Source: an uncultured Eubacterium sp. (GTDB lineage: Bacteria; Bacillota; Clostridia; Lachnospirales; Lachnospiraceae). Taken from it: 64,000 nucleotides of DNA. Location of the stretch: contig CAMUML010000004.1 of NCBI GenBank assembly GCA_947089855.1, positions 56,376-120,375 of the forward strand. The letters are read 5' to 3'. Below are positions 1-64,000 of the stretch, piece after piece (position 1 is the first letter of the stretch; each line of letters begins with the position of its first letter). The notes below the pieces were generated by a model that saw only the letters and a program-made list of their open reading frames with translations, was not told where the DNA came from and made no database searches. Made by a program: the position numbers and the translations under genes.

Positions 1-31
1 CCTCTTTTTCCTTCCAATAGCCTAGCTGTTT

Positions 32-520
32 TTATGGATGTATCATTTCTTCCCCATCTTCGTCATACAGCGTAAAAAACTTCGTATCCAGCTCCGGGTA
101 AGAACGCTTGAGGGAGATCGGCTTGCCGCTGTTGTTCAAAAAACAGTGCTCACTTTCTGCTAGCGCCCTTAACTCGCCGGTTTCCTTATCCGTAATACGG
201 TAGACAATCTTCATCTTTACGCCGTTATAATCGATCATGCGCGCTTCGATCACAACCGTATCACGGAAATGCACCATGCTTTTGTATTCGCATTTAATCG
301 AAAGCACCGGGCTGATAATTTCCATATCTTCCATTGCTTTATAGCTAAACCCCATCTGGTCCATCAGGTCCATACGCGCCTCTTCCATCCACCGGATGTA
401 ATTGGTATGGTGGATAATACCCATCTGGTCCGTCTCATAATACTGCGCGGTACGCTCATAAGGGTGGATCTTTATTTTTTCTCCTGTATATGGTTTAATC
501 CTTGTATCTTTTACTGACAT
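32..520 (-). CDS. Acyl-CoA thioesterase, YbgC/FadM hotdog family
   Basis: A 162-residue single-domain hotdog protein that probably hydrolyses acyl-CoA (or acyl-ACP) thioesters in the cytoplasm. Near the N-terminus D31, G34, H38 and Y41 form the YbgC-type active-site pattern D-x2-G-x3-H-x2-Y, with Asp31 as the expected catalytic residue; the length is slightly over the usual 130-150. A good ribosome site (GGAAGGTG) precedes the ATG, and a promoter lies just upstream, so the gene is probably monocistronic. The substrate cannot be read from the sequence. The family call is firm; the physiological role is not. Confidence 0.85.
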   Translation of the reverse strand: MSVKDTRIKPYTGEKIKIHPYERTAQYYETDQMGIIHHTNYIRWMEEARMDLMDQMGFSYKAMEDMEIISPVLSIKCEYKSMVHFRDTVVIEARMIDYNGVKMKIVYRITDKETGELRALAESEHCFLNNSGKPISLKRSYPELDTKFFTLYDEDGEEMIHP

Positions 521-553
521 ATAATCACCTTCCTGTTCTTATGCACTCTTTTT

Positions 554-582
554 ATTATGCCACAGGGTATGTGTAATTTCAA
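554..582 (-). promoter_or_regulatory. Sigma-A-type promoter of the thioesterase gene
   Basis: On the minus strand TTGAAA and CATAAT are separated by 17 bp and lie about 35 bp upstream of the thioesterase start codon. The spacing is ideal and both boxes are close to consensus. Confidence 0.55.
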
Positions 583-604
583 GATGGTATCCTTTTCAAA
601 TTTT

Positions 605-795
605 GGGCTTTTGTTACTATTCACAGCCAATTTGCTCTTGACAAACATTCTAAGTTATGAGGCTGTAAATAGTAACATTCGCAGGCTCATGAAAAGAATT
701 TGCCTTGCAAATTGGAGCCTGCTCACTCCTGAATCAGCTTGGCAGCCGCCTGAACAGCGGGGTGTTCAGGTGGCTGTGAATAGTAACGGGCTTTT
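605..795. mobile_element. Miniature inverted-repeat element, copy 1 (175 bp plus 8-bp target duplication)
   Basis: The element proper is 613-787. It begins GTTACTATTCACAGCC and ends with the exact reverse complement of these 16 bases. The 8-mer GGGCTTTT flanks it on both sides (605-612, 788-795), as expected of a target-site duplication. Inside are a second inverted end (GGCTGTAAATAGTAAC, 661-676), hairpin 1 (681-688 paired with 715-722, inner stem 697-702/708-713) and hairpin 2 (749-756 paired with 763-770). It encodes no plausible protein. The right duplication ends 1 bp from the gatD stop codon. Related copies lie at 30430-30492 and 63814-63957. An 8-bp duplication would fit DDE transposases such as IS66, IS256 or ISL3 acting in trans, but none is encoded here. 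Confidence 0.85.
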
Positions 796-796
796 C

Positions 797-1522
797 TTAA
801 TTTTTGAAGCGTTCTACAATATACGTATTCCCAAGGCGCTCCAGCTCGTCCTCCAGCGGTTCCAACGTAATCTCCCCGCCGTATTTGCGCTTCAGCGCAC
901 GGGTAAGCAGCTTATCGCATACAGCAGGGTTTTTTGGCAAAAGCGGCCCATGTAGGTATGTTGCAACTACATTTTTGTAAAGGACCCCTTCGCTGCCGGA
1001 TTTTCCATCGTTCCCGTGGCCATAACGCACCGTCCCGAGCGGTTTGTGCTGCCCGATATAAGTACGCCCCCCGTGGTTTTCAAACCCCACAACCGGCGCC
1101 TTGCATAAGGGGCTGTCTAGGATAATATTGCCAACCAGGCGTTGCGGCTCCCATTCCGTGTGGATGTCCAGGATACCAAGCCCTTCGATCATAGCCTTGT
1201 CTGTCCGGTAATAATTCCCAAGCAGCTGGTAGCCGCCGCAGACAGCCAACAACACGCCGCCGTCCTCGGCCCACTGCTTGAAATCTTTTCCTACTTCTTT
1301 TAGGTACTTGCAGGCCAACGCCTGTTCCCGGTCGGAGCCTCCGCCCAGCAGCACAATGTCAAGCCCTGAAAAATCCACCGTACTGCCGCTTGGAAATGGA
1401 ACTGCCTCTGCTTCCATGCCGCGCCACTCCAGGCGCTTTAACATACAGCGGATGTTTCCGCGGTCGCCATACAAATTAAGTAGATCTGGATATAAATGCC
1501 CGATTGTGAGTTTCATTTCCAT
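797..1522 (-). CDS. gatD: Lipid II isoglutaminyl synthase, glutaminase subunit GatD
   Basis: A 241-residue class I glutamine amidotransferase of the CobB/CobQ type. GatD supplies ammonia to MurT, and the complex amidates the D-Glu of lipid II to D-isoglutamine at the inner membrane face. Visible are the nucleophile Cys95 in AVCGGYQLLG and the catalytic His191 in TYLHGPLL; ENHGGRTY is a conserved family motif. The start has AAAGGA 4 bp upstream; an in-frame ATG two codons on is possible. The gene overlaps the end of murT by 47 bp, so translation is probably coupled. A small mobile element sits just beyond its stop codon. Confidence 0.93.
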   Translation of the reverse strand: MEMKLTIGHLYPDLLNLYGDRGNIRCMLKRLEWRGMEAEAVPFPSGSTVDFSGLDIVLLGGGSDREQALACKYLKEVGKDFKQWAEDGGVLLAVCGGYQLLGNYYRTDKAMIEGLGILDIHTEWEPQRLVGNIILDSPLCKAPVVGFENHGGRTYIGQHKPLGTVRYGHGNDGKSGSEGVLYKNVVATYLHGPLLPKNPAVCDKLLTRALKRKYGGEITLEPLEDELERLGNTYIVERFKN

Positions 1523-2861
1523 GCGTTCCTTTCTCTAATTCTGTCAACATACGGTTCATCCGGTACAGGCCGGAATAATTTACAATCACATATATATTTT
1601 TTGTCCCTTCGGCTGCAATCTTCTCAATCGCCCCGCGCATATCCTCTGTCGCCGTACATGGGATGCCGTCGTATTTTAAGCGCAGCCCCATATCATACCG
1701 CCTTGTCCCGGCCACCAAGATCTGTGCGGCGTTTGCATCCCCAAGGAACTGGAAATCCACATCCCACAGCCAGGAAATATCTTTGCCGTCCTGCGCCGTA
1801 TCGTTGATCTGGATAATCACGTCTTTCGGTTCCTCATCGTTTTGCACAAGCGAGATCTTCTGCTGGAACCCAATTGGGTTTTTCGCCAGGTGGAGCTGGA
1901 TCCGTGCCCCGTTGACCATAAAAATGCTTTCCCGGTTATTGCCATAGTCAAACCGTTCCACGGCCACTGCAAACTGCCTGGCAGCACCAGCCGTCGAAAG
2001 CGCCGCAAACGCCGCCAGCGTATTGTATACATTGTACGTAGAGCGTGCCTTGGTGTTTACGCGTACCCCATCCACCGTAAAAGAATACGTCCCGTCCTGG
2101 CAGGCAATATTGGACGCATCATAATCTGGTTCCGGCCGCGCCGCCCCGCATTTTGGGCAATGCCAGATGCCAAGCTGCCCGTAATGGAAAAAATCATACG
2201 AAAGTTTCGTCCCGCACTCCCGGCAAAAAATGCTTTCCCGGCTCCCGGCACGTGCGCTTCCAGTAAAAATCCGTTCGCTTATGCCAAACGTCACCACCGG
2301 GTTTGGGCATTCATTTGCCAATGTATATGATATGACATCATCGCTGTTTAATATCAGCACCGCATCCGGTACACTGGACACCGCATCCCGTATTTTTGCA
2401 CGTACAATATCCACTTCGCCGTAACGGTCTAACTGGTCGCGCGAAAGGTTCGTCAATACAATGCAATCCGGCTTTAACTGCGGCAGCACCTTGACCGAGG
2501 CATTTTCATCCACTTCAATACAGGCATACTCCGCATGGAGCCTGCCCAGCCCGTCGGCTGCAAGGGCAAACGCCGAAGTAATGCCGTTTAACATATTTGC
2601 ACCCGTACGGTTGATGATTACATGCTTCCCCCCGCTAGCCAGCACATGATTGATAATACTGTTCGTAGTTGTTTTTCCATTTGTCCCCATGACCGCAATG
2701 GTCTTTTTCTTCACCATGCCGGACATGGCCGTTAATATCCCCGGATCGATCCGCTGCGCCACATACCCCGGCAGCGTCGCCCCGTCCCCTTTGTGCATTT
2801 TCCTTATCAGCGTACTGACAAGCTTTGCGGCATATATTGCCAGTCTGGTCCTTAACTTCAT
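1476..2861 (-). CDS. murT: Lipid II isoglutaminyl synthase, Mur ligase-like subunit MurT
   Basis: A 461-residue Mur-ligase-fold protein, the ATP-using partner of GatD. The P-loop GTNGKTTT is at residues 59-66, and four cysteines in two CxxC pairs (about 213, 216, 235, 238) form the zinc-ribbon insertion typical of MurT. The C-terminal DUF1727 region follows. I chose the ATG with GAGG 6 bp upstream rather than the GTG four codons earlier, which has no ribosome site. It is first in a two-gene operon with gatD. MurT/GatD amidation is known in Gram-positives to affect peptidoglycan cross-linking and lysozyme and beta-lactam sensitivity. Confidence 0.93.
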   Translation of the reverse strand: MKLRTRLAIYAAKLVSTLIRKMHKGDGATLPGYVAQRIDPGILTAMSGMVKKKTIAVMGTNGKTTTNSIINHVLASGGKHVIINRTGANMLNGITSAFALAADGLGRLHAEYACIEVDENASVKVLPQLKPDCIVLTNLSRDQLDRYGEVDIVRAKIRDAVSSVPDAVLILNSDDVISYTLANECPNPVVTFGISERIFTGSARAGSRESIFCRECGTKLSYDFFHYGQLGIWHCPKCGAARPEPDYDASNIACQDGTYSFTVDGVRVNTKARSTYNVYNTLAAFAALSTAGAARQFAVAVERFDYGNNRESIFMVNGARIQLHLAKNPIGFQQKISLVQNDEEPKDVIIQINDTAQDGKDISWLWDVDFQFLGDANAAQILVAGTRRYDMGLRLKYDGIPCTATEDMRGAIEKIAAEGTKNIYVIVNYSGLYRMNRMLTELEKGTHGNETHNRAFISRST

Positions 2862-3175
2862 TATGCACCTCACATTCTTTTGTCCTAAATCCTACTGGAA
2901 ACCTGCCTTCCTGCCCCCTGCCATCCACAGGGCTAGTGTAAACAGTACTAGCCTATGAAGAGGCTTCTGCAAAACTTCCAAAAACTTCATGTTCTTTGGC
3001 CTGTTTTTCAGTTTATCTTATATTATAGCCTTAAAGGACATCAAATCTGCAAAAAAAACAAATATCCAGCATTTTTCTCTATCACCAATATAATTTACCA
3101 CGAAAATGGTATTTTTCCAAGCCATACTTTTCTATTCCATATAATGTTGCTATTCACGGCCCAGCACTTTTCCTG
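2862..3175. other. Divergent intergenic region between murT and the glycosyltransferase operon
   Basis: No gene is seen. There is a short hairpin (GGCTAGT at 2931-2937 with ACTAGCC at 2947-2953) upstream of murT, a TATAAT on the minus strand (3022-3027) that could serve murT though no good -35 box matches it, and a solo sequence GTTGCTATTCACGGCC at 3146-3161 that resembles one end of the small mobile element family without a partner end or target duplication. Confidence 0.5.
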
Positions 3176-3204
3176 TTGACTACACGCCCTACCCATTTTA
3201 TAAT
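3176..3204 (+). promoter_or_regulatory. Strong sigma-A-type promoter of the glycosyltransferase operon
   Basis: TTGACT, 17 bp, TATAAT on the plus strand, about 64 bp before the first glycosyltransferase start codon. This near-consensus promoter is the only obvious entry point for the three-gene plus-strand unit. Confidence 0.75.
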
Positions 3205-3267
3205 GGATACATATACTTTCATTGCAAAATTATTTCCAAACAGTTCCGAAACTGGAAAGGGTACGAC

Positions 3268-4071
3268 ATGTTTAGTGTAGTGATCCCTGCCTATAATTGC
3301 GGGTTAACGATAAAGCGGGTATTGGATTCCGTAGAAAACCAGACACGCTTTGACCTGATAGAAGAAATCATTGTGGTAAATGACGGTTCGACGGACAAAA
3401 CGGACCAGGCTGTTACGGAATATATCCACACCCATCCACATATGCCATTTAAATACTTAAAACACAAACACCGCGGCGTTTCCTATACAAGAAACAAAGG
3501 GATCCGCGCTGCATGCGCTGAATGGATTGCTTTACTGGATGCGGACGACCTATGGATGGCGCAAAAACTGGAACGCCAGGCACAAGTTTTGAAAAAATAT
3601 CCCCATATTTGTTTTTTAGGGGCGCAGGCGCCATTGAAGCTTTTTTTCCGCGAACTTCATGGATTATGTAAACTAACCGCACATGATATTTGCATCCGCA
3701 GCTGCCCGCCGACTCCATCCGTCGTTTTTCAAAAAACAGCAGGCGAAAAACTTGGTTTGTTTAACGAATGCCGGCAATACGGGGAAGACGGACAGTTTTT
3801 CCAACGTTTTCTACTGTATGACAGCTATTATATCCTAGCTGAAAATTTAGTCCAGCTTTCGATCCAAAAAAAATATTTTGGGGAAAGCGGGCTCACTTCC
3901 AATTTCAAAAAATGCAGGGAAGGCAGGGATCTAAATATCAGGGATTTGTATCAAATGGGGCTGATCAGCAAATTTTATATGGGTTTCATGCTGTTGTTCA
4001 GCAGGATAAAATATTACAGAAGGCGGTTGATCTATTTTGGAAACAAATGTGCGGCAAAGGCAGAAAAATGA
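3268..4071 (+). CDS. Family 2 glycosyltransferase
   Basis: A 267-residue GT-A fold enzyme that transfers a sugar from a nucleotide donor, probably for a surface glycan. The N-terminus FSVVIPAYNCG, VNDGS (37-41) for nucleotide binding, DADD (91-94) as the metal-binding DxD equivalent, and YGEDGQFFQRF further on as the acceptor-side/catalytic region are all typical of GT2. The C-terminus is basic and may touch the membrane. GGAAAGG lies 7 bp before the ATG. Its last codon overlaps the next start (ATGA). Donor and acceptor are unknown. Confidence 0.88.
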   Translation: MFSVVIPAYNCGLTIKRVLDSVENQTRFDLIEEIIVVNDGSTDKTDQAVTEYIHTHPHMPFKYLKHKHRGVSYTRNKGIRAACAEWIALLDADDLWMAQKLERQAQVLKKYPHICFLGAQAPLKLFFRELHGLCKLTAHDICIRSCPPTPSVVFQKTAGEKLGLFNECRQYGEDGQFFQRFLLYDSYYILAENLVQLSIQKKYFGESGLTSNFKKCREGRDLNIRDLYQMGLISKFYMGFMLLFSRIKYYRRRLIYFGNKCAAKAEK

Positions 4072-5030
4072 AATACGACCTGATCATACCAATTTATAAT
4101 ATCGAACAAGAACTTGGCCGGTGTTTAGACAGTATCCTTTTGCAGACTTACCGTAATTTCCGTGCCATTTTAGTAGACGACGGTTCAACGGACGGCAGTT
4201 CCCTGGCCGCCCAAGCGTATGCCAACCGGGACCCACGCTTTGAATATTTCCGGAAAAAACATGGAGGGCTCTCAGACGCCAGAAATTTCGGTATCACAAA
4301 GGCCGCTTGCGAATATCTGCTTTTTATCGATGGGGATGATTTTATTGAGGCAGATACCCTAGAAACCATCGATTCCGAAATTACCCGGATGCCAGTCGAT
4401 GTCCTGGAATTTAATGGATGGTTTGAGGAAAATGGCAAAAAATCCAAACGCATAAACAACTGTTATATTGACGCTGGAACCGTAAAAAACGGCAAAGATT
4501 TTATACTGGATAACCTAATGTCCGGCTACCTTGTGGCACCCGTCTGGCTAAAAGCCGTCCGCAGCAGCCTGATACTGCGGCAGAACCATTTCTTTGCCAA
4601 CGGCATGCTCCATGAAGATGAATTATGGACGCCAAAGCTATACTTTCTGGCAGATACCGCAAAATACATTGACAAATGCTTGTACCATTATGTCCAGCGG
4701 GAAGGCTCTATCATGCACCTGGCCGACAAAGCCGTCAATGCGGTGCATGCAAAACAGATCTTTTACCAGTTGGAAGCCTATTATAAAAGCCTTCCTATCA
4801 CAAGGCAGGAACGTAACATCCTGACAAGCTACCTGTCCAGGCAGATGGTTGACGCCTGCCAGACATCCCAAAAAGAAGGCATGTCCTTGCAGGACAAAAA
4901 GTTTATGATCCGCAATGCCAAAGATCTAAAAAGCATCGGAAAAATGCTTTTGTTTTTTGCGGCGTCCGGGCAATATGAGAAACTAAGCACACTAGCCAAA
5001 CGGCTCTTTTACAACAAAAAAAGCGGATAG
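4068..5030 (+). CDS. Family 2 glycosyltransferase
   Basis: A 320-residue GT2 enzyme. MKYDLIIPIYN opens the fold, VDDGSTD (36-42) and DGDD (88-91) are the nucleotide and metal sites, and LHEDELW (about 183-189) resembles the ED motif of the acceptor side. The start overlaps the previous stop by 4 bp (ATGA), which argues for translational coupling; an upstream in-frame extension was rejected because it lies wholly inside the previous gene. It resembles the WaaV/CpsI-like enzymes of capsule and teichoic acid clusters. Specificity is unknown. Confidence 0.88.
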   Translation: MKYDLIIPIYNIEQELGRCLDSILLQTYRNFRAILVDDGSTDGSSLAAQAYANRDPRFEYFRKKHGGLSDARNFGITKAACEYLLFIDGDDFIEADTLETIDSEITRMPVDVLEFNGWFEENGKKSKRINNCYIDAGTVKNGKDFILDNLMSGYLVAPVWLKAVRSSLILRQNHFFANGMLHEDELWTPKLYFLADTAKYIDKCLYHYVQREGSIMHLADKAVNAVHAKQIFYQLEAYYKSLPITRQERNILTSYLSRQMVDACQTSQKEGMSLQDKKFMIRNAKDLKSIGKMLLFFAASGQYEKLSTLAKRLFYNKKSG

Positions 5031-5073
5031 AGCACTAAGCACTAGTACCGCATTACAAGGATGAGGTTTGTAT

Positions 5074-5808
5074 ATGATCCCTAAGAAAATCCACTACTTC
5101 TGGGTTGGCCCTACAAAAATTCCAGATAAAAACAGGGCCTGCATCGAAAGCTGGAAAAAATTTTGTCCAGATTATGATATTATCGAATGGAATGAATCAA
5201 ATTATGACATTGCCAAATGTGCGTATATGAAGCAGGCGTATGATTCAAAAATGTGGGGGTTTGTCCCGGATTATGCCAGGCTGGACATCATATACCAGGA
5301 AGGCGGCATTTATCTAGATACCGATGTTGAGCTTATCCGCAGCCTAGACGGTTTGCTGCACTGCAAAGCTTTTATGGGCTTTGAAAACCGTAAGTCCGTT
5401 GCGCTAGGATTAGGGTTTGGCGCTGAAAAAGGGAATGTTTTCATAAAGCAGATGCGCGACGAGTATGACGGACGGGCATTTAGCTTGACTGCTTCGCCTG
5501 TGTATTCGACTGAATTTTTAAAAACATACGGGCTGCGTACCAATGGCAGGCGGCAGCGCATCCATAATATAGATATATTTCCTGCTGAATATTTTGCACC
5601 CCTTTGCTACTTGGACCGCCGATTAAAAATTACGAAAAATACCTTCAGCATCCACTGGTACCATGCATCCTGGCATACTCCGGAGCAAAGAAGGCAAGCC
5701 AGGCAAACCCAGAGGATAAACCGGATTTTTGGGATACCTATAGGACGGCTCGTAAATAAAGGGCTGCGCGTCATAAGGAAAGCCAATGGAAAGGGCTGCA
5801 GAAAATAA
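5074..5808 (+). CDS. Glycosyltransferase with DXD sugar-binding region (GT32-like)
   Basis: A 244-residue enzyme of the Gly_transf_sug (OCH1-like) group seen in capsule clusters. MIPKKIHYFWVG at the N-terminus and GGIYLDTDVE (78-87, metal-binding DTD at 82-84) are diagnostic. I start at the ATG with GAGG 7 bp upstream; a TTG two codons earlier is less likely. It follows the two GT2 genes at a 43-bp gap and is probably co-transcribed. Together the three could decorate one surface oligosaccharide, but no flippase, polymerase or priming enzyme is adjacent, so the acceptor must be made elsewhere. Confidence 0.85.
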   Translation: MIPKKIHYFWVGPTKIPDKNRACIESWKKFCPDYDIIEWNESNYDIAKCAYMKQAYDSKMWGFVPDYARLDIIYQEGGIYLDTDVELIRSLDGLLHCKAFMGFENRKSVALGLGFGAEKGNVFIKQMRDEYDGRAFSLTASPVYSTEFLKTYGLRTNGRRQRIHNIDIFPAEYFAPLCYLDRRLKITKNTFSIHWYHASWHTPEQRRQARQTQRINRIFGIPIGRLVNKGLRVIRKANGKGCRK

Positions 5809-5811
5809 ATA

Positions 5812-5852
5812 GGGCGGGTATTGCCGCCAGAGGCGGCAGGCAGCCCCTTTTC
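5812..5852 (+). terminator. Probable terminator of the glycosyltransferase operon
   Basis: A perfect 7-bp stem TGCCGCC/GGCGGCA with an AGA loop (5822-5838) is extended by GGGC/GCCC and followed by CTTTTC. The T-run is short, so the strength is uncertain. Confidence 0.5.
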
Positions 5853-5886
5853 TGGCTTTTCAATGGCCGTGAAGCGCCATCCCCTC

Positions 5887-6354
5887 TTATGCATCTAACG
5901 CATGCCCGTTGATATATTCTTCCATAATCCCTGCTGCGGAAGCTGCGATCTTAGGGCAAGGCCGCTTCCTATAGTACTCTTTTGTCCGTTCACTCGGTAT
6001 TGGACGGGCATCCTTGCCTTCCAATCCTAATAATTCCTTGCAGACAATGGAACCGTGCTGCTCTTTGAACTTGGCAGCCAGTTCTTGGATCCTGGCATAA
6101 TGTTCCTGCTTGCCATGTACGTCTTTAGGGCCGTCATACCCATACAAGGCGCCTGCGACAAAAAACATCCCGCTGACCGAACCGCAAACTTCGCGCATCC
6201 GGCCCATGCCTCCGCCGAAAGACGATACCATTTTTAGCAGTTTGGTTTTGTCAATGCCGATTTCGTCGCAAAATGCGAGTGCGACAGCCTGTGAACAATT
6301 ATAGCCTTCGCGGAAGAAGGCTTCTGCTAATTCTGCTTTGCTTTTGGTTTCCAT
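5887..6354 (-). CDS. C_GCAxxG_C_C family protein
   Basis: A 155-residue member of a redox-type family of unknown function common in Clostridia. The spaced cysteines Cys20 (in EGYNCSQAV), Cys57 (in REVCGSVSG), Cys105 and Cys133 and the glycine-rich GGGMG region fit the family pattern and suggest a metal or redox centre. No signal peptide is present, so it is cytoplasmic. A ribosome site (AGGAGGAA) precedes the ATG. It is separated from its neighbours and is probably transcribed alone. Function is not known. Confidence 0.85.
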   Translation of the reverse strand: METKSKAELAEAFFREGYNCSQAVALAFCDEIGIDKTKLLKMVSSFGGGMGRMREVCGSVSGMFFVAGALYGYDGPKDVHGKQEHYARIQELAAKFKEQHGSIVCKELLGLEGKDARPIPSERTKEYYRKRPCPKIAASAAGIMEEYINGHALDA

Positions 6355-6525
6355 TTAAAATTCCTCCTTTTGGGTGTGGTTGCCGCCTGACGGCTGGCTT
6401 CCAAAAGTAGCTTATATCTGTGTATTTTCAACCTTAATGTTAAGAATAGGTGTACTATAGCTATAGCATGAATAGGACAGTTTGTCAAATATAAAACATG
6501 CAAATTATGTCCGCTTTGCGGTACG

Positions 6526-7134
6526 TCAGTCCGCAAGTATATTATCAAATACAAACTTAATATCTTCTATTTCTTTTTCCATTCTCAGATATTCCTTTTC
6601 CTGCCCTGTATTTTCAGGATTCCACTGTACATCACTTGGATAATACAGGATATACGTTTTATCGCTGGTAGAAAACAGATAGCGGTATCCGGTAAAATCA
6701 TATCCTTTTTCTACAAATTGTTCCGGCGTCATTGATTCCCTGTGGCAGACAATAGAAAACAGGATGCCGCCGTTGAATGCTGTCTCTGTGCCAAAGCCTT
6801 CTCTGACTTGTGGGTGATAAATAATATAATTTTGGCCATTTTTTTCTACGGAATATTTTCCCTTCCAATCATCGGGCAGGATCAGGGTAAGGTTGATTTC
6901 TTCCAAGCTTACCGTTTCCTGCTCTACCGGTACTTCAACCACTATTTCACGGGCAAATGCAACCGCGCCCGCCCGAAAGCTGCAAGCCATAAGCACAAAG
7001 GCTGCGGCCGCAGTGAGAAAACGCCTCATTGTTTGATGGTGGTGCTGCCGCCTGTAATTTGGGATTTTTTCTGCCTGTTCAACAAGCCGGCCATCAATGT
7101 TGCCAATACGTTCGGAGAGCTGTTTACTATTCAT
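6526..7134 (-). CDS. Membrane-anchored protein, probable anti-sigma factor
   Basis: A 202-residue protein with a short polar N-terminus (1-36), one membrane segment (about 38-60) and an outside domain of about 140 residues. It overlaps the sigma factor gene by 4 bp (ATGA), the usual layout of an anti-sigma factor that holds its sigma partner at the membrane until an outside signal arrives. No named domain is recognised; the assignment rests on topology and context. It lacks a visible zinc-binding anti-sigma motif (HxxxCxxC). Confidence 0.6.
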   Translation of the reverse strand: MNSKQLSERIGNIDGRLVEQAEKIPNYRRQHHHQTMRRFLTAAAAFVLMACSFRAGAVAFAREIVVEVPVEQETVSLEEINLTLILPDDWKGKYSVEKNGQNYIIYHPQVREGFGTETAFNGGILFSIVCHRESMTPEQFVEKGYDFTGYRYLFSTSDKTYILYYPSDVQWNPENTGQEKEYLRMEKEIEDIKFVFDNILAD

Positions 7135-7688
7135 ACTTTTATACCCTCACTTTCTAAATATTTTCTTAACTTACGGCGCATTTCATATAACATAGATTTT
7201 ACCTTGCTCCGGCTAAAGCCTGTATATTTACAGATCGTATCGATGGAATCAAAATACCAGTACCGCCGTATAAATACATTTCGTTTTTCTTCCTCCAGCC
7301 GCCAAAGGAACTTATCAATCGCATTTTCTATATACTTTTTTTCGACTTCCGATTCTACGCTGTCTGTTCCAGATACGCAGTCACCTAATTCCTCGAAAGA
7401 CATGACTGCGGACGGGTTTCTTTTTGCGGCGGAAATATATTCATATTTCTTCAAAGCCAAATTCCTGGCAATCCTGCTTATAAATACGGATAACCTGTTT
7501 GGATGTTTATCCGGGATTGCATTCCAAACTGCAAGGTAAGTATCATTGATACATTCTTCCCTGTCTTGGTAGTTTGAGAGAATATTGTTTGCAATGTGAT
7601 TACAAAGCCCGCCATATTTTGAAGATGTTTCTGAAATCGCGCTTTCATCCCTTTCCCAGTAAAGGCTGATGATCATTTCGTCATCCAT
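7131..7688 (-). CDS. RNA polymerase sigma-70 family (ECF-type) factor
   Basis: A 185-residue sigma factor. The region around ECINDTYLAVWNAIPDK is a recognisable region 2 (DNA melting and -10 contact), and FLWRLEEEKRNVFIRRYWY...KYTGFSRSKVKSMLYEMRRKL is region 4 with its helix-turn-helix. It would redirect RNA polymerase to a small regulon under the control of the membrane protein encoded downstream. AGGAGGTG lies about 9 bp before the ATG. The regulon and the signal are unknown; no autoregulated promoter motif was identified with certainty. Confidence 0.88.
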   Translation of the reverse strand: MDDEMIISLYWERDESAISETSSKYGGLCNHIANNILSNYQDREECINDTYLAVWNAIPDKHPNRLSVFISRIARNLALKKYEYISAAKRNPSAVMSFEELGDCVSGTDSVESEVEKKYIENAIDKFLWRLEEEKRNVFIRRYWYFDSIDTICKYTGFSRSKVKSMLYEMRRKLRKYLESEGIKV

Positions 7689-7954
7689 ATTATGTATTCA
7701 CCTCCTATGGTCATTTTGCTGGTAAACAACCTCCACTATACTAATAAGTACGGATTTTATTGTTTTGGTTGTAAGTAAATACAAAAAATATCCTTTTCAC
7801 ATTGACCTAGCGCTTATTTCTGCTTCTTTCCTGTACATTGGCATTACGAGAGGGCACAAAGCAACGGAAATAGCATAACATTCTTTGAACCTCATCGGTT
7901 GACATGAGTTCTTTGCCACATTGTCAAGTGGCGAATCCAAATTATATAACACAC
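7689..7954. other. Intergenic region upstream of the sigma factor gene
   Basis: No gene is seen. It holds the sigma gene ribosome site (7701-7706, complement), a TATAGT that could be its -10 box, and the left arm of an inverted repeat (ATTGTCAAGTG at 7920-7930) whose right arm lies at 7952-7962 across the next promoter. Confidence 0.5.
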
Positions 7955-7983
7955 TTGACAATAGGGGGTATGTCACATATTAT
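7920..7983 (+). promoter_or_regulatory. Promoter with flanking inverted repeat, upstream of a HigB/RelE-like relic
   Basis: TTGACA (7955-7960), 17 bp, TATTAT (7978-7983) on the plus strand. A perfect 11-bp inverted repeat (7920-7930 and 7952-7962) overlaps the -35 box, as autoregulatory operators of type II toxin-antitoxin loci often do. The downstream toxin is broken, so the promoter may have no current role. Confidence 0.5.
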
Positions 7984-8004
7984 AAATACAGAAAGGAACC
8001 CCTT

Positions 8005-8106
8005 ATGTTTGACATTGACTTTTATAGAACAGAATCTGGAGAATGTCCAACAGAAGATATAGATATTTTAAAATCACCTAATTTTAACTACCATATTATA
8101 CAATAG
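8005..8106 (+). pseudogene. Truncated HigB/RelE-like (Gp49 family) toxin
   Basis: A 33-codon reading frame starting MFDIDFYRTESGECPTED matches the first strand and turn of phage-derived Gp49/HigB mRNA interferases, which normally run to about 100-120 residues. After CPTED the frame departs from the family and soon stops. AAAGGA 9 bp before the ATG and a good promoter upstream show it was once a gene. No antitoxin (HigA) gene follows. The match is short, so the identification is moderate. Confidence 0.45.
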
Positions 8107-8139
8107 CTAAACCGATTATTGATGATTCACAAAATTTGT

Positions 8140-8168
8140 TTGACATATTCTACGCAATTTCATATAAT
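8140..8168 (+). promoter_or_regulatory. Consensus promoter of the type III antitoxin RNA
   Basis: TTGACA, 17 bp, TATAAT: a perfect sigma-A promoter whose start site (about 8175) is 20 bp before the tandem repeats of the antitoxin RNA. Confidence 0.8.
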
Positions 8169-8194
8169 ACTATTAGAGACGGAGCAATCCGCCA

Positions 8195-8286
8195 TCGAAA
8201 ATATTGTTCGCACACCGTCTGCGACTAGTAAATGTACGGCTCGAAAATATTGTTCGCTTACCGGAAGCGTCTAATAAATGTCCGGC
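8195..8286 (+). repeat. Two 46-bp tandem repeats of the antitoxin RNA
   Basis: The two units are identical over the first 17 bases (TCGAAAATATTGTTCGC) and again over TAAATGT near the end, and differ in the middle, where ACACCGTCTGCGACTAG is replaced by TTACCGGAAGCGTCTAA. Confidence 0.8.
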
Positions 8287-8297
8287 TTGAAAATTCT

Positions 8298-8329
8298 AGC
8301 CTTATCGCTTAGGTGATAAGGCTATTTTT
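8298..8329 (+). terminator. Terminator between antitoxin RNA and toxin gene
   Basis: A perfect 9-bp stem AGCCTTATC/GATAAGGCT (8298-8306, 8315-8323) is followed by ATTTTT. In type III loci this terminator sets the RNA-to-toxin ratio by limiting read-through. Confidence 0.85.
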
Positions 8330-8343
8330 ACGGAGAGAATATT

Positions 8344-8571
8344 ATGGATTACCAAGAAGGTTACGTTTATCATATTAAAGACGAATATTTTATTAAAGCA
8401 ACCGATCCGAACCTTATGCAAAATAAGGAAAATGGTAACTATCGCCCAACCTTCTACTGTATGCGTGATGAAAAAACGGCTTTGCTTTGGCTGGTTCCTC
8501 TCAGCAGTCGCATTGACAATGTCATTTACTTAAGAAATCCCTCATACAACCTGAACCATAAAAATGCCTAA
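8344..8571 (+). pseudogene. Truncated CptN-like type III toxin (endoribonuclease)
   Basis: A 75-codon frame beginning MDYQEGYVYHIKDEYF and continuing with the tract LMQNKENGNYRPTFYC and PLSSRID matches the first half of CptN/ToxN/AbiQ-type toxins, which normally have about 150-170 residues. After SSRID the sequence no longer resembles the family and stops 19 codons later, so the C-terminal half, including part of the active site, is missing. GGAGAG lies 6 bp before the ATG. The break coincides with an 18-bp sequence (8517-8534) that recurs at 57831-57848, which may mark a rearrangement. The protein is probably inactive. Confidence 0.65.
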
Positions 8572-8790
8572 CCAGGAACGCTGTTAATTGTGGCCTCCCG
8601 GACGCCGGATGGGGGGCCGCAATGTAACATCCACTTTATCAGCTTAACCGCCTGTTATCTGGCTCCATAGCCTGCTTCAATTCCATGATTTCCAAAATTT
8701 TTTATTTTACGCAACCGCACCACTCCAAAATACGTTATACCCTATAGGAACCATCATTTTCCTAAGACCACATAAAAAGGAGGGACCATT
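8572..8790. other. Intergenic region upstream of the serpin gene
   Basis: It contains a GC-rich dyad around 8591-8620 (GGCCTCCC with GGGGGGCC) just after the toxin relic, then AT-rich DNA leading to the serpin ribosome site (AAAGGAGG). No promoter with good spacing was identified. Confidence 0.4.
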
Positions 8791-10488
8791 ATGAAACAAA
8801 AACGGATAGGGCATACCCCCTACATACTGATAGCCGGACTGCTCCTGCTGCTCCTGTCAGTACCGGGTATAGGTATCCTGCAGGCCAAAAACAGCACCAT
8901 GCAATATAACAACAATGTCTTTACAAAAAAACTGCTGCAAAACACCAAAGCCATCCGCTGCGGGAAAACAGAAAAGGCGGCTGTAAAAATTAACCAGCCA
9001 TTAAAAGAAACCTATGCCCTGCTGGCCAAAATGAAGCTTTCCGCCAGCAAAGGCAGCCAGACGGCAAAGCAGGATGGACTATGTGCCACACTTGTACTTG
9101 CAAAGAAAAACGGCAGCAAGGCCATCTATACCATACAAGGGAATACTTTGCAAAAAGGCAAAAAAACTTATACGATTACAAAACATAACCCATTGAAAAA
9201 ACTCTCTGCACTCTGCGGCCTAGACCCAGGCGCCAAAACCACAGCGCTGGCAACCGCAAACTATCCAAAGATGGCTGCCTACCCAAATGAAATGCAGGAA
9301 GGGTACGAAAAATCCTATGAACTATGGAACCAACAGCGCAGGGCACGCCAAAAAGCCGGTACCCTGTTGCCAGACAGTGTACTTGCCTTCTACAAAGATA
9401 CGGCAAATGAGTTCCTGTCGGATGCCGGCAGCAAAAACTGCATTTATTCGCCAGTCAATATCTATATGGCGCTTGCGATGCTTGCAGAAACGGCCGGTGG
9501 GGACAGCCGTTCCCAGATCCTCAACCTGCTGCATGAAACGGACACCAGCTCGCTTTGCAAACAGGCCAAAAACCTATGGACAGCCAACTACCGCAACGAC
9601 GGCGCTACGACCTCTATCCTGGCCAACTCCCTGTGGCTGAATAACCAGGTTGCCTTCCAGCAAAAGACACTGGATACCCTTGCAGGCAACTACCTTGCTT
9701 CCTCCTACTGGGGCGACCCGTCCACTGGTGCAATGACAACTGAACTGCAAAACTGGGTAAACAATCAGACCGGCGGCCTGCTAAAAGATGCCGTAAAATC
9801 TATCGAGCTAAATCCATCTACCATTATGGACCTTGTATCCACCATTTATTTCCGTGGAAAATGGGACCTTACCTTCCAAAAAGAAAACAACGATACCAAG
9901 GTATTCCACAGCCCTGGCAAAGACATGCAAGCTAAATTTATGAACCAGACCGACAGCTTAGGTACTTATTATTGGGGAACTGGATTCGGCGCCATCAAAC
10001 TGCACTTTGTAGACGGCGGGTACATGTGGCTAATACTTCCGGATAAAGGGGTAAGCACCGAAAGCCTCATCTCGGACGGCGGATACCTAGACATGGTACT
10101 TGCCGGTGACAGCTGGGAAATTTCCAAACACCTGACCATCCACTACTCCGTACCAAAATTTGACGTTTCTTCGGATATGCAATTAAACAAAACCTTACAG
10201 GCCTTAGGCGTCACAAATATATTCGACGCTTCAAAAGCGGACTTTACCCCGCTTGTTAGCCCGGAAAATAATTTCCAACCATTTATCAGCAAAGCAAGGC
10301 ACGCCGCGCGTGTCAAAATTGACGAAGAAGGCTGCACGGCCGCCGCATTTACCGAACTAATGATGGATGGCGCCGGGATACCTCCAAGCGATGAAATGAA
10401 CTTTATCGTCGACCGCCCATTTTTATTTGCCATAATAAGCGACACAGGCCATCCATTGTTCCTGGGTACCGTAAACCAGCCAAACTAA
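8791..10488 (+). CDS. Secreted serpin (serine protease inhibitor)
   Basis: A 565-residue exported serpin. Residues 1-32 form a signal peptide with a Leu-rich core. Residues about 33-195 are a lysine-rich N-terminal part not belonging to the serpin fold. The serpin domain fills about 205-565, starting with the helix A/B region (NCIYSPVNIYMALAMLAETAGG). The reactive-centre loop has an inhibitory hinge, EEGCTAAAF (512-520), with small residues at P12-P10, and ends before the conserved FIVDRPFLF strand. The likely cleavage site lies around FTELMMDGAG. Gut bacterial serpins are known to inhibit host neutrophil or pancreatic proteases; the target here is unknown. Strong AAAGGAGG before the ATG. Confidence 0.92.
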   Translation: MKQKRIGHTPYILIAGLLLLLLSVPGIGILQAKNSTMQYNNNVFTKKLLQNTKAIRCGKTEKAAVKINQPLKETYALLAKMKLSASKGSQTAKQDGLCATLVLAKKNGSKAIYTIQGNTLQKGKKTYTITKHNPLKKLSALCGLDPGAKTTALATANYPKMAAYPNEMQEGYEKSYELWNQQRRARQKAGTLLPDSVLAFYKDTANEFLSDAGSKNCIYSPVNIYMALAMLAETAGGDSRSQILNLLHETDTSSLCKQAKNLWTANYRNDGATTSILANSLWLNNQVAFQQKTLDTLAGNYLASSYWGDPSTGAMTTELQNWVNNQTGGLLKDAVKSIELNPSTIMDLVSTIYFRGKWDLTFQKENNDTKVFHSPGKDMQAKFMNQTDSLGTYYWGTGFGAIKLHFVDGGYMWLILPDKGVSTESLISDGGYLDMVLAGDSWEISKHLTIHYSVPKFDVSSDMQLNKTLQALGVTNIFDASKADFTPLVSPENNFQPFISKARHAARVKIDEEGCTAAAFTELMMDGAGIPPSDEMNFIVDRPFLFAIISDTGHPLFLGTVNQPN

Positions 10489-10507
10489 TTGCCCATCTGC
10501 TTTTAAC

Positions 10508-10600
10508 CACAATGTACATTGTGAACCACGTAACGCCTACGGAAACCAGCCGGAGGATGGGGCGGCGGGCTGGCTTCCTGCGACGTTGGAAGCCAACCCA
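10508..10600. other. Convergent intergenic region with a 16-bp palindrome and competing hairpins
   Basis: CACAATGTACATTGTG (10508-10523) is a perfect 16-bp palindrome just after the serpin gene. Downstream, GGAAACCAGCC (10541-10551) can pair with GGCTGGCTTCC (10569-10579), and TGGCTTCC can instead pair with GGAAGCCA further on. The hairpins lie between converging genes and may act as a weak two-way terminator, though no T-run follows. Confidence 0.4.
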
Positions 10601-10605
10601 CCGCC

Positions 10606-11649
10606 TCAATCCCCTCTCCCAAGAAAGCCCCGCACATTCCCACTCGTCACCTTCGCATACTCTAAATAAACATACCGCCCTTTTTCAAACGCAATCCCAT
10701 CCATCCCTTCCCCCAAAGCCAAAGCTACCGCCAGCTTTGCAATCGCCGCCGCCTGCCCTTCTTTATCGTTATATACCGTCGCGGCCAATTCTTCATCCGC
10801 CACTGCATGCAGCCCGGCCTGCGTCCCATCAATTCCAAAAAACACCGGCAAAGCAGACTCCGTAACATTGAGTTTTTTATACGCATCCATTGCTCCAAGC
10901 GCCATGTCGTCGTTGTTTGCCAAAACCAGTTCAATCTGGTTCTGGTACTGGCCGATCATCTGCATCATCCGGTTCTGTGCCTGCGCGCGGCTCCAGTTTG
11001 CAATCCCGCAGCTTAATTTTTCCAATGCAATCCCCCTGTTTTTCAGTGTATCGACTGCATTTTCCGTCCTTATAATCGCATCCTGGTGGCCCGGTTCCCC
11101 TTCCAGTACGACGTATTGGACCTTGCCGTCATTATTCCGGTCGATCCTGTTGTTGTCAGCACGTACCGCATCTGCCGCCAGTTCCCCTTGCATGACGCCG
11201 GACTGCCTAGCATCCGCACCAACATAATAAAGCCCGTCCCACTGCATCATATCTTCTGCAACCGGTTCACGGTTAAAAAAAATAACTGGGATTGCATGCT
11301 CCCTGGCAAGGTCAATAATTTCCGCCGGGTTTGCCCGGTCGACCAAATTTATACAAAGCACATTGCAGCCAGAATCGATCAGTTCTTTGACCTGGTCGTC
11401 CTGCCGACGCTGTGAGCCTGCCGCATCCCGGATTGACATTGTAATATGCAAGCGCCCGCTTTCCATTGTTTCAAACTGCGCCCGCAGGCAGCCAAGCAGT
11501 TCTGTAAGGAATGTATCGCTTTGGTCATAATAAGCCACTCCAACCTGGACCATATCTACTGCTGCCGCCTGCTTGGTTCCGCATCCGCAGATAGCCAGGA
11601 AACTTATTGCAAAAACAATACCTGCCGCCAAAAATTTTTTTACATCCAC
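10606..11649 (-). CDS. Galactose/glucose-binding lipoprotein, MglB-like, normal topology
   Basis: A sugar-binding protein of the periplasmic-binding type I fold, anchored by a lipobox (LAIC-GC). The domain order is that of E. coli MglB: GVAYYDQSDTF at the start, then CINLVD, VIFFNREP, the calcium loop DRNNDGKVQ, PGHQDAIIRT and ANNDDM. The start is a GTG with AGGGAGG 6 bp upstream; the ATG two codons earlier is too close to that ribosome site. Last gene of the operon with the kinase, regulator and a second binding protein, so it may feed the sensor rather than, or as well as, the transporter. It serves as an in-window control for the rearranged MglB at 21948-23315. Confidence 0.82.
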   Translation of the reverse strand: MDVKKFLAAGIVFAISFLAICGCGTKQAAAVDMVQVGVAYYDQSDTFLTELLGCLRAQFETMESGRLHITMSIRDAAGSQRRQDDQVKELIDSGCNVLCINLVDRANPAEIIDLAREHAIPVIFFNREPVAEDMMQWDGLYYVGADARQSGVMQGELAADAVRADNNRIDRNNDGKVQYVVLEGEPGHQDAIIRTENAVDTLKNRGIALEKLSCGIANWSRAQAQNRMMQMIGQYQNQIELVLANNDDMALGAMDAYKKLNVTESALPVFFGIDGTQAGLHAVADEELAATVYNDKEGQAAAIAKLAVALALGEGMDGIAFEKGRYVYLEYAKVTSGNVRGFLGRGD

Positions 11650-11688
11650 TGGCATCCTCCCTTTACGCTTCCAGGACACCCGGTTCCG

Positions 11689-12663
11689 TTATTGGCTCAT
11701 CGTAAACAGGATCTCCTGGTTTTTGTCGTCAAACAGCATATCCCGGCGCATCACGGTATAGGGAACCTTTTGCCCTTCCATTTTATGAAAAAAAGAGCGG
11801 ATGCCCTGCGCTGCCTCAGACAGGCTTTGATAACCCATGCTAAACCCGTCCGGCACTACCAGGCACCTGGCAATCCCGGTATCCAGATAATAGACTGCTT
11901 CCGTAGAATCCCCAACCCCATATACCAAAGCCCCATGCAGGTTATTGGCCGCCGCACATTCCCCTGCTGCTATCAGGCTGTAGTTATCAAGCGCAATTAC
12001 AAAATCCGCTTTTGGCAAGTGTTCCAGGTTTGTTTCCCCATCCTGCCCAAAAGGGCCGCAGGCTTCCCAGCATATGCTGGCCCCAAAGCCGTCCAGTGCA
12101 TTTAAAAACCCATCCCTGCGGCTGGCTGCGGCCTGTGAGCTTCCATCCTGTGCCACAATACCAATAGATTTTCCTGCGAGGTTTTGGTTATAGTCTTCTA
12201 ACAGCTCTGCCGCCACTGCCTCCCCTACCGCATAGTGGTCTGGCTCCACAGATGGGAAACTGGATGCAGCCCCTTCCTCAGAAGTGGTATCCCCTACCAG
12301 CATTACCGGGACTTTCTTATCTATTTTTATCAGCAGCTCCTCCATATCCGGCCCATAGGACGGCTGCACGATCACTGCATCCGCACCATGTTCGATTTCC
12401 CGCAAAAGGACATCTTTTATTTCTGCCACTGCCATGCCGCCCCTGGTGCTGGCGACATTTAATTCAACCCTCTGGTCCCTGGCAGCCATTTTCAAGCCAT
12501 AACGGAATGCCGCCCATTGGCTGTCGTCGGAATTTTGGATAACCACGGACACCTTTTTCAAATCCTGCCCGCCCTTTTCCCGCATCATGATAAAAATAAC
12601 CATCAGGGTTATGGTAGCCAGGGCCGCCTCGACGGCCAGAAATAATTTCCTACTGTTTTTCAT
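11689..12663 (-). CDS. Sugar-binding (PBP type I) sensor protein
   Basis: A 324-residue protein with an N-terminal membrane anchor (about 8-28, no lipobox cysteine) and a LacI/ribose-binding type fold: VSVVIQNSDDSQWAAFRYGLKMAA, GADAVIVQPS, PVMLVGDTT. The first ATG overlaps the kinase stop (ATGA). Such membrane-tethered binding proteins next to YesM-type kinases are known from Clostridia to present the ligand to the kinase's outside domain. No ABC partner is adjacent on this side, which favours a sensing role. Ligand unknown; a hexose is likely from context. Confidence 0.75.
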   Translation of the reverse strand: MKNSRKLFLAVEAALATITLMVIFIMMREKGGQDLKKVSVVIQNSDDSQWAAFRYGLKMAARDQRVELNVASTRGGMAVAEIKDVLLREIEHGADAVIVQPSYGPDMEELLIKIDKKVPVMLVGDTTSEEGAASSFPSVEPDHYAVGEAVAAELLEDYNQNLAGKSIGIVAQDGSSQAAASRRDGFLNALDGFGASICWEACGPFGQDGETNLEHLPKADFVIALDNYSLIAAGECAAANNLHGALVYGVGDSTEAVYYLDTGIARCLVVPDGFSMGYQSLSEAAQGIRSFFHKMEGQKVPYTVMRRDMLFDDKNQEILFTMSQ

Positions 12664-14474
12664 GCCTCACCATCCCCATCCCCTGTGTTTCCATGCAGGC
12701 TTTCCCCGCCAAATAAATTCCCTTTTTCCAAGACCTTGCGGTTTTCTTCCGTATCATCCACTGCTGGGATACGTATCCAGACCGTAGTCCCCTCATCTGG
12801 CTCGCTTTCCACGGACAGCCCATACGCTTTCCCAAACATGATCTGGATACGGTTATTCACATTTACAAGCCCAACCCCAGAGCCTTTTTTATGGATCCGG
12901 CCGCTGTCAGTCAACAGCATAGCCACTTCCTCCTCAGTCATGCCGACACCGTTATCCGATACGGAAAGGACTACCGCCCCATCCTGTTTTTTACCGGAAA
13001 CCGTAATCTCCCCGCCGTCATCCATGCCCCTGACCCCATAATTAATCGCATTTTCCAAAATCGGCTGCAATACCAGCTTTACCGTACAGCAGCTATACAC
13101 GGCCTCATCGACAGCAAACGTAACCGAAAAGAAATTTTTGTAACGGACTTTTTGTATATTCATATAGCTTTGTGCATGCTGCATCTCCTCTTTGATACTG
13201 ATCACTGTCCGCCCTTTGGACAGGCTGATCCGGAAAAGCCTGGCCAGCTCCGAAATCATAACTACCGCTTCGTCATTGCGCCCCGCTTCGACCATCCAAG
13301 TGATCGAATCCAGCGTATTGTACAAAAAATGCGGGTTGATCTGGCTTTGCAGTGCATCCAGTTCGCTTTTGCGCCGTTCATTCTGCTCAATGACAATGGT
13401 TTTCATTAAAGTTTCAATCTGCTCATAAGAATTTTGTATCGAACAGCCAAGATGGCGGATTTCCCTTGGCCCGCCAATATAAATCTCTGGCTTTTTCCCT
13501 GCTTCGTATTCCGCCACCGAATGGTCCAGCTTTAAAATCGGCCTGGAAATACGTACGGAAATCATGCGGTTGACCACTGCCAGCATCATAGCCATCAGCA
13601 GGATCAGCACTACAATAAAATACCGGATATTAAACATACCGTGTGTAAATGTAGTATAAGGGATCACCCCCACCAGCTTCCATCCTGTGTAGCTAATCGT
13701 ATTTACAATTACTTTGCGGCGGCTGTTTTCAAATATTTCGTCATAGACGCCGTCCTTATATGCCGCAGCGGACCGATTATTTTCCCTGGCAATCCCATTG
13801 CTGATCTGTATCTGCCTCGTATGGTAGATAATCTGCCCATTGCCGTCGCATAGATAATAGTATTGCCCGTTGTCAGATGCATTGATCTTTTTCATCAAAC
13901 GTGAAATACCGGAATAATCCATATCTACAAGCAAAACGCCCGTCTGCGGCACCCCGTGGTCAGTAAGCTCTATCATACGGCTTAAGGAAATCACCCAGTA
14001 ATAACGGTGTGTGGCATCGTCAAACAGGTTTTGGATATGCGGGATCGAAAAATGCATATTTTCCATCTCTCCCGCTGCCTTTTGGTACCAGCCCTGCCTC
14101 GTAACGTTTGGGTCTTCTTTTTGCAAAGCAACCGGTTCTGCCGCCATAAGGCTCCCATAATGGTTATAGACAGCAATGCTGCGCAAGTTGCTTTTATTTG
14201 CCTCATACAGCAGGTTCATCCCCCGCTGGATGTCGTTATCCGGGCTTGAAAAATCATGTTCTTTTATCACATTATAATAGACCGCGTCAGAAACCTGCCG
14301 CATGCTGACCAGGTAATCCTCCATATTTTCGCCGGTCTGCTCCATCAGCTTTTGCGTACTTTGTATGATCTCCTGGCGGAAGGACACCGAAAAACGCAGG
14401 TACATAATGAACCCAAGGGCCAGCATAATAAAAACGGACAGCATCGAAAAAGCAGCCATAATCGCCGCCTGCAT
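12660..14474 (-). CDS. YesM-type sensor histidine kinase
   Basis: A kinase of about 604 residues: membrane segment near the N-terminus, a large outside sensor domain (dCache-like, with GVLLVDMDYSGI), a second membrane segment, a HAMP linker (RISRPILKL) and the His_kinase/HATPase pair. QINPHFLYNTLDSI contains the phospho-acceptor His (about 382), and NAINYGVRG and DNGVGM are the N- and G1-box. I start at an ATG with AAAGG 7 bp upstream, 28 bp after the regulator stop; an in-frame ATG at 14573 lies inside the regulator gene and has no ribosome site. Partner of the response regulator upstream. Confidence 0.88.
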   Translation of the reverse strand: MQAAIMAAFSMLSVFIMLALGFIMYLRFSVSFRQEIIQSTQKLMEQTGENMEDYLVSMRQVSDAVYYNVIKEHDFSSPDNDIQRGMNLLYEANKSNLRSIAVYNHYGSLMAAEPVALQKEDPNVTRQGWYQKAAGEMENMHFSIPHIQNLFDDATHRYYWVISLSRMIELTDHGVPQTGVLLVDMDYSGISRLMKKINASDNGQYYYLCDGNGQIIYHTRQIQISNGIARENNRSAAAYKDGVYDEIFENSRRKVIVNTISYTGWKLVGVIPYTTFTHGMFNIRYFIVVLILLMAMMLAVVNRMISVRISRPILKLDHSVAEYEAGKKPEIYIGGPREIRHLGCSIQNSYEQIETLMKTIVIEQNERRKSELDALQSQINPHFLYNTLDSITWMVEAGRNDEAVVMISELARLFRISLSKGRTVISIKEEMQHAQSYMNIQKVRYKNFFSVTFAVDEAVYSCCTVKLVLQPILENAINYGVRGMDDGGEITVSGKKQDGAVVLSVSDNGVGMTEEEVAMLLTDSGRIHKKGSGVGLVNVNNRIQIMFGKAYGLSVESEPDEGTTVWIRIPAVDDTEENRKVLEKGNLFGGESLHGNTGDGDGEA

Positions 14475-14502
14475 CCCGCTGCCTTTCCCCTTGGCCTTAA
14501 AA

Positions 14503-16113
14503 TTATCTTTTACTTTCTGTATGCTCCGTCCTATATTTGGAAGGAGATACCCCAAAACGCCTTTTAAATACATAACTAAAATAATTTGGATCCGTATAAC
14601 CGACTTTATTTGCTATCCGATAACTTTTTTCCGTTGTCCCGATCAAAAGGGCCGCTGCCTGGTCCATCCGGTAATCCGTCAGGTAGCTGATAAAGGAATG
14701 CCCCGTCTCTTTTTTAAAGACCGTCGAAAAGTAAGAATTGGAAACCCCCAAAAACGCACAGATACAGTCCAGCGAAAGCTGTTCATCGGCATAATTGTTA
14801 TGGACGTACTCCTGTGCTTTTGCCACAAAAGACTGGGTTGACCTGCTGCGGGCACAAATTAATTTTTCCCGGAAAGCAAGGCTTGTACTAACCAGCCATC
14901 CGCGCAGTACATCCGGCTCCATATCCAGCAGGCTGCCATAAAGGTTTTTAATATCCCCGGTAAAATCCCCGTCTGCAATATCATGGTTTACCGAAAACCG
15001 GTAATAGGCACTGATCAGCTCCATAATACAGATATGATGCTGCTGAAGGGATGTTTGTGAAACAAATGTCTGGTGCAGGTACCGGTCCACCGCCGCCGTA
15101 ACATCCTCTGTAGAACCAAGCCGGACCATCTTAAACAGCTCTGTTAACGCCGTATCATCCACCGGGCCGGCATTTCCAGCTTCCTGCGGCACAATTTCAT
15201 TGTGGTTGATTGCCCTGCATGCGCCAAAAATAGCCCGGTAGGACACAGCCTCCCTCGCACTGCCATAAGACTGCGCCAATGATAGGATATTTGCGCACAC
15301 CTGCCCGATCCCCACGGTCACAACCGCGCCAACCATACGCCTAACATACCGGCAGAACCGGTCGCAATCATCGGTCAGGCCCGAAACCTCCGTTTCCTGG
15401 TGCAGCTGCGCAATCAAAACCATATTTCCAAGATACGAAAAACAATATGCCCGCCATTTCGGGGCCAGGCGTTCTTTCACCTGCTTTTGGACAGAAGCTG
15501 CTACCAGCACAGGATCCATGCCATCCGGCACCTGGCTCGAAGAAGTATGCACGGCAAGGCAGCAAAAATACGGCCCCGGAAACGACAACTGGCAGTCCGA
15601 AAGGTACTTTGGAACCTCTTCCTCATGGATCCTGCCCTCGATCAATGCATTATAAAAATCAGCCTGCAAAAGCGGCAAAGATTCCAGATAATAGTTTTTC
15701 AAAATCTCCACATTCCGCTTTTCGCTTATTTCCTGGTCCAGCTTCTTTTTTAACTGCGTAAACACATTTGCCAGCTCCAACGCATTGACTGGTTTTAAAA
15801 TATACTCTTCCGCCTCCAGGTGTATGGCCTCTTTTGCATACTCAAACTCGTCAAAGCCAGTAAAAAACAAAATTTTTGCGGCCGGAAATTCTGCCTTGAT
15901 ACGGCTGGAAAGTTCCATCCCGTCCATATACGGCATCCGTATGTCTGTCATAACCACATCTGGCTGGAATTCCTCTACCATTTCAAGCGCTTTTACGCCA
16001 TTGCAGGCATACCCGATCACCGAAAACCCTATGCCTTCCCAATCAATTTTTTTCATAATTGCCTGTATGACATCTTCTTCGTCATCTACAAGAAGAATCG
16101 TGTAGCAATCCAT
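14503..16113 (-). CDS. YesN-type response regulator, AraC family
   Basis: A 536-residue regulator. The receiver domain is at the N-terminus with acidic residues DDEED at 10-14 and phospho-acceptor Asp57 in MTDIRMP. A middle region of about 270 residues follows, and the C-terminus carries two AraC helix-turn-helices (YVHNNYADEQLSLDCICAFLG and YRIANKVGYTDPNYFSYVFK, the second being the AraC signature). The ATG is preferred over a GTG four codons upstream. It heads the operon RR-HK-binding protein-binding protein and probably controls the mgl genes nearby. Confidence 0.88.
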   Translation of the reverse strand: MDCYTILLVDDEEDVIQAIMKKIDWEGIGFSVIGYACNGVKALEMVEEFQPDVVMTDIRMPYMDGMELSSRIKAEFPAAKILFFTGFDEFEYAKEAIHLEAEEYILKPVNALELANVFTQLKKKLDQEISEKRNVEILKNYYLESLPLLQADFYNALIEGRIHEEEVPKYLSDCQLSFPGPYFCCLAVHTSSSQVPDGMDPVLVAASVQKQVKERLAPKWRAYCFSYLGNMVLIAQLHQETEVSGLTDDCDRFCRYVRRMVGAVVTVGIGQVCANILSLAQSYGSAREAVSYRAIFGACRAINHNEIVPQEAGNAGPVDDTALTELFKMVRLGSTEDVTAAVDRYLHQTFVSQTSLQQHHICIMELISAYYRFSVNHDIADGDFTGDIKNLYGSLLDMEPDVLRGWLVSTSLAFREKLICARSRSTQSFVAKAQEYVHNNYADEQLSLDCICAFLGVSNSYFSTVFKKETGHSFISYLTDYRMDQAAALLIGTTEKSYRIANKVGYTDPNYFSYVFKRRFGVSPSKYRTEHTESKR

Positions 16114-16247
16114 GTGCTTTTCCACCCCAATCTGTTATGCCTCCCCGTTTTTTAATATTTTTTCATCATACAGCCCAACGTCAAAGGCGCATGTTAAATT
16201 TTAAAAACGTCATCAAAATTTCTATACCATTCCACGCCAAAATATGC

Positions 16248-16253
16248 TATAAT
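16248..16253 (+). promoter_or_regulatory. Extended -10 promoter of the type I toxin mRNA
   Basis: TGCTATAAT on the plus strand is an extended -10 box; no good -35 is seen. The transcript would begin near 16260, and its first bases (CAGATTAGAACAGC) nearly match the start of the opposing antisense RNA. Confidence 0.55.
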
Positions 16254-16327
16254 ATTCTATAGTCAGATTAGAACAGCGTAGGGATAGTCTGGTGGTTATG
16301 CTTTCCGGAAACGGAAAGGAGGTACAT

Positions 16328-16405
16328 ATGGATACGTTAGAAGTTTTAACGCTGCTGTTAGTTATATTCACAGCTTTATCTTATCTCGACAACCACCGCA
16401 AGTAA
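16328..16405 (+). CDS. Small hydrophobic toxin, type I toxin-antitoxin (holin-like toxin family)
   Basis: A 25-residue peptide: MDTLEVLTLL start, hydrophobic core, charged tail DNHRK. This size, a single membrane helix and a basic end are typical of TxpA/Fst/holin-like (Hol_Tox) type I toxins that damage the membrane when over-made. AAAGGAGG lies 5 bp before the ATG, an unusually strong ribosome site that normally needs control. A convergent antisense RNA with its own promoter and terminator overlaps the 3' end. The gene is far below normal ORF cut-offs. The locus looks intact. Confidence 0.7.
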   Translation: MDTLEVLTLLLVIFTALSYLDNHRK

Positions 16406-16513
16406 AAGGGCTATCTCCTACAGCAATAGGGGATAGCCAATGTAACTATTAAACCACGTTTATTAGTTTCCGGTGACAGCCATCGGACGCGCAAATACCC
16501 TTTGGCTGTTTCT
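16403..16513 (-). ncRNA. Antisense RNA antitoxin opposing the small toxin
   Basis: On the minus strand TTGCAA (16543-16548), 17 bp, TATAAT (16520-16525) gives a start near 16513. The transcript ends at a hairpin (16408-16438: GGCTATCCCCT with AGGAGATAGCC) followed by CTTTT at the toxin stop codon. The RNA of about 110 nt is complementary to the 3' end of the toxin message, the arrangement known for txpA/RatA. The ends are estimated from the promoter and hairpin. Confidence 0.65.
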
Positions 16514-16519
16514 AATCTG

Positions 16520-16548
16520 ATTATAAATTATATCTTGCTCATTTGCAA
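16520..16548 (-). promoter_or_regulatory. Promoter of the antisense antitoxin RNA
   Basis: TTGCAA, 17 bp, TATAAT with ideal spacing on the minus strand, stronger than the toxin promoter, as expected if antitoxin RNA must exceed toxin mRNA. Confidence 0.7.
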
Positions 16549-16563
16549 GCGTTAATTTAGAAA

Positions 16564-16592
16564 ATGGGGATGTTTTTTGCCCCCGTTTTTTC
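16564..16592 (+). terminator. Terminator of the toxin mRNA
   Basis: GGGG (16566-16569) pairs with CCCC (16581-16584), followed by GTTTTTT. It lies beyond the antisense promoter, so the toxin message would span the whole antisense RNA. Confidence 0.55.
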
Positions 16593-16600
16593 AATCTCAA

Positions 16601-16756
16601 TCAGCTCTGTATGAATTTTTCATATCTCCTATGTGCAATTAACCGTTTTGAAGTTCCAAAAACTTCATTTGGATTCAGATTTCCCCCATTCAATATCAAT
16701 GCCTTCGCCTTTTCAGGATAGTTCATTGCAAATTTCATTGCTATGGCTGTATGTAT
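16601..16756 (-). pseudogene. C-terminal relic of an alpha/beta hydrolase
   Basis: A 51-codon open stretch on the minus strand reads IAMKFAMNYPEKAKALILNG followed by GNLNPNEVF and a basic tail, then a stop. This is the strand-helix-strand after the nucleophile elbow of alpha/beta hydrolases (typical G-G-x-x-A-L-x-x-A-x-x-Y-P-E-K). The N-terminal part with the GxSxG nucleophile is missing, and a stop codon lies just upstream. No start codon or ribosome site fits, so it is a gene remnant. Confidence 0.5.
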
Positions 16757-16776
16757 TTATTAAAAACAGCAATCAT

Positions 16777-16810
16777 TGTATCTTGGTAAGAAAAAAATGT
16801 ATCTTAGTTA
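16777..16810 (+). promoter_or_regulatory. Direct-repeat operator upstream of the LytTR regulator
   Basis: TGTATCTTGGTAA (16777-16789) and TGTATCTTAGTTA (16798-16810) are direct repeats with a 21-bp period, two helical turns. LytTR-domain proteins typically bind pairs of such direct repeats with this spacing, so this is a likely autoregulatory site about 55-90 bp before the gene. Confidence 0.5.
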
Positions 16811-16864
16811 TAAGGATATTTCTTTTAGCGAAAGACTATGCTATAACTTTTAAAGGGGTGCAAA

Positions 16865-17314
16865 ATGAAAATAAAAGCAGAACAGGATTTATCCTGCAAC
16901 GAAATAGAAGTAACCATTAAATATCCCCAAAAGGGCAAGCAAGTAAACCGCATTATAGATTTTTTACAGTCATTTGAGATGCAGATAAAATGTGTTGGCG
17001 GCAATGCTGAAAAAATGATAAATATTTTGGATATTTATTATATAGAGAGCGTTGACAAAAAGACTTTTGTATATCTTGAAAATGCAGTGTACCGTACAGA
17101 TTTCCGGTTATACCAGTTAAAAAACAAATTGCAGGCATATGGTTTTGTGCAAATCAGCAAATCATGTATCTTAAACATAAACGCTTTAGACAGTATCCGG
17201 CCCCTTTTCAATAGCAGGATGGAAGCAACTTTGAAAAATGGTGAAAAAGTCCATATCAACCGCAGCTATTTAAATGGAGTAAAAAAAGCATTGGAAGGAG
17301 ATAGGGAAGGATGA
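16865..17314 (+). CDS. LytTR-domain transcriptional regulator
   Basis: A 149-residue DNA-binding protein without a receiver domain. The C-terminal LytTR domain covers about 50-145 (YIESVDKKTFVYLE, YQLKNKLQAYGFVQISKSCI, NGEKVHINRSYL). AAAGGGGTG lies 5 bp before the ATG. Its stop overlaps the start of the DUF3021 gene, and LytTR/DUF3021 pairs are a recognised two-gene unit in Firmicutes in which the membrane protein is thought to restrain the regulator. The CPBP gene downstream is probably part of the operon and its target. Signal unknown. Confidence 0.87.
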   Translation: MKIKAEQDLSCNEIEVTIKYPQKGKQVNRIIDFLQSFEMQIKCVGGNAEKMINILDIYYIESVDKKTFVYLENAVYRTDFRLYQLKNKLQAYGFVQISKSCILNINALDSIRPLFNSRMEATLKNGEKVHINRSYLNGVKKALEGDREG

Positions 17315-17709
17315 AAAAACAGATTGTAAATATTTTGGCTACAACAGGAATTTCCTTGCTGCTGCTTTCCGTTGTTGCGTTGTCTTTTCATGCAAGCTGT
17401 ATTTATTTGGAAACCGTGTTTCAGGCTTTTGGCGTAAATACCATTACTCATTTAGGAATAATGTGTATTAAAAAAATAGAATTGAAAAGCATTTTTACCG
17501 AAATGGTTTTGGAAATCACATTTATCGTATGCGAACTCCTTGTGTTTGGGCGGCTGTTCCATTGGTTTACAAGTTTGTCATTTTTGCTGCTTAGTTGTAT
17601 GGGGGTTGTAATATATATCATTTCACTCTTTTTGAATTTGCTGCAAATGAAGCAAGAAGCAAAAGAAATCAATTTACTAATTAAGAACCGAAATAAAAAT
17701 CAAGGCTAG
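17311..17709 (+). CDS. DUF3021 family membrane protein
   Basis: A 132-residue protein with four predicted membrane helices (about 8-30, 45-62, 70-90, 93-115) and a charged tail ending KNRNKNQG. Size, topology and position immediately after a LytTR regulator (4-bp overlap) match DUF3021 proteins. By analogy with known LytTR regulatory systems it may act as a membrane inhibitor of the regulator. The molecular function is not established. Confidence 0.75.
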   Translation: MKKQIVNILATTGISLLLLSVVALSFHASCIYLETVFQAFGVNTITHLGIMCIKKIELKSIFTEMVLEITFIVCELLVFGRLFHWFTSLSFLLLSCMGVVIYIISLFLNLLQMKQEAKEINLLIKNRNKNQG

Positions 17710-17747
17710 AATAGCCAACTGCCAAAATGAATCAGGGGAAAAGGGAC

Positions 17748-18596
17748 ATGGAAAAAAGAAAGACAATAAGTGTTATCAGTATGATGTTTATTTTGTTAAT
17801 GATTATTAGGGTAATAGAAATTATTTTTGTAAAAACCGACCAAACATGGGTTGGAGAAAATATATTGCATAAAATCTGCTGCATTTTGCTGGTATGGATT
17901 GCATTGGATATGCTAAGGCTTCATTGGAGCGATTTGGGATTTTCAAAAAAAGGGGTATTTACTGGTTTGAAATATGGCCTTGCCCTTGGAATAAGCACCT
18001 TTTTTCTTTCTTATGTTGCAGAGTTTATTGTGCTGTTTGTAATGGGGAAACACCCGTCTTTGCGATTTTATATTACAAATTTTTCACTTACACAGACACA
18101 TACAAATGGTGCTTCCTTGTTAGCAGCTATCGTGTGCATGATTGGCAACATTGTAAATGTCTATGCGGAAGAGGGGCTGTTTCGAGGGCTGTTTTGTAAA
18201 ATCGGCACACAATGCTATCCTCAAAAGACAGCGAATATCATACAGGCCCTGCTTTTTGGAATATGGCATATTACCAACGTAATAAATCCTCTGCTTGACG
18301 GTTCCATGCATATCGCTATGGCAGTTTTTATGGGTATAGGATATATCCTGTTGTCTGGGATTTTAGCCTATGAATGGGGTATGTGTGCAGCATTGTCCGG
18401 AACGCTTTGGACCGGTGCATCAGAACATTTATTTAACAATTTCATAAGCAATTCCTTACATACGGTGACAGAAACAGGGGCAGATGAATGGATGGTCCTT
18501 AGGATAACCTTATCAAATATGTTATCGTTGCTATTTGTTTTGGTTATCTCCCAAAAAAATATCCAGAACAAATGGCGTATACAAAAGGAAAAATAA
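17748..18596 (+). CDS. CPBP family intramembrane metalloprotease (Abi)
   Basis: A 282-residue multi-pass membrane protein. EEGLFRGLF gives motif EExxxR, GIWHITN carries the conserved His, and WGMCAALSGTLWTGASEH the last helix region; these are the type II CAAX prenyl protease/bacteriocin-immunity (CPBP) motifs. I favour the ATG at residue 8 of the longest frame, preceded by AGGGG, though the earlier ATG is possible. It follows the LytTR/DUF3021 pair by about 40 bp. CPBP proteins next to LytTR genes are often linked to peptide bacteriocin processing or self-immunity, but no peptide gene is seen here. Confidence 0.85.
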   Translation: MEKRKTISVISMMFILLMIIRVIEIIFVKTDQTWVGENILHKICCILLVWIALDMLRLHWSDLGFSKKGVFTGLKYGLALGISTFFLSYVAEFIVLFVMGKHPSLRFYITNFSLTQTHTNGASLLAAIVCMIGNIVNVYAEEGLFRGLFCKIGTQCYPQKTANIIQALLFGIWHITNVINPLLDGSMHIAMAVFMGIGYILLSGILAYEWGMCAALSGTLWTGASEHLFNNFISNSLHTVTETGADEWMVLRITLSNMLSLLFVLVISQKNIQNKWRIQKEK

Positions 18597-18601
18597 AAGG
18601 A

Positions 18602-18641
18602 ACCGGGGATTTCCGCCACGGACGGCGGCCAATCCCCGGGT
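18602..18641. terminator. Hairpin between converging CPBP and mglC genes
   Basis: CCGGGGATT pairs with AATCCCCGG around an inner CCGCC/GGCGG stem, a long, GC-rich interrupted hairpin. No T-run follows, but its place between converging genes suggests a two-way terminator. A second hairpin (TGCCAGG/CCTGGCA, about 18657-18690) follows just past mglC. Confidence 0.5.
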
Positions 18642-18691
18642 TATCCGGCTACCTTAGTGCCAGGGCAAACTGTTTCAGAGGCACCTGGCAA

Positions 18692-20347
18692 TTACTTCTT
18701 CTGCACATATTTCAGGCAGTCCAACATTACTGCCACCAATATAATAATCCCCGAAAATACAAACTGCAAGTTCGCATCAATCCCAAGGATCGTAAGCGAA
18801 TACGTAAGCGCCGTAAAAATAAATACGCCTACCACAACGCCTGAAATTTTACCAATACCGCCGGTAAAAGACACGCCGCCAACTACGCAGGCTGCGATCG
18901 CATCCATTTCCCAGCCCTGTCCATAAGCTGCTGACCCAGAGCCAAACATCCTAGCGCATTCCAGCCAGGAACCAAACCCGTATAAAATGCCGGCCAGCAC
19001 AAATGCGCCTACTGTCACACGGAATACAGAAATACCAGAAACCGATGCTGCCTCTGGGTTACCGCCGACGGCGTATAAATTTTTGCCAAAGGTCGTTTTA
19101 TTCCAGATAAACCACACGATCACAATCGCTGCCGCCGCCCATAATATAATCGTTGGGAAACCGTTGATTTTTGGAATAATCATATTTGGGATCGCCTGCT
19201 CGATCGCGCCAAACGAAACCCCTTTGGTCGCATAGGTTACCAAACCGAAAATAACCAGCATATTTGCCATTGTCGAAATAAACGGATGCATTTTAAACTT
19301 TGCTGTAAAAAACCCTGCAATGGCCGTAAAAAAAGTACACAATACAACGCAGACAATTAACGCTAAAATAACCCTTACCCCAACCGGCAGCCCGGTAAAA
19401 TCAAAAATATGCCCAAAAACAGCGCCGGTATTGACCCCCTGGTGCATAATGATCGTAGCCGCCGTCATGCCCATGCCGACCATACGCCCGATGGAAAGGT
19501 CGGTGCCGGTCAGAAGGATCAGCCCTGCAACGCCCAACGCCAGAAACATACGCGGGGAGGCTTGCTGCAAAATATTCAAAACATTGCTATACGTAAGCAG
19601 CGGGGTATTTTTTACAATCGGCGTAATGACACATAGCATACTAAAAATCAGCACAATTGCAATATACAGCCCATTTTGCAGCAAAAAAGACTTGCTGTTA
19701 AAGGTGTACTTGTAATTTTCCCATTTCTGTGCCCTTGTTTCCATAAAAGAAAATTTAGACATGCGCAGAAGGTCCAGCAAATGGTATTGGTATGTATAAG
19801 CTTCATGCCTGCGGTCTTTGACCTGCTGTAAATCCTGCGCCAATTCCATTTTGGCATCAAACTGGCGGTTTTTATAAACATACTTTTCATCTTTGATTTC
19901 CTGATGGTCCGTAAGCTTAGACATTGCCTCTTGATGCTCTTTTGCAAGCTGTGCGGTTTTGCTGCTGTATTTTTCTTTTGCAGCCGCTTTTTCCTCTTCA
20001 CAGCTTTCTTTTACCGGCTGGTAGTAATCTTTCACAAAATGCGCTTTTAGGTAGTTTTCGGCATCTGCAATCAAATCGGCGATTTCACCTTTATTTGCCG
20101 CCTCAACTGCCTTTGCTTCCCCCAGTTTCGACTGGCATTTTGCCAAGCTTTCTTCTTTTTCTCCTTTGGTAAGGATGCGGTCCCTTTTTATGGCATCCAT
20201 TTGATTTTGCAGGGAGAGTACCTGGTCTGTCCCGTCCGCCCGCAGGCTGTCAATCTTTGCCTGGATCTTACCGACATAATTTTCTATCGGCTGGCGCAGT
20301 TTCTTTTCCTCTTCCGCTGTTAGGGCCTTCCTGTTTCCATTTGCCAT
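18692..20347 (-). CDS. mglC: Galactose/methylgalactoside ABC transporter permease MglC with coiled N-terminal extension
   Basis: A 551-residue permease; the usual length is about 330-350. Residues about 226-551 are the BPD_transp_2 membrane domain (MFLALGVAGLILLTGTDLSIGRMVG, VGGNPEAASVSGI, ACVVGGVSFTGGIGK). Residues 1-225 are a highly charged, helical, Lys/Glu-rich extension with no membrane segment (KIQAKIDSLRA, KAHFVKDYYQPVKE, KDRRHEAYTYQYHL) that would lie in the cytoplasm. The fold and role of the extension are unknown; it might regulate the transporter or contact the ATPase. Third gene of mglB-mglA-mglC, 18 bp after mglA. Confidence 0.9.
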   Translation of the reverse strand: MANGNRKALTAEEEKKLRQPIENYVGKIQAKIDSLRADGTDQVLSLQNQMDAIKRDRILTKGEKEESLAKCQSKLGEAKAVEAANKGEIADLIADAENYLKAHFVKDYYQPVKESCEEEKAAAKEKYSSKTAQLAKEHQEAMSKLTDHQEIKDEKYVYKNRQFDAKMELAQDLQQVKDRRHEAYTYQYHLLDLLRMSKFSFMETRAQKWENYKYTFNSKSFLLQNGLYIAIVLIFSMLCVITPIVKNTPLLTYSNVLNILQQASPRMFLALGVAGLILLTGTDLSIGRMVGMGMTAATIIMHQGVNTGAVFGHIFDFTGLPVGVRVILALIVCVVLCTFFTAIAGFFTAKFKMHPFISTMANMLVIFGLVTYATKGVSFGAIEQAIPNMIIPKINGFPTIILWAAAAIVIVWFIWNKTTFGKNLYAVGGNPEAASVSGISVFRVTVGAFVLAGILYGFGSWLECARMFGSGSAAYGQGWEMDAIAACVVGGVSFTGGIGKISGVVVGVFIFTALTYSLTILGIDANLQFVFSGIIILVAVMLDCLKYVQKK

Positions 20348-20365
20348 ATCGATTCATCTCCCTCA

Positions 20366-21874
20366 TTATAGGTATTTTGCACTGAGCCTTAACAGTTCTT
20401 CCTGGTCTGTCTGGCTTGTTTCGACAATTCCGGAAAGATGCCCGTTTGACATTACGCCAATCCGGTTTGTGATCCCCAAAATCTCCGGCATCTCAGAAGA
20501 AACAACGATAATTGTCTTCCCCTGTTTCGCCATATGGATGATCAGCTCATAAATTTCGTATTTCGCGCCGACATCAATCCCCCTGGTCGGCTCATCCATC
20601 ATAAATACCTGCGGGCTGCGCTCCATCCATTTCCCAAAAATGACTTTCTGCTGGTTGCCGCCGGAAAGGCTGGAAATCATATCTTCCGGGCCCATGCATT
20701 TGGTATGCATCACCTTGATCTCTTTTGCCGTCGCCTTGACCATTTTGGATTCGGACAGCGCAATGCCAGACATATACTGCTGCAGGTTTGCAATGGTCGT
20801 ATTAAAAGTAAGGTCGCCTTTTAAAAACAGCCCGTTTGCTTTCCGTTCCTCTGTTATCAGGGCAAACCCATGTTCCATTGCTTCTTTCGCACTGCTAAAA
20901 TTCATCAGGCGGTTATGGAAATATACACGCCCGGCCGCCCTTGTGCGGATTCCAAAAATAGTTTCGAGCAGTTCGGTACGCCCGGCTCCGACCAGGCCAT
21001 ACAGCCCAAAAATCTCGCCTTCTTTTACTTCAAAGGAAATATCCTGTAAACGTGGTTCAAATTTTGTGGATAAATGCTGGATCGAGAGGACAACCTCCTT
21101 TGGCGTATTGTCCACCGGCGGGAACCGGTTTTCCAGCGAACGGCCAACCATTGCAGCGATCAGTTCATTCATATCCGTATCCTGGGCACGTTTTGTCATT
21201 ACCAGGCTACCGTCGCGCAATACAGAGATTTCATCACAGATTTCAAAAATTTCATCCATTTTGTGGGAAATATAGATCAAGGCAATCCCCTGGTTTTTTA
21301 ACATCCGCATCATTTCAAAAAGCTTGCCTACTTCCTGGACAGTGAGTGAAGAAGTCGGCTCGTCCAATACGATTACTTTGGAATTATAAGAGATCGCTTT
21401 TGCAATTTCGCACATCTGCCTTTGGGATACGGACATATTGCGCATAGGCTGTGACAAGTTTACTGTCATGCCCAGTTTGCGGAACAGTTCGGATGCTTCT
21501 TTTTTCATCCTGCCTTCGTCGATCATCCCCATAGAATTGACCGGATACCGCCCCAGGAACAGGTTGTCGACCACATTCCGTTCCAGGCATTGGTTTAATT
21601 CCTGATGGACCATTGCAATCCCATTTTCCAACGCATCCTTTGGCCCGGAAAAACTGACTTCCCTGCCGTCAAGGAAAATCGTCCCCTCGTCTTTTTGATA
21701 CGTCCCAAACAGGCACTTCATCATCGTTGATTTGCCGGCGCCGTTTTCGCCCATAAGGCCCATAACCGTCCCGCGCTTAACATCCATTTGGATATGGTCA
21801 AGGACGCGGTTGCGGCCAAACGACTTGCTCATCCCACGTATCGACAAGACAATCTCATCTTTCTTATCTGCCAT
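20366..21874 (-). CDS. mglA: Galactose/methylgalactoside ABC transporter ATPase MglA
   Basis: A 502-residue ATPase with two nucleotide-binding domains in tandem, as in MglA/RbsA. First domain: Walker A GENGAGKST, signature region MSVSQRQMCEIAKAI, Walker B KVIVLDEPTSSL. Second domain: degenerate Walker A GLVGAGRTELL, signature LSGGNQQKV, Walker B VFMMDEPTRGIDVG. It powers sugar import through MglC. It follows mglB after an intercistronic hairpin and is 18 bp from mglC. Confidence 0.94.
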   Translation of the reverse strand: MADKKDEIVLSIRGMSKSFGRNRVLDHIQMDVKRGTVMGLMGENGAGKSTMMKCLFGTYQKDEGTIFLDGREVSFSGPKDALENGIAMVHQELNQCLERNVVDNLFLGRYPVNSMGMIDEGRMKKEASELFRKLGMTVNLSQPMRNMSVSQRQMCEIAKAISYNSKVIVLDEPTSSLTVQEVGKLFEMMRMLKNQGIALIYISHKMDEIFEICDEISVLRDGSLVMTKRAQDTDMNELIAAMVGRSLENRFPPVDNTPKEVVLSIQHLSTKFEPRLQDISFEVKEGEIFGLYGLVGAGRTELLETIFGIRTRAAGRVYFHNRLMNFSSAKEAMEHGFALITEERKANGLFLKGDLTFNTTIANLQQYMSGIALSESKMVKATAKEIKVMHTKCMGPEDMISSLSGGNQQKVIFGKWMERSPQVFMMDEPTRGIDVGAKYEIYELIIHMAKQGKTIIVVSSEMPEILGITNRIGVMSNGHLSGIVETSQTDQEELLRLSAKYL

Positions 21875-21911
21875 AATTTTTACTCCTATATCGAAACGGT
21901 TGATAAAAACA

Positions 21912-21937
21912 ATCAGGGAGAATTCCTTCTCCCTGAT
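21912..21937 (-). promoter_or_regulatory. Intercistronic hairpin between mglB and mglA
   Basis: A perfect 11-bp stem ATCAGGGAGAA/TTCTCCCTGAT with a 4-base loop follows the mglB stop. Such hairpins typically stabilise the binding-protein message and reduce read-through, giving more binding protein than ATPase and permease. Confidence 0.7.
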
Positions 21938-21947
21938 AGCAGCAAAA

Positions 21948-23315
21948 TTACTGGCTCAACAATGCTGTATAAGAAGCCGCATTATCTGTTTTAACCATAT
22001 TTATCGCAAATGCATCATACTGGCCTGGATTGCCAAGGCGGTTGGTAATATTGGACTCCGTCTGCCCGTCGCCGCCGATATAATCTACTTCCAGGTTCAA
22101 AATATCATCGTAATTTTGCAGCAGCGGCTGGTAGGTAGAACTTAAAAAGTTGTCGGAAGCATTATAGATGTTCAGCCATACTTTCTTTGTTGCATGGGAA
22201 CCTGCATCCAGCTGCTTGGATACCGGTTCGTAAATCTTAGTAGAATCGGTAAAATCCTGGTAATTATCCGCAGTAACCGCTACGTTTAACGCATAGTAGG
22301 AACGTTCTTCTTCCCGATATACATAGACGTCCTCAGACAGTACATTGCCTGCTTCGTCTGCTGTGCCGATACCGGTATCAACGTCTACCCCATCCAACGC
22401 ATTGCGCAGGACACGCAGCGTCAGATAAGCCTGTACGTCTGCATGCTGGCTGATCGTACCGCCATAGCCATCTGCAATGGCTGCCACTGCGTCGCTGTTT
22501 GCGTCATAGCCAAACGTAGGGACTTTGTTATCTTTTGACCAGGCATTAAACATGGACATGCCCATACCATCATTATTGGATGCGATCACGTCAATTTCCT
22601 CGCCAAAGGACGAAGACCAGGTACCGATCGCATTCCCTGCGGTGGCCGCATCCCAAGTAGCGCCTGCCGAGTTTTTCATTTCCTGGGACGCCAGCTCGCG
22701 GACTACATATTTTTTGCCGCCAACTTCAATTTCCCCGTCTTTCACGGACTTTGCGGAGCCGTCTGTATTTGTGCCGACCGGAGCGCTGTCAATATCCCCG
22801 TCTTTTTCCACGCCTGTTCCAAGCGCTTTACGGATACCCCTGGTACGTGCTATGGAATCGTTGTGCCCAATATCGCCAATTGCCAGCACATAGCCGATCA
22901 CCCCGTCCCCGTTGCGGTCTATCTTATCAATATTTGCTTCAATATAATCTTTTACCATCGTACCTTGCAGTTCCGCGCCTTGGTTGGCATCAAACCCTAC
23001 ATAGTATGTATGGTCATTAAAAGACAATGCTGCCTGGTCCAATTCCCCAGTAGAACTATTGGATGGCTGCCGGTTAAACCATACCAGCGGCTTGTCCTTG
23101 TTTGCAACGTCGGTAGACGTGCCGCTTCCTGCATCGCCTTCCTGCGGCGTACTGTCCTGCCCTTCATCCCCTTCCGTCTTTGTATCCTCCTGTTGGTTGC
23201 CTTCTTGGGAGGTGCCTGCATTGCCGGATTTGGAATCATCGGCATTGTCCCCGCATGCAGCAAGCGAAAGGCCCATTAATACTGCCATCGTCATTGAAAT
23301 CACTTTTTTCTTCAT
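21948..23315 (-). CDS. mglB: Galactose/glucose-binding lipoprotein MglB, circularly permuted
   Basis: A 455-residue lipoprotein (lipobox LAAC, Cys21) with an acidic, low-complexity linker (22-72). The mature domain starts at PLVWFNRQPS (about 76), which matches the middle of ordinary MglB (PVVFFNKEP), then runs through the calcium loop DRNGDGVIG (133-141), GHNDSIARTR (150-159), ASNNDGM and FGYDANSDA. The segment that should come first (WLNIYNASDNFLSSTYQ to YDAFAINMVKTDNAASY) is at the C-terminus, 377-455. Ligand residues are still present: N81, H151, D153, R157, and D388 and F390 in the moved part. The protein is thus probably functional with altered chain order. First gene of the mgl operon. 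Confidence 0.88.
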   Translation of the reverse strand: MKKKVISMTMAVLMGLSLAACGDNADDSKSGNAGTSQEGNQQEDTKTEGDEGQDSTPQEGDAGSGTSTDVANKDKPLVWFNRQPSNSSTGELDQAALSFNDHTYYVGFDANQGAELQGTMVKDYIEANIDKIDRNGDGVIGYVLAIGDIGHNDSIARTRGIRKALGTGVEKDGDIDSAPVGTNTDGSAKSVKDGEIEVGGKKYVVRELASQEMKNSAGATWDAATAGNAIGTWSSSFGEEIDVIASNNDGMGMSMFNAWSKDNKVPTFGYDANSDAVAAIADGYGGTISQHADVQAYLTLRVLRNALDGVDVDTGIGTADEAGNVLSEDVYVYREEERSYYALNVAVTADNYQDFTDSTKIYEPVSKQLDAGSHATKKVWLNIYNASDNFLSSTYQPLLQNYDDILNLEVDYIGGDGQTESNITNRLGNPGQYDAFAINMVKTDNAASYTALLSQ

Positions 23316-23531
23316 ATTTTTCTCCCTTCTATACCTTATATCTTACACATTTGCATGTGCCCCTTGTTGATATTGACAGTATAACGAAAACAAAAGTAAG
23401 AAAACATAGAAAATTTTTGACAAAGCATTGAAATTTTTAAGATTTTATTGTCAGTATCCGCCAATATCGGACTTTTTTTTCGGCAATTCTTGGTATTTAT
23501 CCCAAAAAATTTGTAAAATTATGTCTTAACA
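23316..23531. other. mglB upstream region
   Basis: No gene is seen. On the minus strand TATACT (23378-23383) could be the mglB -10 box, about 65 bp before the start codon, but the -35 (TGTTTT at 17 bp) is poor, in keeping with activator-dependent expression under the nearby response regulator. The region is very AT-rich. The mglB ribosome site is AGAAGGGAG. Confidence 0.45.
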
Positions 23532-23571
23532 TAAAAATAGCCCCCCGCCATAGACCTGGCAGAGGGCCGCT
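23532..23571 (-). terminator. Terminator of the nifJ operon
   Basis: On the minus strand a GC-rich imperfect stem (GCCCTCTGCCA with TGGCGGGGGGC) directly after the nifJ stop is followed by TATTTTTA. It separates nifJ from the mgl promoter. Confidence 0.75.
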
Positions 23572-23573
23572 TC

Positions 23574-26500
23574 TTATCGTCCGCTTAACTGTTTATATTC
23601 TTCCAGCCGAAGCGCCGCATCCTGCTTTGTTTTCTCAAACAGTTCCGCTGCACGCTGCGGGAACTGGCGGGCAAGTGCGGAGTAACGCACCTGGCCTGAC
23701 AAAAATTCATCAAAATCCCCGGTTGGGTCTTTGGAATCCAGTGTAAATGGGTTTTTCCCTTCTTTCATTAAATCCGGATGGTACCGGTATAGCTGCCAAT
23801 AGCCTGCCGCTACGGCCTGCGCCATATTTTCCATGCTTTTGCCCATGCCGGTTTTTAATCCGTGGCTGATGCACGGCGCATAGGCAATGATCAAAGACGG
23901 CCCTTTGTAGCTTTCCGCTTCCCGTATGGCTTTTAAGGTCTGGTTTTTATCCGCGCCCATTGCAATTTGGGCTACGTAAATATTCCGGTAAGCCATCATC
24001 ATCCGGCCCAGGTCTTTTTTGCCGGACGGTTTGCCAGCGGCTGCAAATTTCGCAACTGCCCCGGCCGGTGTCGATTTGGACGCCTGCCCGCCGGTATTGG
24101 AATAGATTTCGGTATCAAATACAAGCACATTGACGTCTTCTCCGCTGGCCAGCACATGGTCCAGCCCGCCATAGCCTATATCGTAGGCCCATCCGTCGCC
24201 GCCGATCATCCAGATCGACCGCTTCACCAGATAGTCCTGTTTCTTTTTGATCTCCTCCAAAAGCTGCCGCTTTTGCGGCAGGCCCTCCTCTGGCAGCTGC
24301 TCCGGCGTCATCCCCTGGAAGATTTCTATAATCTCATCCGATACTTTGCGGGACGCTTCCCCGTCTTCCCGCACCACAAGCCATTGCTCAAAGGCTTCTT
24401 TTAAACGCGGCGGGATGGCATCCAGCCCTCCTTTTAACAGCTCCCGGATATTGCGCTCGATGCCGTCGCGTATCTGGCGCACGCCTAGAAACATACCATA
24501 CCCATATTCCGCATTATCCTCAAACAAGGAATTTGCCCAGGACGGGCCTTGCCCTTTATGGTTGCACGTATAGGCAGTCGTCGGCGCAGATGCGCCCCAG
24601 ATCGAAGAACACCCAGTTGCATTTGCGATCATCATACGGTCGCCAAATAACTGCGTAACCAGCTTGATATAAGCCGGTTCCCCGCACCCTGCACAGGCGC
24701 CGGAAAATTCCATCAGTGGCTGTTTGAACTGGCTTTCTTTTACCGTTGTGCCTGCAAATAAACTGCCTTTGTCGGAAACCTGGCTGGCTGCATAGCTCCA
24801 GTTTGGCACCTGCACCGCAGCCTGCGGCGCGAAATCTTTCATTACAAGCGCTTTTGGCTTTGCCGGGCAGACATCGGCACAGTTCCCGCATCCCGTACAG
24901 TCCATCGTACTGACCTGCACACGGAACGCATAGGGCTCCAGCCCCTTGCCCTTCGCCGGCTTTGTAACAAATGTTTCCGGTGCCGCCGCTTTTTCCTCCT
25001 CTGTCAGCAGGATCAGGCGCACGCAGGAATGCGGGCAGATATAGGAACACTGGCCGCACTGGATACAGGCCTTTTCATTCCACTCCGGTACCGTTACTGC
25101 AATCCCGCGTTTTTCATAAGCTGAGGTCCCATTTGGGAATGTCCCGTCTTCAATGCCCTTAAATGCACTGACTGGCAGCTTGTCGCCTTCCTGGCGGTTC
25201 ATTGGCCGCATGATTTCAGCTACAAACTGAGGCTCCTTGCCGCTTTCGCCAAACGCCTGCGCGCATTCGTCCCCTTTCAAATCCTTCCAATGGGCAGGCA
25301 CCTCGACCTTAACCAGGTCTGTAAACCCATGTTCGACCGCCTTATGGTTCATCTCGATCACTGCATCGCCCTTTTTGCCATAAGCTTTCGTGATCGCTTC
25401 TTTTAAATATTTTTTTGCATCTTCTACTGGCAAAATATTGGCCAGCTTAAAAAACGCACCCTGCATAATCATATTGATACGGTTTCCAAGGCCAATCTCC
25501 TGCGCCATTTTTACCGCGTTGATGCAGTAAAAATGAATGCCTTTTTCTGCAATTTCCCGCAGCATCTTATGTGGCAACATGTCTTCCAGTTCACTGCTGT
25601 CCCACATACAGTTTAGCACAAACGTACCGCCCTGCTTTAAGCCCGCCAGCAGGTCGTAGTTACGCACAAACGACTGGTTATGGCAGGCAATATAATCGGC
25701 TTCGTCTATTAAATACGCCGACTTGATCGGCTCATCGCCAAACCTTAAATGCGAGGTTGTAAGCCCGCCGGACTTTTTGGAGTCGTATGCAAAATAAGCC
25801 TGCACGTACTTTTGGGTGTGTTCTCCGATAATCTTAACCGCCTGCTTGTTGGCGCCAACCGTCCCATCGGAACCCAGACCCCAAAACTTGCAGCGTACCG
25901 TGCCTTCTTTTTCCGCCACCAGTTTGCCTTCCGACGGGAGGGAAGTATGGGTGACATCGTCATGGATACTGATCGTAAACCTATCCTTTGGCTGCTGTAA
26001 TTTTAAATTGTCAAAGACTGCTTTTATATCCGCCGGTACCGTATCTTTTGAACCAAGCCCAAAACGCCCGCCGACTACTAACGGTGCATTTTCCTGTCCG
26101 TAAAAAGCATTCCTGACATCCAGGTACAACGGTTCGCCTGGAGCGCCAGGCTCTTTGGTGCGGTCTAAAACAGCGACCCGCTTTACCGTTTTCGGCATGG
26201 CCGCAAGAAAATGCCCGATGGAAAACGGACGGAACAAATGGACTTCCACCAGCCCGTATTTTTCCCCTTTTGCATTGAAATAGTCGACCGTTTCTTCGAT
26301 CGTGCCACAGACAGAGCCCATTGCCACAATGACCGATTCCGCATCCTTCGCCCCGTAATACTGGAACAGGCCATATTCCCGGCCAGCCAGTGCGCCAACC
26401 TTTTGCATATAATCTTCCACGATCGGGACGATTGCTTCGTAAAACGGGTTGCAGGCTTCCCTTGTCTGAAAATAAATATCCGGGTTTTGGGCCGTACCCC

Positions 26501-27146
26501 TGGTGACCGGGTGGTTCGGGGAAAGCGCGCGTGCGCGGAATGCTTCCAGCGCCTGCTGGTCAAGCAGCCCCGCCATGTCTTCGTATGACAGCGCCTCTAT
26601 TTTTTGCACTTCATGCGATGTGCGGAAGCCGTCAAAAAAATGGATAAACGGCAGCCGCCCTTTAATCGCCGCCAAATGCGCAACCGCCGCCAAATCCGCC
26701 GCTTCCTGTACCGAACCAGACGCCAGCATCACGCAGCCGGTCTGCCTTGCCGCCATGACATCCTGGTGGTCGCCAAAAATATTCAGCGCCTGGGCCGCGA
26801 TCGCACGCGCACTGACATGAAAAACACCCGGAAGCAGCTCCCCGGATATTTTGTACATATTTGGGATCATTAAAAGCAGGCCCTGCGAAGCGGTAAATGT
26901 CGTTGTCAGCGCCCCTGCCTGGAGCGAACCATGAAACGCACCGGAAGCCCCTGCTTCTGACTGGAGCTGGGCCACCCTTACCTCCTGCCCAAAGATATTT
27001 TTCCTGCCGTTTGCCGCCCACTCGTCCACGACTTCGGCCATTGTAGAAGACGGCGTAATCGGATAAATTGCCGCTACGTCCGTAAACGCATATGCAGTAT
27101 AAGCTGCCGCCGTATTGCCGTCTACGGTCATTGTAATTTTTCCCAT
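23574..27146 (-). CDS. nifJ: Pyruvate:ferredoxin (flavodoxin) oxidoreductase
   Basis: A homodimeric-type PFOR of about 1190 residues, oxidising pyruvate to acetyl-CoA and CO2 with reduction of ferredoxin; central to fermentative metabolism. Domains in order: pyrimidine-binding TPP domain (YAFTDVAAIYPITPSSTMAE), transketolase C-like part, gamma domain with FWGLGSDGTVGANKQA, EKR region, two 4Fe-4S motifs (CIQCGQCSYICPHSC, CTGCGNCADVCP), then the TPP pyrophosphate domain with proximal cluster cysteines (GACAGCGEPAY, NATGCSSIWGA, GGDGWAYDIGYGG). The chosen ATG has GGAGG 8 bp upstream; the frame is open 17 codons further but with no better start. Co-transcribed with the small DUF3787 gene 13 bp upstream. 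Confidence 0.97.
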   Translation of the reverse strand: MGKITMTVDGNTAAAYTAYAFTDVAAIYPITPSSTMAEVVDEWAANGRKNIFGQEVRVAQLQSEAGASGAFHGSLQAGALTTTFTASQGLLLMIPNMYKISGELLPGVFHVSARAIAAQALNIFGDHQDVMAARQTGCVMLASGSVQEAADLAAVAHLAAIKGRLPFIHFFDGFRTSHEVQKIEALSYEDMAGLLDQQALEAFRARALSPNHPVTRGTAQNPDIYFQTREACNPFYEAIVPIVEDYMQKVGALAGREYGLFQYYGAKDAESVIVAMGSVCGTIEETVDYFNAKGEKYGLVEVHLFRPFSIGHFLAAMPKTVKRVAVLDRTKEPGAPGEPLYLDVRNAFYGQENAPLVVGGRFGLGSKDTVPADIKAVFDNLKLQQPKDRFTISIHDDVTHTSLPSEGKLVAEKEGTVRCKFWGLGSDGTVGANKQAVKIIGEHTQKYVQAYFAYDSKKSGGLTTSHLRFGDEPIKSAYLIDEADYIACHNQSFVRNYDLLAGLKQGGTFVLNCMWDSSELEDMLPHKMLREIAEKGIHFYCINAVKMAQEIGLGNRINMIMQGAFFKLANILPVEDAKKYLKEAITKAYGKKGDAVIEMNHKAVEHGFTDLVKVEVPAHWKDLKGDECAQAFGESGKEPQFVAEIMRPMNRQEGDKLPVSAFKGIEDGTFPNGTSAYEKRGIAVTVPEWNEKACIQCGQCSYICPHSCVRLILLTEEEKAAAPETFVTKPAKGKGLEPYAFRVQVSTMDCTGCGNCADVCPAKPKALVMKDFAPQAAVQVPNWSYAASQVSDKGSLFAGTTVKESQFKQPLMEFSGACAGCGEPAYIKLVTQLFGDRMMIANATGCSSIWGASAPTTAYTCNHKGQGPSWANSLFEDNAEYGYGMFLGVRQIRDGIERNIRELLKGGLDAIPPRLKEAFEQWLVVREDGEASRKVSDEIIEIFQGMTPEQLPEEGLPQKRQLLEEIKKKQDYLVKRSIWMIGGDGWAYDIGYGGLDHVLASGEDVNVLVFDTEIYSNTGGQASKSTPAGAVAKFAAAGKPSGKKDLGRMMMAYRNIYVAQIAMGADKNQTLKAIREAESYKGPSLIIAYAPCISHGLKTGMGKSMENMAQAVAAGYWQLYRYHPDLMKEGKNPFTLDSKDPTGDFDEFLSGQVRYSALARQFPQRAAELFEKTKQDAALRLEEYKQLSGR

Positions 27147-27159
27147 TCCTGCCCCCTCC

Positions 27160-27423
27160 TTACAGCTTGCTTCCGTCGTCCACCCATTCCTTTGCATGTT
27201 CCACAGCGCTGGCCGATGGGATCGTAACGTTTGTTTTTGGCGCCAGGCAGCCCTTGCCTGCCCAGGCAGCGGTTGATTCGTTGTCTGTCCTGGCCGTTGC
27301 CAGGATACGCTGGTTGTGTGTACCAGTTAATGCATGGCTTTTGGATGTGCCTGCACCTGTACCAGTACTTATAGCCCCAGTATAGCCTTTTCCTGTATTT
27401 GTATGGTTGTTTTCCATGTTCAT
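27160..27423 (-). CDS. DUF3787-like small protein
   Basis: An 87-residue polar protein. The C-terminal half (AAWAGKGCLAPKTNVTIPSA followed by SAVEHAKEWVDDGSKL) resembles DUF3787, a short clostridial domain with the pattern TAAWA...P.S.VSIPS...V..AKEWVD. The N-terminal half is rich in Asn, Thr and Gly. I chose the ATG with GGAAAGGAA about 8 bp upstream, 13 codons into the open frame. It lies 13 bp upstream of nifJ, so a link to PFOR expression or assembly is possible but unproven. Confidence 0.6.
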   Translation of the reverse strand: MNMENNHTNTGKGYTGAISTGTGAGTSKSHALTGTHNQRILATARTDNESTAAWAGKGCLAPKTNVTIPSASAVEHAKEWVDDGSKL

Positions 27424-27449
27424 GTGTATATTCCTTTCCTTATGAGGTA

Positions 27450-27589
27450 TTTTATACTGCACACCAGTTAAATTTACAGTATAACCCGACTTGCAGGCCG
27501 CCAGACAGGCACTTTCTTCGTTACATTACTGTAAATTCTGGCGGCCCGCAGTATAAAACATTCCGGTTTTGTTTAGTGTAACCGGAATG
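27450..27589. repeat. Nested inverted-repeat region upstream of the nifJ operon
   Basis: Three overlapping inverted repeats occur: TTTTATACTGC (27450-27460) with GCAGTATAAAA (27548-27558), CCAGTTAAATTTACAGTA (27464-27481) with TACTGTAAATTCTGG (27527-27541), and GGCCGCCAG (27496-27504) with CTGGCGGCC (27538-27546). A separate hairpin CATTCCGGTT/AACCGGAATG spans 27559-27589. The 110-bp unit could be a second type of small palindromic repeat or a structured leader of the DUF3787-nifJ transcript. No target duplication was found at its ends. Confidence 0.6.
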
Positions 27590-27645
27590 GAATGGAATAT
27601 GCGCAGCTGGGGCAGGTTTTTGGCAAATCACTATGCCTGCCACTG

Positions 27646-27698
27646 CAAGTAAAAAAGCCTGTTTTGTCGGCAAACGGCAAAACAGGCTTTTTTACTTG
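27646..27698. terminator. Strong two-way terminator after the blaI-blaR1 operon
   Basis: A perfect 21-bp inverted repeat (27646-27666 and 27678-27698) with GC core GCCTGTTTTG and A/T-runs on both sides, giving a rho-independent terminator in both directions. It lies just past the last gene of the blaI operon. Confidence 0.92.
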
Positions 27699-27711
27699 TA
27701 GTTTTATTTTT

Positions 27712-28446
27712 TTATACCCGGTAATCAAACGGGCGGTACCACATCACATCCATATCTTCACTACGGAACACGGCTGAACCAGGCGCCCCTTCCTGCTGCT
27801 TTTGCGCCTTCTGCGCATCCAAGGCGGCCTGCGCCTCTGCTTTTTGCTGGCGCAGCTTCTCCATCGTTTCCTCCTGGAACTGCTCTACGGCATCCTCTGT
27901 GGCCAAGCTGCCTGTGGCCGCTTCCAAATCCTCTTTTTCTTCCTCCATCTGGCTGTCTGCGGCTTCTTCCAGTTCTTCTGCCGTTTCCTCAAGCACTTCT
28001 TCGGTGATTTCCTCGACGGTTTCTTCCAGCTCTTCGAGAAGTTCGTCCATAAGCCCTTCGTTTTCTTCGGTGCCCATTGCTTCTTCGGCCATATCCTCGC
28101 GGCGTTCTTCCGGTGTCTTCGGAGCTGCCTCCTCGGCTGCTTTGGCAATCTTTTCGCCGATTTCTTTGGCTTCGTCCAGGATATGCGACATCTGGCTGTT
28201 ATTAAACTGTTTCTTTGCAGCCGCTATCTGGTCTTCATAGGAATGGAACATTTCCAGCTTCCTGGCAATCTCTTCCAGGCTGGAACACTGCATATTTTTC
28301 AGGTTTTCTTTTTGTTTTTCAAAAAAATCTACCTGGCCCATGCATTGCTGCTGGCGTTCCATCCGGTCCTGCGTGCTTTTCATGCTGCCCATCCCGGCCA
28401 TGCCGTTCAAAAACGGATTCGTAACCGCCTGCATATTAACATTCAT
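27712..28446 (-). CDS. Acidic coiled-coil protein of unknown function
   Basis: A 244-residue protein I do not recognise. Residues 1-40 are Met/Asn/Gly-rich (MNVNMQAVTNPFLNGMAGMG); a charged helical part follows (to about 110), then a strongly Glu-rich stretch (about 135-185, repeats of EELEETVEE type) and a Gln/Ala-rich helix (QQKAEAQAALDAQKAQKQQ), ending YRPFDYRV. No signal peptide or membrane segment is seen. The ATG with GGGAGG 8 bp upstream was chosen over in-frame starts that overlap blaR1. It is the last gene of the blaI-blaR1 operon, 20 bp after blaR1, so it may be regulated by BlaI. Confidence 0.6.
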   Translation of the reverse strand: MNVNMQAVTNPFLNGMAGMGSMKSTQDRMERQQQCMGQVDFFEKQKENLKNMQCSSLEEIARKLEMFHSYEDQIAAAKKQFNNSQMSHILDEAKEIGEKIAKAAEEAAPKTPEERREDMAEEAMGTEENEGLMDELLEELEETVEEITEEVLEETAEELEEAADSQMEEEKEDLEAATGSLATEDAVEQFQEETMEKLRQQKAEAQAALDAQKAQKQQEGAPGSAVFRSEDMDVMWYRPFDYRV

Positions 28447-28466
28447 AGTTCTCCCTCCCATCTTGA

Positions 28467-29750
28467 TTACAATAAATACTTTAAGATAAACATCGCCGTC
28501 TGGTCTGCAAGCTCCCACTTGCCCAACAAGGAAACCTTAGCCGGGTCTGCCCTTTGGACCAGCGCAACCTGCCCGCCGCCGCCCACGCCTGGCACTTTCA
28601 TAATCGTTCCATATCCAAAATACACACAGTCCCCTTTCAGCCTGTATTTGCAGACAAGCTTTTGAAACTCGCCGCTGCTGATATGGAACTCCCCGTCCGA
28701 TACTTCTGCCCGGATGCCTTCTGCGGCCAGGTCATAGGTAAGCGGATGCAGCGTTTCATCGTATACCGAAATATCTTCCAGCCTGGTGTACCTGGGGTAA
28801 GACGTAGCGGCAATCGCTGCCACGCCAAGGCAAAACGCCAGGTTTGCCGCGATATGCAGCCGCCGTTTTTTCTTTTGATAGGCTGCCAATGCGCCTTTCC
28901 CCTGGCGGATTGCCCCAAGCAGTTCCAGCCGCCGTTTTAACACGGCAAAATTATCCGTAGCAAACGTAGTCATGGCCCCTGCGCCGTACTGCACCTGCCC
29001 GTTCTTTTGGCTGGCAGCAAGCGCCTTTAATAAAATGCCGCCGTATTCATATACGGACAGCCCTCCAAGCGCCACAGCGCCTTCATCGCTGCTGTACTCC
29101 ATATTTTCCCGCAGCCTGCGGTCGCACAGGTAGACCATCGGGTGTACCCACCAGATGACCTTTAAAAATGCGAAAACCGACAACAGCCAGACATGGCCCA
29201 GGCGGATATGCAGCACTTCATGGGAAAGGACTGCTGCAAATTCTTCTTTGGATAAGGACTGCTTCCAGGCTTTTGGAACCGCAATAAACGGTTTTCCTAC
29301 ACCGCCTGCAAACGGCCCGCCTGCCCCGTCCCATAAATAAACCTGTATCTGCGGCCGTCCGCCCCGTCCGGCCAGATACCGCCTTAGATTGGCCGGATAT
29401 TCGGATTGGGGCAGGCGCGGCATCGATTCCACATACCGGCGCAGCCGCATATGGGCCGCCAAAGACCGTACTGCCAGCAAACCGGCTACCCCAAAATAAC
29501 AGGCCGCTGCTTCCATCGTTAGCTTACTGTTAATAAGGTTGCTAAACCACGGGAACTTTCCGGTAAAAAAGATTTTCGAGTAATCCATAAAAAACGCCAG
29601 CGGGACAAGGCTTAACAGCCAAAGCTTCCCCCTCCAGCGGCGGTTCCCTGCTGCCCTGCTGGCAATCAGCGCAGCCGCCATGAAAAAGGTGGCGGCTTCC
29701 ATAGTACGTAATACTTTCATCATGCTGTAGACTAAAATAAATTTAACCAT
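28467..29750 (-). CDS. BlaR1/MecR1-type M56 membrane metalloprotease
   Basis: A 427-residue antirepressor-like protease. Membrane helices lie at about 10-30, 42-60, 80-98 and 183-200, with one more near 300-320. LSHEVLHIRLGH contains the zinc site HExxH (His177, Glu178, His181), and YSSDEGAVAL the downstream acidic ligand. In known systems this protease cleaves the BlaI repressor on sensing a signal. The usual C-terminal penicillin-binding sensor domain of about 250 residues is absent; only about 110 residues follow the last helix, so the signal is probably not a beta-lactam bound in the classic way. It is 15 bp after blaI. Confidence 0.85.
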   Translation of the reverse strand: MVKFILVYSMMKVLRTMEAATFFMAAALIASRAAGNRRWRGKLWLLSLVPLAFFMDYSKIFFTGKFPWFSNLINSKLTMEAAACYFGVAGLLAVRSLAAHMRLRRYVESMPRLPQSEYPANLRRYLAGRGGRPQIQVYLWDGAGGPFAGGVGKPFIAVPKAWKQSLSKEEFAAVLSHEVLHIRLGHVWLLSVFAFLKVIWWVHPMVYLCDRRLRENMEYSSDEGAVALGGLSVYEYGGILLKALAASQKNGQVQYGAGAMTTFATDNFAVLKRRLELLGAIRQGKGALAAYQKKKRRLHIAANLAFCLGVAAIAATSYPRYTRLEDISVYDETLHPLTYDLAAEGIRAEVSDGEFHISSGEFQKLVCKYRLKGDCVYFGYGTIMKVPGVGGGGQVALVQRADPAKVSLLGKWELADQTAMFILKYLL

Positions 29751-29765
29751 GCTGCTGCAGTCGCC

Positions 29766-30155
29766 CTAACTTTCCTTTTTTAACTTTTCTACTATATCTT
29801 CGAGTTCTTGGAGCTGTTCCTTGCTTAACTGCGACTTTTCCAAAAAACTTGCTACTGCAAGTGTGGAATCCCCGCCAAAATAATGCCGTACAAACCGTTC
29901 CTGCTTTTCCCTCAAGCATGACTCTTTGGACTTTACAACATAATAATGGTAAATCCGGGCATCTTTTTCATCCACTTCATACCCGATCACCCCCTTCGCC
30001 AACAGGCGGTTGATCAGTACCCGTATCGTCCGTGCCGTAACCTTTAACGTACCTTCTAATTTCTGGATGATTTCAGATGCCGTAATCTTTTTATCCGAGT
30101 TCCAGATGACCTCCATTACAAGCCATTCTGTTTCACTTGGTGTTGTTTCCTTCAT
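29766..30155 (-). CDS. BlaI/MecI/CopY family transcriptional repressor
   Basis: A 129-residue winged-helix repressor: ETEWLVMEVIWNSDKKITASEIIQKLEG, then a second helix pair TARTIRVLINRLLAKGVIGYEVD and a C-terminal dimerisation helix bundle. It would repress its own operon until BlaR1 cleaves it. GGAGGGGG precedes the ATG. A dyad ATGTTTATGAACAT lies in the promoter upstream and is a likely operator. Confidence 0.9.
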   Translation of the reverse strand: MKETTPSETEWLVMEVIWNSDKKITASEIIQKLEGTLKVTARTIRVLINRLLAKGVIGYEVDEKDARIYHYYVVKSKESCLREKQERFVRHYFGGDSTLAVASFLEKSQLSKEQLQELEDIVEKLKKES

Positions 30156-30192
30156 AGGGCCCCCTCCTGCTTACTGTCAGGTGTCCTTGCTT

Positions 30193-30219
30193 ATTATATC
30201 GGTTTATGTTCATAAACAT
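30193..30219 (-). promoter_or_regulatory. blaI promoter and candidate BlaI operator
   Basis: On the minus strand TATAAT (30193-30198) lies about 40 bp before blaI. The dyad ATGTTTATGAACAT (30206-30219) occupies the spacer and would block polymerase when bound. Confidence 0.5.
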
Positions 30220-30255
30220 TGAACCGCAAGGCAACATTTTATTTTCATATTTTTA

Positions 30256-30381
30256 CTACGCTAGCTTCCATTGTTTTCCCATATTGATTCCATCGTCCAC
30301 CATGCGCATGCACTGTGCCAGCCTGGCATCCAAATCCGCCATATAATGGACATCTGGCCTGCAACCTGCGCTAACGCCCAT
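30256..30381 (-). CDS. Possible 41-residue ORF, doubtful
   Basis: A short frame MGVSAGCRPDVHYMADLDAR continuing to GINMGKQWKLA, with AGGGG 11 bp before the ATG. It is not recognised. It could be a small gene or the end of a gene cut by the mobile element at 30430, whose reading frame runs into it. No homology can be claimed. Confidence 0.2.
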   Translation of the reverse strand: MGVSAGCRPDVHYMADLDARLAQCMRMVDDGINMGKQWKLA

Positions 30382-30421
30382 ACCATCCGCTTCCCCTCTT
30401 TCCTGCGCTCCGCAGCCGGCA

Positions 30422-30500
30422 ATTGCCGGGTTACTATTTACAGCCTCATAACTTAGAATATTTGTCAAGAACAAATGGCTGTGAATAGTAACATTGCCGG
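30422..30500. mobile_element. Miniature inverted-repeat element, copy 2 (63 bp plus 8-bp target duplication)
   Basis: The element is 30430-30492, with ends GTTACTATTTACAGCC and GGCTGTGAATAGTAAC (one mismatch). ATTGCCGG flanks it on both sides (30422-30429, 30493-30500). Its reverse complement is nearly identical to the left 64 bp of copy 1 (613-676), so it corresponds to the first module alone, without the hairpin module. The right duplication ends 2 bp from the transglutaminase stop codon. Confidence 0.85.
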
Positions 30501-30502
30501 TT

Positions 30503-33070
30503 TTATCTGCGTTTTGCTACCTTGCCATAGACCCGGCAGCAGAACAGGGCATCCTGCGCCTGCAGCTCACCGCCGGAAAAAGCCGTCTCTTTTAAAACCC
30601 GCATATAACGCGCCCAGTCTGTTTTTGGCACTTGCGGGTACGTTTCCAGCAGGGCTTTTTCATATCCGCTGTCGCCCATGCCACGTTTGACCTTTCCACG
30701 CCAAACTAGCCTGCGGTAAATCCTTTGGTTCAGCCGGATAACAGCGCTGCGGTATTTGCCGGCCTTCATCTCCTTTACCAGAATGGACTGGTAGCTGCGT
30801 ATTGCATAGCGTATGGCAGCTGCCAGCCCTACGCAAGACAGCACTGCCAAAACGATAAGCCCCATACCTGCCAAGATACCTGCCTGCCCTGGCCCGCTGC
30901 CTGCCTGCTGGTCCAAAGGCTGGGCTTTTGGCTCATCTGTTTCGGTTTCTTCTTCTGCTTTGGTTTCTTCCTCGGATGTTGTATCCGTATCATCTTCTTT
31001 GCTTTCGGTACTGGCCTCACTGCTTTCAGAAGCGGCGGTGTTTGCCTCAGCTGCCTGCGGCGCTTCCCGTCCAGGCGGCGTTACATCCATTGGCACCCAG
31101 CCCAAGCCGCCCATATATAGTTCGATCCAGGCATGTGCACTGCTGTCTTTTACCGAAGCCACATATCCGGATGCTGTTTTACGGAAATCTTCCCTCCTGG
31201 CAGCATATCCGGAAACATAACGGGCCGGTATCCCCATCTCCCTAAGCAGCAGCGCAGCGGCGGTTGCAAAATGCACACAGTACCCTTCCCTGCTTTCCGA
31301 CAAAAAATAATCAATGGCATCCACCCCTTGCGGCAGTGCATCTAATTTCATATTGTAATCCATCGAGCGGAACAGCACCGAACGGACCGATTCTGCCAGC
31401 CACCAGTAGGCTGCATCTTCGTTGCCGCTATCTTGGCCCGCTTTCCTTTCCTCCGATAAAGAACGGATGCTGTTTAAGACTGCTGTACCATAGGTCCAAA
31501 ATTCCTGCGTCCGGCTAAGTTCCTGCATAAACTGCGGGATAGCGGATAATCCATCCGGGACGTCCAGATAGTGGTTGTATACAAAGCGGTCATACCAGTC
31601 AAAGACCGGCGTAGAATTGCCGTCCCCCTGCCCTGTTGTTGACATCATCAGAAACGGCGCAAACGTCCAGGTATCGACCCGCTGGTCGGTCCCTATGACT
31701 TCAAATTGATCCAGTCCCCTTGGCTTTAATAAGGTTACATCCCCGTCCGGTTCCAGCTGGCCGTCTTCCCAGATTTTGGAAAGGTCTACCAGGTAGGGCA
31801 GGTATGCATATTTATTTTTTGCCCCTGTATACTCTATCGTAAAATGCACCAGGTTGGATTGTTCTGCTGCTTCTGCCTCCTGCGTACCGGCACTGCCTTC
31901 CCCATCCCCGTTTGTATAAACTGGGACTAAAACAGAAGAGGCTGCCTGTGTATAATAGGAGGACACATCCAAAAATTTTTGATATTCCGTATCCAGCAGT
32001 TCTTTTGCTGCCTCTTCTTGCGTATAGCCAGCTTCTTTGCAGGCGTCCGAAAATGCCCCCTGCCGGCATACCCATGCGCCGTCTACATAATCCGTCCCAT
32101 AAAAGCTTTTGAGCAGCACATCCTGCGCCGGGCGTTTGTCTGCCCGGACCTTTAAAACCTCCTTGCCGGTATAGTTTCTTTTGGCATTGTCCACCGCCTC
32201 ACGCTGTTTTACGGAAAACGAAGAAAAAAATCCTGACAGGCCCTGCTCCATATCCTGCTGGAATGCGCGCACCTGTGTATGCTTTTCCATCAGCCTGCCC
32301 GCAGGCGCCTCAAATGCCAGTTTGCCGGCCGCTACCAGCAAAGCGGTTGTAACAGCCAATACTGCAACCGGCAGCCATCGCTGCCCAAACACTGCCAGTG
32401 CCCCTTTTTTGCGCTGCCCGCCCATATGTACCCGCAGCGCCTTCCTGCCGCCCCTTTGCGGCTCGCCTGCAGCGGCAAACAACACACAGGCAAACAGGCA
32501 TGCCAGGCCTTCCCAACGCGGCACATATCCAACCAGCATCTCTGACCAAAGGGCTGCAAGCGGCAGCAGCAGCAAAAAAAGTCGCTTGCCCGTAAGCAGG
32601 GCCAGGGTCAAAAGCAGCAAAACCGCTACCAGCCCATACAATGCAAGCGAATGGCCAAGCTGCTCGGGCTTCCCTTGCCAAATGGTGTAGGAAGTTTTTA
32701 AGTGCTTATTAAATTTTTCCAAAAACTGTATGGCAAATGCACAGGCGCCGTCTTCGATGTCGACCTGCCTTGGCTTTGCATAAGCAAAAACTGCTGCGCC
32801 GTATACCACTGGCACAAGCAGGCGGCAGATCCATTGGCACCTTGGCAGCTTCCTAATACCTGCTTCATACAAAAAAGCCGTAAATAAGGCAAGTACGCAG
32901 ATCCACGTCCAGGCTTTACGCGAAATCGACCAGCCCGGAAATACATCCTGCAGCATCTGCATCGAAGCAAAAAAACAAAACAGCGCCAGCACACCGGTAA
33001 ACGCTGCACGTGCCAGCGCATCTGCAAACCGATATTCCACTGGTTCCTGCCCAAAATGCTTGCGTACCAT
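30503..33070 (-). CDS. Transglutaminase-like membrane protein (TgpA-type)
   Basis: An 855-residue membrane protein. The N-terminal part holds about six helices (to about 220); an outside region follows with the transglutaminase core: EGYCVHFATAAALLLREMG (catalytic Cys), SSAHAWIELYMGGLGWVPMD (His and Asp). A Thr/Glu/Ser-rich linker leads to another membrane helix (GILAGMGLIVLAVLSCVGLA) and a DUF4129-type tail. With the DUF58 and MoxR genes upstream this is the common moxR-DUF58-transglutaminase module, thought to act in envelope maturation. The ATG with AAAGGAGG 6 bp upstream replaces a TTG start seven codons before. Substrate unknown. Confidence 0.88.
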   Translation of the reverse strand: MVRKHFGQEPVEYRFADALARAAFTGVLALFCFFASMQMLQDVFPGWSISRKAWTWICVLALFTAFLYEAGIRKLPRCQWICRLLVPVVYGAAVFAYAKPRQVDIEDGACAFAIQFLEKFNKHLKTSYTIWQGKPEQLGHSLALYGLVAVLLLLTLALLTGKRLFLLLLPLAALWSEMLVGYVPRWEGLACLFACVLFAAAGEPQRGGRKALRVHMGGQRKKGALAVFGQRWLPVAVLAVTTALLVAAGKLAFEAPAGRLMEKHTQVRAFQQDMEQGLSGFFSSFSVKQREAVDNAKRNYTGKEVLKVRADKRPAQDVLLKSFYGTDYVDGAWVCRQGAFSDACKEAGYTQEEAAKELLDTEYQKFLDVSSYYTQAASSVLVPVYTNGDGEGSAGTQEAEAAEQSNLVHFTIEYTGAKNKYAYLPYLVDLSKIWEDGQLEPDGDVTLLKPRGLDQFEVIGTDQRVDTWTFAPFLMMSTTGQGDGNSTPVFDWYDRFVYNHYLDVPDGLSAIPQFMQELSRTQEFWTYGTAVLNSIRSLSEERKAGQDSGNEDAAYWWLAESVRSVLFRSMDYNMKLDALPQGVDAIDYFLSESREGYCVHFATAAALLLREMGIPARYVSGYAARREDFRKTASGYVASVKDSSAHAWIELYMGGLGWVPMDVTPPGREAPQAAEANTAASESSEASTESKEDDTDTTSEEETKAEEETETDEPKAQPLDQQAGSGPGQAGILAGMGLIVLAVLSCVGLAAAIRYAIRSYQSILVKEMKAGKYRSAVIRLNQRIYRRLVWRGKVKRGMGDSGYEKALLETYPQVPKTDWARYMRVLKETAFSGGELQAQDALFCCRVYGKVAKRR

Positions 33071-33093
33071 ATACCCCCTCCTTTGTACCAATG

Positions 33094-34191
33094 TTATAAT
33101 AAAAGCGCGAGCCCGTCCAGCTGTTGTTCCCAGTCCCCTTTGGAAAAGGAAACGATAAGATCCTGGTTTTTATAAAGCTCCAGGCGTCCATTCAGCCGCA
33201 GCAGGTATAAAAAATGCTCCCCCTTATATTTTTCACGGTAAGCTTCCTCCAAGCTGGGTACACTGTCCAACCGTTCCTCTTCCAGATAGCAGCTTAAAAA
33301 TACATACAGGCTTTCTTCATCATCCACCCGCAGCCGCACGGCATCTTTGCGGGCGCCGCTGTACCAAACCATATAGTGCGGGCATCCTGCATCCATCAGC
33401 GAAAAAGAAATGCTGGCCAGCACTACTAGGTATGCACTTACTTTCCCTTCGTCCCCTTTCCGGTTTCTGGTATAGTCCAGCATAAACACAACCGGGCATG
33501 CTTTTGGCATACTGTCTTCTTTTACCAGCAATTCGTCCAGCTTTGCACTAAGCTTCCAGTGGACGCTTTGGATCTTATCGCCATTTTGGAACGCCCGTAT
33601 CTGAAACAGCTCGCTATTATCATGGCCCGGCCGAAAATCATCGTAGCTATCTGCATCACCATAAAAATTACGCACCGCTTCGGTCAGATGCACCTCAATT
33701 TCCTGCATCTTGGGGAGTACTTGTACATTGCTGCTGCTGTTTACCGTTTTGTCCATATAAAATAGCCCAGTCAGGTCATAAATCCTGATTTTTTTTAGGC
33801 ATAAAGCATAACTGCCATAATTGTGCAGTATAAATCTATAATCATAACTGCATTCCCCTGGCAACGCAGACTGCCCGCGCAGCCAAGCACGTTTCCTTTT
33901 TTTTAGGAAACTGCTATGCTGTTCTACGCAGCATTTAAATTTGGGGCAGGAAAGGAACCCTTTATTTTTTATAAATATATGCGCCGCCATCGGCTGGCCG
34001 CATTCTGCAATGGAAATCGGGACCTGTATGCAGCCGTCAATGGTATGCATACGGCGAAGAAGGGACAGGCAAGCTGCCACCAGTAATACTGCACTGGATA
34101 AGCCTGCCATTGCAAGGGATATGCTGTTAAATAAAATCGAAGTATAAATAATAATGCCTGTTATAAGAACCCCCAGTACGATACTAGCCAT
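33094..34191 (-). CDS. DUF58 domain-containing membrane protein
   Basis: A 365-residue protein with two N-terminal membrane helices (1-20, 25-45) and a DUF58 domain marked by DFRPGHDNSELFQIRAFQNGDKIQSVHWKLSA-type sequence (around 190-225) and a VWA-like core (CPVVFMLDYTRN). It overlaps moxR by 8 bp. DUF58 proteins work with MoxR ATPases; the pair is thought to act as a chaperone system for membrane or periplasmic complexes. Precise role unknown. Confidence 0.85.
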   Translation of the reverse strand: MASIVLGVLITGIIIYTSILFNSISLAMAGLSSAVLLVAACLSLLRRMHTIDGCIQVPISIAECGQPMAAHIFIKNKGFLSCPKFKCCVEQHSSFLKKRKRAWLRGQSALPGECSYDYRFILHNYGSYALCLKKIRIYDLTGLFYMDKTVNSSSNVQVLPKMQEIEVHLTEAVRNFYGDADSYDDFRPGHDNSELFQIRAFQNGDKIQSVHWKLSAKLDELLVKEDSMPKACPVVFMLDYTRNRKGDEGKVSAYLVVLASISFSLMDAGCPHYMVWYSGARKDAVRLRVDDEESLYVFLSCYLEEERLDSVPSLEEAYREKYKGEHFLYLLRLNGRLELYKNQDLIVSFSKGDWEQQLDGLALLL

Positions 34192-35152
34192 TTTTATCCA
34201 TTTTCACCTTTTTATAAGAAACCGGCTGCTTTATTTCTGAAACAATCTCGCTGACCACCGCCTGCGGCGCCACATGCGCCACCCGCGCCTTTGTATTTAA
34301 CAGCAGCCGGTGTTTTGCAATGTCAGGAAATACTTCCGCAACATCCTCCGGTATGACAAAGCTCCTGCCCTGTAAAAATGCCCATGCTTTTGCCATCCTT
34401 GTACTTGCGATCGACCCGCGTGGGCTAAGGCCCAGTTCGACATAGGCATTTTCCCTTGTGGCCTGGGAAAGTTCCACAATATATCCATACAGGCTGTCAT
34501 GTACATATACCTGCTCGACGGCGCCCTGCATCTGTGACAGCTGGCTAGCGTCCAATACCGGCTGCACCGCATCAAACCCGTCCTGTACACTACGGCCCCT
34601 GGCAATATCGATCTCGCTTTGGCTATCTGGATAGCCCATGCTCATACAGATCATAAAACGGTCCAGCTGTGCTTCTGGCAAGAGCTGCGTCCCTGCACTG
34701 CCTTTTGGGTTCTGTGTAGCCATCACAATAAATGGTTTCGGTACTTCCCGGCTGACGCCGTCTACGGTCACCCTTCCTTCCTCCATAACCTCCAGCAGCG
34801 CAGACTGCGTCTTCGGTGAAGTACGGTTAATCTCATCGGCCAAAAACAGGTTGCACATAATGGCGCCCGGGTAATAAGTAAACCCGCCGGTTTCTTTTTG
34901 ATACATATTAAACCCTAATATATCCGACGGCATCACATCCGGGGTAAACTGGACCCTGTGGTTATTCAATGCCATCGCTTTTGAAAATGCAACAGCTAAT
35001 GTCGTCTTGCCAACACCTGGCACATCCTCGATCAATATATGGCCGCCAGCCAGGATGGCTGCAAATGCTTTCCAGATGCAGCTATCTTTCCCAGCAAGCG
35101 CTTTTTTTACTTCATGGACTACCGCCTGTGCTTTTTCGTATAAATCACCCAT
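34184..35152 (-). CDS. MoxR family AAA+ ATPase
   Basis: A 322-residue AAA+ ATPase: Walker A EDVPGVGKTTLA, Walker B LFLADEINRTSPKTQSALLEVMEEG, sensor 1 VMATQNP, and the C-terminal lid. MoxR ATPases act as chaperones for their DUF58/VWA partners. I use the ATG two codons inside a GTG start, with AGGGG upstream. It lies 32 bp after pyrD and could be read from the pyr operon, since no promoter or terminator is seen in between. Confidence 0.92.
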   Translation of the reverse strand: MGDLYEKAQAVVHEVKKALAGKDSCIWKAFAAILAGGHILIEDVPGVGKTTLAVAFSKAMALNNHRVQFTPDVMPSDILGFNMYQKETGGFTYYPGAIMCNLFLADEINRTSPKTQSALLEVMEEGRVTVDGVSREVPKPFIVMATQNPKGSAGTQLLPEAQLDRFMICMSMGYPDSQSEIDIARGRSVQDGFDAVQPVLDASQLSQMQGAVEQVYVHDSLYGYIVELSQATRENAYVELGLSPRGSIASTRMAKAWAFLQGRSFVIPEDVAEVFPDIAKHRLLLNTKARVAHVAPQAVVSEIVSEIKQPVSYKKVKMDKNG

Positions 35153-35184
35153 TTGCACGTTCCCCTATCTTCCAGCCGCCTGCT

Positions 35185-36090
35185 TTATTCATGTACGGCC
35201 CCGATCAGCTCCCGGATGTCCTGGATGCCTTCTTCTACCATAAATTTATGAATATCGTCTATAATATCAACCGTTGCGGACGGATTGGCAAAATTAGCCG
35301 TCCCTACCGCGACTGCGGTCGCGCCTGCCAGCAAAAATTCCAGTGCATCTTCTGCGGTTTGGATGCCGCCCATCCCAATCACAGGGATATTTACTGCCTG
35401 TGCTACTTCATACACCATACGGACTGCAACAGGATGGACTGCAGGCCCGGATAGCCCGCCCGTTTTATTGGCCAGTGCAAACTTGCGCGCATGCACATCG
35501 ATCTTCATACCCGTCAGCGTATTGATCAAAGAAACTGCATCTGCACCTGCTGCTTCCACTGCTTTTGCGATTTCTACTATATTTGTTACATTTGGGCTTA
35601 ATTTCATTATTATCGGATGCGTAGACTTGCGGCGAACTTCCTGCGTGATATGCGCCGCCATCTTAGGCGCCTGTCCAAACGCAATGCCTCCTTGCTTCAC
35701 ATTTGGGCAGGAAATATTAATTTCCAGCATATCTACTGGCTGGCTGTTTAATCTTTCCACAACCTCCAGGTAGTCAAACACAGACCGGCCGCAGACATTG
35801 ACGATCACCTTTGTATTGTATTTTTTTAAAAATGGAAGGTCCCTTTTGATGAAAACATCCACCCCTGGGTTTTGCAGCCCAATGGCGTTTAACATGCCGC
35901 CGTATACTTCGGCTACCCGCGGCACCGGGTTGCCTTCCCAAGCCGTATTAGCGACCCCTTTGGTAACTACCCCTCCAAGCCGGTTTAAATCCACAAACTG
36001 CGCATATTCCTCACCCGACCCAAACGTCCCGGACGCAGTCAACACTGGGTTTTGAAACGTTACACCTGCAATCGTTACTTTTGTATTCAT
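35185..36090 (-). CDS. pyrD: Dihydroorotate dehydrogenase B, catalytic subunit
   Basis: A 301-residue FMN-binding TIM barrel that oxidises dihydroorotate to orotate in pyrimidine synthesis. NPVLTASGTFGSGEEY at the N-terminus, INISCPNVKQGG with the catalytic Cys of class 1B enzymes, and IGMGGI near the C-terminus for phosphate binding are visible. The start overlaps the pyrK stop by one base (TGATG), fitting the stoichiometric PyrD-PyrK complex that passes electrons to NAD. Confidence 0.96.
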   Translation of the reverse strand: MNTKVTIAGVTFQNPVLTASGTFGSGEEYAQFVDLNRLGGVVTKGVANTAWEGNPVPRVAEVYGGMLNAIGLQNPGVDVFIKRDLPFLKKYNTKVIVNVCGRSVFDYLEVVERLNSQPVDMLEINISCPNVKQGGIAFGQAPKMAAHITQEVRRKSTHPIIMKLSPNVTNIVEIAKAVEAAGADAVSLINTLTGMKIDVHARKFALANKTGGLSGPAVHPVAVRMVYEVAQAVNIPVIGMGGIQTAEDALEFLLAGATAVAVGTANFANPSATVDIIDDIHKFMVEEGIQDIRELIGAVHE

Positions 36091-36860
36091 CAGATGTCCA
36101 CCTCCTCTGCCGCAAATACCGGGCCTTCGGTACAGATACGTTTATTCTTTACATGTGTATGCGCATCTTTGTGTGTGCTGCGGCACACACACCCTAGGCA
36201 GGCGCCGACCCCGCATGCCATATGCTCTTCCAGCGAAATCCAGCACCCAATGCCCTGCTCTTTTGCATATCCTTTTAATACTTTCAGCATTGGCATAGGG
36301 CCGCATGCATAAATTACATCCGCTGTTAATTTTTCCTTTTGAATGGCATCCAGCACGTTTCCGGCAGTGCCTACACTTCCATCCTCCGTCGCAATAGATA
36401 CCGGCCCATATTCTTCAAACTGCTTGCTTAAAAACGTGTGTTTGTCTTTATACCCCAATACAATCTGTTTTTCACAGGCAAGGTCTTTTGCCAGCTGCAG
36501 CATTGGCGGGATCCCAATGCCCCCGCCGATTAAGAACGCCTTTTGGGTTGTGGATGGAAATCCATTGCCAAGCGGGCCGATCAGGTTTAACGGCATCCCG
36601 GTACGCATTTTGGAAAACTCAGCGGTACCTTTCCCCGCCACACGGTATACAATGCGTACCGCCTGGTCTGGCCGGTCAATCTCGCAGATACTAATTGGCC
36701 TTGGCAGCAGCCTGCTGCCATCCCTGCAGTAGACCCCGATAAACTGCCCGGCCTGTGCTGTCGATGAAATTTTGTCTGTATGCAGCCACATACTGTAAAT
36801 ACCAGGCGCCAGCCGCTCCTGGTTGATAATGACCGCTTCTTCTTTATATTTATCTGCCAT
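36090..36860 (-). CDS. pyrK: Dihydroorotate dehydrogenase B, electron transfer subunit
   Basis: A 256-residue FAD and 2Fe-2S protein that links PyrD to NAD. The FAD-binding motif RPISICEID, the NAD domain (GGGIGIPPMLQLAK, YACGPMPMLK) and the cluster motif CGVGACLGCVCR with a later Cys (RICTEGPVF) are all present. Gene order pyrC-pyrF-pyrK-pyrD in transcription direction is typical of Firmicutes. Confidence 0.96.
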   Translation of the reverse strand: MADKYKEEAVIINQERLAPGIYSMWLHTDKISSTAQAGQFIGVYCRDGSRLLPRPISICEIDRPDQAVRIVYRVAGKGTAEFSKMRTGMPLNLIGPLGNGFPSTTQKAFLIGGGIGIPPMLQLAKDLACEKQIVLGYKDKHTFLSKQFEEYGPVSIATEDGSVGTAGNVLDAIQKEKLTADVIYACGPMPMLKVLKGYAKEQGIGCWISLEEHMACGVGACLGCVCRSTHKDAHTHVKNKRICTEGPVFAAEEVDI

Positions 36861-36887
36861 TTTACTACCCCTCCCCGTGCCGCTTTT

Positions 36888-37817
36888 TTATTTTGCCGCC
36901 TGTAATGCCCCGTCAATATCCGCTATCATATCAAGTACCGCCTGCCTGGCTGCATCTGCATACCCAGCTTCGCCAAAGCGCGCATATGCCTCCTGCTTAT
37001 ATGCCGCGATAATCCCCCTGGAAGAATTCACAATCGCGCCCAAGCCGTCTTCATTAAAATAATGTACCAGGTCTTTGCCTTTTCCCCCCTGTGCGCCATA
37101 CCCTGGCACTAGGATAAATGCTTTCGGCATCACCTTGCGCATCGCCTTGCCGACTTGCGGATACGTTGCCCCGACAACCGCGCCTACATAGCTGTAGTTT
37201 GCACCCATATGCTGTGCACCCCACTCTGCTACTTTTTCCCCGACATATTCATACAATGGCCTGCCGTCTATCAACTGGTCCTGGAATTCGCCGCTGGATG
37301 GATTGGAAGTTTTCACCAGGATAAACAGCCCCTTTTTTTCTTCCTTGCACACATCCAAAAATGGCTGGATGCCGTCCGTCCCAAGATATGGGTTAACCGT
37401 TGCAAAATCTTCCTGAAACGCACAGGCCTGCCTGCTGCCGACCGTAACTTTGCCTAAATGGCCCGCTGCATAAGCTGCCGAGGTTGATCCTATATCCCCA
37501 CGTTTAATATCCCCGATCACAAGCAGCCCTTTTTCATGGCAGTAATCTATCGTCTTTTGAAACGCCGCCACCCCAGGGACGCCAAACTGCTCATACATGG
37601 CTATCTGCGGCTTTACGGCTGGGACCAGGTCGTAAATGCTGTCAATAATCCCTTTATTAAACTGCCAAATGGCATCCGCCGCCCCTTCCAAAGTTTCTCC
37701 ATACGCATCCAGCGACTGGTCCAGCAGATGTTTGGGTACATAAGAAAGCATTGGATCTAACCCTGCTACAACCGGGGCTTTTGTCTTTTTTATTTTTTCA
37801 ATTAACTTTTCAATCAT
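36888..37817 (-). CDS. pyrF: Orotidine 5'-phosphate decarboxylase (long form)
   Basis: A 309-residue OMP decarboxylase of the longer type (PyrF subfamily 2). VVAGLDPML near the start, the catalytic K-D array in VIGDIKRGDIGST, and the phosphate-binding end (LVPGYGAQGG, VNSSRGI) are visible. It catalyses the last step to UMP. The ATG with AAAGG 8 bp upstream was chosen; the frame extends further upstream without a better start. Confidence 0.95.
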   Translation of the reverse strand: MIEKLIEKIKKTKAPVVAGLDPMLSYVPKHLLDQSLDAYGETLEGAADAIWQFNKGIIDSIYDLVPAVKPQIAMYEQFGVPGVAAFQKTIDYCHEKGLLVIGDIKRGDIGSTSAAYAAGHLGKVTVGSRQACAFQEDFATVNPYLGTDGIQPFLDVCKEEKKGLFILVKTSNPSSGEFQDQLIDGRPLYEYVGEKVAEWGAQHMGANYSYVGAVVGATYPQVGKAMRKVMPKAFILVPGYGAQGGKGKDLVHYFNEDGLGAIVNSSRGIIAAYKQEAYARFGEAGYADAARQAVLDMIADIDGALQAAK

Positions 37818-37901
37818 TTTAAACGCCTTTCTGTTTTGATATGGCGGCTCCGCTGGCTGGCAGCAATGCACCACCGGCTGCAAAGCGGATGCTGCGTGCC
37901 G

Positions 37902-39179
37902 TCAGTCTGCCTGGTAGATAATATCCCCCTTAACAACCGTAGCACGGACAGCTCCGGTTACTTTGCGCCCATGAAACGGCGTATTCCGGCCTTTGGAAGC
38001 AAACCGGGACGCATCGATGGTATAGGACTTTTGCGGGTCAAAAACTACAATATCCGCCGTTTTCCCTGGCTCTAGGCTTCCTTTGTCCAGTTTTAAAACT
38101 TTTGCCGGATGGTAGCTCATTTTTTCCGCCATCTGCATCGGGGTGAGGTACCCGCCCAGCACTAGCTCGGAATAAGTTAACGCGGCGGCGGTCTCCAGCC
38201 CGACAATCCCAAACGGCGCACGCAGCATGGAATCGTTTTTATCCTCTTTTGTGTGGGGGGCGTGGTCAGTAGCGATCACATCCATCGTACCATCTTTTAG
38301 CCCCTGGCGCAATGCTTCTACATCTTCTTTTGTACGCAGCGGCGGGTTCATTTTATAATTGGTATCCCCAGATGGCATATCATCCGACGTCAGTGTAAAA
38401 TGGTGCGGGCACACTTCCGCCGTCACCTGCACGCCGTCTGCTTTTGCCTGGCGCACGATCTCCACACTGTTTTTAGTAGAACAATGGCATAGATGCAGCC
38501 TTGCCCCAGTTTCTTTTGCCAGCATCACATCCCGCACGGCGATCACATCTTCTACCGAGTTTGAAATGCCTGGCAGCTCCTTTTTTTTTGCATTTTCATC
38601 GTCGTTGACCACCCCGCCGTTGACCAGGTTTTGATCTTCGCAATGCGACAGCACAGCAATATCCAGTTTCTTGGCCAGCTTCATCGCACTGCGCAGCAGG
38701 TTCGCATTCATCACGGATTTTCCATCCTCGCTGACCGCAGGGCTTCCGGCACGGGCCATCCCTACAAAATCCGCCAGCTGCTCCCCTGCCATTTTTTTTG
38801 TAATAGCGCCTGCCTGCAGGACGTTTACCCGCGCCATATTTTCCGCTTTATGATGTACGTAACTGACCACGTCCCCATTATCTACCACCGGTTTCGTATT
38901 TGGCATAGCCACAACCGTCGTAAAACCGCCCCGTGCCGCAGCCGCTGCGCCTGTAACAACCGTTTCTTTTTTTTCGAAGCCCGGATCCCTTAAATGCACA
39001 TGCAGATCGATAAACCCCGGCATCACATAGCAGCCCGACGCATCCAAGTACTGGTCTGCCGGTTCTTGTATATCTGCCAATACTTTTACAATTACGCCAT
39101 TTTCTATCAGCACATCAGCGATGGAATCCAGCTGGGCAGCAGGGTCAAGCACCCTTCCATTTTTTATTAAAAGTGTCAT
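37902..39179 (-). CDS. pyrC: Dihydroorotase (class I)
   Basis: A 425-residue amidohydrolase that closes carbamoyl aspartate to dihydroorotate. The metal motif DLHVHLRDPG (His-x-His), the later zinc-binding histidines (VLSHCED, LHLCHCST), and DVIATDHAPHTKEDK with the catalytic Asp are visible. It lies 84 bp before pyrF. The first pyrimidine genes (pyrB, carAB) are not in this window. Confidence 0.95.
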   Translation of the reverse strand: MTLLIKNGRVLDPAAQLDSIADVLIENGVIVKVLADIQEPADQYLDASGCYVMPGFIDLHVHLRDPGFEKKETVVTGAAAAARGGFTTVVAMPNTKPVVDNGDVVSYVHHKAENMARVNVLQAGAITKKMAGEQLADFVGMARAGSPAVSEDGKSVMNANLLRSAMKLAKKLDIAVLSHCEDQNLVNGGVVNDDENAKKKELPGISNSVEDVIAVRDVMLAKETGARLHLCHCSTKNSVEIVRQAKADGVQVTAEVCPHHFTLTSDDMPSGDTNYKMNPPLRTKEDVEALRQGLKDGTMDVIATDHAPHTKEDKNDSMLRAPFGIVGLETAAALTYSELVLGGYLTPMQMAEKMSYHPAKVLKLDKGSLEPGKTADIVVFDPQKSYTIDASRFASKGRNTPFHGRKVTGAVRATVVKGDIIYQAD

Positions 39180-39200
39180 CTTATTTCCTTTGATTCCTTT

Positions 39201-40178
39201 CTACCGTGTTTTTAAAAATGTATACTCCCTTTGCGCCTGTACATCATCCGGGTAATTTGCCAGGTATGCCTTCATCTCCTTTTTCGCTGTTTTAAATTTG
39301 CCCCGGTATTCGAGCGCCATAATCTTCCCAGCCCATAATTCACGCCGGTTTCCGACGCCTTTCCCGGACAGCCCCTGTTCAAAATACTCCTGCGCCTGCT
39401 CATAGCTGCCCTCCTGGAAGGCTATCTGCCCCAACGCATATAGTACCTTGGAATCGTCTGGATGCTGCTTTGCATAAGCTTCATAATACGCCTTTGCTTC
39501 CTCGTTGCGCCCCAATGCCTGGACGGCCTGGCCCAGATAAAGGTTCGCGGCTTCTTCTTTTTGTTTTAAGGCATCTTTTAATTCCTGCTGCGCATTTTCA
39601 TAATCGCCGCTTGCTAAATACAGCCGCCCACGGGAAAGGCAGGCCGATGCGCCATCCCCTTTCATCGAAAGGCCCTGTTCCAGATACTCCGCCGCTTTTT
39701 GCTCCATGCCTGCGGAAAGCAGCTGCTCATAAATACCGGCATATAGTTCCCCGCTGTCTTTTTTATGGTCCGCAGCCTGCTCAAAATCAGCAGCCGCAGC
39801 CTGTGCGTCCCCAATACTCATATAGGCGCTGCCACGCAGGTACCAGGCGTCGGCATTTGAACTGTCATACTCAACCAGCGCTGTATACGTCTCAATGGCA
39901 TCTTTCGTATTGCCTGCCTCGATCTGTGCGTATGCTTTGTAAAAATTAATATCTTCTTCCAGGTTGGATACGATTCCGACGCGTTGGCCCAATGCCTGGT
40001 CAAACGCCTCTATAGCAGCCTGGTAATTCCCGGCATCCAGCTGTTCCATGCCTTTTTTGCGGTAAGCCTGCTCATTTTCCAGATTTACCGCATCGCCGCA
40101 GCCGCAAACAGCCGCAGCCGCTGCTGCTGCCAGCAAGAGTGGCAGCCGCTTTCTAAAACCATTCCTCTTTTCGACCAT
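39201..40178 (-). CDS. TPR-repeat lipoprotein
   Basis: A 325-residue exported lipoprotein (AAAAVCGCGD lipobox) with about seven tetratricopeptide repeats, e.g. YRKKGMEQLDAGNYQAAIEA, ADAWYLRGSAYMSIGDAQAA and VLYALGQIAFQEGSYEQAQE. TPR arrays are protein-docking scaffolds, here on the outer face of the membrane. The chosen ATG gives a proper signal peptide. It lies between asnS and pyrC and probably belongs to the same transcript; partner unknown. Confidence 0.83.
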   Translation of the reverse strand: MVEKRNGFRKRLPLLLAAAAAAAVCGCGDAVNLENEQAYRKKGMEQLDAGNYQAAIEAFDQALGQRVGIVSNLEEDINFYKAYAQIEAGNTKDAIETYTALVEYDSSNADAWYLRGSAYMSIGDAQAAAADFEQAADHKKDSGELYAGIYEQLLSAGMEQKAAEYLEQGLSMKGDGASACLSRGRLYLASGDYENAQQELKDALKQKEEAANLYLGQAVQALGRNEEAKAYYEAYAKQHPDDSKVLYALGQIAFQEGSYEQAQEYFEQGLSGKGVGNRRELWAGKIMALEYRGKFKTAKKEMKAYLANYPDDVQAQREYTFLKTR

Positions 40179-40206
40179 AATACCCCAACCTACTTTATGC
40201 TTTTGG

Positions 40207-41598
40207 CTATAGCTCGCAGTTATTGACCGTCCGTGGGAACGGCACCACATCACGGATATTCGACATGCCCGTAAGGTACATTACACAGCGTTCAAAGCCG
40301 AGCCCAAACCCGGCATGCCTGGTAGAACCATATTTGCGCAGGTCCAGATAAAACTGGTAATCCTCTTCATTTAACCCCAGCTCCTGGATACGGGCAAGCA
40401 GCTTGCCATAATCGTCTTCACGCTGGCTGCCGCCGATAATCTCACCAATGCCCGGCACCAGGCAGTCCACAGCTGCAACTGTTTTTTCATCTTCATTTAA
40501 CTTCATATAAAATGCCTTAATTTCTTTTGGATAGTCATAGACAAATACCGGGCGTTTAAAAGCCTGTTCGGTTAAATACCGTTCATGCTCCGTCTGCAGG
40601 TCCACGCCCCAGGACACTTTATATTCAAATTTGGAATTATTTTTTTCTAACAGTTTGACCGCTTCGGTATAGCTGACCCTTGCAAAATCTGAATTTACTA
40701 CATGTTCCAGCCGCTCCAGCAGGCCCTTATCCATAAACTGGTTAAAAAACTGCATTTCCTCCGGCGCATGGTCCAGCACATACCGGATCACATATTTTAA
40801 CATATGTTCCGCCAGCAGCATATCGTCCTCCAGGTCGGCAAATGCAATTTCCGGCTCGATCATCCAAAACTCTGCCGCATGCCTGCCCGTATTGGAATTT
40901 TCCGCACGGAACGTCGGCCCAAACGTATAGATATTTTTAAACGCCATTGCATAAGCCTCGCCGTTTAGCTGGCCGCTGACCGTAAGGTTGGTAGGCTTCC
41001 CAAAAAAATCCTGGGTATAATCGATGCTGCCGTCCGCCTGTTTCGGCACATTCTGCAAATCCAGGCAGGTTACCTGGAACATCTCCCCGGCGCCTTCGCA
41101 ATCGCTTCCGGTAATGATCGGGGTATGCACATAGACAAAATCCCGCTCCTGAAAAAACTTATGGATCGCATAAGCCGTTAACGAACGCACACGGAACACT
41201 GCCTCAAACGTATTTGTCCTAGGCCGCAAATGGGAAATCGTCCTTAAAAATTCAAATGTATGCCTCTTTTTTTGCAGCGGGTATTCCGGAGCGGACGCCC
41301 CTTCCACTTCCACGCTTTCAGCCTGTATTTCAAACGGCTGCTTCGCATCTGGCGTTTCTACCAGTGTGCCTGAAATAATCAATGCTGCGCCAACATTGAT
41401 CTTTCCGATTTCTTCGAAATTCGCAAGGCCGTCCCCATACACCACCTGCACCGGCTCAAAAAACGTGCCGTCGTTTACTACAATAAACCCAAACGCTTTC
41501 GACTTGCGGTTACTGCGCACCCATCCGCCGATCGTTACCTGTTTGTCCACATACTCCTTTCTGTTACGGAATAAATCCCTGATATTTGTAAGCTCCAT
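40207..41598 (-). CDS. asnS: Asparaginyl-tRNA synthetase
   Basis: A 463-residue class IIb synthetase that charges tRNA-Asn. N-terminal OB fold ([24 protein letters not shown]), motif 2 region ([24 protein letters not shown]) and motif 3 ([15 protein letters not shown]) are clear, and the C-terminus [10 protein letters not shown] is typical of AsnS rather than AspS. No T-box leader is visible in the 37-bp gap upstream. Confidence 0.97.
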
Positions 41599-41635
41599 AA
41601 TCTCTCCCTTTCATTAATGATTGATTGTTTGCCAT

Positions 41636-42835
41636 TTAGCTTGCATCCGCTTTCACGCCATATTTCACATCTGCATTTTCGGCAACCAGGTCTAGCGCCT
41701 TCGTACCCGTAAAGATCTTGCGTACATACTGCTCGCCTGATTTTGCGTCTGTGCCGTTTGCCTCATAATAAGCTTCCTCCGTTTCATAGCCGCCGGAACT
41801 CATCATCTGCTGCACGTACTTATTAAACTCATCCTCTTCAATTTTAATCCCCTCTTCCTGCGCAATTGCCTCCAGGATCAGTTCTGTTTTCAGGTTCGTC
41901 TCTGTTTCTGTGGTAATCTCCTTGCGGAAGTCCTCTTCTTTCATGCCTTGATACTTTTCATTCAGCACATCTTCCAGTGTTTTGCCATCCACACAATTTG
42001 CTTTTTCAAATACTTTGACGGCCTCATCTACACGTTCCTTTAAAAGTTCTTCCGGGACGGAAACCTCACATACCTGCTGCAGCTGGGCGATCACCGCGTT
42101 TTTCGTACTCGTGGCCTTATTGCTTTCGTTTAGGTTCTTCAAATAGTTTTTTACATTCTCTTTATATTCATCCACGGTATCATAATTAAAGTTTTTCTTT
42201 ACAAACGCATCATCCAGTTTGAACTTCACGCTTTCGTCGACTTCCTCAATCTTGTTGATCTTAACCGTAAATACCACGTCTGCCCCGGCAAGTTCTTCAT
42301 TCTGATAGTTTTCCGGGAAAGTCAGGTCTAAATCCACCGTCTGCCCGACTTTTTTTCCAATCAGCCCGTCTTCAAACCCATCAATAAAAGAATCCGAACC
42401 AATCGTCAAATGCTGCCCTTTTGCCGAGCCGCGGTCAAATGCAACGCCGTCTTTTTTCCCTACATAGTCAATATTTACAACATCCCCATCCTCGACTACT
42501 TTTTTATCCGTATCTTTATAAGCAGGCTCTGCATAATACTCTGCCATATTCTGGGCATAGTCGTCAATCTGCTTCTTCGTTACTTTAAAGGTATCGGAAA
42601 GCGACACCTTTAGCCCCATATACTCCCCAAGCTTGACATACTTGCCGGCATCCTCCGTACCAGGCTGCGCATCCCCGCTGCCTGCTTTTTCACTATCGTC
42701 CCCGGCTTTTGTATCTTTCGTACCTTCTGTTTTGGAAGATTGCGCGTTTCCTTTCCCTTTCGTGCTATCTGCACAAGCCGCTGCAGTCGCCGCCACAACA
42801 GCAGAAAGCAGGACCATTAATATCTTCTTTTTCAT
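41636..42835 (-). CDS. Trigger-factor-like peptidyl-prolyl isomerase lipoprotein
   Basis: A 399-residue lipoprotein (lipobox TAAAC, after a signal peptide MKKKILMVLLSAVVAA). A charged linker follows, then an FKBP-type isomerase domain (DVVNIDYVGKKDGVAFDRGSA, IDGFEDGLIGKKVGQ, LTFPENY) and the helical C-terminal domain of trigger factor. The ribosome-binding N-domain is absent. It is therefore an extracytoplasmic foldase for exported proteins, functionally like PrsA. Start chosen to give the signal peptide. First gene of the downstream asnS-TPR-pyr run, or transcribed alone. Confidence 0.88.
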   Translation of the reverse strand: MKKKILMVLLSAVVAATAAACADSTKGKGNAQSSKTEGTKDTKAGDDSEKAGSGDAQPGTEDAGKYVKLGEYMGLKVSLSDTFKVTKKQIDDYAQNMAEYYAEPAYKDTDKKVVEDGDVVNIDYVGKKDGVAFDRGSAKGQHLTIGSDSFIDGFEDGLIGKKVGQTVDLDLTFPENYQNEELAGADVVFTVKINKIEEVDESVKFKLDDAFVKKNFNYDTVDEYKENVKNYLKNLNESNKATSTKNAVIAQLQQVCEVSVPEELLKERVDEAVKVFEKANCVDGKTLEDVLNEKYQGMKEEDFRKEITTETETNLKTELILEAIAQEEGIKIEEDEFNKYVQQMMSSGGYETEEAYYEANGTDAKSGEQYVRKIFTGTKALDLVAENADVKYGVKADAS

Positions 42836-42952
42836 GGTAACCACATATCCTTTCCTTATTATATAATATGAGTCCATATGGCTGCTGTTTGTAAATGCAA
42901 ATACCATACTCTTTTTACAATAACATAGAATTGTGAAAATTTAAAGTTTTTA

Positions 42953-42981
42953 TTGCTTTTTCTAAAAAACAATGCTATAAT
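42953..42981 (+). promoter_or_regulatory. Promoter of the small membrane protein gene
   Basis: TTGCTT, 17 bp, TATAAT on the plus strand, 74 bp before the GTG start at 43055. Confidence 0.65.
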
Positions 42982-43054
42982 CCTTTACGGTTATGATAGT
43001 ATCCGTACGGGCAATAGAATTTTTCATATTGGAAATACGTGGGAGGAAAATAAT

Positions 43055-43567
43055 GTGAAAACCTGGCAGATTGTTCTACTAGTTATCATTGTAGTATTAT
43101 TAGTTGCTTTAGTCGCCCTTTATTTTCTCGGAAAAAAACTGCAAAAGAAAAAGGACGAATCCGACAAGCAATTAGAAGCCGCATCGCAGACAATACCAAT
43201 GCTGATTATTGATAAAAAGAAAATGAAACTAAAAGAGGCCGGGCTTCCCGCTATCGTCTATGAACAGACCCCCAAGCTCCTCCGCCGCCAGAAAGTACCT
43301 GTCGTAAAAGCAAAGATCGGGCCAAAAATTCAGGTTTTTATGTGCGATACCGCTGTATTCGACGAAATCCCGCTGAAAAAGGAAGTACGTGTAACCGTCA
43401 GCGGATTATATATCACCGGTGTCAAGGGCCTGCGCAAGCCGTTGGAAAAACAGGCTGCGCCAAAGAAAAAAAAGCTTGCGCAGCGGCTACAGGAAAAGGC
43501 AAAAGACTTACAGGCCCAGCAGGATGCTGCAGAGGCTGCACAATCCAAAAAGAAAAAGAAGAAATAA
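43055..43567 (+). CDS. Single-pass membrane protein of unknown function
   Basis: A 170-residue protein starting at GTG (GGGAGG 8 bp upstream), with one N-terminal membrane helix (about 4-25: WQIVLLVIIVVLLVALVALYFL), a central domain of about 90 residues (IPMLIIDKKKMKLKEAGLPA, KVPVVKAKIGPKIQVFMCD, VSGLYITGVKG) and a Lys/Ala/Gln-rich tail ending in a run of Lys. Similar proteins are widespread in Lachnospiraceae, to my recollection as uncharacterised. The topology puts the domain in the cytoplasm by the positive-inside rule. Own promoter and terminator; monocistronic. Confidence 0.7.
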   Translation: MKTWQIVLLVIIVVLLVALVALYFLGKKLQKKKDESDKQLEAASQTIPMLIIDKKKMKLKEAGLPAIVYEQTPKLLRRQKVPVVKAKIGPKIQVFMCDTAVFDEIPLKKEVRVTVSGLYITGVKGLRKPLEKQAAPKKKKLAQRLQEKAKDLQAQQDAAEAAQSKKKKKK

Positions 43568-43582
43568 AACCTTTACCGTTAA

Positions 43583-43616
43583 GAAAAGTTCCGTGCATTA
43601 ACGCGGAACTTTTTTA
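43583..43616. terminator. Two-way terminator between the membrane protein and DUF1934 genes
   Basis: AAAAGTTCCG pairs with CGGAACTTTT, followed on the plus strand by TTATT and preceded by A-rich sequence, serving both converging genes. Confidence 0.8.
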
Positions 43617-43631
43617 TTGCGTTTTACTGTT

Positions 43632-44090
43632 TTATGAAATGGAAAAATGCTCCTGGTCTTTTGACTGTACATAAAGGTCTATCGTACAATCAGCCAGATG
43701 TTCATAATTTACATCGAGTGCATATTCAATCTGTGCATGGATTTCCGCTTCCGATTCTTCGATCGAGATGTTGCGGGCATCAATCCCCATCATCATACTT
43801 CCAAACGGCGTTGTATAGCAGGTCATATTCTTTTTATCTTTCTCAAACACCATATGCACGTTTGTGCCGCCCCGCCTGATAATTTCAAACGAATCCTGAT
43901 GCAGCTTCAGCTCGTTCCTTGTAGCTGTGTCAATGCCCTCCATAAACTCGTCATACAGGATATAATGCTTCCCATTTTTGAAATAATATTCCCCTGGCGC
44001 AATAATTTCAACTGGTTCCGGCTCGTTTGATTCATCGTTATCTGCGGTAAACTGCAGGCCGCTGATTTTTAATAATACATCCCTTGTCAT
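43632..44090 (-). CDS. DUF1934 (calycin-like) protein
   Basis: A 152-residue beta-barrel-type protein. VLLKISGLQF at the N-terminus, APGEYYFKNGKHYILYDE, and TPFGSMMMGIDARNISI with a final YALDVNYEHLADCTIDLYV match the DUF1934/YwiB group of small lipocalin-like proteins. No signal peptide. The family's ligand and role are unknown. It has its own promoter and ends at a shared terminator. Confidence 0.8.
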   Translation of the reverse strand: MTRDVLLKISGLQFTADNDESNEPEPVEIIAPGEYYFKNGKHYILYDEFMEGIDTATRNELKLHQDSFEIIRRGGTNVHMVFEKDKKNMTCYTTPFGSMMMGIDARNISIEESEAEIHAQIEYALDVNYEHLADCTIDLYVQSKDQEHFSIS

Positions 44091-44144
44091 AAACGCATTC
44101 CCCTTTATGTTATGCTGCGTGTAAAAACTGGTAGTAACACGTCT

Positions 44145-44173
44145 ATTCTAGCGTGTTTCGATTGGATTTGCAA
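44145..44173 (-). promoter_or_regulatory. Promoter of the DUF1934 gene
   Basis: TTGCAA, 17 bp, TAGAAT on the minus strand, about 55 bp before the start codon. Confidence 0.6.
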
Positions 44174-44199
44174 GGATAAAATTTTGAATCATGTTCTGG

Positions 44200-45267
44200 C
44201 TACTCCTGAACCATATCCACCCGGACCTTCGCCCTGTACTCCAGATTTTCCCGGTATTCCTGCACCCCATCTTCATAAAGGTTATATACCTCCGGCGCCT
44301 GCCGTGCAAGCAGCCGGTAGCTGTCAGTTAAATCCATTTGCCTGGACGACTGCACATTACGGCAAGTTTCTTCTATTAGGGAAACCAGCTCACGTTCCAC
44401 CTCGCCATGCGCCGCCTGTCCGGTGATCGGCTGTGCATCCGCGGTCAAAGAAAGCTGCTGCACTACGCCTCCGTCTATCAGGGTAAAACGGCGCTTGCAG
44501 GCTATCTGTTCCAGCCGGACCTGTGCCTGGCTTGGAACGGTTAGATCCAGCTGCGATAGCTGGTTGCCAAGCAGATAATATATTTGCGCCTGTTTGGTGT
44601 CGATCCTGCCTTTGGGCTGAAAACCTTCGATAACTTCGTAGGAATCGATCAGAGGCATCCCGTTGTGTGCTTTTAGCACGGGGATCAGCAGCGTGCGGTT
44701 GGCATTTGCCTGTTCGTTTAGCAGCGTGCCAAGGGTAACTACGGACTGCTCTTTTATATCCTGTTCATTTTCTGCCATCTGTTCTAAATAGCTGCCAAGC
44801 GGTGCTTCCAATGCACTGTTTAATTCCGCCAGTTGATCGATGCTGCTGTCGGTAAGGTAGACCAATGTATTTCTTGCATACGTATTTTCCTTACGCACTG
44901 TTTCTAAGAAAAGCGGCAGGGACCCGTTTTCCAAATACCCTTTGTGGAATATGACTGCTTTTGTATGGGACATGTCTAATTGGCAGCGGTTATTTTTTTC
45001 AAATGTTTTCTGTGTCTCATAATACGTATCTGCTAAAGCAGACGCAGCGGTCATATTGCTGCCCTGCGCACGTTCGTCTGCAATCTGCGAAAGGTCCTGC
45101 GACAGATAGCAGGCCCGGCACTGGTTGTTTTCTTCCCCTACCAGGACTGCCAGCGGAAAAATCTTATTTTCCAGTTCTGTCCCTCCGCAGGCAGATGCAT
45201 ACAAGCTGGCGAACAAGGCCGCAGCCATACAGATGGCTTGTTTTTTCTTCCTTCTTATTCTGCGCAT
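44200..45267 (-). CDS. gerC: Spore germination lipoprotein, Ger(x)C family
   Basis: A 355-residue lipoprotein (LYASACGG lipobox) that forms the C subunit of a nutrient germinant receptor in the spore inner membrane. The C-terminal part (VERELVSLIEETCRNVQSSRQMD, DSYRLLARQAPEVYN) is the conserved Ger(x)C domain, and the N-terminal part is divergent, as usual. It lies 25 bp after gerB. The sequence has drifted from Bacillus GerAC, but the operon makes the call firm. Symbol used generically. Confidence 0.88.
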   Translation of the reverse strand: MRRIRRKKKQAICMAAALFASLYASACGGTELENKIFPLAVLVGEENNQCRACYLSQDLSQIADERAQGSNMTAASALADTYYETQKTFEKNNRCQLDMSHTKAVIFHKGYLENGSLPLFLETVRKENTYARNTLVYLTDSSIDQLAELNSALEAPLGSYLEQMAENEQDIKEQSVVTLGTLLNEQANANRTLLIPVLKAHNGMPLIDSYEVIEGFQPKGRIDTKQAQIYYLLGNQLSQLDLTVPSQAQVRLEQIACKRRFTLIDGGVVQQLSLTADAQPITGQAAHGEVERELVSLIEETCRNVQSSRQMDLTDSYRLLARQAPEVYNLYEDGVQEYRENLEYRAKVRVDMVQE

Positions 45268-45292
45268 ATCCTGCCCTTCCTTCCTGCTGGTA

Positions 45293-46660
45293 TTATGGTT
45301 TCTTTGCCTTTCCTACCTGCTTTTTGATCCCTGCAGCCGCCCCGGCATGGCAGACAACGGCAGAAGCTGCCGGAAGCAGGATTAAGAATGGGATGCCTGC
45401 CAGATAGAATAACCTGCCTGCCAGCCTTTCGGCCTGTGGAAACATATGAAAACAGCAAGACAGGCCGTAAACCACTGCTGCTATGCCGAAAAACCAGACA
45501 GCCCCACTGCTTTTGCCTTTCTTTTGCATATTGTTTTCCGTTTGTGTATTGCTGCTTCCTTCTACGCTATTCCCTATTTGGGAGGATATTTGCATGCCTT
45601 CATAGCTTTCGGCACTTTCCATCCCTATCTTACTTTCTATTCCTCTGGTACATTCCATGCTTTTTGTATTTTCTGCTTGTTGGGCAGGCCCCGTCTTTGT
45701 ACCGGCGCCTGTTTTTTCTAGATTGCCCCTATCTTCTGGAACTACTCCAAAAAACGCATTGCGCAGTATCGTAACGCCTTGGTATAAGGTTGTGCCTATC
45801 AGCGCATAGAGTGTAAAAAACCAAACCCCTATCATCACCGCATCCAGCCGTTTTACGAAATCGCCAGGTATTTTTACCATACCAAGCAGTGTAATTATGG
45901 GATATTCTTCCTGCGCCAAAGCTGCACTGCCGAATACGCCAAGCAGGATAAGGTAAATTACAACCAACGACGCTGCGCTCCAGGCCAGCGCACTGTATGC
46001 GGAACGTTCCATTTTCTTCCGGTCTTGGACATGCGGGATTAAGAACAGCAAAAATGTCAGTGGCAAAAATGCAGTAAAACTGCGCCATGCGCCGCTCCAA
46101 AACAGTACTGGCCCATTGCCGTCCGCCTGGCCAAATAGCGGAAACCACTGGCTTGCCTGCACCTGGCGGATACATAATAGCAACATAACCGCAAGCGGGA
46201 TAATCAGCACCCAAAATAAGATTTCATAAATCCTGGCCCTGGCTTCCAGCCCTGCAAGGCCGCCGTAAAGCGCCAGCAGCAGGATGATCAGCAAGGCTAC
46301 AAAAAATTCCCGGTTTTCCAGAAGGTTCCCGCATATCAGTTCTGCCAAGAGGTTTGCTGCCCATGCACAGGCACCAATACTGGCCAGTGCATAACAGGCA
46401 TAAAACACCCGCGCCAAAAAACTTCCCCATCCCTGTTTTAAATACGACATATAATCCGGTGCCGCCCCATCCAGACAGCTATGGAGCAGCCATAAATACA
46501 GGTAGGCCATTGCAATGCCCCCAAGCAGGCTCCATAAACCGATACCTGTACCTGCTTTTGCAAGCCGCGCAGGCAGGATTAAAGACGCCGACCCAAATAG
46601 GTCAAAAATTAACAATCTTTTTATCTGGCGTGCGGATATTTTATCATTATTGGAAAACAC
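45293..46660 (-). CDS. gerB: Spore germination permease, GerAB/GerB family
   Basis: A 455-residue member of the APC-type endospore germination permeases, the B subunit thought to bind the germinant. KISARQIKRLLIFDLFGSASLILP at the N-terminus is characteristic. About ten membrane helices are visible. The usual length is about 365; the extra residues are a polar insertion at about 295-370 (rich in Thr, Gly, Glu, Ser, Met: MECTRGIESKIGMESAESYE) before the last two helices. Gap to gerA is 2 bp. Symbol used generically; the germinant is unknown. Confidence 0.9.
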   Translation of the reverse strand: MFSNNDKISARQIKRLLIFDLFGSASLILPARLAKAGTGIGLWSLLGGIAMAYLYLWLLHSCLDGAAPDYMSYLKQGWGSFLARVFYACYALASIGACAWAANLLAELICGNLLENREFFVALLIILLLALYGGLAGLEARARIYEILFWVLIIPLAVMLLLCIRQVQASQWFPLFGQADGNGPVLFWSGAWRSFTAFLPLTFLLFLIPHVQDRKKMERSAYSALAWSAASLVVIYLILLGVFGSAALAQEEYPIITLLGMVKIPGDFVKRLDAVMIGVWFFTLYALIGTTLYQGVTILRNAFFGVVPEDRGNLEKTGAGTKTGPAQQAENTKSMECTRGIESKIGMESAESYEGMQISSQIGNSVEGSSNTQTENNMQKKGKSSGAVWFFGIAAVVYGLSCCFHMFPQAERLAGRLFYLAGIPFLILLPAASAVVCHAGAAAGIKKQVGKAKKP

Positions 46661-46662
46661 GC

Positions 46663-48234
46663 TTATTTTTCCTTCCCTTTATTTTTCTTTGTACCAAACG
46701 TCAGCCGGATACGCTGGGAACGCCTGGCATAGACCGGCCTGCGGTTTAACATAGACAGCGGATAACGCACAAGGCTGTCCCGCTCATCTTCGTAATCGTT
46801 TAATTCCGCACCTACATATGGCATCAGGTAAGGGATGCCAAAGCTTTTCAGCCCTGCCAGATGGATAAAGATACTTAAGGAAGCTGCCAAAAATCCAAAC
46901 AGGCCCAGCCACGCGGACATTGCGATCATATAAAATTTTAAAATCCGAAAGGCCGTCGCCAGCTCTTCATTTGGAATTGCAAAGGAACTAAGCGCCGTAA
47001 ATGCAACAACAATAACCACAATCGGGCTTACTAAGTTTGCCTCCACAGCTGCCTGCCCGATAATAAGCCCGCCTACAATACCAATCGTATTCCCCATCGC
47101 CCCAGGCAGGCGCACGCCAGCTTCCCTGAGCAGTTCAAACGATAGTTCCATTAACAGCACTTCCACCACGGCCGGAAACGGTACCCCCTGCCTGGCCGCT
47201 GCAAATGACAGCAGCAGCGATGTCGGCAGTATCTGTGTATGGAAGTTCGTCACAGCCAGGTAAAATGCCGGCAGCGCCAATGCCATGACTGCCGCTGCAT
47301 ACCGGATAAACCGTTCCAAGGTAGCGATTTGGAAGCGGTTGTAATAATCATCGCTTGTTTTTAACAACGAATTATAATCTACCGGCAAGATCAATGCCGT
47401 TGGGGAATTGTCGCACAATACGACTACCCGGCCCTCCATTACGGCAATCGCAGCCCGGTCAGGGCGCTGTGTCGTCTGAAACTGCGGAAACGGCGAATAC
47501 CATTTTTCCTCTGCTAGCTGTTCAATGGTCCCGCTGTCCAACACCCCGTCTATCGTATAGGCATCCAGCCGTTTTTCAATTTCTTCCAAAAGCCCCGGAT
47601 AAACGAGCCCTTCCATATAGACCAGGTCAATATTGGTATGGGAATAAAGCCCCGCTTTCACTTCCTTGACCCTTACTTTCGTTGAACGGATGCGTTTGCG
47701 GATCAAAGCTGTATTGACTTTCACCGAGTCGGCAAAGCCTTCCTGCGAACCGCGGATTACTTTTTCTGATTCCGGCTTTGTAACGCCCATATTCGGATAG
47801 CCTTTGTCCGGGATCTTCAGGGCGCTTGCAAAACCGTCGATAAATAAAACCACGTCCCCTGTCAGCATCCCAAACTGAACCGCATCTTCCACATTTTCGA
47901 ACGGTGTCACATCGCACAGCCCCTGCCCATTGTCAGCAAGGGACTGGTAAATCTGCTCTGCCGGAAGGCCCGCCAGGTCATTTAGCAGCCGTCCAACAAG
48001 CGAGTTTTCAAATGCCAGCGAGCCTGCCGTGATCTCAATATACGCGGCCAGGCACCTTACCTGCTCTTTCCCCAGCACCATTTCCCGCATTTTAATATCA
48101 GCACTATTGCCAAACATTTGTTCCAGCAGGCGTTTGTTTTCAACCACATGCATCGATACTGGATGCACCGGTTCCTGCGTGGTCAATTTCTCCATCTGGT
48201 TGACCTTTGCTTGTCTCATTGATTGATTTTCCAT
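46663..48234 (-). CDS. gerA: Spore germination protein, GerA family (A subunit)
   Basis: A 523-residue GerAA-type protein: soluble N-terminal domain (to about 300, with GDVVLFIDGFASALKIPDKGY), then about five membrane helices (LALPAFYLAVTNFHTQILPT, GNTIGIVGGLIIGQAAVEA, ...) and the C-terminal PxxR-type tail RRPVYARRSQRIRLTFG. A subunits oligomerise to form an ion channel in the spore membrane. AAGGGA 8 bp before the ATG. First gene of gerA-gerB-gerC; such operons are known to be read by the forespore factor sigma-G, but I could not identify a clear sigma-G promoter. Confidence 0.93.
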   Translation of the reverse strand: MENQSMRQAKVNQMEKLTTQEPVHPVSMHVVENKRLLEQMFGNSADIKMREMVLGKEQVRCLAAYIEITAGSLAFENSLVGRLLNDLAGLPAEQIYQSLADNGQGLCDVTPFENVEDAVQFGMLTGDVVLFIDGFASALKIPDKGYPNMGVTKPESEKVIRGSQEGFADSVKVNTALIRKRIRSTKVRVKEVKAGLYSHTNIDLVYMEGLVYPGLLEEIEKRLDAYTIDGVLDSGTIEQLAEEKWYSPFPQFQTTQRPDRAAIAVMEGRVVVLCDNSPTALILPVDYNSLLKTSDDYYNRFQIATLERFIRYAAAVMALALPAFYLAVTNFHTQILPTSLLLSFAAARQGVPFPAVVEVLLMELSFELLREAGVRLPGAMGNTIGIVGGLIIGQAAVEANLVSPIVVIVVAFTALSSFAIPNEELATAFRILKFYMIAMSAWLGLFGFLAASLSIFIHLAGLKSFGIPYLMPYVGAELNDYEDERDSLVRYPLSMLNRRPVYARRSQRIRLTFGTKKNKGKEK

Positions 48235-48488
48235 AAATGCTATCCCTTCTGTTCCTAACCCTTTGATTGCAAAAACAGATTGGTTCCTGTATCAGTATTT
48301 TCTTTTTTGCCCAGATTATACAAAGGTAACCGTAATTTTGCCGGAAGGATCATGAAATTCGATGAAACAATATGAATATTGATTGAAATACGATTAGAAA
48401 TGCGGCTAGAATGGCGGCCAATTGGCAAACTCCGGTCTGCATATTCCGCCCTGTAATGGACAAACTGAAAAAGAAGGAGGTGTTTCCT

Positions 48489-48704
48489 GTGAAAGTAATG
48501 CTTGGCCATCTTTTGGATGCAAAAGGCATTTCCCAAAATCAACTGGCAAAAGATACCGGGATCTCGATTACGACGCTGCGCAACCTCAACCACAACCGGA
48601 CGACGCGCATCAGTTTCGATGTCCTGGAAAAAATATGTGCCTATTTTGGCTGCAGCGTAGCGGACGTCCTATGCGCAGAGCAGCCAAACAGCCAGGACGC
48701 ATGA
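48489..48704 (+). CDS. Small XRE/Cro-type regulator (YozG-like)
   Basis: A 71-residue helix-turn-helix protein starting at GTG with AAGGAGG 8 bp upstream. LLDAKGISQNQLAKDTGISITTLRNLNHNRTTRISFDVLEKICAYFGCSV-type sequence is the typical Cro/C1 domain with little else. Single-domain regulators of this kind control small regulons or neighbours. It stands between gerA (divergent) and a CPBP gene (convergent). Target unknown. Confidence 0.85.
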   Translation: MKVMLGHLLDAKGISQNQLAKDTGISITTLRNLNHNRTTRISFDVLEKICAYFGCSVADVLCAEQPNSQDA

Positions 48705-48739
48705 CCCTGGCCGCTTAAGCTTCCCTTTTTGTTTGCAAG

Positions 48740-49561
48740 TCAGGCTGGATGAAAATGGCCAGACCGTTTGATCAGCTGGTTCCCATAATTGAGAAAGATC
48801 CCCGTCAGCACCAGGCACAACCCCGCAGCTGCATACATGCCTGCCCCCTGCCGGTTCAAAAAGCGGAGCAGCCCTGTTTCTGTCCACAGCACAGACACTA
48901 CGTTTGCCGCCATATGCGCCGCAGCCGCAGCCACAAGGCTTCCTGTTTTCGAAACAATATAAGCTAACAGCACACCAAGCACAAAGGCATAGATCCCCTG
49001 CACCAGATTTAAATGCAGTATGCCAAACACCAACGCCGACAACACAGCTGCCTGCACCGTACTGCGCCTGCGGCGCAGGCGCTGGAATACAAAACCACGG
49101 TAAACCAGTTCTTCTGCCATAGGGCCAAGGATACATAGCGTAGCCAATTCCGCCAACAAGCTGTTTCCATAAAACACTTCCTCAACATGCCGATAGCCAG
49201 GCGAACGTTGCGTAAGCCCTGTCAAAAAAATCAGGTAATTGCACGCAATGCTGCACAATACCGTCGCCGACGCATAACAAAAACAGGCTGGATAACGGTA
49301 GGCCAAACGGCTGCTTTTTCCCGCATGGCTGCTGGCCACAACCTGCTCCTTTTTGGCCTTCCACCAAAAATATACAAGGCAAATTGCCAAAGCTGCGCCC
49401 TGCAGCATTATGCCGGGCATTTGCGGCAACGCTGATGCAAGCAGGCTGTAGGCCGCACTGGAAAGCGCCGTATACAGCAATGCAGGGGCGGCCGCATAGC
49501 AAATGCCCCGCCAATCCGCCCTGCCTGTTCCGATTGGTATCTCATTTTTGTGATGATCCAT
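48740..49561 (-). CDS. CPBP family intramembrane metalloprotease
   Basis: A 273-residue membrane protein with about seven helices. MAEELVYRGFVFQRLRRR has the EExxxR motif, GILHLNLVQGIYAFVLG the conserved FxxxH region and AAAAHMAANVVSVL the final His. Family members process prenylated proteins or peptides or give bacteriocin self-protection; substrate unknown. It is the last gene of the folate operon by position (46 bp after folBK) and may be co-transcribed without a functional link. Confidence 0.88.
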   Translation of the reverse strand: MDHHKNEIPIGTGRADWRGICYAAAPALLYTALSSAAYSLLASALPQMPGIMLQGAALAICLVYFWWKAKKEQVVASSHAGKSSRLAYRYPACFCYASATVLCSIACNYLIFLTGLTQRSPGYRHVEEVFYGNSLLAELATLCILGPMAEELVYRGFVFQRLRRRRSTVQAAVLSALVFGILHLNLVQGIYAFVLGVLLAYIVSKTGSLVAAAAAHMAANVVSVLWTETGLLRFLNRQGAGMYAAAGLCLVLTGIFLNYGNQLIKRSGHFHPA

Positions 49562-49607
49562 CTTTCCTGCAGCCCTTCCTTTCCATAGCCAGGCCTTCCG
49601 GCCACCA

Positions 49608-50438
49608 TTAGCTTCTTTTATCCTTGTCCATCAGCTTGTCATACAGTTCCCGCACTGTCTCATGCAACACCGGATGGCGGTACCAAGGCGCAATCGCAAG
49701 CATCGGCTCCAGCACAAATGCACGGTTCGCCAAATCCGCATGCGGCACCGTAAGCTCCGGCGTATGGATCACCTGGTCGTCATAAAACAAAATATCCATA
49801 TCCAGCGTGCGCGGCCCCCAATGGACGTCCCTCGTCCTGCCGGCTTCCGCTTCGATTTTATGCAGCGCTTCCAAAAGCCGCTGCGCATCCAATGTCGTTT
49901 CCATATGTAACGCACAGTTGATAAAATTCCCCTGGCTTACGCCGCCATACGGCTCCGTTTCCAAAAAGCCGGATACTTCACATACCCTACAGGATGCCAG
50001 CGCATCCAGTTTTTGGATCCCTTCCTGGATGTAAGCCTGCCTGTCCCCCAGGTTGGAACCCAGCGACAGATAAACACTGTGGCGCGCCCGTTCGATACGG
50101 ACAGAGACATTTTTAATCGGAAGCCCGATCGGCGCCCACGGCTTTTTCACCTGTATACATATTTTACTGATAGGTGCATACTGCATCAAAAGTTCCTGTG
50201 CCAAATGCTCCGCCGCCGCTTCGATTAAATGATAGGTATGTTCCTGCATATAGGAGGTCACAAAATGGCAGATAGAACCGTAGTCAACCGTATGTTCCAG
50301 CTGGTCGGTCTGCCCCGCTTTTGCGAGGTCCACATCGATAATGGCCGATACGAGAAACTGCTGCCCTAAAATATTTTCCTCCGTGTATACACCATGCTTT
50401 GCATAGACGTTTAAGTCCTCAATCATGATCTGATCCAT
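49608..50438 (-). CDS. Dihydroneopterin aldolase / HPPK fusion (FolB-FolK)
   Basis: A 276-residue bifunctional folate enzyme. Residues about 1-118 are the aldolase (VYAKHGVYTEENILGQQFLVS, DYGSICHFV, LIEAAAEHLAQ); about 120-276 are 6-hydroxymethyl-7,8-dihydropterin pyrophosphokinase (SLGSNLGDRQAYIQEG, AGRTRDVHWGPRTLDMDILFYDD, HADLANRAFVLEPMLAI). It converts dihydroneopterin to the pyrophosphate used by FolP, so two successive steps sit on one chain. ATG chosen with AAGGAGG upstream. It overlaps nothing; folP ends 13 bp before. Confidence 0.94.
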   Translation of the reverse strand: MDQIMIEDLNVYAKHGVYTEENILGQQFLVSAIIDVDLAKAGQTDQLEHTVDYGSICHFVTSYMQEHTYHLIEAAAEHLAQELLMQYAPISKICIQVKKPWAPIGLPIKNVSVRIERARHSVYLSLGSNLGDRQAYIQEGIQKLDALASCRVCEVSGFLETEPYGGVSQGNFINCALHMETTLDAQRLLEALHKIEAEAGRTRDVHWGPRTLDMDILFYDDQVIHTPELTVPHADLANRAFVLEPMLAIAPWYRHPVLHETVRELYDKLMDKDKRS

Positions 50439-50451
50439 CACGCCCTCCTTA

Positions 50452-51258
50452 TTACCCATACAAGATTGCCTCTGTCATACGGACTGCCCGCACGTTTTCT
50501 TTTACATCATGCACCCTAACAAATGCACACCCTTTGATAACAGCATAAACGGTAGCTGCAAGCGTCCCCTCTAAACGCTCGCCTACCGGCAGGCCAAGTG
50601 CAGCCCCAACCACTGATTTGCGGGATACCCCCAAAAGCACTGGATAGCCAAGCTGGACAAGCTGGCCTAGGCACCGGACCGCTTCCAGATTATTTTGATA
50701 TGTTTTTGCAAACCCAATCCCTGGATCCAGGATGATCCGGCTATCCTGCACACCAGCTTTTTTTGCGATGCGGACAGACTCACGCAGGCCATCCGCTACA
50801 TCCTGCATAAAATGCTGGTATTGCATATCCGGGCGGTTGTGCATTAGGCAGCATACAGCCCCTGCCTTTGCGACCACGCCTGCCATAGCTGCATCCTTTT
50901 GCATCCCCCAAATATCATTGACCATATCAGCGCCTGCTGCAATAGCCGCCTGCGCGGTTTTGCTTTTATAGGTATCGATAGACACCGGTATATCAAAATG
51001 GCTTTTGACCTGCTCGATCACTGGTATGGTACGTTCCATTTCCTCTTCTTCCGATACCGGCTCATAGCCCGGCCTCGTTGATTCCCCGCCTATATCTAGT
51101 ATATCCGCACCTTCTGCAACCATCTGCTGCGCATGGCGCAGGGCTGCATCCAGCCGGTTCCACCGCCCGCCATCCGAAAATGAATCGGGGGTACTATTTA
51201 AAATGCCCATAATATAGGTCCGTCCCCCTAGCGGGAACTCATGCGCCCCTATTTTCAT
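50452..51258 (-). CDS. folP: Dihydropteroate synthase
   Basis: A 268-residue TIM barrel joining pterin pyrophosphate and p-aminobenzoate; the target of sulfonamides. IMGILNSTPDSFSDGG, DIGGESTRPG, PVSIDTYK and DPGIGFAKT are the conserved loops, followed by the C-terminal VRVHDVKENV. Length is normal. Third step in the local folate pathway; between folE and folBK. Confidence 0.96.
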   Translation of the reverse strand: MKIGAHEFPLGGRTYIMGILNSTPDSFSDGGRWNRLDAALRHAQQMVAEGADILDIGGESTRPGYEPVSEEEEMERTIPVIEQVKSHFDIPVSIDTYKSKTAQAAIAAGADMVNDIWGMQKDAAMAGVVAKAGAVCCLMHNRPDMQYQHFMQDVADGLRESVRIAKKAGVQDSRIILDPGIGFAKTYQNNLEAVRCLGQLVQLGYPVLLGVSRKSVVGAALGLPVGERLEGTLAATVYAVIKGCAFVRVHDVKENVRAVRMTEAILYG

Positions 51259-51307
51259 TCCCCTGCCTTGCCCCCTGTATCTTATCTATTTTCATCTGCT
51301 TTGCCCT

Positions 51308-51949
51308 CTAATTCCACTTTACCATCTGAAAAAAACGCTCTTGCAGCGCTTTTTCCCGTTCAAACGCCCCTTTTGCCGCAATGGTTGCCGTCCGGCTGCC
51401 TGGCTGCTTCACCCCGCGCATGGTCATGCACATATGCTCCGCTTCCAGCATTACCATCACGCCTTTGGGTTTTAAATACTCCATAACTGCATCTGCAACC
51501 TGCACGGTCATGCGTTCCTGAAGCTGCAGCCTACGTGCAAATATATCCACGGTACGCGCCAGTTTGCTTAACCCGGCCACTTTTCCATCTGGAATATAAG
51601 CAATATGCGCTTTTCCATAAAAAGGGAGCAAATGGTGTTCACAAGTAGAATAAAACGTTATATCTTTTTCCAATACAATATCTGTGTTTTCTGTATGGAA
51701 TGTTTTTGACAACGGCCCGGCGGCACTGCGCCACATCCCGCCATATATTTCGCTGTACATCCTGGCCACCCGGGCCGGCGTCTCCCGCAGCCCTTCCCGG
51801 GCCGGGTCTTCTCCAATCCCTTCCAGCAGCAGGCGGACACCTTCCTGGATTTTCTGTTCGTCCATTGCACCTGCTTTGCTTTTTTCCAGGCCGCCCATTA
51901 CCGGGCCTTCTTTGCCTTCCATCGTTACATTGCCCTGTTCATATGCCAT
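51308..51949 (-). CDS. folE: GTP cyclohydrolase I
   Basis: A 213-residue enzyme converting GTP to dihydroneopterin triphosphate, the first folate step. The zinc site [39 protein letters not shown] and the third zinc ligand in [12 protein letters not shown] are clear. The first 30 residues (Met/Gly/Glu-rich) are a poorly conserved extension. It overlaps the end of folC by 11 bp. Confidence 0.95.
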
Positions 51950-53276
51950 TTTTCTGTTTCACCGCCTGTTTTATCTCATTTAAATAGGAAAAAGAACCAA
52001 ATGCCACAACCACGCCGTCCGCCCCGGCAGCTTCTAAAGCAAGCGCCACGGCCTGTGCAGCTGTGGATACATAGGAAACGGACGGATGGAACCGTTTTGC
52101 CTGCCTGGCAAGCTCCTGTCCGTCCAGTGCCCTTGGATTGTCCGGCGTCACCGTAAATACCTGCGCTGCATAGGGAAGCATCCACGCAAGAAGCTTTTCA
52201 TAGTCTTTATCTGCAAGTACCCCTACGATATATATCATACGTTTTTTTGCAAAACAATGCCGCACCGTTTCCTGTAAAAAATACGCTGCCCGTTCATTAT
52301 GTGCGCCATCTATATAAAAATCCGGCCTTTGCGCAATCCGTTCCATCCGCCCTGGCAAATCTACTTGCGCCAGGCCCTCCTGCACCGCCTGTACGGGTAT
52401 TGCTGCCCCTTGCTGGCGCAGCAGCCGGACAGCAGCCAGCACACAGGCAATATTTTCTTTTTGGCACACCCCGGTTAATGCGCAGCTTGCTTCTTGGAAC
52501 TCCCCTGTATCCGCTTCCAGCAGGCCCGGCGCAAATTTAAAATGGCATTTCTGCCCATCGTAGGTAAAATCTTTTAAAACCTGCCCATCGGCCACATACA
52601 GGGTGCTTCCGGCTTCCCACGCCGCCCGTTCCAGCACGTCCAAAACTTCCGGCTTTTGGGCCGCTGACACACAGGCGCAGCCCGGTTTTATGATCCCAGC
52701 CTTTGCAGCTGCAATTTCTTCCAGTGTACTGCCCAGCAGCGCTATATGGTCTTTGCTAATGGAAGAAAGCACGCTTAAAACTGGATGTAGGATCAAATTG
52801 GTCGCATCCAGCGCACCGCCCAGCCCGGTTTCCAGCACCACATACGCACAGCCGCGCTGCCAGAAATAGCAAAAAGCCGCCGCCGTCTCTATTTCAAATG
52901 CCGTTGGGTGTGCGAAACCTTCCGCCTGCATCTGCCTACATGCATTCTGCACCTTAGAAATCAAATCCGCATATGATTTCTTGGAAATAGGGCTGCCGTC
53001 CACCTTTATAATCTCTTCCGGTTCAAAAACAGCAGGGGATGCATAAAGGCCTGTGCGGTAACCGGCTGCCTGCAGGATTGCGGCAAGCATCGCACAGATG
53101 GAACCTTTGCCGTTTGTCCCTGCTACATGGATGATACTTAGCTGCTCCTGCACATTGCCCAGCCGCTGCATTAATTGCCGGATACTTTCCAGCCCATAGA
53201 CACTGCCATATTTTGCAGTTTCTTTTAAAAACCCCCTCGCCTGTTCATAGTCCATGCCTGTTATATTTCTTTCCAA
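51939..53276 (-). CDS. folC: Folylpolyglutamate / dihydrofolate synthase
   Basis: A 445-residue Mur-ligase-fold enzyme that adds glutamate to (dihydro)folate. P-loop [39 protein letters not shown] and DGAHNERA are diagnostic. The frame starts with TTG (GAGG 7 bp upstream) inside the end of gpsA, 16 bp overlap; an ATG seven codons later has a weaker ribosome site. Either start keeps the full domain. Confidence 0.94.
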
Positions 53277-54277
53277 TCCAGTTCCTCATTTTCTGCCTTT
53301 TTATCCCTTGTCATTAATTCATATACCGCGTCTTTTACTGGCTTATCTGCAAACAAAGCGGCATTTACCTGCTCGATAATCGGCAAATCTACCTTATATT
53401 TGTGTGCCAGCCCAACGGCTGCCTTTGCAGAATACACGCCTTCCACCACCATTTTTACCTCATCCATCGCCTGCTGCATGGTATAGCCCTGCCCCATCAG
53501 GATGCCGGCCCTGCGGTTACGGCTGTGCATACTGGCACAAGTTACAATCAAATCCCCAATACCGGTCAACCCGCTTAACGTCTCATACTTCGCCCCCATC
53601 GCAAGGCCCAGCCGGCTGATTTCATTAATCCCCCTTGTGATCAGCGCCGCTTTCGTATTATCCCCATATCCAAGCCCGTCTGCCATTCCGGCTGCAAGCG
53701 CTATGACATTTTTTAACGCCGCGCCAATTTCCATGCCCACTACATCCGGGCTTGTATATACACGGAACACTTGATTCATAAAATAATACTGCACACGTTC
53801 CGCCGTTTTCTTGCCCGCAGCGCCTGCCACAAGTGCAGACGGCATACCGCGCCCTACTTCTTCCGCATGGGACGGCCCGCTTAATACCGCTTCCACACAC
53901 TGCGGGATTTCCTGCTTGATGATCTGCGACAGCGTCATTAGCGTATGCTCTTCGATACCCTTTGCCACGCTGACAACCAGCTGCCCATCCGCTACATACT
54001 GTGCCATACGTGCAGCCGTGCTCCTGGTATACATAGATGGGACGGCAAGCACCAGCGCTTCCATCCCCCGTATGGCTTCTTCTAGATCCGCGGTAAACGA
54101 AACCGCCGGCGGCAATTTTATGCCTGGCAGCTTTTCCAGATGCTCCTGGTGCGCTTTTAACATCGCCACCTCTGCCTCCACCGCAGACCACATCCGCACC
54201 TTATGCCCATTGTTCGCCAATACGAGCGCCAGCGCTGTGCCCCAGCTGCCCGCACCGATGACCCCAAGTTTTGCCAT
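53261..54277 (-). CDS. gpsA: NAD(P)-dependent glycerol-3-phosphate dehydrogenase
   Basis: A 338-residue enzyme making sn-glycerol 3-phosphate for phospholipids. The Rossmann motif LGVIGAGSWGTALA, SVAKGIEE, SGPSHAEEVGRGMPSA and the active-site KNVIALAAGMADGLGYGDNTKAAL are typical. It sits between plsY and folC; GpsA and PlsY work in successive steps. Confidence 0.96.
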   Translation of the reverse strand: MAKLGVIGAGSWGTALALVLANNGHKVRMWSAVEAEVAMLKAHQEHLEKLPGIKLPPAVSFTADLEEAIRGMEALVLAVPSMYTRSTAARMAQYVADGQLVVSVAKGIEEHTLMTLSQIIKQEIPQCVEAVLSGPSHAEEVGRGMPSALVAGAAGKKTAERVQYYFMNQVFRVYTSPDVVGMEIGAALKNVIALAAGMADGLGYGDNTKAALITRGINEISRLGLAMGAKYETLSGLTGIGDLIVTCASMHSRNRRAGILMGQGYTMQQAMDEVKMVVEGVYSAKAAVGLAHKYKVDLPIIEQVNAALFADKPVKDAVYELMTRDKKAENEELDWKEI

Positions 54278-54327
54278 ATTATCCCCTACTTTCTTAAATC
54301 CAGATTATTTTATTGCTATAATAACGG

Positions 54328-54957
54328 CTATACCTTATTTTCTGTCCCGCTCAAAAGCCGCTTGATATTTGACTGGTGCCGTATGACCCCAAGTACGCAT
54401 ACAATGCCCACAACCAGGTAAATCTCGCCCAATGCCTGTGGCGGCGCACCTAAAATACCCATTTGGCCAAATACAACGGTCTGTACAAAAAACCCCAGGC
54501 ATACCAGCAAAGAACCGACCGATACATACCGCTTTACAAATACGCTGAGTACAAACAGCACCAGGCATACTGGCACTGCCCAAGGGCAGAAGGCCAGCAT
54601 CATACCCGCCGTAGTTGCTATGCCCTTGCCACCCTTAAATTTTAGATGCACTGGAAAATTGTGCCCTAGCACAGCGCCCAAGCCGCCATACACTTCCAAT
54701 ATCTGGACCCCCTGCGGATAACGTGCATGGAAAATGGCCCACACAAGCAGCACCGCAAATACGCCTTTAAACCCATCGCATAAAAATACAATAATACCCG
54801 CTTTTTTGCCAAGCGTGCGGAACGTATTGGTCGTCCCGATGTTCCCGCTCCCCATCTTACGTATATCGACATTTACATGCTTTGCATAAAAATACCCTGC
54901 CGTAAACAGCCCAAATATATACCCGATGATAACCGAAAGAATGCGTGCCAGGATCAT
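54328..54957 (-). CDS. plsY: Glycerol-3-phosphate acyltransferase PlsY
   Basis: A 209-residue five-helix membrane enzyme that acylates glycerol 3-phosphate from acyl phosphate, starting phospholipid synthesis. The conserved loops [35 protein letters not shown] and the C-terminal GE-containing region are visible. Overlaps der by 4 bp (ATGA). Confidence 0.95.
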
Positions 54958-56282
54958 TTTCCGCCGTCCCTCCTCTCGCGGATAATAAACCGCAGCGCCG
55001 TCCCCCGGAACCCAAAGGCTTCCCGGATACGGTTATCCAAGTACCGCTGGTAGGAAAAATGCATCAGGTTTTTGTCGTTTACAAATATAACAAACGTTGG
55101 CGGTTTTACGGATACCTGCGTAATATAATACAATTTCAGCCGCTTCCCTTTATCCGTAGGCGGCTGCTGCATAGCGGCTGCTTCCGCCATAATTTCATTC
55201 AGCACGCCGGTCGCAACACGCATAGAATTATTCTGGATCACAAGGTCGATCATTTCAAACAGCTTGTTCAGCCGCTGGCCCGTCTTAGCGGAAATAAACA
55301 TAATCTCTGCATAGGCCATAAAACTAAGCACCTGGCGGATACGTTCGCTCTGGCGATAGACCGTCTTATCGTCCTTTTCCACAATATCCCATTTATTGAC
55401 AGCAATAATAATCCCTTTTCCCCGGTCATGGGCAATGCCTGCAATCTTCGCGTCCTGCTCCGTTACGCCTTCCGTGCCGTCAATCAGGATAACCACTACA
55501 TCCGCACGTTCCACAGCCGTAACCGCACGGATAATACTATAGCGTTCAATTTCCCCTTTCACCTTATTCTTGCGCCGGATACCCGCCGTATCGATAAACA
55601 CATATTCCTGGCCCTTATAGGTAACTTCCGTATCTACCGCATCCCGTGTCGTCCCTGCAATATCCGATACAATTACACGGTCTTTTCCACACAGTTTGTT
55701 AACCAGCGAAGACTTGCCAGTATTTGGCTTGCCTACAATTGCAACCTTCGGCCGGCTATCCTCTTCCCCCTGCTGCCCGCCTGTTGCAAAATGGCTGACC
55801 ACTTCGTCCAGCATATCCCCAAGCCCCAGCCTGGATGCTGCTGAAACCGGCACAGGCTCGCCCAGCCCCAGGTTATAAAACTCATACACATCCATCATAT
55901 ATTTTTCAAAGCTGTCCACTTTATTGACGACCAAAACAACCGGCTTTCTGGACCGGCGCAGCATATCGGCCACCTTATCGTCCGCATCCACCAGCCCTTG
56001 GCGCACATCCGTAAGCATAATAATGACATCTGCGGTATCAATTGCAATCTGTGCCTGCTCGCGCATCTGCGACAAAATAATATCCTGGCTGTCTGGCTCG
56101 ATACCGCCGGTATCGATCATTGTAAACTCCTTATCCGTCCATGATACATCCGCATAAATCCTGTCCCTGGTAACGCCTGGCGTATCCTGCACAATGGAAA
56201 TGCGGGAACCGGCAAGCGCATTAAACAGCGTAGACTTCCCTACGTTGGGGCGCCCCACAATTGCTACGATTGGTTTACTCAT
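54954..56282 (-). CDS. der: Ribosome-associated GTPase Der (EngA)
   Basis: A 442-residue protein with two GTPase domains in tandem and a KH-like end, acting in 50S ribosome assembly. First domain: [28 protein letters not shown]. Second: [28 protein letters not shown]. The order der-plsY-gpsA is widely conserved in Firmicutes. It abuts the DUF512 gene (1-bp overlap). Confidence 0.97.
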
Positions 56283-57652
56283 TATTTATCTCCTATCCTC
56301 ATCTTAAATGCATGATATAAATCCTGACCGTTAGAGTTTACAATAACTATTTTGACTTGTAAAGCATTTTTCAGCCCGTCAACTGTCATATCATCCAGCA
56401 AAACATCCTCTCCGCTGCGCAAAAGGCTGCATGGCAGCAGCAGGCAATCCCCCAGGTCCCGCCCCTGCAGCTGCTCCAGCAGGTCCTGCCCGGTCAAAAG
56501 CCCAGAAACAGTGATGCGTTCTCCAAAAAAATGGTTGTATACCGTAATAACCGTGATCTGCCGCCCAGGGTAGCGCTGCATAAATGCCTGCGCCAGCTGG
56601 CTGATAAACGGCGCTGCCAATACCCCCGTAGCAACCGTCAGCTTCCCGCTGTATTCCGTATCCTGCCCGGCCCCGCTTTCCGCATCCAAGGCTTCTTGAA
56701 ATTCATCCAGCAACAGCCGCATCATGCCAACTCCATTTTCCAGCTGCAGATAACCGTCATACCGGCCGGCTGGCGGCAGCTCCTGGCCTGCCAGCAAATA
56801 CCATTCATCCCCAGCGTGGACAAAATGCAACCCCCACCGGCGCATACAACGGTCCTGCCATTTGTGTACCATATCAAGTACTTTGGCCGCATCTTCCTTT
56901 GTGAACGGTTCCAGCGGATACAGCCCGTCCCGGTACTTTGTCAGCCCCACCGGCACAACAGACAGGCTGCGCATCACAGGCAGGTACCCGGCCAGCTCCC
57001 GGATACTGCGTTCCAGCTCTTCCCCGTCATTGACCCCTTTGCACAGCACAATCTGGCCATTCATTTCAATGCCCGCCTCATACAGCCGCTTCAAATACAA
57101 AAGCGCATCGCCTGCAAAGCGGTTTTGCAGCATTGCGCACCGCAGCTGCGGGTTTACCGTATGCACCGAAATATTGACCGGCGCCAGTTTATAGGCGATC
57201 ATACGTGCAATGTCTTTATCCTTCATATTCGTGAGTGTTATATAATTCCCCTGCAAGAAAGAGAGCCTGGCATCGTCGTCTTTAAAATACAATGTATCCC
57301 GCATTCCAGGCGGCATCTGGTCAATAAAACAAAAAATACACCGGTTGCAGCAGGAACGGTAGGCATCCATCAGCCCGTTTTCAAACGCAATGCCTAGGTC
57401 TTGCCCATACTCCTTTTCAATCTCACATTCCCATTCTTCTCCATCCGGCTTGCGTATGGAAAGCGTCAGATATTCTTCATCAACCTGGTAATGATAATCA
57501 AATGCATCTTCAATTTCTACGCCATTTACTGATAACAGTACATCGCCCGGCGCAATTTCCAGTTCCTCTGCAATGCTGCCTGGCAGGACTTTGGCAATTT
57601 TATGTTCTTTTTCCGGCTGGATTTTTTCGGTTGGCTGGTTTTCGATTTGCAT
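56282..57652 (-). CDS. DUF512 family protein with PDZ-like and radical SAM-like domains
   Basis: A 456-residue protein. Residues about 15-75 form a PDZ-like domain ([24 protein letters not shown]), then a radical SAM-type motif [17 protein letters not shown] with the CxxxCxxC cysteines (CCNRCIFC), and DUF512 in the C-terminal half ([19 protein letters not shown]-like). Its place upstream of der is highly conserved in Clostridia, but its reaction is unknown. First gene of the operon down to folBK; the ribosome site (AAAGTGG) is weak. Confidence 0.85.
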
Positions 57653-57754
57653 GGTATACCACTTTACTTTCTATGAATATATTTTTGTTTTAATTTTTAT
57701 CTGCTTTGTTTTTTAATTCTCTATGGTACTTTGGAGGGCTGTTGTGTATTTTTC

Positions 57755-57783
57755 ATTATAATAGAAGTCCCCTAAATATACAA
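57755..57783 (-). promoter_or_regulatory. Promoter of the DUF512-der-plsY-gpsA-fol operon
   Basis: On the minus strand TTGTAT, 17 bp, TATAAT, about 100 bp upstream of the DUF512 start codon. No other promoter is evident within the roughly 8-kb gene run that follows. Confidence 0.7.
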
Positions 57784-57815
57784 GCCTGCGTTAGCGGCCC
57801 GGCATGCCTTTTTTC

Positions 57816-57848
57816 GTTACGATTCACGGCCAATGTCATTTACTTAAG
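57816..57848 (+). repeat. Solo mobile-element end plus shared 18-mer
   Basis: GTTACGATTCACGGCC (57816-57831) resembles the left end of the small mobile elements with one change, but no right end or target duplication was found. It is directly joined to CAATGTCATTTACTTAAG (57831-57848), which also occurs at 8517-8534 at the break in the type III toxin gene. Confidence 0.5.
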
Positions 57849-57882
57849 CATCAAGTTCCATTACTGGCTGGCAGAAACACAA

Positions 57883-57930
57883 TGCTGGCAGAAATAGCGG
57901 GTACTGTGTTCACCGTTATTTCTGCCAGCA
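57883..57930. terminator. Long inverted repeat after the ABC permease gene
   Basis: TGCTGGCAGAAATA (57883-57896) pairs perfectly over 14 bp with TATTTCTGCCAGCA (57917-57930); CTGGCAGAAA also occurs once more as a direct copy at about 57867. No clear T-run follows, so its role as terminator is uncertain. It lies 15 bp past the permease stop codon. Confidence 0.5.
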
Positions 57931-57944
57931 CTTGGTACCCTTTC

Positions 57945-59789
57945 CTATTTTGATAGGTACCCCAGTTTCTGCATTTCTTCATTTAAATACGTATACATTG
58001 GGAGGATCATAATTTCCGCCTCCGCATCTTTTTGAACTACCATGCCTGACCCCATCGTATCCGGCGTCTTAAATCCTCCTTCATCCCGGACATTTAATAC
58101 CAGGCGCAGATCCCTGGCAGTTGTTTCCACTGGTTCCTGCTTTTCGTCTTCGCTCAGGTTAAAATGCCCAGCCTCTATATCCTTGACTGCTGCCTGATAC
58201 AGTTTCTTGGCGTGGGCCTGTGAAATCCTGACCTCCTGGTTGTGCGCACCATCTGAATAATCCAGCAGCGTACCGCCATAGACTTCAATATCTGGATAAT
58301 GGATACCAAAATAATTTGCCAATATCACTTCCGGTTCGCTTGCCCGTGCCCGGATACGGCTTACCAGATCCGCAGCCGCATCGCTATCCGGAAGCCAATA
58401 GCTGCGCCTGACCGTGGAACCGTCCTTTAAATAATACGTAAAAACAGCCCTCCGAAGCATCTGGTTGTGCTGTTCTTGTTCAAATTGTTTTTTGGAACCG
58501 ATAACCTGCCTGTGTATTTCCTGTATCCAGCTAATTTCGTCTTCTGCCTCTGAATACATTGCAAGTTCCCCATCCATCTTGGCCGCTTCAACTTGATCCA
58601 AAGATGGAACCTTTGTCTCCAGGCCCAGCAGGTCGGCATCCAGCCCAAAATAACAAGCGCCGATAATTACTGTATATAAAAGGCACTCCCGCACCCTTTT
58701 TTTTGTAAACACATGCACACTGCGTTCAAGCAGCATCTGTGCGATAAAAAAGGCAGCTGCCCCAATAACCGATACACTTGTAAGGATCAATGCAAATGAC
58801 TGTTCATAAGAGATACCGGCAATAAACAGTGCCCCTGCTGCCGAAACGCAAATAGCGATCCCCCACCGGAAGATGGGCTTCAGCCAGCCTACCGTGACCA
58901 CATCCCCTGCGGTTTCCACATGTTTTTTCTTATAAGCGATAATCGCCGCCGCAATAAAGAATACAGCTGCCACCGTATAGCCGGCCAGCTCCGCGCCATG
59001 ACTGAATGGATACTGGAAGGTATCGCCCTCACTTACATCAAATACACCGATATTCCTCATATATTGGATCGGCGTCAGGATTGCTAGCAAATGTGCGTTT
59101 ACCTCAAGTTCATACATTTCCAACCCATAGCAGACAACGCTAACCATTGCCTCAACGATCATGACACACCCTTTACAAAAGAAATTCAGGATAAAAAACA
59201 GGACAGGCACTGCGATAATATTTCCTACAAACATCAGCATACATACCGCCGCACTAAAGAAAAACAGGTTTTCCAATGCCGCCGTACCCATACAAAGGAA
59301 AAAATGCTTTACCACCTGGGCGTCTACTGCCCCAAAATCCATCCCTACCAGCAGCTCCAGCACCGATGCAATGACCAGCGGTACCATCAAAAACAAAAAA
59401 CCGCTGATAAAGTTGGTCGTAAACAAGCTAATCCTGCTAACCGGATACGTATGCAGCATATTGGAATTTCTGGGCGTAAATAAGTAGGAAAAGACAAACA
59501 TTGCCACTGCCACCGCACTGACTGCATAAAATATCGTAAATGCCCGCTGGTTCCAAATGTGCGTGATCATTTCATGGATATACATGGCATCTTTGGACGC
59601 AGCATCCGCATCCAGATACCACCCAAACTGCTGAAGGTCAAAATAGGTCATCAACGGCCGGAACACAAGCCAAAATAAGAACAGCCCTGCCCAAATTCCC
59701 CATCCGCCCACAATATTGCGCTTCCATATGGCCGTATTAAAAATGGTATTTACAGATGCCCCCTTAGATAAGGATGTCTTTGACTTCAT
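57945..59789 (-). CDS. ABC-2 type transporter permease
   Basis: A 614-residue membrane protein: N-terminal membrane part with about ten helices (NIVGGWGIWAGLFLFWLVFRP, AFTIFYAVSAVAVAMFVFSYLFT, ...) and a C-terminal outside/soluble domain of about 220 residues after the last helix. It is the membrane partner of the ATPase upstream. The chosen ATG has GGGAGG about 8 bp upstream and overlaps the ATPase gene by 26 bp. GntR-ATPase-permease sets of this YtrA type respond to cell-envelope antibiotics or peptides; the substrate here is unknown. Confidence 0.82.
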   Translation of the reverse strand: MKSKTSLSKGASVNTIFNTAIWKRNIVGGWGIWAGLFLFWLVFRPLMTYFDLQQFGWYLDADAASKDAMYIHEMITHIWNQRAFTIFYAVSAVAVAMFVFSYLFTPRNSNMLHTYPVSRISLFTTNFISGFLFLMVPLVIASVLELLVGMDFGAVDAQVVKHFFLCMGTAALENLFFFSAAVCMLMFVGNIIAVPVLFFILNFFCKGCVMIVEAMVSVVCYGLEMYELEVNAHLLAILTPIQYMRNIGVFDVSEGDTFQYPFSHGAELAGYTVAAVFFIAAAIIAYKKKHVETAGDVVTVGWLKPIFRWGIAICVSAAGALFIAGISYEQSFALILTSVSVIGAAAFFIAQMLLERSVHVFTKKRVRECLLYTVIIGACYFGLDADLLGLETKVPSLDQVEAAKMDGELAMYSEAEDEISWIQEIHRQVIGSKKQFEQEQHNQMLRRAVFTYYLKDGSTVRRSYWLPDSDAAADLVSRIRARASEPEVILANYFGIHYPDIEVYGGTLLDYSDGAHNQEVRISQAHAKKLYQAAVKDIEAGHFNLSEDEKQEPVETTARDLRLVLNVRDEGGFKTPDTMGSGMVVQKDAEAEIMILPMYTYLNEEMQKLGYLSK

Positions 59790-60666
59790 ACTCCGCACCT
59801 CCCAGTTCATAAATAAAAATCTCCTCCAGCGTCAACGGCAGGACATCCAGCAAAATTGGCTGATACGAAGCGATCTGATCCCGCAGTGCTTCCTGCTGGC
59901 CCCGTATAATCAACGTATGCACCCTGCCAGCCTGTGCATGGTGCAGGATTTCCATGTCTTTTGGGAATTTTGGCAGTTCCGTGCCTTCAAACGCCGCCTG
60001 GATTTTGGAAACGCTGCCCTGCAGGTCATCCAATGATTTTTCCATAATCACTTTCCCATGATGCATAATGCCTACATGGTCACAGACATCCTCCAGTTCC
60101 CGCAGGTTATGCGAAGATACCAGTACCGTAGTACCATGCTCCGCCACATCGGATAGCAGGATCGTCCAAATCTGCCTGCGCATAACCGGATCCAACCCAT
60201 CTACTGGTTCATCCAGGATCAGCAGCTTTGGCCTACAGCTGACTGCCAGCCAAAAAGCTGCCTGTTTTTGCATACCTTTGGACAGCCTGCGGATTGACCG
60301 CTTCTGGTTTACCTCTGGAAAGCAATCCTCAAGGCGCAAAAACAATTCCTGGTCAAACGTTGGATACATGTTTTTATAAAACCGCATCATCTCTTTTACA
60401 TTCGCCTGTTTAAAATAGAAAATATCGTCCGGTATATAAGAAATCCCTGCTTTTACAGCTGCATTTTCATAAACAACCTGCCCATCGACCAAGATCTCCC
60501 CTTCATCCTGGCGGTATGCCCCCGTAATATGCCGTATGACCGTAGACTTTCCAGCTCCATTTGGCCCAACCAGCCCATAGACCGCCCCCTTTTTTACATG
60601 CATATCTACATGGTCCAATGCCGTAAAGGAACCAAACCGTTTTGTCACATTCGAAACCTCAATCAT
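59764..60666 (-). CDS. ABC transporter ATP-binding protein (YtrB-like)
   Basis: A 300-residue ATPase: Walker A GPNGAGKSTVIRHI, Q-loop region near VYENAAVKAGISYIPDD, signature region RLSKGMQKQAAFWLA (LSKGM in place of LSGGQ), Walker B KLLILDEPVDGLDP, H-loop VLVSSHNLRELED. The modified signature is common in the GntR-linked export group. The start overlaps the gntR stop by 4 bp. It energises the permease encoded next. Confidence 0.92.
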   Translation of the reverse strand: MIEVSNVTKRFGSFTALDHVDMHVKKGAVYGLVGPNGAGKSTVIRHITGAYRQDEGEILVDGQVVYENAAVKAGISYIPDDIFYFKQANVKEMMRFYKNMYPTFDQELFLRLEDCFPEVNQKRSIRRLSKGMQKQAAFWLAVSCRPKLLILDEPVDGLDPVMRRQIWTILLSDVAEHGTTVLVSSHNLRELEDVCDHVGIMHHGKVIMEKSLDDLQGSVSKIQAAFEGTELPKFPKDMEILHHAQAGRVHTLIIRGQQEALRDQIASYQPILLDVLPLTLEEIFIYELGGAEYEVKDILI

Positions 60667-61049
60667 GGCTTTTGCACCTCCTTAACATTGCCTTGCTCCA
60701 ACTGGTCAATCCTTTGTTTGAGCCAGGCCGGTTCTTTTTTTAAATACATCAGTTCTACGGCTGCCTCGTCGAACTGATGTAACAGTGCTTCCTGCCGGCC
60801 CGGCTGTACATCGCTTAACGGTGCGGCAAAACTGCCCCTTCCAGGCACCATATAAATATACCCTTCCTGTTCCAATTCCCGGTAAGCTTTCTGGATCGTG
60901 TTCGGGTTAATGGCAAGCTGGCCCGCCAGCTCCCTAACGCTTGGAAGTTTCTCATCCTGGCGTATCACATTTGAAAGGACCAGCCTACGCAGCCCATCTT
61001 TAATCTGCTCATAAATAGGCTTGGCATCCCGGTAATTTAATTCCAACAT
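60663..61049 (-). CDS. GntR family regulator, YtrA subfamily
   Basis: A 128-residue repressor: winged helix (PIYEQIKDGLRRLVLSNVIR, LPSVRELAGQLAINPNTIQKAYRELEQEGYIYMVPGRGSF) and a short C-terminal dimerisation tail, the YtrA type rather than full-length GntR. The ATG with AGGAGG upstream was chosen. It is the first gene of the ABC operon and has a matching operator in its promoter, so self-repression with release by an envelope or ligand signal is likely. Confidence 0.9.
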   Translation of the reverse strand: MLELNYRDAKPIYEQIKDGLRRLVLSNVIRQDEKLPSVRELAGQLAINPNTIQKAYRELEQEGYIYMVPGRGSFAAPLSDVQPGRQEALLHQFDEAAVELMYLKKEPAWLKQRIDQLEQGNVKEVQKP

Positions 61050-61180
61050 ATGGCAATCCCCTCCTTTCCGTTTCATTGTTCATTAGGATAACGTTTTCTG
61101 CCTTTTATCCGAAAAACTGCCCCACTCTTTGCTGCCCATACCAAACCAGCTTTACGTACAGAGTGTGCTATGTGTACCGC

Positions 61181-61230
61181 GTGTATTATTTTATCTAGTA
61201 CACAATACCATAAAAATAGGGCACTGTCAA
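61181..61230 (-). promoter_or_regulatory. Promoter and operator of the gntR-ABC operon
   Basis: On the minus strand TTGACA (61225-61230), 17 bp, TATTGT (61202-61207). A dyad GTGTACTA-7 bp-TAATACAC (61181-61203 read on the minus strand) begins within the -10 box and covers the start site. GTGTA/TACAC half-sites are typical of YtrA-type regulators, so binding would block initiation. Confidence 0.72.
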
Positions 61231-61262
61231 GGGGTGGCTGCACAGTTTTGCTTGTATAATCC

Positions 61263-61517
61263 AGGGAGCCTTTTGCCAATTGTATTATTTATCTTGTTTT
61301 TAGGCTGGAAGTATATTATACTAAAAGAAACGTTTCGATTGATACAAGCAATCCTTATTTTGGGACGGTAATTTGCCAAGAAGACGCTGGAAAAGTATCA
61401 GAGGATCCGTTTACAATAAAATTAGCCGATGCGGTTAGAAAAGCGAAAAAGAACCGGAAATCGCTTGGAATAAGGATTTCCGGTTTAAAAAACTGCCATT
61501 TACAGCCTGCCCACTAG
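61263..61517 (+). pseudogene. Possible C-terminal relic of a PD-(D/E)XK (Rpn/transposase-linked) protein
   Basis: An open plus-strand stretch without a start codon includes EDPFTIKLADAVRKAKKNRK and stops at 61515-61517. The pattern F-T-x-K-L-x-x-A-V-x-x-A-K-x-N resembles the tail of the Rpn/PDDEXK transposase-associated nuclease family common in Lachnospiraceae. The match is brief and the rest is unrecognised, so this is tentative. Confidence 0.3.
61446..61485 (-). terminator. Terminator of the PI-PLC-like gene
   Basis: AACCGGAAATC and GATTTCCGGTT form a perfect 11-bp stem (61452-61462, 61475-61485), followed on the minus strand by CTTTTTC. It lies about 95 bp past the stop codon. Confidence 0.8.
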
Positions 61518-61578
61518 AGCGTTAAAAAAATCTTTCGGCTAGTTTATCCCAAATGGAATCAATAGCTATCCGAAATTT

Positions 61579-63723
61579 TTATTTCTTAACTGCAAAATTG
61601 GTCTGGTATATTCTTTTTGCGAGTTTAGCATCTATATAGTTGGCCATGACAATTCCAACTGTTTTCTTATCATATGTTTTACTTGCACGGTCAGTATTGG
61701 CTGGCCGGTTTAGCAAGGAGTTTGATAAAAGGTTGTAGTTGATACTTCTTGGCTGGCTCAGATTGTCTGTTGCACCAGAATAATTAAAAAAGTAACCTCT
61801 GGATATATTACTGCTCTGGCTGCTGGAAGTAATATTATTTTCGGTGGCATAATCCGCTGCGCCTTTAAAATAAGCAATTTTAGTGTCAGCATTGCCTTCT
61901 TTGTAATTATCCTGCACCCAAATGCTGCTTGATATCTTATTGGCTGAGGTTTTATTATAAATACAAACTGCTTCTTTTTTATCCGCATAGTTGAAATTAT
62001 CCCATTCACTTGCGTCCAGGCCAAAGTAGGAACGGTTCACTTTCCCAGAGCCGTAGCCATCCAGTGAAAACCTGCGGATAAGCACAATTTTGCCCCTAAC
62101 CTCGCCAAGTGTCGGCACATAGTCTGGATCCTGGCCGTTGGAACCACACCATATTGGATATTTGCTGTCCTGGATATAACGTTCTAATGCTTCTGCAACA
62201 CGGGTATCATCCTTAGTCGCTTTACCATCGCCCTTGACCGTCATAATAATTGTTTCTTTCGGATGGGCAGCCAGGAAATCTTTTGCTGTTTTCATAACTT
62301 CACTTACCCTTAACACATTATCCTGGACATTTTGGCATTTTGAAGTTTGGAAGCCGTGGATAATAGCAAGGTCGTCTTTTAGGGCATCTTCCAACCAGGT
62401 ACATTCCACGCGGATGTCCCACGCACGGACGCCGACATTGAGCTGTTCATCCAAGTAGAGCTGCTGCGCCCTGGTAAACGACTGCTGCGGCAGCACATCT
62501 GCAAACATGTTTGATGCGCCTGCATCATGTGTGCCAGGAATATTAATGTCTGATAACGGCATCGAATCTGGAAGCTGGCCCATCCAGTCGGACGCATCGG
62601 TTTTCAGTTTTGTTTTATTTAGAATTGTAATTTCCCAGTTTTGCGGAGTCTGGGTTTGTATAAGCTTGCTATTATTTTCTTTCGTTTTCCCATTCTGTAC
62701 TGCAAGATACAGCCTGCTATTACAATTATATATCTGATAGATGTTTTCCTTACCCTTTACTTTGATAAACCGCCAGAACTGGCTTTTATGGGAATTGCCT
62801 TTATTATGCCACAAGTGTACAACAGCATTTCCATTTGTGCTGGCATCATCGACATCCCATACAAAATCCTTCCCTCCAAGCTGGTGTTCATCCAGGTTCC
62901 AGGAACGGATCCGGTATGCTTTTTCCTTATCTACCCATTCAGCGGTAATCTTTGAAGAAGTGCCGGTGTAAAAAAGATGCAGGCAGTTTCCATCAACTAC
63001 GGCGGAATCATTATTGACATTGACATCATAGACCGAGCCTTCTGGGTTCATGGTAAACACTGCAGCGCCGTTTTTGGATTCCGACTGTTTGTTTGCTTCT
63101 GGAAGCTGAGACTCATTGCCATTTAAAGCAGCACGGTCAGTCAGCGTAACTAGCCACTTGGTTGGTTTATTTGTGGTAGCTATTTTAACATGCTCCCCAA
63201 CCTTGTCCTTTTCGGTACCTATATACAGTTTTTTATTTTTCTTGTCTCCTTTTAAGGACATAATATAATACGTATCCTTTTCGTTCCCTACTGGTACGAA
63301 ACGGAATTTCTGGTTATCCTGTTTTACATTTTTATGGACCTGGTGAAGTACCTTGTTTACATCTGTGTTATCGCCTTCTGTATCAATATAATATTGGCTC
63401 TGGCTGTGCCTGATCGCATAATACTTCGTACTGTCGACCATATGTTCAGAAAGCTGCATTTCACAGTTATCGCCATTTGCATCATCCAAATGTACAACCG
63501 CTTTATACCCGTTGCCACTACCGTTTATATTCCATCGGTAGAGGGTCTGCCTTAGCTCGTTATCATCATCTGTTTTAAGTGAAATCGTAAGATCCTGACC
63601 TACCGGCATAGTAGCGCCATCCAGTTTGGACGCCCCCTTTTTTTTTGCCGGTACGGTGGCTGCCGATGATATACACAATACCGCGGCCAGTAAAATGGAC
63701 AAACACCTTTTACTTCTTTGCAT
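61579..63723 (-). CDS. Secreted PI-specific phospholipase C-like protein with lectin-type repeats
   Basis: A 714-residue exported protein: signal peptide (1-26), then about 380 residues with ricin-type beta-trefoil features (RFVPVGNEKDTYYIMSLKG, SQFWRFIKVKGKENIYQIYN, RLYLAVQNGK), then a PI-PLC X domain (about 390-700). The catalytic histidines are in LSDINIPGTHDAG and LAIIHGF, with GVRAWDIRVE between them and ETIIMTVKGD after. It would cleave inositol phospholipids or their glycan-linked forms outside the cell; host GPI-type or phospholipid substrates are possible for a gut organism. AAGGAG 8 bp before the ATG; own promoter and terminator. Confidence 0.85.
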   Translation of the reverse strand: MQRSKRCLSILLAAVLCISSAATVPAKKKGASKLDGATMPVGQDLTISLKTDDDNELRQTLYRWNINGSGNGYKAVVHLDDANGDNCEMQLSEHMVDSTKYYAIRHSQSQYYIDTEGDNTDVNKVLHQVHKNVKQDNQKFRFVPVGNEKDTYYIMSLKGDKKNKKLYIGTEKDKVGEHVKIATTNKPTKWLVTLTDRAALNGNESQLPEANKQSESKNGAAVFTMNPEGSVYDVNVNNDSAVVDGNCLHLFYTGTSSKITAEWVDKEKAYRIRSWNLDEHQLGGKDFVWDVDDASTNGNAVVHLWHNKGNSHKSQFWRFIKVKGKENIYQIYNCNSRLYLAVQNGKTKENNSKLIQTQTPQNWEITILNKTKLKTDASDWMGQLPDSMPLSDINIPGTHDAGASNMFADVLPQQSFTRAQQLYLDEQLNVGVRAWDIRVECTWLEDALKDDLAIIHGFQTSKCQNVQDNVLRVSEVMKTAKDFLAAHPKETIIMTVKGDGKATKDDTRVAEALERYIQDSKYPIWCGSNGQDPDYVPTLGEVRGKIVLIRRFSLDGYGSGKVNRSYFGLDASEWDNFNYADKKEAVCIYNKTSANKISSSIWVQDNYKEGNADTKIAYFKGAADYATENNITSSSQSSNISRGYFFNYSGATDNLSQPRSINYNLLSNSLLNRPANTDRASKTYDKKTVGIVMANYIDAKLAKRIYQTNFAVKK

Positions 63724-63745
63724 ATAATTTACTCCTTTTCTTTTT

Positions 63746-63774
63746 ATTATAAAGGATTACCCTTCTATTGTCTA
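63746..63774 (-). promoter_or_regulatory. Promoter of the PI-PLC-like gene
   Basis: On the minus strand TAGACA, 17 bp, TATAAT, about 25 bp before the start codon. Confidence 0.7.
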
Positions 63775-63805
63775 TTGCTGTTTCACAAAGGCAGAAGAAA
63801 TCCAT

Positions 63806-63965
63806 GAATAGTAGTTACTATTCACGGCCTGGGGGCCGCTCTTAGTAACCATTCGGGGCGATATTGGAAGTTTGCTTCGCAAAATCGCCCCTCACCCCTG
63901 CATCATGTTCTCACGGAATGCGCAGTTTATGCGCATTCCTGGCCCTTGAATAGTAACAAATAGTA
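63806..63965. mobile_element. Miniature inverted-repeat element, copy 3 (144 bp, near-perfect target duplication)
   Basis: The element is 63814-63957, from GTTACTATTCACGGCC to CTTGAATAGTAAC. The flanks GAATAGTA and AAATAGTA (63806-63813, 63958-63965) match at 7 of 8 positions. It has the plan of copy 1: an internal end (GGCCGCTCTTAGTAAC), ATTCG, hairpin 1 (63855-63862 with 63884-63891), TCACCCCTGCATCA, hairpin 2 (63915-63924 with 63930-63939), right end. The stems differ in sequence from copy 1 but remain fully paired. A minus-strand frame entering from the right (…YQLNALVI) stops at 63970-63972, 5 bp away. Confidence 0.75.
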
Positions 63966-64000
63966 ACCTTCAGATTACAAGAGCGTTCAACTGATACATC

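What the first reader, a model, noticed from the sequence alone, without database searches (positions are those of the whole stretch)
605..795. Family of small hairpin elements with 16-bp inverted ends and 8-bp target duplications
Seen: copies at 613-787, 30430-30492 and 63814-63957 share ends of the GTTACTATTCACAGCC type. Two are flanked by perfect 8-bp direct repeats (GGGCTTTT, ATTGCCGG) and the third by a 7-of-8 repeat. Solo ends occur at 3146 and 57816. None encodes a transposase. Established: paired inverted ends plus fixed-length target duplication indicate movement by a DDE transposase; 8 bp fits IS66, IS256 or ISL3 relatives. Inference: this is a non-autonomous element family active in this lineage; I know of no description of it.
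Basis: partly seen in the sequence, partly recalled or inferred. Interest (0 to 1): 0.85.

Follow-up and report, generated by a model that had tools for sequence, protein, structure and literature searches.

The report
MITE family of IS66-type transposons
The short hairpin repeats are real: they are small transposons without a transposase gene, present in well over a hundred copies in this gut bacterium, and their ends match those of IS66-type insertion sequences, so they are most likely moved by that kind of transposase; they are a new member of a known kind.

Summary
In detail: three paired copies (613-787, 30430-30492, 63814-63957) with 8/8, 8/8 and 7/8 flanking repeats. The genome has 460 matches to the end motif at up to 2 mismatches, 5 for a reversed control. 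Of 30 outermost end pairs held from this genome, 26 carry a 7-8/8 flanking repeat. Copies nested in copies show filled and empty sites within one genome.

Relatives hold the full element: a 2.2-2.4 kb IS with ends GTTACTTTTCACACCC or GTTACTGTTCACACCC and a divergent IS66-like transposase; 3 of 12 readable copies have a perfect 8-bp duplication. A 160-bp MITE type in this genome has exactly the first of these ends; the window's types share 13-14 of 16 bases. No intact IS66-type partner was found in this assembly.

The 'solo' end at 57816 runs straight into the end of a second, IS4-type element, which makes 9-bp duplications and prefers the ends of these IS66-type elements as target (48 of 69 ends). 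This is the least expected part.

Verdict: MITEs of the IS66/ISBst12 kind.

The parts
605..612 (.). left 8-bp target duplication GGGCTTTT of copy A
613..787 (+). MITE subfamily A, 175 bp, perfect 16-bp terminal inverted repeats GTTACTATTCACAGCC
661..676 (-). third, internal end (GTTACTATTTACAGCC) inside copy A; bounds the 64-bp piece that also exists as free subfamily B
788..795 (.). right 8-bp target duplication GGGCTTTT
30422..30429 (.). left 8-bp target duplication ATTGCCGG of copy B
30430..30492 (-). MITE subfamily B, 63 bp hairpin, corresponds to the left 64 bp of A
   Evidence: hairpin -20.5 kcal/mol, z -5.7
30493..30500 (.). right 8-bp target duplication ATTGCCGG
63806..63813 (.). left 8-bp flank GAATAGTA of copy C; by eye the remnant of an older copy's end
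63814..63957 (+). MITE subfamily C, 144 bp, ends GTTACTATTCACGGCC and GTTACTATTCAAGGGC
   Evidence: hairpin -64 kcal/mol, z -7.6
63958..63965 (.). right 8-bp flank AAATAGTA, 7 of 8 to the left flank
57816..57830 (+). element end GTTACGATTCACGGC, followed directly by the IS4-type element end
57831..57848 (+). end of an IS4-type element, CAATGTCATTTACTTAAG, 15 bp behind the tip of the GTTAC end
3146..3161 (+). single degraded end GTTGCTATTCACGGCC, no partner seen

Best explanation
These are MITEs: short DNA transposons without a gene, whose 16-bp ends are bound and cut by an IS66-type (ISBst12-like) DDE transposase made elsewhere, which inserts them into mostly intergenic sites and leaves an 8-bp duplication. 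Shown: paired ends, 8-bp duplications, nested insertions, high copy number, and full IS elements in relatives with the same or nearly the same ends and an IS66-like transposase. Inferred: that this kind of transposase, supplied in trans, moves these MITEs; that a partner with exactly GTTACTATTCACRGCC ends exists or existed in this lineage; and that the internal third end of A allowed the 63/64-bp piece B to move alone.
For: Own genome: 460 end matches versus 5 in the reversed control. 26 of 30 outermost pairs have a 7-8/8 TSD, 23 of 30 are 8/8; offset controls on all 41 printed pairs give 0 of 123. C inserted in A with TSD TTGACAAA (L009): taking C and one TSD out gives a 175-bp A with 5 differences from the window copy, and A has that 8-mer once. 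C inside A with TSD CCTGAACA (L029). Full IS: L094/L173 2314 bp; L178, L180 and L181 with 8/8 TSDs CTATTCTT, AACATACA, GATAGATG. Transposase of L094: PF03050 at 5.1e-11, above Pfam's cut-off. The 160-bp MITEs L013 and L032 of this genome have the exact 16-bp end GTTACTTTTCACACCC; the window's ends share 13-14 of 16 bases with it. More distant IS66-like relatives L181, L183, L186, L191, L192 (41-53% identity) keep GTTAC..TTCA ends. ISGka4 and ISGst1 (PGAP names) have left ends GTAACTATTCAGCC and 8/8 TSDs. Motion of an ISBst12-group element, ISDge4, with an 8-bp repeat and ends GTGACTACTCAGCA/GTAACTGCTCAGCA is reported in PMC12898284 (passages); two IS66 elements with 8-bp repeats are tabled in PMC3281130 (passages). 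26 of 27 tested copies lie outside main ORFs, against 61% of random positions inside.
Against: No intact IS66-type partner with GTTACTATTCACRGCC ends in this assembly (90% complete, 101 contigs) or beside the IS66 genes of 17 other MITE-bearing genomes. Of 12 GTTAC-type full IS copies with both flanks readable only 3 have an 8/8 TSD; L094 has a 7-bp repeat and 8 have none. All six GTTAC-type transposases scanned score below NCBIfam's IS66 cut-off. Of 24 IS66-like loci, 13 show two opposed ends, 1 a weak pair, 5 one end and 5 none; some are cut by contig ends. Four of 30 MITE pairs lack a clear TSD. No orthologous empty sites could be compared.
Confidence: 0.85

Rival explanations
1. The MITEs are moved by the IS4-family transposase (element E), because some E copies carry GTTAC ends on both sides.
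For: L093 (1823 bp, 450-aa IS4 transposase) has GTTACTGTTCACACC on both sides and an 8/8 TSD AATTTCTG; small E-like derivatives L107 and L208 likewise. Of 15 E pairs, 12 have no exact 9-bp duplication of E itself.
Against: Where E sits in a recognisable host copy it starts at CAATG and makes 9-bp duplications inside the GTTAC end: L012/L018 ATTCACGGG, L042 CCCGTGAAT, L223 GTTCACATA. The GTTAC-ended IS66-type elements need no E.
Confidence: 0.08
2. The partner is a DDE transposase of another 8-bp family (IS256, ISL3, IS1595) with similar ends by chance.
For: The exact GTTACTATTCACRGCC partner was not found.
Against: IS66-type full elements share all 16 bp with one MITE subfamily of this genome and 13-14 of 16 with the others, and several distant IS66 relatives keep the same end pattern. 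IS256, ISL3 and IS1595 were not searched for, so this is not excluded by search.
Confidence: 0.05
3. Not mobile: conserved hairpins such as terminators or regulatory RNA, kept in place.
For: Strong predicted hairpins; A and B lie within about 6 bp of a stop codon.
Against: 8-bp TSDs in 26 of 30, copies nested in copies, no Rfam match in the window, end matches ranging from 0 to 328 among 13 species of one genus.
Confidence: 0.02

Closest known systems
ISBst12 group of the IS66 family (ISDge4 in PMC12898284; ISGka4/ISGst1 as PGAP names them; PMC8024623 lists one ISBst12-group IS66 copy on plasmid pHTA426, where L217 lies)
   Same: 8-bp duplications, one transposase gene, left ends GTAACTATTCAGCC close to GTTACTATTCACAGCC
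   Different: The MITEs have no gene; GTTAC rather than GTAAC; the GTTAC-type transposase L094 is 23-24% identical to ISGka4/ISGst1 in alignment and the type misses NCBIfam's IS66 cut-off
Bacterial MITEs in general (MITEPsy1, PMC3189936, passages; MITEPye1, PMC11578231, passages)
   Same: Short, no gene, terminal inverted repeats shared with a full IS; MITEPye1 also folds as a hairpin and is mostly intergenic
   Different: MITEPsy1 is tied by its authors to ISPsy2 (family given as 'IS5?') with 4-bp duplications and MITEPye1 to IS1182; here IS66-type with 8 bp, and an internal third end that bounds a smaller free element
Elements that insert into the ends of other transposons, such as IS4321 in Tn21-type ends (recalled; only a search listing seen)
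   Same: The IS4-type element E uses another transposon's end as its target
   Different: E has an IS4-family DDE transposase and 9-bp duplications, not an IS110/IS1111 enzyme

Membership tests
MITE (non-autonomous DDE element) | short, no coding gene | tested here: met
   63, 144, 160 and 175 bp; too short for a transposase gene
MITE (non-autonomous DDE element) | terminal inverted repeats with fixed-length target duplication | tested here: met
   26 of 30 outermost pairs 7-8/8; offset control 0 of 123
MITE (non-autonomous DDE element) | ends shared with an autonomous element | tested here: met
   exact 16 bp for the 160-bp type (L013, L032 versus L094, L178, L180); 13-14 of 16 for the window's types
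MITE (non-autonomous DDE element) | observed transposition in trans | not testable with these tools
   needs a trap assay
IS66 / ISBst12 (for the full relatives) | IS66 DDE domain | tested here: met
   L094: PF03050 43 bits versus cut-off 23.1; D330, D382 and E507 invariant in 7 aligned sequences (catalytic role by analogy, not tested)
IS66 / ISBst12 (for the full relatives) | NCBIfam IS66 equivalog cut-off | tested here: not met
   120-162 bits versus 180 for six GTTAC-type proteins; GTAAC-type L160 and L218 pass
IS66 / ISBst12 (for the full relatives) | 8-bp duplication | tested here: met
   GTTAC-type: 3 of 12 readable copies 8/8, one 7-bp, 8 none. GTAAC-type: 4 of the 5 G004 copies whose loci were held (14 matches in all) and 3 of 4 plasmid copies fetched (41 records matched)
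IS66 / ISBst12 (for the full relatives) | single transposase gene, no tnpA/tnpB | tested here: inconclusive
   one long ORF in L094; small upstream ORFs not examined for tnpA/tnpB homology

The most novel reading that the evidence does not exclude
A three-layer transposon food chain in Lachnospiraceae: a divergent IS66-like subgroup with GTTAC ends feeds a large MITE population, and an IS4-family element has specialised in those ends as landing sites, inserting 15-16 bp from the tip with a 9-bp duplication, and is in turn captured as cargo between two GTTAC ends and moved with 8-bp duplications.
Probability: 0.55. Interest if true: 0.6.

Novelty: new member of a known kind. Interest (0 to 1): 0.42.

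Why it matters
It ties a high-copy repeat of gut Lachnospiraceae to a transposase family, so such repeats can be annotated and not mistaken for RNAs or regulatory motifs. It points to a GTTAC-ended IS66-like subgroup and gives a testable case of one transposon using another's ends as target.

Tried and rejected
Rfam found nothing in the window. The 12-mer in full text gave one plant transcriptome paper, taken as chance from the listing. The phage collection held nothing similar to A and the plasmid collection nothing similar to C (A was not tried on plasmids nor C on phages). 11 viral contigs hold the exact motif; I judged most to be chance from a rough estimate of my own; L088 is a clear MITE (192 bp, TSD TCATGTAC). 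A 1622-bp end pair in G016 was a false lead: no TSD and a 488-aa ORF between (that ORF was not scanned). A transposase gene in L031 next to an E end looked IS1634-like by eye; a scan of it failed and I dropped it. PF03050 in 17 other genomes matched in 9, and none of the 18 loci held had a GTTACTATTCACRGCC end within 3 mismatches. Orthologous empty sites: flank matches stopped short of the insertion points.

Rows dropped: 41 pairings were printed; I set aside 11 that join an outer end to an internal or neighbouring end, leaving 30; the misses among the 30 are L001, L004, L005 and one pair in L013. A second control there, shuffled pairings, gave 288 of 8200 at 7/8 or better; it includes self-pairings and shared flanks, so I relied on the offset control. 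The sample is not random: the 30 first-listed exact matches, 20 small contigs and the window. Gene context used 27 of the 30. In one search, 12 of 15 E pairs had no exact duplication; L095, L116, L131 and L134 look like 7-8 of 9 by eye. On re-check I changed the count of full IS copies with TSD from 3 of 10 to 3 of 12, and the shared end bases from 11-12 to 13-14 of 16; confidence moved from 0.86 to 0.85 for the first.

Full report
Observation. The three copies are at the stated coordinates with the stated flanking repeats. The window has 10 matches to the 16-mer at up to 3 mismatches, 0.41 expected. The window's genome G000 (4.08 Mb, 101 contigs, 90% complete) has 236 forward and 224 reverse matches at up to 2 mismatches, against 2 and 3 for the pattern read backwards. 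As A has three ends and B and C two, 460 matches suggest roughly 150-230 elements (my estimate).

Anatomy. There are several subfamilies: A (175 bp), B (63-64 bp), C (143-145 bp) and a 160-bp type with ends GTTACTTTTCACACCC. A has a third end at its positions 49-64; B is this 64-bp piece as a free element, in the window with its own duplication; two other B-like pairs, L001 and L005, have no clear duplication. Many C copies also have an inverted end-like stretch about 20 bp behind one end. Predicted RNA hairpins are strong for B and C (z -5.7 and -7.6) and for the two parts of A (z -4.2 and -4.8).

Movement. Of 41 end pairings in held stretches of G000 and the window, 30 are outermost pairs; 26 of 30 have a 7-8/8 direct repeat of 8 bp, 23 of 30 are perfect, and offset controls on all 41 give 0 of 123. 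In L009 a C element sits in an A element with TSD TTGACAAA; with C and one repeat taken out, the A copy is 175 bp with 5 differences from the window copy, which has that 8-mer once. In L029 a C sits in an A with TSD CCTGAACA, and the first 25 bases of A match exactly; further on the match breaks down (50 differences over the length compared), so the full comparison failed there. 26 of 27 copies tested lie outside main ORFs; 61% of random positions in the same stretches lie inside.

Distribution. At up to 1 mismatch the motif is in 16 of 98 genomes, G000 included, among them 8 of 12 other species of the genus, which have from 0 to 37 matches. Exact matches are in 38 of 397 genomes of the family, 35 of 334 genera; a single exact match in a genome may be chance.

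The partner. A pattern search in relatives found a 2314-bp element in G005 with ends GTTACTTTTCACACCCACGCCAG and a 575-aa protein; Pfam PF03050, E 5.1e-11. Of 24 homologous loci in named genomes, 13 show two opposed ends of this kind, 1 a weak pair, 5 one end, 5 none. L178 (Lachnospiraceae bacterium A4), L180 (Dorea MAG) and L181 (Firmicutes UBA5473) have 8/8 duplications. Of 12 GTTAC-type copies with both flanks readable, 3 have an 8/8 TSD, L094 a 7-bp repeat, 8 none. More distant relatives (41-53% identity) have GTTAC..TTCA ends too. GTAAC-type IS66 copies of G004 (GTAACTGTTCAGCACCCC) have 8/8 TSDs in 4 of the 5 loci held, and ISGka4, ISGst1 and a Planococcus copy also; a Deinococcus copy gave none. 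The GTTAC-type proteins align with ISGka4/ISGst1 with invariant D330, D382 and E507, but all six scanned stay under NCBIfam's IS66 cut-off, so they look like a divergent subgroup. In PMC12898284 (passages) an ISBst12-group element moved and left an 8-bp repeat; PMC3281130 (passages) tables two IS66 elements with 8-bp repeats. In PMC8024623 (passages) the name ISGka4 is used for an ISLre2 element, unlike PGAP.

What is missing. G000 holds only IS66 fragments, and no IS66 gene with a GTTACTATTCACRGCC end beside it was found in 17 other genomes tested. Multi-copy IS elements often drop out of metagenome assemblies, so absence is weak evidence (general knowledge). Other transposase families were not searched in G000, apart from the IS4-type protein.

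The second element. CAATGTCATTTACTTAAG ends belong to an IS4-family element (L093, 450 aa; PF01609 1.1e-20, NF033592 140 bits over cut-off 115) and its short derivatives. Perfect 9-bp duplications: L012 and L018 ATTCACGGG (the same composite at two sites) and L042 CCCGTGAAT, 3 of 15 pairs; L223 GTTCACATA and L225 AGTTAAACT. All but L225 lie inside GTTAC ends. In loci fetched by this element's own pattern or protein, 48 of 69 ends have the GTTAC head or the matching other side at the junction (31 and 17; 21 have neither), against 0.3% and 0.6% of random positions. In 34 of 35 exact heads, over all loci held at that time, the junction is 15-16 bp from the start of GTTAC. Some copies have GTTAC on both sides with an outer 8-bp TSD (L093, L107), best read as cargo captured between two ends; how it arises is not shown. 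In G000 itself only fragments of the IS4-type gene were found.

Literature. Searches listed no paper that by its listing describes IS66-type MITEs. Of the papers listed there I saw passages of PMC9769881, PMC3189936, PMC8024623, PMC12898284, PMC3281130, PMC11578231 and PMC9208149, and the passages describe no such MITEs; the rest I saw as listings only, and subscription papers are not covered.

Noticed in passing
window 57816-57848; L012 1251-1516; L042 5334-6334; L223 1314-3039: IS4-family element and its short derivatives insert into the ends of GTTAC (IS66-type) elements, 15-16 bp from the tip, with 9-bp duplications in the clearest copies.
   Followed up: partly
L093 1491-3313; L107 1324-1636; L208 1734-1823: IS4-type element or a derivative lies between two GTTAC ends with an outer 8-bp duplication, as if captured as cargo.
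   Followed up: partly
window 8517-8534: Solo end CAATGTCATTTACTTAAG of the IS4-type element without a GTTAC end beside it.
   Followed up: no
L225 1360-2948 and L234 1355-2942: Two IS4-type copies sit in the middle of another palindrome (about 26 bp inverted flanks), L225 with 9-bp repeat AGTTAAACT.
   Followed up: no
L031 1300-4000: A 2.1-kb stretch with a transposase-like gene occurs as a partial tandem repeat next to an IS4-type end; may be an assembly artefact.
   Followed up: no
L179 615-4623: 4-kb GTTAC-ended element whose IS66-like gene seems accompanied by a group II intron-like reverse transcriptase ORF (read by eye).
   Followed up: no
L197, L216 and places in G220, G247, G275, G305, G369, G401: A spacing of about 194-200 bp between opposed GTTACTATTCACRGCC ends recurs in several genera, perhaps another widespread MITE type.
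   Followed up: no
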